A stretch of DNA of 21,708 nt from a virus, in IMG/VR virus record IMGVR_UViG_3300017746_000197, positions 1-21,708 of that record; one strand, given 5' to 3'. Position 1 is the first letter of the stretch. Each line of letters begins with the position of its first letter. Below are positions 1 to 21,708 of the stretch, one piece after another. Position numbers and translations under genes: made by a program. The notes under the pieces were generated by a model. That model worked only from the letters and a program-made list of their open reading frames with translations. It did no database searches and was not told the origin of the DNA.

Positions 1-777
1 GCCAATGTTCATATAGGAGAATTGGCTGAAGTCTATGTAGAATTAGAAAAAGAAAAAGACAAGATCGGAGAGATAGGAGAAAAACCTATCACTTCATATG
101 CATCTGAAGTAGAAGCAATTGAACACAAGAATAGAATCAAAGACTTAAGTGGACAAGTTAAACGTAAAGAACAAGAAGAGAATCCATATACTGATCAAAT
201 CAGTGACATGGAAAACAATGCATTACAAGAATTTGACTTTGACAAGATTAATGAATTATCTCGTATAGGAGATCATCAGAAGTTCTTACTAGACCTTTTA
301 ACAAGCAAAGATTCGTTTGTACGTAAGAAGATTATTGATCAAAACTTATCATATTTAAATTCAAGGTTGACATCTTACTTAGATAAGATGGGCTTACCGC
401 ATCAAGTTGTGTTCCAAAACGATTTATCTGTAGAAATTACAGAGTTGGGTAGAGAACTAGACTTTGACAACTTAAGTAGAGGTGAACGTAACAGACTTAT
501 ATTAGGACTATCGTTTGCATTTAGAGATGTGTGGGAGAACTTATACTTCCCAATCAATACATTGTTTATTGACGAATTGATTGACTCTGGATTAGATTCA
601 ATAGGCGTTGAAAATGCTATGGCTATTCTTAAAGACATGGCTCGTAATCGTAACAAGTCTATTTGGCTAGTCTCACATAGAGAAGAACTAGCAGGAAGAG
701 TTGCTAGTGTCTTACAAGTTATTAAAGAGAACGGATTTACAACATATAGTACTACCAGAGAAATGGAGAATATGTGA
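1..777 (+). CDS. 46: Recombination endonuclease subunit gp46 (Rad50/SbcC-like), 3' part
   Basis: This is the C-terminal part of the SMC/Rad50-type ATPase which, with gp47, forms the T4 recombination nuclease that resects DNA ends for recombination-dependent replication. The reading frame is open to the first base of the window, so the true start lies upstream; the TTG at 22 is only an internal codon. About 258 residues are visible, against roughly 560 for T4 gp46. Seen in sequence: a charged, coiled-coil-like region, then the ABC signature LSRGER (nt 472-489), a Walker B-like LFIDEL (nt 562-579), a D-loop-like GLDS (nt 589-600) and an H-loop SHRE (nt 676-687). These are in the order expected for the C-terminal half of a Rad50 nucleotide-binding domain. 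The Walker A half is outside the window. The stop overlaps the start of the next gene by 4 bases, suggesting translational coupling. Confidence 0.9.
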   Translation, partial: ANVHIGELAEVYVELEKEKDKIGEIGEKPITSYASEVEAIEHKNRIKDLSGQVKRKEQEENPYTDQISDMENNALQEFDFDKINELSRIGDHQKFLLDLLTSKDSFVRKKIIDQNLSYLNSRLTSYLDKMGLPHQVVFQNDLSVEITELGRELDFDNLSRGERNRLILGLSFAFRDVWENLYFPINTLFIDELIDSGLDSIGVENAMAILKDMARNRNKSIWLVSHREELAGRVASVLQVIKENGFTTYSTTREMENM

Positions 778-1790
778 GCCTAGCACTTTGGCACTGGCAC
801 ATTGAGATCAGCAGTAAGTGTACACTAAAGTGTCCTAGATGTCCTAGACAAGAAGTTCCTGACACATTAGTTAGTACTGAACTTAAGTTAGATTTCTTTA
901 AACAAAACTTTCCTAAAGAATTCATTCTGAAGAATGTAGAAAAATTAACATTCTGTGGTGACGATGGTGATCCTATCTATGCACATGACTTCATTGAAGT
1001 CATCCAGTATTTCAAATCTATAAAGCCTAGCATAGCGATCATTATCGTCACTAACGGATCATATAAAAACGAAGATTGGTGGACACAATTAGCAAAACTG
1101 CTAGACGAACAAGACCAAATACATTTTAGCATCGATGGTTGGGACCATGAAAGTAATAGTATCTATCGAATCAATTCTAATTGGTCTAGTATTATCTCTG
1201 GTGTCATGGCACTGACTGATAATTCTAAATGTTACACTGTCTGGGACGCAATAGGCTTCAAGTTTAATGAAGATAAGATAGAAGATATGAAATCTTATGC
1301 AAAAGAATTAGGCTTTGATGCATTTCAATTAACCAAGAGTACTAAGTTTGGTAAGATATACGAAGACTCTTATGGGAAAGAAGATGCTTTACAACCAAGT
1401 GACAATCTGTTATCATCTAGTCATAGATTTGAAAGAGAAATTTTTAAATTAACAGACAAAGAAGTATTAGAGCCTTGGATGAGAACAAATATTAAGTTGT
1501 ATGAAGAATCTAATCTCGTAGGCAGTGAGAGACCTCTTTGTCACATAGGTAACAAAGGAAGTTATATCAATGCTAGGGGAGAGTTTTATCCATGTTGTTG
1601 GGTTGCGACAAGATACGGTCACAATGACAAATGGGCAGAGACAGGTAAGAAATATAACTTACATGAAAAACAATTACCCAAAGTAGTTATGGATTCTTTT
1701 TGGGTATCCGAGTTTATACACGGCTCTTACGAGTGTCAGAACAAATGTGCCCAGCACAGAGTAAATAAAAATTATGCCACTGAGTGGTAA
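774..1790 (+). CDS. Radical SAM enzyme with SPASM-like C-terminal cysteines
   Basis: A 338-residue protein starting with GTG at 774, overlapping the gp46 stop (GTGA). The N-terminal motif C16-x3-C20-x2-C23 is the classic [4Fe-4S] site of radical SAM enzymes. GDDGDP (res. 62-67) and IVTNGS (res. 91-96) fit later strands of the partial TIM barrel. C-terminal cysteines C256, C274, C275, C321 and C325 resemble a SPASM or twitch domain holding an auxiliary Fe-S cluster. The family cleaves S-adenosylmethionine to a 5'-deoxyadenosyl radical and modifies peptides, nucleotides or cofactors; the substrate here cannot be told from sequence. No precursor peptide gene is evident nearby. Its position between gp46 and a nuclease suggests expression with DNA-metabolism genes, but that is context only. 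Class assignment is strong, specific function unknown. Confidence 0.85.
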   Translation: MSLALWHWHIEISSKCTLKCPRCPRQEVPDTLVSTELKLDFFKQNFPKEFILKNVEKLTFCGDDGDPIYAHDFIEVIQYFKSIKPSIAIIIVTNGSYKNEDWWTQLAKLLDEQDQIHFSIDGWDHESNSIYRINSNWSSIISGVMALTDNSKCYTVWDAIGFKFNEDKIEDMKSYAKELGFDAFQLTKSTKFGKIYEDSYGKEDALQPSDNLLSSSHRFEREIFKLTDKEVLEPWMRTNIKLYEESNLVGSERPLCHIGNKGSYINARGEFYPCCWVATRYGHNDKWAETGKKYNLHEKQLPKVVMDSFWVSEFIHGSYECQNKCAQHRVNKNYATEW

Positions 1791-1807
1791 AGAGATAACT
1801 ATATATT

Positions 1808-2371
1808 ATGCCATCACCGTCTAAGAATAAAGGATCAGGATACGAAAGAGAAATCGCAAAGTATCTTAGTGAACTTTATGAAGAAAGTTTTATACGAGCA
1901 CCTGGATCAGGCGCTTATGTAGGTGGTAAAAATCAAACCCGTACAGAAATTCTGCACGAGGGTCAAATTCGTAGTTTTAAAGGGGACATTGTTCCTGGAC
2001 AAAGTTTCGACAAACTTAACGTAGAATGTAAATTCTACGCAGACTTTCCTTTTCATCAAGTACTTGCAGGTTCATGTAAGCAACTAGATTCATGGTTAGA
2101 TCAATTAATGGACGTAGCCGACGAAGGCGATTTAAACGTTCTGTTTATGAAATTTAATCGTAAAGGACGTTTCATATGTGTACCTAGTAAGTATACATGG
2201 GTAAGTGATCAGTTTATGTATTACACTTCAGCAGATCATGCTGATTGGGTTATTATAGAACATGATCACTTTTTCAAATTTAACAAAAAAATATTCAAAG
2301 CATATTCAGGCATATCAGAGACCAACTCACAGCTAACCGACACCAAGTCAACACAAACTTTACCTAATTAA
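1808..2371 (+). CDS. PD-(D/E)XK nuclease, Holliday junction resolvase-like
   Basis: A 187-residue protein with the residue pattern of Hjc-type and related PD-(D/E)XK endonucleases. It has an N-terminal GSGYEREIAKYLSE helix carrying acidic residues E13 and E15, a basic/glycine loop IRAPGSGA (res. 29-36), then GD60IV and VE73CK75, giving the D-x(n)-ExK catalytic set. Such enzymes cut branched DNA, using metal bound by the acidic residues. T4 itself uses the unrelated gp49 (endonuclease VII) to resolve branches before packaging, so this could be its functional substitute. It lies 17 bases after the radical SAM stop and downstream of gp46, consistent with a recombination operon. The last 25 or so residues are polar and probably disordered. 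A role as another restriction-like or repair nuclease of the same fold is possible. The stop codon lies inside a 15-base palindrome. Confidence 0.7.
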   Translation: MPSPSKNKGSGYEREIAKYLSELYEESFIRAPGSGAYVGGKNQTRTEILHEGQIRSFKGDIVPGQSFDKLNVECKFYADFPFHQVLAGSCKQLDSWLDQLMDVADEGDLNVLFMKFNRKGRFICVPSKYTWVSDQFMYYTSADHADWVIIEHDHFFKFNKKIFKAYSGISETNSQLTDTKSTQTLPN

Positions 2372-2378
2372 TAATTAG
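2364..2378. repeat. A-centred AT palindrome over the nuclease stop codon
   Basis: CTAATTA-A-TAATTAG, 7-base arms around a single A, overlapping the TAA stop at 2369-2371. Two more palindromes of the same design (single central A) lie at 2749-2769 and 2782-2798. It may be a transcript-end structure or a protein site; no function is shown. Confidence 0.4.
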
Positions 2379-2651
2379 TTAACTACATAAGCATAGCCGT
2401 AATCAATGCTCGGCTCTCCTCGAGGATGCAGTAACCCTGCTGACGGATTTGGAGTAGTGTGTTATACACAACAATACCGAGAAGGCAATCGTCATGGTAG
2501 CGAACCTTCAATGAGTCTATATCTATTTTGATTTGATGATATAGAACATGCGTTGCTGAGATATTATGTTTATTAATATAATAGGCTCAACTACAACCCA
2601 GTAAACTTTACAGAGCAACCGGTAGCGATTAATTATAGTAACGTAGTTAGT

Positions 2652-2684
2652 CGGGGATAATCAACATGGATTGACGGGGATAAT
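2652..2684 (+). repeat. Direct repeat CGGGGATAAT, two copies
   Basis: Two identical 10-base copies at 2652-2661 and 2675-2684, start to start 23 bases, inside the structured region. The first directly follows the 3' arm of the putative closing helix. TCGG (2651-2654) and CCGA (2690-2693) could pair around both copies. Such a pair could be RNA structural modules or protein-binding sites. Confidence 0.5.
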
Positions 2685-2698
2685 GAGAACCGAAAATT

Positions 2699-2731
2699 GC
2701 TGTGGTAGTGCTTGTCCGGCACTACCATGGC
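2699..2731 (+). terminator. Strong 13-bp hairpin, possible terminator or RNA 3' domain
   Basis: Arms 2699-2711 and 2719-2731 pair over 13 positions (11 Watson-Crick, 2 G-U) around the 7-base loop TTGTCCG. GAAA (2692-2695) and TTTC (2732-2735) can extend the stem across a 3-base bulge. It is the most stable simple hairpin seen in the stretch. The following bases are only briefly T-rich, so it is not a textbook intrinsic terminator and may instead be the 3' stem of the candidate RNA. Confidence 0.5.
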
Positions 2732-2748
2732 TTTCAAAAGATAATAAG

Positions 2749-2769
2749 TCTTAATTAAATTAATTAAGA
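2749..2769. repeat. A-centred AT palindrome, 10-base arms
   Basis: A perfect 21-base palindrome with 10-base arms around a single A (2759), composed almost wholly of A and T. It lies 18 bases after the 13-bp hairpin and could stop or stabilise transcripts arriving from either side of this convergent junction. Confidence 0.5.
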
Positions 2770-2781
2770 ATTTAATATCCT

Positions 2782-2798
2782 TTTTATTAATAATAAAA
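2782..2798. repeat. A-centred AT palindrome, 8-base arms
   Basis: TTTTATTA-A-TAATAAAA, a perfect palindrome. Read on either strand it ends in a short A/T run, so it could act as a weak bidirectional terminator between the convergent operons. Confidence 0.45.
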
Positions 2799-2827
2799 TT
2801 ACGAATGAACGAAGTGAATGAGTAATT

Positions 2828-2848
2828 AAGTTCTCGTAGAGAACTTTT
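2828..2848 (+). terminator. Probable intrinsic terminator of the plus-strand operon
   Basis: AAGTTCTC (2828-2835) pairs perfectly with GAGAACTT (2839-2846) across a 3-base loop GTA, and T residues continue to 2848. The T tract fits plus-strand transcription. It lies about 30 bases from the end of the minus-strand gene, so it would stop read-through into that operon. Confidence 0.55.
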
Positions 2849-2879
2849 AGATGACACCAATAATATCTTATAGTGTTGG

Positions 2880-3107
2880 TTAGAAAAATGGTAATTGAGT
2901 TTCTTTGGTAGTTTCCAGGTTTTTATCTATGAGTGTTCTAAGACCTTCACGTTCTAATTTAGACATGTTAAGTACGTCTTCATAAGTGGCACCTCCTCTC
3001 ATGTACCAAGAATATGAAAGTGCTTGATCTTTGATTCCCTGTGTGTAGTTTTTATACGATTCTATTAGGTCTTTTATCCCGTCAGGGTCCAGTGATAAAA
3101 GCCTTAT
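2880..3107 (-). CDS. Small conserved-looking protein after gp26, possibly gp51-like
   Basis: A minus-strand reading frame, open from an in-frame TGA at 3117-3119 to TAA at 2880-2882. It has no ATG, GTG or TTG near its 5' end. The ATA at 3107-3105 overlaps the gp26 stop in the arrangement ATAA, exactly where an ATGA overlap would be expected; CTG at 3092-3090 is the other option. From ATA the product is 75 residues, with recognisable stretches ALSYSWYMRGG, NMSKLEREGL and a C-terminal KNLETTKETQLPFF. This resembles, from memory, short proteins encoded next to gp26 in marine T4-like phages and sometimes labelled gp51 (baseplate hub assembly); in T4, genes 26 and 51 are neighbours. Its coding nature is supported by protein-like composition and tight spacing; the start codon and exact function are uncertain. 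Confidence 0.6.
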   Translation of the reverse strand: MRLLSLDPDGIKDLIESYKNYTQGIKDQALSYSWYMRGGATYEDVLNMSKLEREGLRTLIDKNLETTKETQLPFF

Positions 3108-3952
3108 GCGAAAAAATCAGTTGCGTTAAGAGTAAATGGCTGAGTGTATTCATGTTCGCATTTTGCACATTTCATATCTAATGATTTGATTGTACTTGCG
3201 GCTCTGAGTTCTCCATTATAATCTCGTATTCCTTCATATGTTTTTGTATCACAGTTTTGTAAGAAATCAATGATATATTCTTTTTCAGTAATTTCTTGAC
3301 CTTCTGGGGCAACAATCTTAGAAATTGCACCAGTTAGTACTTCCATTGTTACAGATGTTATTTCTACTAATGCCTCTTGACTTTTTTCAATACGTTCTTT
3401 TTCATCATCAATAAGATTCATATCCTTATACTTTGCTTGTATTTCAAACTGTCTTAAACTTACAGCATTCATCTCTTTATAATTTATAGGAGAAAAGTAA
3501 ACTGATAGTTCACCGACATTGTAAGGCTTACTGTAATCACCAGCAGTAATAGTTCGCAACAGATTTTGTAAGTTGATTGCGTATGATTCTGTTTCGCCAC
3601 ATTCTTCTTTGGGACAAGTAGATTCTACTTCGATTGCCTCGTCACCAGATGCGGCTTTAATACCAATAAAAATTGCATCGATGTCACAACTTAATACACT
3701 CCAAGGATTTTTAATAGCAGGAATACAACTTTTAATAATCTCTACTGTTGCAGTACCATTAAATAATGCGTCTGGTGTTTTTGTTGTTATTTCATCGATA
3801 GCAGTCATAGGATAAACTGGCAATTCTAAATTGTTTTCATCCTCAAATTCGATATCGTCTGGACCATATCCTTCTCCACCTGACGGCAGGGATATGAACA
3901 CTGCTGGTCTACGAAAGTATTGTCTAAGTGGATTGTTTTTGTTTTCTGTCAT
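3104..3952 (-). CDS. 26: Baseplate protein gp26-like (T4_baseplate family)
   Basis: A 282-residue product taken from the ATG at 3952-3950. An upstream in-frame ATG at 3964 would add MRKK, but those codons contain AGGAAG, an excellent ribosome-binding site 5 bases before the second ATG, so the shorter start is preferred. The segments PLRQYFRRPAVFISLPSGG and GTATVEIIKSCIPAIKNPW and the overall layout match the T4 gp26-type baseplate family (T4 gp26 is about 208 residues). Cysteine pairs in the middle (STCPKEECGE) and near the C-terminus (MKCAKCEH) suggest a bound zinc. gp26 acts in assembly of the baseplate hub and wedge region of the contractile tail. It is transcribed away from the tape-measure-like gene and followed at once by a small gene overlapping its stop. 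Confidence 0.75.
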   Translation of the reverse strand: MTENKNNPLRQYFRRPAVFISLPSGGEGYGPDDIEFEDENNLELPVYPMTAIDEITTKTPDALFNGTATVEIIKSCIPAIKNPWSVLSCDIDAIFIGIKAASGDEAIEVESTCPKEECGETESYAINLQNLLRTITAGDYSKPYNVGELSVYFSPINYKEMNAVSLRQFEIQAKYKDMNLIDDEKERIEKSQEALVEITSVTMEVLTGAISKIVAPEGQEITEKEYIIDFLQNCDTKTYEGIRDYNGELRAASTIKSLDMKCAKCEHEYTQPFTLNATDFFA

Positions 3953-3982
3953 TTTCTTCCTCATATTTTATGGGTATTTTAC

Positions 3983-4000
3983 CAATACTAAATAGTATTG
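3983..4000. promoter_or_regulatory. 18-base palindrome holding a plus-strand late-promoter motif
   Basis: CAATACTA-AA-TAGTATTG is a perfect inverted repeat between the divergent gp26 and tape-measure genes. It contains CTAAATA (3988-3994) on the plus strand, close to the T4 late octamer TATAAATA. A start site about 6 bases downstream would fall near 4000. The palindrome could be chance, a cruciform or an operator for a repressor. Confidence 0.5.
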
Positions 4001-4006
4001 TAGATA

Positions 4007-4013
4007 TATTTAG
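4007..4013 (-). promoter_or_regulatory. Late-promoter motif for the gp26 operon
   Basis: On the minus strand this reads CTAAATA, 55 bases upstream of the preferred gp26 start. Its predicted start site, near 4001, nearly coincides with that of the plus-strand motif at 3988-3994, so the two form an overlapping divergent pair. Confidence 0.4.
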
Positions 4014-4057
4014 TGGTAATATACACCCCCATATAAAATCTTAGGAAACCGGGCATA

Positions 4058-7000
4058 ATGGAAGAATACGACCAAGAACAAATAGAAAGATTGATAAAGT
4101 CATTGGGTCCGTTACCTGATTCTTTTAATAAACTTGCTGACTCAATCAAAAACGCAAATGGCGGTTTAGGCGGTTTAGGTGATAGTGCGAAAGATGCGGC
4201 TAACAGTATGGGCACTTACTCTACTGCGAAGAAAAAAGCGACAGAGGCAGAGCAAAAGCATGTCAGGGCGACTGAAGATAATACTACGCGGTCGAAGGCT
4301 GCCTATGATCAATCGATAGCGGCGTTAAACACTTTAGGCGATGCCTTAACTAATTCTCAACCTTCTTTTGCAGACTTAGGTGGTGTAGCTACAAATGCTG
4401 GCAAAAGTTTAGGTAATTTAGCAGAAAATCTACTTCCGGCGTTCGGTGCCCAGATTAACGTAGCCATCCAACTTTTAGGTGAACTTTCTGCCGCATATCT
4501 TACACAGTTTGCTGAACAAAATGAGTTCGGTGGACAAATGCGTAAGATGGGTGTAACTGTTGCAGAAATGGGTGATGGCACTCGCAACACTACAGATAGT
4601 ATGACAGACTTAGCCAGAGAAGCAGGTTATACTAGTGAAATGTTAAGTAAAATTGCTGGCATGATGGTAAAAAGTAGTGAAGCAGTTGCATTACTAGGCA
4701 CAAACTCTACTGACGGTGCTAAAGCATTCTTAGAATACTCCAATATCTCAAAGACTGAACAAAAACGTTTTGCTAGACTTGGTTACACAATTGAAGATTT
4801 GAATGCAGTTCAAACAAATTACATAGAACTTCAAAGAGCAAGTGGTATTAACACAAAGGCCCAAAATCTTACTGCACGTCAGTTGCAAAAAAGATCACTT
4901 GAGTATGCAAAAAGTTTAACTGCGATATCTGAAATTACTGGTAGGAATGCCGAGCAACAGATAGCCGCAGAACAACAACAGAAAGCAGAATATCGTAATA
5001 AAATAGTCTCAATGAACCAGCAACGTGAGATATCAGCCTTAGAAAGAGAAGCGGCTAATGAAACAAATGCCGCTAGAAAAAAAGAATTAGAAGATAAAGC
5101 CCAGTCAATGAAAGATGAGTTAGGTGCAAGAACTCAAATGACTGGTACCTTGGCAAGAATATTAGGACCTGATCTAGCAGAACAAATTAACACAGTAATG
5201 ATTACTGGTAACTTTGATGAGACAACTACAGCAATCGCACAGTTAGGATTAAATGCTGGCGATCTTGCAACTGCATTTGAAGGTGTTGATCCTGACAAGC
5301 CTGAAGAAGTAATGGCGGCAACACAAAAAATCTTGTCTGATGTTATTTCTGGACAAGAAGATGGTTTAGAAAGATTTGGTGATGCACTCATTAGAATGGG
5401 TGCTGATGCAGAAGGATTTGGTAAATCAGTTGGTCTAAGTGCAGAAAATTTAAATCTGTATCAACAAGCAATGGACTCTGGAGACGAAGATAAAGCGAGA
5501 GAGATATTAAAAACAGCATTAGACAATGTTAATGAAACTACTAAAAGCGGTAAAGATACTCAATTAGATTTCCAAGCAGAGTTAGAAGCCATGGCCAGAT
5601 CAGTCAGAACAGCCTCAGATGGTTTGTTAGACTTTGCTGGTCCAGCAGTATTGGTATTGACTGCTGGAGCAGTCGTAGCCTTAGGAATAGCGGCGGCAAA
5701 AGCGGCTACGTCATTGGCTCTATTAGGTGGTCCTGGTGGCATGAAAGGCATGTTTAAAAATCTTGGTACTAAAGGGGCAAGCCTTGCTACTAGATTAGCA
5801 GGTTCTAATGCGTTTAAAATAGGTGGAGGTGTTGCAACTGGAGCTATAGCGGCATATGGTTCATATGATGAAGGCAAAGATGAAAGACGAGACATTGCAA
5901 ACGATCTTGCAGACGAAAATATAGATCAAGCAGAAGCAGATAGAAGAACCACAGTAACTAATGCTGAAACTACTGGTGAAATGACTGGTAATATGGTCGG
6001 CGCCGTAAGCGGCGCATTTGCAGGTGCTAAAGCTGGAGCAATGCTCGGAGCATTTGGTGGTCCAGTCGGAGTAGCAATTGGTGGAACACTAGGTACTCTT
6101 ATTGGAGCAGGGTTAGGCGCATGGGCAGGTGGAAAAGGTGGATCAGAAGTTGGTGAAAAGATCGGATCTAATATGGGTGCAAGCCTTGAGAAAGATGTTA
6201 GAAAAGCAAATTTAGCCTTAGCAGAGCAAAGTGGTTTTTATGATAAAAAAGGAGCATTCAAAGACAGTACAGTAGACTTTGATAAAGTTAGAGCGGCTCA
6301 AAAAGATAAAACTCTGACGCAAAATACACTTCAATCCATGTTAGAAGATAATGACATGAGTGATGACGATGAAGCAGAAATCACTAAGATTCTAAACCAG
6401 ATGAAAGATGCCAATGAAGGACTTGAAACTGAGAAAACAGTAGCAGATGCTGAACAAGCAGATATCAAAAAAGAATCAGAAGCTGATGAGAAACTAATTG
6501 CAGACCTTGGTTTAGATGGAGATACACAGACAGAGATTGATGATGCAGTAGTTGAAGTGCAAAAAGAAATGGTTACTAAAACAGACTTATTAAAAGATTC
6601 GATTGATAAACAAGCAGAGGCTACTGCAAGACTTATTGTTGCAACAAATGTAGTAGCAGAAATAACTGGTCAGCAAGTACAAATAGAAAAGGCTAAACCA
6701 GAAGAACTTCCTCCAGGAGTTATGCTAGACACATTGACTGGTGAATTTAGATCATATGCATATAAACTTTCTGATACTAAAGAAGGCGGTGGTCTGTATG
6801 CTAAAAACTTTAAAACAGCAGAAGAAGCAGATGCATATCAAAAATCAGACCAATTTGGCCGCGACCCTATAGCCGATGCAAGATTCAAAGCAAAAGAAGC
6901 CGCGGATTTAGCAGAACTAGATGCTGAACTTTTAGCAGAGAGGGGACATGTAATTCCACCACCCCCAGACACTAACAATCTTGTAACAGATCCAGATGCA

Positions 7001-7189
7001 CAAGCATCAGATGAATTGGCACCAGGTACAGAAGATTTGCAGTTGGGTAAATTAGATGAAACACAGATCCTAGCAGAACAACAACTGGCAGAATCAAAAC
7101 TGACCAATCAGAGACTAGGAGAACTACTCTCCAAGCAAACAGAAAGTAATGATCTGTCAGAGAAAATAGTTCAATACTCTTCAGTTTAA
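4058..7189 (+). CDS. Tape-measure-like tail or internal virion protein
   Basis: A 1043-residue protein, the largest complete one in the window. The N-terminal part is polar, helical-looking and rich in Ala, Gln, Glu and Lys, with coiled-coil-like stretches at about residues 290-355. A hydrophobic segment follows at about 525-560 (FAGPAVLVLTAGAVVALGIA), and a glycine-zipper-like segment at about 646-695 in which G or A recurs every few residues. The C-terminus is acidic. Long helical sequence plus membrane-active segments is typical of phage tape measure proteins, which set tail length and enter the cell envelope on DNA injection. Position beside gp26 and before the portal gene also fits a gp29-type role, although T4 gp29 is only about 590 residues. 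No peptidase or lysozyme motif was recognised. An internal structural protein is the alternative. The start has AGGA about 11 bases upstream. The last codons lie in a 32-base tandem duplication. Confidence 0.55.
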   Translation: MEEYDQEQIERLIKSLGPLPDSFNKLADSIKNANGGLGGLGDSAKDAANSMGTYSTAKKKATEAEQKHVRATEDNTTRSKAAYDQSIAALNTLGDALTNSQPSFADLGGVATNAGKSLGNLAENLLPAFGAQINVAIQLLGELSAAYLTQFAEQNEFGGQMRKMGVTVAEMGDGTRNTTDSMTDLAREAGYTSEMLSKIAGMMVKSSEAVALLGTNSTDGAKAFLEYSNISKTEQKRFARLGYTIEDLNAVQTNYIELQRASGINTKAQNLTARQLQKRSLEYAKSLTAISEITGRNAEQQIAAEQQQKAEYRNKIVSMNQQREISALEREAANETNAARKKELEDKAQSMKDELGARTQMTGTLARILGPDLAEQINTVMITGNFDETTTAIAQLGLNAGDLATAFEGVDPDKPEEVMAATQKILSDVISGQEDGLERFGDALIRMGADAEGFGKSVGLSAENLNLYQQAMDSGDEDKAREILKTALDNVNETTKSGKDTQLDFQAELEAMARSVRTASDGLLDFAGPAVLVLTAGAVVALGIAAAKAATSLALLGGPGGMKGMFKNLGTKGASLATRLAGSNAFKIGGGVATGAIAAYGSYDEGKDERRDIANDLADENIDQAEADRRTTVTNAETTGEMTGNMVGAVSGAFAGAKAGAMLGAFGGPVGVAIGGTLGTLIGAGLGAWAGGKGGSEVGEKIGSNMGASLEKDVRKANLALAEQSGFYDKKGAFKDSTVDFDKVRAAQKDKTLTQNTLQSMLEDNDMSDDDEAEITKILNQMKDANEGLETEKTVADAEQADIKKESEADEKLIADLGLDGDTQTEIDDAVVEVQKEMVTKTDLLKDSIDKQAEATARLIVATNVVAEITGQQVQIEKAKPEELPPGVMLDTLTGEFRSYAYKLSDTKEGGGLYAKNFKTAEEADAYQKSDQFGRDPIADARFKAKEAADLAELDAELLAERGHVIPPPPDTNNLVTDPDAQASDELAPGTEDLQLGKLDETQILAEQQLAESKLTNQRLGELLSKQTESNDLSEKIVQYSSV

Positions 7190-7221
7190 CAGAGAAAATA
7201 GTTCAATACTCTTCAGTTTAA
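7158..7221 (+). repeat. Perfect 32-base tandem duplication across a stop codon
   Basis: Bases 7158-7189 are repeated exactly at 7190-7221. The first copy encodes the last residues and TAA stop of the tape-measure-like protein; the second is untranslated leader in front of the late-promoter motif and portal gene. Perfect identity suggests a recent slippage or replication event. Confidence 0.95.
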
Positions 7222-7228
7222 CTAAATA
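7222..7228 (+). promoter_or_regulatory. Late-promoter motif before the portal gene
   Basis: CTAAATA directly follows the tandem duplication, 23 bases before the portal ATG. It is close to the T4 late consensus and shares the CTAAATA form with 3988, 9386 and 10886. Confidence 0.45.
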
Positions 7229-7251
7229 CATAGAGTACAAAGAGAACCTAT

Positions 7252-9036
7252 ATGGCATACACAAAGAAATTTTTAAACAAGAGCGGAGTATCAAGTCCTA
7301 TATCAGGGGGTAATAGTAACTCTGGCAGTTGGAATGGTGTAGGCGCCTCTGAAGCAGGTTACTCAAATACTGAATTTGGTTACAAGAACTACATGAGTAG
7401 GCTTCCTGAAGTTTACACAGGACATCCTAATAGAATCGAAAGATACAATCAGTATGAGATGATGGATGTTGATGCAGAAATCAATGCATGTTTAGATATT
7501 ATAGCAGAGTTTAGTACACAACGCAACGATCATAATAAAACTCCATTTTCAATAGCATTTAGAGATGACCCTACACCACATGAAACAGAACTCTTAACTA
7601 AACAGTTACAACAGTGGTGTAAACTCAACGAGTTTGATACTCGTATGTTTAAAATGTTTAGAAACGTAGTGAAATACGGAGATCAAGTCTTTGTAAGAGA
7701 TCCAGAGAACTTTAAACTCTACTGGGTTGACATGGTTAAAGTCATTAAAGTTATTGTTAATGAGAGTGAAGGTAAACTTCCTGAGCAGTATGTTATTAAA
7801 GACTTAAACATTAACTTACAGAACTTAACAGTTGCACAGAAAACAAACACAGATTTTGCCGCTAATCCAACAACAGGATTAGGTGGTACTGGTGGCGGTG
7901 GCGGAGCAGGTGGAGGCGGATACACTGTCCCATCTATGCCATACAACACATCAGGTAGTAGATTTACATTAGGACAAGCAGAATCAGCAATCGATTCTAA
8001 TCATGTTGTTCACTTGTCACTAACAGAAGGCTTAGATCGTTTCTGGCCTTTCGGACAATCAATCTTAGAGAACATCTTTAAAGTATATAAACAGAAAGAA
8101 CTATTAGAAGATGCTATCTTAATCTATCGTGTACAACGTGCGCCAGAACGTAGAATGTTTAAGATTGACGTAGGTAACATGCCTAGTCACTTAGCAATGG
8201 CATTCGTAGACAGAATTAAAAACGAGATACATCAAAGACGTATTCCAAGTATTCATGGCGGAGAATCAAAAGTAGATGCTACATATAATCCACTGTCAAT
8301 GAATGAAGATTACTTCTTCCCAGTTACATCAGAAGGTAGAGGATCATCTATCGAAGTTCTCCCAGGTGGACAGAACTTAGGTGAGATTGACGATCTTAAA
8401 TACTTTAATAACAGACTAGCAAGAGGACTACGTGTACCTAGTTCATACTTACCCACAGGTCCTGATGACAACACAACACCTCTAAACGACGGTCGTGTTG
8501 GTACTGCTATGATACAAGAATTTAGATTCAATCAGTATTGTGAAAGACTACAAAATTATATCTGTCAGAAACTTGATGATGAATTTAAATTATTCTTGCG
8601 TTGGAGAGGATTCAATATCGATACACAGTTATTTGATATTGAATTTAATCCTCCACAAAACTTTGCCGCATATCGTCAAAGTGAATTAGACACAGCAAGA
8701 GTCAACACATTCAGCGGTATGGAAGCGTTCCCTTATATCTCTAAACGTTTTGCACTAGAAAGATTCTTAGGATTGACTGAAGACGAAATCGTTAAGAATG
8801 AGAAAATGTGGGGAGAAGAAAATGCTGAAGAACCTGATATGGATCCAACAGGGTCTGATCTCAGAAGTGTTGGAGTCTCTACAGGTGATTTCGATGCTGA
8901 TATTGACACAAACGCAGAAATCGAAGATTCTGAAAACTTAGAAGACTTTGGTGATATGGACGTAGCAGGTCCAGTAGGAACTCCAGGCACAGCTACCGGC
9001 TCAGTTGAAGGTGCTGGTGAAGTCGGTCCTACATAA
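7252..9036 (+). CDS. 20: Portal vertex protein gp20
   Basis: A 594-residue protein of the T4 gp20 portal family (T4 gp20 is 524 residues). The dodecameric portal forms the head vertex through which the terminase pumps DNA and to which the tail attaches; it also nucleates the prohead. Recognisable conserved stretches are RLPEVYTGHPNRIERYNQYE, MDVDAEINACLDIIAEFST, VKYGDQVFVRDPENFKLYWV, YRVQRAPERRMFKIDVGNMP and RGLRVPSSYLPTGPDD. The middle has an unusual glycine-rich loop (nt 7875-7923), probably a flexible insertion. The C-terminus, after about residue 525, is acidic and low in complexity. The GAGAACC sequence ahead of the ATG gives a weak ribosome site. It is the first gene of the head operon. 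Confidence 0.95.
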   Translation: MAYTKKFLNKSGVSSPISGGNSNSGSWNGVGASEAGYSNTEFGYKNYMSRLPEVYTGHPNRIERYNQYEMMDVDAEINACLDIIAEFSTQRNDHNKTPFSIAFRDDPTPHETELLTKQLQQWCKLNEFDTRMFKMFRNVVKYGDQVFVRDPENFKLYWVDMVKVIKVIVNESEGKLPEQYVIKDLNINLQNLTVAQKTNTDFAANPTTGLGGTGGGGGAGGGGYTVPSMPYNTSGSRFTLGQAESAIDSNHVVHLSLTEGLDRFWPFGQSILENIFKVYKQKELLEDAILIYRVQRAPERRMFKIDVGNMPSHLAMAFVDRIKNEIHQRRIPSIHGGESKVDATYNPLSMNEDYFFPVTSEGRGSSIEVLPGGQNLGEIDDLKYFNNRLARGLRVPSSYLPTGPDDNTTPLNDGRVGTAMIQEFRFNQYCERLQNYICQKLDDEFKLFLRWRGFNIDTQLFDIEFNPPQNFAAYRQSELDTARVNTFSGMEAFPYISKRFALERFLGLTEDEIVKNEKMWGEENAEEPDMDPTGSDLRSVGVSTGDFDADIDTNAEIEDSENLEDFGDMDVAGPVGTPGTATGSVEGAGEVGPT

Positions 9037-9044
9037 TAAGAAAA

Positions 9045-9052
9045 GATAAATA
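9045..9052 (+). promoter_or_regulatory. Late promoter GATAAATA, predicted leaderless start
   Basis: GATAAATA matches the T4-type late octamer at 7 of 8 positions and ends 5 bases before the ATG at 9058. With T4 spacing (octamer at about -13 to -6), transcription would begin on the A of the start codon. No Shine-Dalgarno sequence is visible. Confidence 0.6.
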
Positions 9053-9057
9053 CTCTT

Positions 9058-9288
9058 ATGAAATTATTTGAAATGTTTGACGCCGCAATACCCGGGTTCC
9101 AAGATGTCGGAGATGACAACTCAAAACCTGTTTGGCGAACATCTAGGAAAACTAAACTCACATTAAACCAAATTAGAAAATTGCGTAAAATGTTAGATGT
9201 GAGAAATTACGAAAAAGCAAAACATTTACTGAAAGTTAAAAATCAGTATGGTGCAAAACCAGAAGAAGGCGCCGGTCCTTCTCTTTAA
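9058..9288 (+). CDS. Small basic protein between gp20 and the prohead core gene
   Basis: A 76-residue protein lying between the portal and the prohead core genes. The N-terminal half is mixed (KLFEMFDAAIPGFQDVGDDN); the middle is basic and helical, with RKTKLTLNQIRKLRKMLDVR. Small genes occupy the same position in marine T4-like phages, and T4 places small prohead genes 67 and 68 there. No catalytic motif is seen. A role in head assembly is inferred from position only. A late-promoter octamer ends 5 bases before the ATG and no ribosome-binding site is visible. An A/T-rich terminator hairpin begins inside the stop codon. Confidence 0.7.
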   Translation: MKLFEMFDAAIPGFQDVGDDNSKPVWRTSRKTKLTLNQIRKLRKMLDVRNYEKAKHLLKVKNQYGAKPEEGAGPSL

Positions 9289-9313
9289 AAAACTAAAATT
9301 AATTTAGTTTTTT
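9287..9313 (+). terminator. A/T-rich intrinsic terminator after the small gene
   Basis: AAAAAACTAAA (9287-9297) pairs perfectly with TTTAGTTTTTT (9303-9313) around the loop ATTAA, ending in six T. The A tract on the other side makes it potentially bidirectional. It begins within the TAA stop and separates portal transcription from the next late promoter. Confidence 0.7.
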
Positions 9314-9363
9314 GCCTATTTTTACCTCAAAAACTCAAAAAACGTAAAAAAGTAGTACTTAAA

Positions 9364-9380
9364 AGCCACTTTTGGTGGCT
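9364..9380 (+). other. Hairpin just upstream of a late-promoter motif
   Basis: AGCCAC (9364-9369) pairs with GTGGCT (9375-9380) around TTTTG. There is no T tract after it. It ends 5 bases before CTAAATA at 9386, so it may be a leftover terminator stem or an element affecting the promoter. Confidence 0.4.
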
Positions 9381-9385
9381 ATGTG

Positions 9386-9392
9386 CTAAATA
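9386..9392 (+). promoter_or_regulatory. Late-promoter motif before the acidic prohead gene
   Basis: CTAAATA, 41 bases before the ATG at 9434, with a good ribosome-binding site (AGGAG at 9422-9426) downstream. The terminator at 9287-9313 makes a separate promoter here likely. Confidence 0.45.
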
Positions 9393-9433
9393 TCTTTACA
9401 TAAAGCCATTTATAAACAATCAGGAGACCAATA

Positions 9434-10237
9434 ATGGAAAACAAAAAATTTGATAAACTTATCGACCTCATTATTAATGAGAACGAAGAACAGGCAAAAG
9501 ACCTTTTCCATGACATCGTTGTAGAAAAGTCCAGAGAAATCTATGAGTCAATTATGGCAGAAGAGGCTATGGATGACGATGACATGCATGAAAGCGAAGA
9601 GCATGTAGGCGAAATGATGGACGAAATCGCCTCAGAAGAACAAGGCGTCTCAGAAGATGAAGACGAACAAATTGATATCGAATCTGAAGAGATTTTTGAC
9701 ATTGACGGAGACTCTGGTGAAGAATCTTCTGAAGTTGAAGATGCTGTTATCAGAATCGAAGACAAACTAGACGAATTAATGGCTGACTTTGATGAAATCA
9801 TGGCAGACGAAGACGAACTAAAAGGTCGTGACGATGAGATGGATGCAGACTTGCATGACATCGAAGACAAGCAAGATGATATCGAAGGTGATATTGACGA
9901 CCAAGAAGTAGACGTAGACGTTTCTGTTGATGATGAAGAATTAGTTGCAGAAGCAATTACACTTCAAAAAGTCACAGCAAAAATGGGCGACAACGGTGAA
10001 AATACTAAGTCTCCAGTAGATGCAAACTCAGGTCAAAAAGGAATGGATGCACATCCAGTAGATTTTGATGAAGGCAATTCAGGAGAGCAAGGACGTCCAG
10101 CTCCAAAAGCAAAAGACGTTGATGGCGCTTCTAGCTTCCAAAATCAGCCCGGCAAAAACATGAAAGACATGTCTGCCGCTCCTAAGCCAGTGACTACACA
10201 GGCTTCAGGTACAAACACTAAATCTGTTATAGATTAA
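9434..10237 (+). CDS. Acidic prohead core (scaffold) protein, gp67-like position
   Basis: A 267-residue, extremely acidic protein; Asp and Glu dominate residues 45-170. The N-terminus is FDKLIDLIINENEEQAKDLF, then acidic low-complexity sequence, then LVAEAITLQKV and a polar tail with GDNGENTKSPVDANSGQKGM. Similar tails occur, from memory, in prohead core proteins encoded before gp21 in marine T4-like phages. In T4 this slot holds gp67, an acidic core protein of about 80 residues processed by gp21. LVAE followed by A matches the gp21 cleavage rule (L/I)-x-E. Internal scaffold function is thus likely. The gene has AGGAG 7 bases before the ATG, and the protease gene follows after 13 bases. Confidence 0.65.
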   Translation: MENKKFDKLIDLIINENEEQAKDLFHDIVVEKSREIYESIMAEEAMDDDDMHESEEHVGEMMDEIASEEQGVSEDEDEQIDIESEEIFDIDGDSGEESSEVEDAVIRIEDKLDELMADFDEIMADEDELKGRDDEMDADLHDIEDKQDDIEGDIDDQEVDVDVSVDDEELVAEAITLQKVTAKMGDNGENTKSPVDANSGQKGMDAHPVDFDEGNSGEQGRPAPKAKDVDGASSFQNQPGKNMKDMSAAPKPVTTQASGTNTKSVID

Positions 10238-10250
10238 GGAACTGATATAA

Positions 10251-10889
10251 ATGGCTTTATATCTTAAAGAACACTTAACATTCGACAACTCCGAAATGGT
10301 TGTCGAGTCTGTTAAAGAAGGTGATTCTGATTTGAAGACTCTTTATATGAAGGGTATCTTCATACAAGGCGGGGTAAAAAACGCAAATGAACGTGTTTAT
10401 CCTGTCAACGAGATCGAAAATGCCGTAGACACACTGAATGCTCAGATTAAAGAAGGCAATTCAGTATTAGGTGAAGTTGACCATCCAGATGATTTAAAAA
10501 TCAATTTAGATCGTGTATCACACATGATCTCAAATATGTGGATGGATGGACCGAACGGTTACGGTAAGTTAAAGATTTTACCAACTCCAATGGGTCAGTT
10601 AGTTCAGACCATGTTAGAGTCGGGGGTAAAACTCGGTGTATCTAGTAGAGGTAGCGGAAACGTTAACGATTTAGATGGCCGTGTAAGTGATTTTGAAATA
10701 ATCACAGTAGATATTGTTGCTCAACCAAGTGCACCAAATGCTTATCCTAAAGCAATATACGAAGGTCTGATGAATATGACCAACGGACATAAAGTTTTAG
10801 AAGTAGCACGAGAAGCGAGAGGCAATAAACAAGTAGAACGTTATTTGAAAGATGAGGTAACTCGTCTTATCAAAGACTTAAAAATCTAA
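10251..10889 (+). CDS. 21: Prohead core protease gp21
   Basis: A 212-residue member of the T4 gp21 prohead protease family, a serine protease with a herpesvirus-assemblin-like fold that digests the scaffold and trims the capsid protein before DNA packaging. Seen in sequence: GEVDHPD with probable catalytic H78, GVKLGVSSRGSG with the probable nucleophile among S131/S132, and FEIITVDIVAQPSAPNAYP (res. 148-166) containing a candidate acidic partner (D154) and the conserved QPSAP turn. The substitution-prone N-terminus includes IFIQGGVKNANERVYP. AAGGAA precedes the ATG. The stop overlaps a CTAAATA motif, and the scaffold gene starts 17 bases later. Candidate cleavage sites are visible in gp22, gp23 and the acidic core protein. 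Confidence 0.95.
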   Translation: MALYLKEHLTFDNSEMVVESVKEGDSDLKTLYMKGIFIQGGVKNANERVYPVNEIENAVDTLNAQIKEGNSVLGEVDHPDDLKINLDRVSHMISNMWMDGPNGYGKLKILPTPMGQLVQTMLESGVKLGVSSRGSGNVNDLDGRVSDFEIITVDIVAQPSAPNAYPKAIYEGLMNMTNGHKVLEVAREARGNKQVERYLKDEVTRLIKDLKI

Positions 10890-10892
10890 ATA
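10886..10892 (+). promoter_or_regulatory. Possible late-promoter motif before gp22
   Basis: CTAAATA overlaps the gp21 stop and lies 14 bases before the gp22 ATG, with the ribosome site AGGGG between. It could raise expression of scaffold and capsid, but may be a chance match given the AT-rich DNA. Confidence 0.3.
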
Positions 10893-10906
10893 GAGGGGAA
10901 ATCAGC

Positions 10907-12019
10907 ATGTTAGATGCTATCAAACCATTAATTGATTCAGGTCTTATTAACGAAGATGTTGCAAGTGAATTAGAAAGTACTTGGAGCACTAAGTTAAACG
11001 AGGCCAAAGATCAAGTCCGCGGCGAACTCAGAAATGAATTTGCACAACGATATGAACATGACAGAAGTGTCATGGTAGAGGCCCTTGACAAGATGGTAAC
11101 GGAATCTCTAAGTGAAGAAATAAAAGACTTCCACGATGAGAAGAAGGCTATTAACGAAGATCGTGTAAAAGCGAAATTGAAACTTAAAGAAAGTGCAGGT
11201 AAATTTAATAACTTTATGGTAACTAAGTTAGCAGAAGAAATTAAAGAACTACGTACTGATCGTAAGATTCAGTTGGAAAACCAAGATAAACTTCAAAAGT
11301 TTATCACTCATGCATTGGCTAGAGAGATCAAAGAATTTGCTCAGGATAGACAAGCAGTGGTTGAACAACGAGTTAAGTTAGTTGCAGAAGGTCGTGCTAA
11401 ACTTGAAGAACTTAAAGCGAGATTCGTCTCTGAGAGTTCTAAAAGAGTTAGTGCTTCAGTTGCAACACATCTTAAAGGTGAACTATCACAACTTAAAGAA
11501 GATATTAAAATCGCTAGGGAGAATAACTTCGGTCGTAAGATATTTGAAACATTCGCAGGTGAATTCAGCACAACTTATCTAAATGATAAGGCTGAAACAC
11601 GTAAGATCGTTTCTGTATTGAATGATAAAGAACAAGAACTAGCAGAATCAAAGGTCGAACTTGCGAAAGCGAATCAGATCATTGAATCAAAGGAACGTGA
11701 AGTTAACATTATTAAAGAATCTACTCAGCGTGAAAAAGAAATGGTTAAATTAACTGCTTCTTTGAACAAAGAGAAGGCTCAAGTAATGCGATCTTTACTT
11801 GAAAGCGTTCAGACGCCAAAGCTGAAGAACGCATTTGACAAGTATTTACCAGCAGTATTAAATGAAGGAAGTGAAAAGAAATCTGAAAAGAAATCTTTAA
11901 CTGAATCTGTTTCAACTGTACAAACCGGTAATAAATCTGCCAAGAAAGAACAGCATGTCGAAGATGAATCTGATGCAAGTAGCAACGTGATTGATCTGAA
12001 ACGTCTGGCAGGGCTTTAA
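10907..12019 (+). CDS. 22: Major prohead scaffold protein gp22
   Basis: A 370-residue, highly charged, almost wholly helical protein with coiled-coil-like Lys/Glu/Leu patterns, located between protease and capsid genes as in T4 (gp22, 269 residues). It forms the prohead core on which gp23 assembles and is destroyed by gp21 during maturation. Candidate gp21 sites of the form (L/I)xE or close are LNE|A at 30-33, MVE|A at 56-59, LNE|G at 318-321 and LTE|S at 331-334. The C-terminal 50 residues are Ser/Lys/Glu-rich and end with DLKRLAGL, a short hydrophobic tip that might contact gp23. The N-terminal LIDSGLINEDVASELE is also family-like. AGGGGAAA lies ahead of the ATG. Confidence 0.9.
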   Translation: MLDAIKPLIDSGLINEDVASELESTWSTKLNEAKDQVRGELRNEFAQRYEHDRSVMVEALDKMVTESLSEEIKDFHDEKKAINEDRVKAKLKLKESAGKFNNFMVTKLAEEIKELRTDRKIQLENQDKLQKFITHALAREIKEFAQDRQAVVEQRVKLVAEGRAKLEELKARFVSESSKRVSASVATHLKGELSQLKEDIKIARENNFGRKIFETFAGEFSTTYLNDKAETRKIVSVLNDKEQELAESKVELAKANQIIESKEREVNIIKESTQREKEMVKLTASLNKEKAQVMRSLLESVQTPKLKNAFDKYLPAVLNEGSEKKSEKKSLTESVSTVQTGNKSAKKEQHVEDESDASSNVIDLKRLAGL

Positions 12020-12051
12020 TTTAAACTAGACATAGATTAGGAGAAATAACA

Positions 12052-13251
12052 ATGTCAAAAGTACTCTTAGAAAGTCGTTGGGGCGAAACCAAAGAAGCTC
12101 TGTTAGAAGGCTTAAAAGGCAATCGCCGATCAACAATGGGTGTCGTCCTTGAAAACACTCGCAAAGGACTCTTAAATGAGACTGCTACAGCAGGTAGCAC
12201 CGGAGCAGGAAATATAGCAACACTTAACCGTGTAATCTTACCAGTAATCAGAAGGGTTATGCCTACTGTTATTGCTAACGAACTAGTCGGCGTTCAGCCA
12301 ATGACTGGTCCTGTTGGACAGATTCACACATTGCGTGTTCGTTATGCTCAGTCATTGACTGACAACTCGGCTGCCGCTACATCAGTAACAGCAGGCGAAG
12401 AAGCATTATCACCATTCAAAATTGCACAAGCATACTCACGTACTGCTAGTGGAACAGCGACAACCAATTCATATACAGGTGGAGACACAGCGGTATTAGA
12501 AGGTAACGGTGGTAAACAAATCAGTGTGCAAATCTTAAGACAAGCGGTTGAAGCGAAGTCACGTAAGTTACAAGCACGTTGGACATTTGAAGCCGCTCAG
12601 GACGCACAGTCTCAGCACGGCATCGATGTTGAAGCAGAGATTATGGCTGCTTTAGCACAAGAAATCACTGCTGAAATCGATCAAGAGGTATTACTATCTC
12701 TTAGAACGTTAGCGGCAACTGAGTTCACTTATAATCAGGCTGCGGTATCTGGTACTGCTACTTACGTTGGTGATGAACATGCGGCACTTGCTGTATTAAT
12801 CAACAGAGTTGCAAACTTGATCGCACAAAGAACACGTAGAGGCGCAGGTAACTGGGCTGTTGTGAGTTCTGCGGCCTTAACTGTATTACAATCTGCAACT
12901 ACATCAGCATTTGCACGTACAACTGAAGGTACTTTTGAAGCACCTACTAACACTAAGTTTGTTGGTACGTTGAACGGCGCTATGCGTGTTTTCGTTGATT
13001 CATATGCTCCTGATACTCAAGCAGTATTAGTTGGATACAAAGGATCATCTGAGACTGATGCGGCTGCCTTCTATTGCCCATATATTCCATTAATGAGCAG
13101 TGGAGTTGTACTAGATCCAGCTACGTTTGAGCCAGTCGTGTCATTTATGACTCGTTACGGTTACATCGAACTAACTAACACTGCATCATCATTTGGTAAT
13201 GCGGCTGATTACTTAGGCGAGATCGCAGTTCAAAACTTAACTTTCCAATAA
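12052..13251 (+). CDS. 23: Major capsid protein gp23
   Basis: A 399-residue T4-type capsid protein with the HK97 fold, the hexamer-forming shell subunit. Recognisable stretches are NRVILPVIRRVMPTVIANEL, VGVQPMTGPVGQIHTLRVRY, SRKLQARWTFEAAQDAQSQH, VVSSAALTVLQ and FYCPYIPLMSSG. An N-terminal segment ending LNE (res. 41-43) precedes TATAGS; this is the expected place for removal by gp21, although T rather than A or G follows the cut. T4 gp23 has 521 residues, so this one is short and probably lacks much of the T4 insertion domain. AGGAG lies 8 bases before the ATG. A strong terminator follows 36 bases after the stop, as expected for the most highly expressed gene. Confidence 0.95.
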   Translation: MSKVLLESRWGETKEALLEGLKGNRRSTMGVVLENTRKGLLNETATAGSTGAGNIATLNRVILPVIRRVMPTVIANELVGVQPMTGPVGQIHTLRVRYAQSLTDNSAAATSVTAGEEALSPFKIAQAYSRTASGTATTNSYTGGDTAVLEGNGGKQISVQILRQAVEAKSRKLQARWTFEAAQDAQSQHGIDVEAEIMAALAQEITAEIDQEVLLSLRTLAATEFTYNQAAVSGTATYVGDEHAALAVLINRVANLIAQRTRRGAGNWAVVSSAALTVLQSATTSAFARTTEGTFEAPTNTKFVGTLNGAMRVFVDSYAPDTQAVLVGYKGSSETDAAAFYCPYIPLMSSGVVLDPATFEPVVSFMTRYGYIELTNTASSFGNAADYLGEIAVQNLTFQ

Positions 13252-13287
13252 GCCGATTATTATATAGTCAACTTATTAAATAAGTTT

Positions 13288-13317
13288 AAAAGCCTCTTTT
13301 ATTAGAGGCTTTTTTTT
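13288..13317 (+). terminator. Strong intrinsic terminator after the capsid gene
   Basis: AAAAGCCTCT (13288-13297) pairs perfectly with AGAGGCTTTT (13304-13313) around a 6-base loop, and the T run extends over 13310-13317. It ends the head operon. Confidence 0.92.
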
Positions 13318-13331
13318 GGGTAGAAAAAGGC

Positions 13332-13360
13332 TTGACAAATTATTTTTGAGGCAGTATAAT
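13332..13360 (+). promoter_or_regulatory. Consensus sigma70 promoter
   Basis: TTGACA (13332-13337), a 17-base spacer and TATAAT (13355-13360): both hexamers and the spacing are perfect bacterial consensus. It lies 15 bases after the capsid terminator and 38 bases before the next ATG, so a start near 13367 is predicted. It would let host RNA polymerase transcribe the next genes without late phage factors. Confidence 0.88.
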
Positions 13361-13363
13361 ATA

Positions 13364-13370
13364 TTAAATA
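13364..13370 (+). promoter_or_regulatory. Possible late-promoter motif overlapping the sigma70 start
   Basis: TTAAATA directly follows the sigma70 -10 box, 27 bases before the ATG. If used, the gene would have both early and late starts. The match is weaker than at other late sites. Confidence 0.25.
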
Positions 13371-13397
13371 CGAGTATAGTTTTAGCGGAGTACACCT

Positions 13398-14363
13398 ATG
13401 AGTAAAAGAATCTTCAGAATTGAAGCCGGCAGATATGGCGGAGAAACAGTAATTGGAACAGTAAACGAAGAATTTGTTGAGTATTTTCTCAACGAACACG
13501 ATGACAGAAGCGAAAGAGAATCGGCTATTATAGAACATGTCACTAGTTTAGATTGGGACGATGAGCAACCAGATGCTGATGCCCCTCTTCCTAAAGAAGA
13601 TTACTATATGTGGGAGTGTGATGATTTGGAACACATTAATGCCGCATATGCTGATAGCGGATTCTTTGTAACAGAAGTAACTGGTTTAGACTCTAAACAT
13701 GACTACTCAGAAACTGAAACTCCTTTAGAAGCAATTATGCCTCTTTATGGTAGAGAATGTTATTCAATGGGCACTGTGCCTGATGATGAAGACATTAAAG
13801 ATGATGATAACTATGTTCCTACTTTAGCATTTCATAGCGGAGAGAAAGGTGGATTTGGTTGCTGGTTTGTAGAAACAGATGGCGAACCATTTGACAAATA
13901 TAAATTCACATATGGTATTGTTGAAACTGATATGGGTGAGTTTATTGATTCTGTATGGTATGATAAAAAAGAATTAGAAACAGACTATGACTACAACGAT
14001 ACTACAGGCAAAGGCTATTATGCTGGTATAGGTTATATGAACACCAAGTGGCATGATATTGGCGACAAGTATATAGAAGGCGCAGAAAGTCTCAATGTTT
14101 ATTGGGAAGAGTTTGATGATGAAGTAGAAGAAGCAAAGAAAGAAGCATCAACGACAGTTCCTTTAGATATTTCAGTAAATGAAATTGTAGGAGAAGTTGG
14201 TACGATAGACGATGTAGTAGAAGTTGATACTAACGTTGAGCCTATCGTTGAGCCACCGCTTGTATCCGAAGATGAAGCAGAGTCATATAAAGAAGTACAA
14301 GATCAACTCACACGATTAAATGGACACGGTGATGGTAGAGGAGAAGAAGGCGAAGAACTCTAA
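13398..14363 (+). CDS. Unrecognised acidic protein under a sigma70 promoter
   Basis: A 321-residue protein that I do not recognise. The N-terminus RIFRIEAGRYGGETVIGTVN looks like a beta-rich domain. The middle is aromatic and acidic (EDYYMWECDDLEHINAAYAD; GGFGCWFVETDG; TDYDYNDTTGKGYYAGIGYM), suggesting a folded domain of about 230 residues. The remaining 90 residues are Glu/Val-rich and probably disordered. No signal peptide, membrane segment or catalytic motif is evident. GCGGAG precedes the ATG. The downstream gene begins directly after its stop (TAAATG), so the two are probably co-expressed. Transcription from a host-type promoter hints at an early or constitutive role, for example in host takeover, but a virion protein cannot be excluded. 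Confidence 0.85.
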   Translation: MSKRIFRIEAGRYGGETVIGTVNEEFVEYFLNEHDDRSERESAIIEHVTSLDWDDEQPDADAPLPKEDYYMWECDDLEHINAAYADSGFFVTEVTGLDSKHDYSETETPLEAIMPLYGRECYSMGTVPDDEDIKDDDNYVPTLAFHSGEKGGFGCWFVETDGEPFDKYKFTYGIVETDMGEFIDSVWYDKKELETDYDYNDTTGKGYYAGIGYMNTKWHDIGDKYIEGAESLNVYWEEFDDEVEEAKKEASTTVPLDISVNEIVGEVGTIDDVVEVDTNVEPIVEPPLVSEDEAESYKEVQDQLTRLNGHGDGRGEEGEEL

Positions 14364-15074
14364 ATGGCTAGATGTCGTCCAGAAGATTGTAATTTAGAAA
14401 CAGACAACTTAACTATAATTTGGTACCACAATTATTCAGGTGGCAAATTTATGGCGAATTGTCTGAGTCTATCAGATCATGGCTTGTTCGGTCATAAAGA
14501 AATAACAGAAGCACAACTTAGAGGCGAGTTCTCTCCAGATGATAAATTAAAGTATCTTCTAGGTGAGTTATCTGAGATAGAAAAGGGAATGACATGGACT
14601 GATCTTCATATCACAGATAACTTTTTTTTCGGATTTGATAAAAAAGATTATATCGATCCTTGGAGAGGTATATCATACCATGACTATGTTAAAGATGTAT
14701 CTCACGGAGATTACAAATTTTTTATAGCATCACACTTTAATCCAGAAGTAATTGAAATCAAAAAGATTTGGAAGAATGCAAACATTATCTTGTTCACACA
14801 CCCACATGATTATGTAGAAAAACGAGCAAGTAAAGATCCAAACATTAAAGTTTTTTATGAACGTCTTTGTGATTATGAAGAAAACATAGAAGAAATGAGA
14901 GCATTACCAAATGTCGTTTATGAATTTGATGTGAGAAAATATGAATCTGAAACAGAAACATTAGATGCTGTTAAAGAAATGTATGATCTATTAGGAATCA
15001 GAGGATATGACAGAGAAAAATTATCTATCTATTACAACGACTGGTACAATAAGATAGAAGAAATCAAACTTTAA
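14364..15074 (+). CDS. Possible sulfotransferase-fold P-loop protein
   Basis: A 236-residue protein whose ATG follows the previous stop without a gap. The N-terminal strand-loop-helix LTIIWYHNYSGGKFMANCLS (res. 16-35) resembles a sulfotransferase or P-loop nucleotide-binding turn. IILFTHPHDYVEKRASKDPN (res. 141-160) sits where sulfotransferases carry their 3'-phosphate motif, and the final VVYEFDVRKY...ETLDAVKEMYDLLGI (res. 184-212) matches the usual C-terminal strand and helix of that fold. The canonical Lys-rich Walker pattern is incomplete, so PAPS binding is unproven. If correct, it would transfer sulfate to a glycan or other acceptor; a degenerate nucleotide-binding protein is the alternative. 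It appears co-transcribed with the 321-residue unknown. Its stop overlaps the stop of the convergent HNH-like gene. Confidence 0.45.
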   Translation: MARCRPEDCNLETDNLTIIWYHNYSGGKFMANCLSLSDHGLFGHKEITEAQLRGEFSPDDKLKYLLGELSEIEKGMTWTDLHITDNFFFGFDKKDYIDPWRGISYHDYVKDVSHGDYKFFIASHFNPEVIEIKKIWKNANIILFTHPHDYVEKRASKDPNIKVFYERLCDYEENIEEMRALPNVVYEFDVRKYESETETLDAVKEMYDLLGIRGYDREKLSIYYNDWYNKIEEIKL

Positions 15075-15424
15075 ATTCTAATTTCTGAATCAACAGAAAT
15101 TTCTAGTTGTTTTTGTCCTTCTCTTATTTTCTTATTTCTTAGTCTAGTACAATTTGCACACATTGTCAATATATTTTCTTTTGTTTTGTTATTTGGATTT
15201 AAGTCTCTATAAGCAATATCTAACTGAATCATGTCTTCAGGCACAAACCCACACTCAATGCACATTGTATTCTTCTTTGGTATCTTCTTAATATAGATTG
15301 CCTTAGCACAATCTACACAATATTTGTGCCACTTCTGAAATCCATGTTTACTAATACCGTTAGGTTTAGCAAAAGATATGTTGCAACTAGTGCATTTAGG
15401 TCTAACTGGTTGTCTTGTAAGCAT
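15071..15424 (-). CDS. HNH-like zinc protein, catalytic residues apparently lost
   Basis: A 117-residue protein with four CxxC pairs: C11/C14, C36/C39, C55/C58 and C89/C92. The second half follows the HNH endonuclease pattern (C55IEC58, then LDIAYRDLNPNNKTKENILT, then C89ANC92). However, the paired histidines expected in the first motif are replaced by A71-Y72, and the final His after CxxC is replaced by T93. It therefore looks like a two-zinc-ribbon protein derived from, or related to, HNH nucleases, perhaps DNA-binding only. It stands alone on the minus strand between plus-strand genes, as mobile HNH genes often do in T4-like phages. Its stop overlaps that of the convergent upstream gene. 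AATAAATA lies 5 bases before the ATG and no ribosome site is visible. Confidence 0.7.
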   Translation of the reverse strand: MLTRQPVRPKCTSCNISFAKPNGISKHGFQKWHKYCVDCAKAIYIKKIPKKNTMCIECGFVPEDMIQLDIAYRDLNPNNKTKENILTMCANCTRLRNKKIREGQKQLEISVDSEIRI

Positions 15425-15429
15425 ACTTT

Positions 15430-15437
15430 TATTTATT
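15430..15437 (-). promoter_or_regulatory. Late promoter AATAAATA, predicted leaderless start
   Basis: Read on the minus strand, AATAAATA is followed by 5 bases and the ATG of the HNH-like gene. This is the same spacing as at 9045-9052, placing the predicted first transcribed base on the A of the start codon. Confidence 0.45.
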
Positions 15438-15487
15438 AAAAAAGTGCTGTAGGGTTCTTTTTTATGAAATCATTTTTGTTATATCAG

Positions 15488-15495
15488 CATAAATA
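15488..15495 (+). promoter_or_regulatory. Late promoter CATAAATA before the first fibre gene
   Basis: CATAAATA matches the T4-type late octamer at 7 of 8 positions. The predicted start is near 15501, 20 bases before the ATG at 15521. The leader has only a weak ribosome site (GGAA at 15510-15513). Confidence 0.6.
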
Positions 15496-15520
15496 CAAGA
15501 TACAACAATGGAACTAACAC

Positions 15521-17047
15521 ATGGCCGCAGACAAATTTAATGCATTAACCGGGTATTCAGTAGGCTTGCCACCAATCGATGCTATAGCCGCAAACGGTAA
15601 TATCGTTACAAATCATAACTACCCAGCCGGTAATGTCACATCTAACAGTGTTTACGCAAACAACTACTTTTATGCAAATGGAGCATCTTTTTCAAGTGAT
15701 CCAGCAGGAGCAAACACTGAAGTTCAGTTTAACAAGGACGGAGTATTCGGTGCAAGTGCAAATCTAGTATTTGACTCGACTTCAGATACATTAACAGCAC
15801 TCAATGTATCAGTCACTGGAAACACTGCATTAGGAGATGTACAGACTGTTTCTATATCAGGTGGAGTTAACGGATATGTTTTACAAACAGACGGTGCAGG
15901 TGGATTAAGTTGGACAGCACAATCAGGCGGTGGCGGTGGTGGTAATGGTAGCCCTGGTGGCTCCAACATGCAAGTTCAGTTTAATAGTGCAGGTTCTTTT
16001 GCTGGAGATGCAGGTTTCATTTATGATGTAGATACCAATCTATTATCAGCAACACATATTGCAGGTGAAGGTGGTAACATATCTAATGTTACATATGCAA
16101 ACATCACTGGCATAGGTAATATCTCAGCAGTCAATCTTACAGGTGCATCTGATACTGTTTTATATGCTAACGGTGTGTTTGCAGATATCTCAGCAGGAGC
16201 AAGTGCAAACTTTGCAAACTTTGCGGGTAATCTTACAGTTGCTAGTCAACCAAACATAACTTCTGTAGGTACGTTAACAGGGCTTCAAGTCGGTGGAGGA
16301 TTATCTGTAGTAGGTAACATCGGTGGAGCCAATATTGCAATCACAGACACTGCTACATTTACTGGGCCAGTAGTCATTGATTCTCTTGGTAATCTTGCAG
16401 TCTCAGGTAATGCTAATTTACAAACTTCACCTAACATAGAACTTCCAGTAGCAAACTTACATATTGACGGCGGACTCAACGGATATGTATTAGCAACTGA
16501 TGGATCAGGTGGATTAAGTTGGACTCTTAACTCAGGCGGAGGCGGAGGTGGATCACCAGGCGGTGCTAACACACAGATGCAGTTCAATGACGGTGGCTTA
16601 TTCGGTGGAGATGCCAACGTAGTTTACAACAAAACAACAAACACAATGACAATGGCAGGTACTCTTGTTGCAAACAACATGACTGTCGGATCTGGTGCGT
16701 ATTCATTTAGAACTACTAAAGTCAAAACAGGCATAACAACAACTACGTCAGCAGTAGAAATATGTGCAACCGAAGCATCTACTGTTTCAGCGGTAGATTA
16801 TACAATCGTTGCCACTGATCCAGCAAACTCTTCCAGACAGACAGTTAAGATCACATCAGCAGTATATGGAGCAACAGTCAACTACACTGAATATGCAACA
16901 ATATCAGTTGGTTCATTACTTGCTGATTTCGCAGTGACTTATGTTCCTGGTGATGCATTTAGAGATGCACAAGTAGTTTTATATGCTACACCAGCCACTA
17001 CGAATGAAACATCATATAAAATTCTTTTAGAAGAATATGCATCCTAG
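15521..17047 (+). CDS. Repetitive fibre-like structural protein 1
   Basis: A 508-residue protein rich in Gly, Ala, Asn, Ser and Thr with beta-repeat character, typical of phage fibre or virion surface proteins. Repeats seen: an NTQVQFN-type module at about residues 62-92, 147-175 and 346-375, each running into a beta strand such as GDANVVYN; and an NGYVL-TDG-GGLSW module at about 113-131 and 318-336. The second module is followed both times by a polyglycine linker. The C-terminal 120 residues (from about SFRTTKVKTG) are not repetitive and may form a beta-sandwich head. The N-terminus FNALTGYSVG resembles that of the next gene (FNSVAGFSVG), suggesting a shared virion-docking segment. The exact place on the particle is unknown. 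The nearby out-of-frame ATG at 15508 is not used. Confidence 0.7.
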   Translation: MAADKFNALTGYSVGLPPIDAIAANGNIVTNHNYPAGNVTSNSVYANNYFYANGASFSSDPAGANTEVQFNKDGVFGASANLVFDSTSDTLTALNVSVTGNTALGDVQTVSISGGVNGYVLQTDGAGGLSWTAQSGGGGGGNGSPGGSNMQVQFNSAGSFAGDAGFIYDVDTNLLSATHIAGEGGNISNVTYANITGIGNISAVNLTGASDTVLYANGVFADISAGASANFANFAGNLTVASQPNITSVGTLTGLQVGGGLSVVGNIGGANIAITDTATFTGPVVIDSLGNLAVSGNANLQTSPNIELPVANLHIDGGLNGYVLATDGSGGLSWTLNSGGGGGGSPGGANTQMQFNDGGLFGGDANVVYNKTTNTMTMAGTLVANNMTVGSGAYSFRTTKVKTGITTTTSAVEICATEASTVSAVDYTIVATDPANSSRQTVKITSAVYGATVNYTEYATISVGSLLADFAVTYVPGDAFRDAQVVLYATPATTNETSYKILLEEYAS

Positions 17048-17086
17048 TCTTATAAAAATAATTTAAACAATTTATTACAATTTTGG

Positions 17087-17111
17087 GCAATATACGCACT
17101 AAGTTTATTGC
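17087..17111 (+). other. Weak hairpin upstream of a late promoter
   Basis: GCAATA (17087-17092) can pair with TATTGC (17106-17111) across 13 bases. It ends 6 bases before the late octamer at 17118, an arrangement like that at 9364-9392. The rest of the 139-base gap holds only AT-rich sequence. Confidence 0.3.
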
Positions 17112-17117
17112 GGTACA

Positions 17118-17125
17118 GATAAATA
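17118..17125 (+). promoter_or_regulatory. Late promoter GATAAATA before the second fibre gene
   Basis: GATAAATA matches the T4-type late octamer at 7 of 8 positions, 61 bases before the ATG at 17187. A good ribosome site, CGGAGA, lies about 8 bases before that ATG. Confidence 0.6.
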
Positions 17126-17186
17126 AACATATAGATTATTAACTTTCATTCCAAAGAAAATAAAACGAGTTTACGGAGACCAAAAC

Positions 17187-19376
17187 ATGGCAATAAAAGC
17201 ATTTAACTCAGTAGCAGGATTCTCAGTAGGAGAAACTCCGGCTAACATTATTCTGAGTAACGGTTACATCACTACTAATGGCGCAACATTTACAGCAAAT
17301 ATAGCGGCTTTAGGGGTATTAACAGATAACCTTTACTACGCAAACGGAGTCCCATGGGACTTACAAGAACCAGCAGGGGCAAACACTCAAATACAGTTCA
17401 ACGATGACCAAGACTTTGGTGCATCATCTAAACTAACATTTGATACGGCCACATCTAATTTAGATGTCGATGGTAACATTACGTTATCAACTGGTAAATA
17501 TTACGGAGACGGTTCAGCATTAACAGGTATTGATGCTACAGGTATTCAAAACGGAACATCTAATGTTCGTATACCAGCCACAGATGGCAACATTGAATTA
17601 AATGTTGGCGGCGGACTAACAGCAAATATCACTGGCACTGGGGCAAACATTGCAGGTACACTTAACGTAACAGGTACAAGCACATTAACTGGCATAGTTA
17701 CAGTACCTAGTACATCTGGTGCGATTGATGTCGCATTAGGAACTCCGACTCAAGGATCACTAACATCTAATGCAGTGACTTTAACAACAGCATCATCGGT
17801 CTCCAATTCGATTGCTCAGTTAAATGAAGTGTTAGGTAAATTAGTTCCTGAATCACCAGATGCTTTCCCAGGTGGAATTACATTAGCAGTTGATTCATTA
17901 TCAACATATCGTATGACAAACTTCACACAGACTGATAACACAGATTCTGGTGGTAAGAGTGTCGCAGGTGGAACAACAGTTAATAAAGTTAGACGATCTT
18001 CATCATACACAACAAATGCAATTACAAATGTAGGACCAGGTGATTCTGGTACTATTACTGCATTACTTAATGGTGTAAATGCAGGACAACGAATCTTAAC
18101 AACATCATTAGATGGTAACGGTACATATAGTAACTTGATTATTTCAAACAACGTAGACTATAACTCTGTAAATTCAAATGTAGCGGCAGGCTTCTGGTCA
18201 GTCTTTACAGCAGATACTGCAGGTACTGTTTCTGCAGGTTGGAATGAAATTCAAATTACTGATTCTGCCGCATCAGACACAGCGACTCCTGATTGGTACT
18301 ATGACGGAAGTTCTCCAGGAACTCCACAGTTTACTAGTACTTCAATTACAGCAGATGCAACACCGAGTTATACATACAGTTCAACTGTACCACATTATAA
18401 TAATACTAATGCTTTCCCTATAGGGGCAACTGTTAATAGATTATCTGGTGATATGTATCCAACAAGTGATAACTTCATTACTGGATCTTCAGGCGGAGCA
18501 TTTAGTGCACCAGCATCTATTTCATATGCAACTGCTGGAGTAACTACTCCGTTAGCACAAAACTTGCATGTAGCATCAGGCGGTCAAGCAATCACAACGA
18601 CAGCGGCGATCATCTCAGGATTTGGATCAAGTGCAAGTGGACCTAGTTTAAATTGTTTCAACTCTTATGCAACTGGAACACAAAATTTTGCTCCAGGTTC
18701 AACAATTCTTTATAAAACAGGAACATCATCTTCTTCAAGCAGAATCGAAGAAGCAAACGTATATATTGGTTCAACAATTGGTTCAGGATCAGGATTAGCA
18801 TTTAGAATTGAGAATCCAGGTTCAGCAGATACTCCATCTTTCTCTGCAAGTGCATCAGCATTTGACAGTGAGAATGGACCATTACAAACATATGATGCGA
18901 CTGTAGTAGCAGACTCACTTGCTCACAATGTCACAGACTATACATCTGGTTTCTTACCAGCAGGTCCTGACTTAAGTGGACAAGGCTCAAGTCAATATTT
19001 CACGTTTAAAGTTATCAGAACATCAGTATCTAAATTCGATATCAAGTTCTCAGGTACAGTGGCAGGTCTTTGGGTCTGTGTACCAGGATCAACAATTGAT
19101 TCAGCATCTTCATTGAATGGTTGGGTTGACATGTCAACATCTTATGCGGGATCAGGTGTCCCAGGTGCAAATACTGGATCAGGCGGTAACGGATCAGACG
19201 GGTGTGCATTAGGAGGAGTTGTTCCACTTAATTCATCACAATCAAATCAGTCGTTCACTGCAACATTTGGTACAGTTAGTACTTCTAGTACATCAACTAA
19301 CGAAATATATATTCGTATCAAATTAACATCTGGACAATCTATTTCAGCATTATCATTAGAATCAGCGAGTAATTAA
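17187..19376 (+). CDS. Repetitive fibre-like structural protein 2
   Basis: A 729-residue Ser/Thr/Gly/Ala-rich protein, probably a fibre or adhesin of the virion. The N-terminus FNSVAGFSVGETPANIILSN parallels fibre protein 1. The shared AGANTQIQFNDDQDFG module lies at about 63-83. A GDGSALTGI...NGTSNVRIP...DGNIELNV module at about 106-140 recurs, with near-identical DNA, in the next gene. The body from about residue 210 is a long region of beta-rich sequence. The C-terminal part contains two Cys (VCVPG and DGCALGG) and the Gly/Ser loop GANTGSGGNGSDG, a composition seen in receptor-binding tips, though this is inference. The next gene starts 2 bases after the stop, so the two are probably translated from one message. 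Confidence 0.7.
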   Translation: MAIKAFNSVAGFSVGETPANIILSNGYITTNGATFTANIAALGVLTDNLYYANGVPWDLQEPAGANTQIQFNDDQDFGASSKLTFDTATSNLDVDGNITLSTGKYYGDGSALTGIDATGIQNGTSNVRIPATDGNIELNVGGGLTANITGTGANIAGTLNVTGTSTLTGIVTVPSTSGAIDVALGTPTQGSLTSNAVTLTTASSVSNSIAQLNEVLGKLVPESPDAFPGGITLAVDSLSTYRMTNFTQTDNTDSGGKSVAGGTTVNKVRRSSSYTTNAITNVGPGDSGTITALLNGVNAGQRILTTSLDGNGTYSNLIISNNVDYNSVNSNVAAGFWSVFTADTAGTVSAGWNEIQITDSAASDTATPDWYYDGSSPGTPQFTSTSITADATPSYTYSSTVPHYNNTNAFPIGATVNRLSGDMYPTSDNFITGSSGGAFSAPASISYATAGVTTPLAQNLHVASGGQAITTTAAIISGFGSSASGPSLNCFNSYATGTQNFAPGSTILYKTGTSSSSSRIEEANVYIGSTIGSGSGLAFRIENPGSADTPSFSASASAFDSENGPLQTYDATVVADSLAHNVTDYTSGFLPAGPDLSGQGSSQYFTFKVIRTSVSKFDIKFSGTVAGLWVCVPGSTIDSASSLNGWVDMSTSYAGSGVPGANTGSGGNGSDGCALGGVVPLNSSQSNQSFTATFGTVSTSSTSTNEIYIRIKLTSGQSISALSLESASN
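17550..17579 (+). repeat. 30-base exact repeat shared with 20108-20137
   Basis: These bases, in fibre gene 2, recur exactly at 20108-20137 in fibre gene 3 and encode NGTSNVRIPA. The flanking protein sequence is similar on both sides, and a diverged third copy lies near 21490-21530. Exact identity at third codon positions suggests recent duplication or gene conversion between the fibre genes. Confidence 0.85.
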
Positions 19377-19378
19377 AA

Positions 19379-21708
19379 ATGAGTATACCTATTTCACAAA
19401 AAGTTGACCTACTTTACAAACAGGCATTCGGTGTCACTAAAACTGACACAGAAGCAAATAAAAGTCCAAGTAATGAGGCTATAGCAAGTCCATTACTAAT
19501 TCGTGGTGATACACAATGGACTCAATCTGATCAGATACCAGGTGTAGCGGCCGCAACAGCAGGCATTGTTCAAGCATATACAGGTACTGGAGCGGCAGAG
19601 TGTACAGCAGATAATACTACTGTACCAGTTAGCGGTGTTTACCCTACTTGGAAAACAGGCTTAACTTACTGGATTCCAGCAGAATTTGGTTCTACTTACT
19701 CAGTATCAGTCTACGTAGACGATGCAGGAGTCGCAGATCCAACTTCAACAGGTACTCAAATCTTTGGTGCTGGTTCAGGCGGAACAGGTGAGTTCTTCTA
19801 TAACTATCAATCAGGTGTTCTTAACTTTATCGGAGAAACAATTCCGACTGCTTTAACAAGTAGTAAAGTTCTTTACATCGTAGGTTATAGATACATCGGT
19901 AGTACTGGTGTAACTAACTTACCAGACGGAACTCAAATTGGTAATTTAAGTATTACTGATCAGACAGTTACAGGTCAAGATACTGATGCTAATATCATCC
20001 TTACTCCGAACGGAACAGGACAAGTTGTTACTTCAGGTAATGTAACAGCATCATTCTTTTATGGTAATGGTTCTCAATTAACAGGTATTGACACATCAGG
20101 CGTAGCAAACGGAACATCTAATGTTCGTATACCAGCCGCAGACGGCAATATCGAATTAAACGTTGACGGAGCACTAACAGCAAACGTTACTGACACTGGC
20201 ATAGTAATGACTGGTGGCAACTTAAACCTTGGCAATGTGATTGCTACTGGTGTAGGTACATTTACAGGAAACGTAGGTGCAGGCAACGTAGATGGTGGAA
20301 ATTTAGTAAGTGCTAACTTCTTTACAGGAACATTAATCGACGGTACATCAAATGTTACAGTTACTAACAATGGCAACATTGATTTAGTAGCCGCAGGCAA
20401 CTCAACTGCTGTCATTTCAGGTACTGGCGCAAATGTCGTTGGTACTTTGAATGCAAACGGTGTAGCAACATTAGGTTCAGTCGTAACAGCACAAGTAACA
20501 GGCGCAGGCAGTGGTAACTTAACATTAACAGCGGGTTCAGCAGATGACTATGTTGAAATCAGACCTACAGGAACTGGACAAGTTCACGTTGGTGGTTCCA
20601 AAATTGAATCATTAGGAACTCCAACTGCATCAACAGATGCGGCAACAAAACAATACGTAGATGACTTAGCACAAGGTCTTGCAATTCAAGCACCAGCAAT
20701 CGTAGCATCAACAGGAACACTAGCAACAATGTCTGGTGGTACTGTAACATATGACAACGGTACAGCAGGTGTTGGAGCAACTCTAACGATCTCTGGATCA
20801 ACATTAACAGCAATCGACGGTATTACATTAAACACAGATGATCGTATCGTTATCAAAGACGAAGCAACATCAGCAAACAATGGTATCTACACTTATACAA
20901 GTTCAACTGTTCTAACAAGAGCAACAGACTTTGACACTCCAACTGAAATGGCTGGTGGTGACTTTGTATTCATTCAACAAGGTACAGTTTATAATGATAC
21001 TGGTTGGGTAATGACTGATCCAGTAACAACTGTTGGTACTTCAGACGTAACTTTCGTTCAGTTCTCAGGTGCAGGATCATTCACAGCAGGTTCAGGTCTT
21101 ACATTAACTGGTACTGTATTCTCTGTAAACACAGACAACTTAACAACAGACATCTCAGGTGGAAATGTAGTTGTTAAAACTTCAGCACAGTTTACTACTC
21201 CAGATATTGGAGCGGCAACAGGTACAAGTCTATCAGCAACTGGTAACGTAGCAGGTGGTAACTTAACAACAGCAGGTGTTGTAAGTGCAACTGGTAACGT
21301 AATTGGTGGAAACATCACTACAGCAGGCGTAGTAGCGGCAACAGGTAATGTATCTGGTGGCAATATTACAACTGGTGCTAAAGTAGTAGCAGTAGGCAAC
21401 ATTGATTCAACATCAGGCATCTTTAATGGTGACGGATTTGGACTATCAAACATACCAGCCGCAAATATTACAGGCTTAAGTCTATCAGGTATTGCAAACG
21501 GCACATCTAACGTAGACATTGCGGCGGCAGACGGTAACATCTCAATGGGTGTTAACGGAGTTGCTGACATAGTAATCGTAGCAGATGACGGAATTGAAGT
21601 TACAGGCACAACTAAATCAAGTGGTACAGTAACTGCATCAGCATTCACAGCAAATACAGGTATCTTTACAGGTAATGGCTCAGGACTAACAGCATTAACA
21701 GGTGCTAA
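19379..21708 (+). CDS. Repetitive fibre-like structural protein 3, 3' end outside window
   Basis: A reading frame from ATG 19379 that stays open to the last base (776 complete codons), so the protein exceeds 776 residues. The first 180 or so residues (PISQKVDLLYKQAFGVTKTD) are unique and not repetitive, unlike the starts of the other two fibre proteins. Then come a GNGSQLTGI...NGTSNVRIP...DGNIELNV module (about 229-262), a TDAATKQYVDDLAQGL segment (about 417-432) typical of phage tail fibres, and a domain with NNGIYTYTSSTVLTRATDFD and GTVYNDTGWVMT often found in marine phage fibres. Three 17-residue tandem repeats follow (nt 21236-21388), then further NGTSNV and GNGSGLTAL modules. No strong ribosome site is seen; coupling to the previous gene is likely. 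Confidence 0.8.
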   Translation, partial: MSIPISQKVDLLYKQAFGVTKTDTEANKSPSNEAIASPLLIRGDTQWTQSDQIPGVAAATAGIVQAYTGTGAAECTADNTTVPVSGVYPTWKTGLTYWIPAEFGSTYSVSVYVDDAGVADPTSTGTQIFGAGSGGTGEFFYNYQSGVLNFIGETIPTALTSSKVLYIVGYRYIGSTGVTNLPDGTQIGNLSITDQTVTGQDTDANIILTPNGTGQVVTSGNVTASFFYGNGSQLTGIDTSGVANGTSNVRIPAADGNIELNVDGALTANVTDTGIVMTGGNLNLGNVIATGVGTFTGNVGAGNVDGGNLVSANFFTGTLIDGTSNVTVTNNGNIDLVAAGNSTAVISGTGANVVGTLNANGVATLGSVVTAQVTGAGSGNLTLTAGSADDYVEIRPTGTGQVHVGGSKIESLGTPTASTDAATKQYVDDLAQGLAIQAPAIVASTGTLATMSGGTVTYDNGTAGVGATLTISGSTLTAIDGITLNTDDRIVIKDEATSANNGIYTYTSSTVLTRATDFDTPTEMAGGDFVFIQQGTVYNDTGWVMTDPVTTVGTSDVTFVQFSGAGSFTAGSGLTLTGTVFSVNTDNLTTDISGGNVVVKTSAQFTTPDIGAATGTSLSATGNVAGGNLTTAGVVSATGNVIGGNITTAGVVAATGNVSGGNITTGAKVVAVGNIDSTSGIFNGDGFGLSNIPAANITGLSLSGIANGTSNVDIAAADGNISMGVNGVADIVIVADDGIEVTGTTKSSGTVTASAFTANTGIFTGNGSGLTALTGA
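21236..21388 (+). repeat. Three in-frame 51-base tandem repeats in fibre gene 3
   Basis: Units start at 21236, 21287 and 21338, with a partial fourth at 21389. Each encodes ATGNVxGGNxTTxxxVV-like sequence of 17 residues. The DNA copies have diverged at third positions, so the repeat is selected at protein level and is not a recent slippage product. Confidence 0.85.

Follow-up and report, generated by a model that had tools for sequence, protein, structure and literature searches.

Among the large ornate RNAs in the papers that we found (GOLLD, ROOL and OLE), GOLLD and ROOL are large pseudoknotted RNAs of phages and prophages, of unknown function and often located near tRNA islands (PMC12286853). 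OLE RNA and the raiA motif (ModT) are described as elaborate bacterial RNAs with highly conserved nucleotides (PMC9723947, PMC11706538). The locus considered here lies in the window, i.e., the whole 21,708-nt stretch of viral DNA that was analysed; these 21.7 kb come from a T4-like phage and encode the gp20 portal, the prohead protease and the gp23 capsid protein. A further described system is HEARO, the omega RNA of IscB, which is a structured RNA adjoining a nuclease gene.

The RNA of this locus resembles GOLLD and ROOL in being large, pseudoknotted and phage-encoded, but it has no Rfam match, lacks adjoining tRNAs, remains fixed at one recombination/baseplate junction and, according to pattern scans of species genomes, was not found in bacterial genomes; moreover, it is about half as long as GOLLD. 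GOLLD, ROOL and OLE differ from it in Rfam model, size and context (PMC12286853). OLE RNA and the raiA motif are bacterial, with another gene context, and the RNA has no Rfam match to either. With HEARO it shares the position next to a nuclease gene, but there is again no Rfam match, the nuclease type varies between phages while the RNA stays, and no variable guide segment was noticed. With the group I intron core it shares its size and the presence of pseudoknots, but it does not lie inside a gene, has no Rfam match and, by inspection, shows an unfitting order of helix strands.

Rfam 15 returned no match at gathering score for the window or for 17 relatives, and the GOLLD, ROOL, OLE and HEARO models gave none at E up to 10 (window) or 5 (relatives L060 and L130). 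Relaxed matches of the window to snoRNA, lncRNA and miRNA families (E 2.6 to 8.9) remained far below the gathering scores and were rejected as chance. The sequence-only reading that preceded this analysis had found no tmRNA, group I intron or hammerhead pattern, and ARAGORN and the search against Rfam that it had proposed, both negative for tmRNA in the window, bear out the absence of known RNAs. No tRNA was detected in the window, in 19 loci or in a 264-kb contig; group I and group II introns gave no Rfam match, and both flanking genes end before the RNA. Note that anti-Shine-Dalgarno mimicry (CCUCCUU at helix P2 in many relatives) was also considered and rejected, the motif not being kept in the window or in L137. 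No description of the RNA was found in the literature, of which our coverage was partial, so that an unpublished or subscription-only description is not excluded. Altogether, this is a new family of large structured non-coding RNA, as none of the known families tested has the same sequence or architecture, and it marks a clade of uncultured T4-like phages, some of which are very large (contigs up to 524 kb). It broadly joins the large structured phage RNAs, and its newness is to be understood at the family level.

Gene context of the intergenic locus

The RNA lies between two convergent genes, as follows.

1808-2371, + strand: PDDEXK/RusA-like Holliday junction resolvase, upstream neighbour (PF24608 1.5e-26, phrog_244 2.6e-20)
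2391-2731, + strand: structured RNA core, comprising a 5' domain (P1-P3), a junction domain (P4-P9 and two pseudoknots) and a 3' hairpin (P11), from nhmmer and covariation
2880-3964, - strand: T4 baseplate hub protein plus a -1 frame extension, convergent neighbour (PF12322 7.1e-13)

With the resolvase ORF ending at 2371 and the convergent, frame-shifted hub ORF at 2880, exactly 508 bases (2372-2879) of a packed phage genome are free of genes, as had been claimed from the letters alone. The high local G+C reported for 2401-2460 was likewise reproduced by direct count (31/60), and the value for 2400-2519 is 0.467. When folded, the gap reached -128.5 kcal/mol (z -3.8), which none of 100 shuffles equalled, so that this possible refutation named at the outset did not materialise; however, the opposite strand folds at z -4.0, and the strand cannot be assigned from energy alone because both strands fold at similar z. 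Decay of a former gene had also been named as a possible refutation, and no sign of it was seen: the median open stretch measures 66 aa, close to the 62 aa of shuffled sequence.

The hub gene itself occupies 3964-3104 (- strand), and its -1 frame extension ends at 2880. At the 3' end of the hub gene (window 3104-3130, - strand) the sequence reads GAT TTT TTC GCA TAA, and the slippery T TTT TTC is present in all 15 of the commonest hub endings (102 loci). The downstream ORF (2880-3116) is in the -1 frame in 115/115 distinct loci, with no ATG, GTG or TTG start near the hub/extension junction in 73 loci. A programmed -1 frameshift yielding a hub fusion protein is likely. Beside the hub gene, positions 4058-7189 encode a 1043-aa protein with weak family matches only (tail associated lysin, phrog_1047, 2e-6), possibly a tape measure protein or a tail lysin. 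A radical SAM protein is encoded at 774-1790, between an SbcC-like gene and the resolvase.

Covariation and architecture of the RNA

Covariation was assessed with a G-test and average-product correction in 79 sequences below 92% identity, using as null 40 alignments simulated on the inferred tree. Against this null, 24 top pairs were obtained at E <=0.5, of which 20 are canonical and group into helices, both pseudoknots included. Compensatory changes therefore exceed the phylogenetic null, and the criterion for a conserved structured RNA is met. A model of 52 pairs was also scored on 50 sequences below 80% identity: 95.3% of 2585 cells are paired, versus 30-41% when the partners are slid by 1-3 columns, and double changes occur in 40/52 pairs (445 cells), none of 500 shuffles reaching any of these measures. 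It should be noted that the helices were partly picked from the covariation of overlapping sequences, so that this scoring describes the model and is no independent test; the test is the analysis against the tree-simulated null. The excess of G.U cells (87) over A.C cells (33) indicates the + strand. Comparative sequence evidence thus confirms a conserved structured RNA on this strand, with a core at about 2391-2731, made up of the following elements (all on the + strand).

2395-2399/2411-2415, +: P1 hairpin, covarying in relatives, alignment imperfect
2416-2419/2451-2454, +: P2 (CUCC/GGAG), paired in 78-79/79, a few compensated sequences
2428-2431/2437-2440, +: P2b, inside P2
2458-2462/2466-2470, +: P3 hairpin, many pair types, one pair beating the tree-based null
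2476-2479/2620-2623, +: P4 (ACCG/CGGU), closing the junction, invariant in 50/50
2481-2485/2505-2509, +: P5 hairpin, with inner P5b at 2489-2491/2501-2503; 100% of cells paired, double changes in 6/8 pairs
2511-2523/2538-2549, +: P6 hairpin, 96.5% paired, double changes in 10/11 pairs
2528-2532/2660-2664, +: PKa, P6 loop with the strand after P9; 98.4% paired, 5/5 pairs covarying, 2528-2664 beating all simulated nulls
2552-2557/2614-2619, +: P7 (GUUGCY/RGCAAC), 96% paired, rare compensatory types
2558-2588, +: P8, variable hairpin within P7, 73.5% paired, alignment imperfect, length variable
2597-2599/2654-2656, +: PKb, CCC with the strand after P9; 96.8% paired, 4/4 pairs covarying in relatives, 2597-2656 beating all simulated nulls
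2627-2635/2643-2652, +: P9 hairpin, 94% paired, double changes in 9/10 pairs
2703-2711/2719-2727, +: P11 hairpin (UGGUAGUGC/GCACUACCA), conserved across 79 sequences, little covariation, stem extended in the MFE fold

The core of about 340 nt is organised around a four-helix junction of P4, P5, P6 and P7, tied by the two covarying pseudoknots and carrying about 40 invariant positions. P7 continues directly into P4 (GCAAC-CGGU), P9 comes next, and the strand after P9 pairs first with the CCC inside P7 (PKb) and then with the P6 loop (PKa). P7 is near-invariant with rare compensations (GUUAU/AUAAC in L116, GUUAC/GUAAC in L054), and P4 is conserved but has no covariation to back it. For the 5' domain (P1-P3) and P11 the alignments were simpler, and in L137 P11 is present as a variant hairpin. 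In close marine relatives (window 2391-2409), the four bases preceding P1 read GCAU or GUAU and are complementary to AUGC or AUAC within the P1 loop, which may amount to a small clade-specific pseudoknot.

These results bear unevenly on what the sequence-only reading had proposed. Its demand for covariation in aligned homologues is satisfied by the tree-simulated null together with the 52-pair model, and its 3'-side hairpin is real, being the nearly invariant P11. The long-range closing helix that it drew between 2378-2386 and 2643-2651 is unsupported, since the 3' strand belongs to the covarying P9 and the 5' strand is unconserved. As for its general proposal, covariation upholds a structured phage RNA of the large ornate sort, and the choice between regulatory RNA and ribozyme stays undecided.

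Distribution and flanking hairpins

Using tblastn with the flanking proteins, 149 loci holding both flanks were collected from IMG/VR, all with a gap of at least 404 nt. They yield 72 distinct intergenic sequences, of which 70 measure 404-676 nt and two about 1.2 kb; L036, among the longer gaps, has an additional gene between the RNA and the hub. An nhmmer profile of the relatives (built with the window among its sequences) matches window 2391-2751 at 2e-82, and in the profile search the RNA is on every contig long enough to span the junction, the exceptions among the first 160 loci (L033 and L084) being contigs that stop short of it. In a separate set of 17 loci, obtained via a divergent hub protein, the RNA was found in 15, the other two being short fragments without a match. 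Most of the loci sharing one 17-base motif carry the whole RNA, on contigs of up to 524 kb. Exactly one copy occurs in 17/18 large contigs, and the eighteenth was put down to a motif match by chance, of which that scan gave several more. The synteny is locked, hundreds of related viral fragments carrying the RNA at this one position: it always lies directly 3' of a nuclease gene and on the same strand, with the hub gene convergent to it at every locus where that gene is visible. A riboswitch serving the downstream hub gene, which would need its aptamer directly upstream on the same strand, is at best unlikely given this convergent orientation.

Outside this clade, an exact-pattern scan with the strict motif gave no match across about 85,000 species genomes, although diverged copies could be missed. 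A looser motif, scanned as an exact pattern with the same limit, gave many matches, mostly in GC-rich genomes; among the 80 loci examined there were only chance matches (best 11.7 bits, E 0.32). By major capsid protein (67-69% identity), the nearest cultured phages are Vibrio phage 2.275.O, Sinorhizobium phage Phosso and Pseudomonas phage PA5oct, which share the baseplate hub gene with the RNA-bearing phages; however, in the regions tested, the covariance model did not find the RNA in them, and the corresponding junction of Vibrio phage 2.275.O, between this hub gene and the gene opposite, measures just 27 nt. An unfiltered run of the model on regions of PA5oct, Phosso, SCTP-2 and Atu_ph07 gave only scores of at most 10 bits, and blastn of the RNA regions against named phages and plasmids returned short chance matches only. 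In Phosso, 1,014 nt without annotation (L282; 229759-230772) separate the resolvase start from an RNase HI gene; this gap gives no match to the RNA model but may hold another element.

On both sides, the RNA is accompanied by small hairpins.

2318-2328, + strand: mini-hairpin GAG-ACCAA-CUC, within the 3'-terminal part of the resolvase ORF
2339-2349, + strand: mini-hairpin GAC-ACCAA-GUC, among the final resolvase codons, exact match unique in the window
2797-2802/2822-2827, + strand: terminal hairpin HpA, stem varying with pairing kept across relatives (by inspection)
2828-2846, + strand: terminal hairpin HpB (AAGUUCUC-GUA-GAGAACUU), perfect 6-9 bp stem in 78/78 relatives

An upstream mini-hairpin, with stems of the types GAC/GUC, GAG/CUC, GGC/GCC or GUC/GAC, occurs in 71/77 relatives versus 11.4 expected in shuffles (the loop patterns being chosen post hoc), and the other six have near variants by eye. 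The exact GAC-ACCAA-GUC appears at most once per large contig, in 5/9 tested, and always immediately before the RNA. L156 and L280 lack the resolvase and encode at its position an unrelated 147-aa protein (L280:2653-3096, L156:3356-3799) with matches to phrog_447 (labelled NAD synthetase) and to homing-endonuclease families. Both loci still have the RNA together with the mini-hairpins, which there lie outside coding sequence, so the RNA is not a tail of the resolvase gene, and this suggests that the mini-hairpin element is part of the RNA locus and not of the resolvase. Downstream, HpB, taken in each relative as the best stem found 3' of P11, shows about 20 different stem sequences, with the loop GAA in 46 of the 78, and HpA, when read on the - strand, is followed by a T-rich stretch and perhaps terminates transcription of that strand. 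HpA and HpB may simply end both convergent transcripts. A terminator scan of 2372-2879 found no GC-rich hairpin with a U run; HpA and HpB look like a weak two-way terminator, although they account only for the far 3' part. No conserved promoter was recognised upstream of the RNA, and matches to a T4-type late promoter (TATAAATA) were fewer than chance, with none just upstream.

Possible roles of the RNA

We give roughly even chances to a stable RNA or RNP made during infection and acting in trans; its function is unknown, and neither a transcript nor a protein partner nor a phenotype has been identified. By inference, such an RNA would be transcribed with or just after the upstream recombination-nuclease genes, and its 3' end would be set, by trimming or termination, ahead of the convergent hub gene. 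It would then act in trans as a stable molecule, probably in association with a protein or complex of the phage or the host, and the invariant unpaired segments (e.g., ACUACA and ACUUUACAG) could form its binding or active surface. Against the trans-acting reading, the locked synteny 3' of the nuclease gene is equally expected of a cis-acting 3' element, and the lack of a recognised conserved promoter upstream also counts against it. Such a cis element would be a 3' UTR or end-of-operon structure, lending stability to the recombination-nuclease mRNA and keeping it apart from the convergent hub transcript; this is possible but rather unlikely. The RNA is indeed fixed in place and strand right after the nuclease gene, the mini-hairpins extend into the 3' end of the resolvase ORF, and HpA with HpB resembles a two-way transcription end. 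However, terminators and stabilisers need hairpins only, and not two pseudoknots with about 40 invariant positions; the nearest cultured relative manages with a mere 27 nt at the junction; and the persistence of the RNA when the preceding gene is exchanged for a homing-endonuclease-like protein (L156, L280) argues against a resolvase-specific cis element.

A compact core, two pseudoknots and many invariant unpaired nucleotides are common traits of catalytic RNAs, and a ribozyme of a new kind, e.g., one cutting itself from the nuclease transcript, is conceivable on these grounds. Nevertheless, we consider it improbable, since no Rfam ribozyme family matches, cleavage data are lacking, and the known small self-cleaving classes are smaller than the core of this RNA. 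An RNA linked to an origin, through an R-loop or replication priming as for ColE1 RNA II or the T4 R-loop origins, would fit a place beside recombination genes, and the cumulative GC skew of one 264-kb contig reaches its minimum (at 40 kb) about 5 kb from the RNA; yet this minimum may, as we infer, just reflect a change of gene direction, the contig is possibly incomplete, the offset is 5 kb and a single contig is concerned, which makes this reading very improbable. Cis-acting 3' element, ribozyme and origin-linked RNA thus remain possible, in that order. That GOLLD, ROOL or another large phage RNA already known is met here in variant form can hardly be maintained: the general look is similar (large, pseudoknotted, phage-encoded, function unknown; PMC12286853), but nothing in Rfam beyond chance matches to eukaryotic families was returned at E up to 10 (window) or 5 (L060, L130), no locus tested has a tRNA, and the length is about half that of GOLLD. 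Finally, AT-rich intergenic DNA folds readily and both strands reach z near -4, as chance folding or a decayed gene would have it; this reading is refuted by the covariation, has the universal retention and the shuffle-like open stretches against it as well, and keeps only a negligible probability.

On balance, we regard it as fairly probable that the locus encodes a large structured RNA of a class not described before, possibly catalytic, and that this RNA is universal, single-copy and indispensable in a clade of large T4-like phages that is itself widespread. New RNA classes as large and complex as this one, and as strongly supported by comparison, are seldom met; their predecessors proved to be ribozymes, RNP cores or RNA cages. 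The covariance model makes the new RNA testable, through metatranscriptome searches, transcription and probing. Since the RNA is kept in every examinable phage of the clade and these genomes are dense (about 94% coding in the contig tested, of 264 kb), it is probably important during infection.
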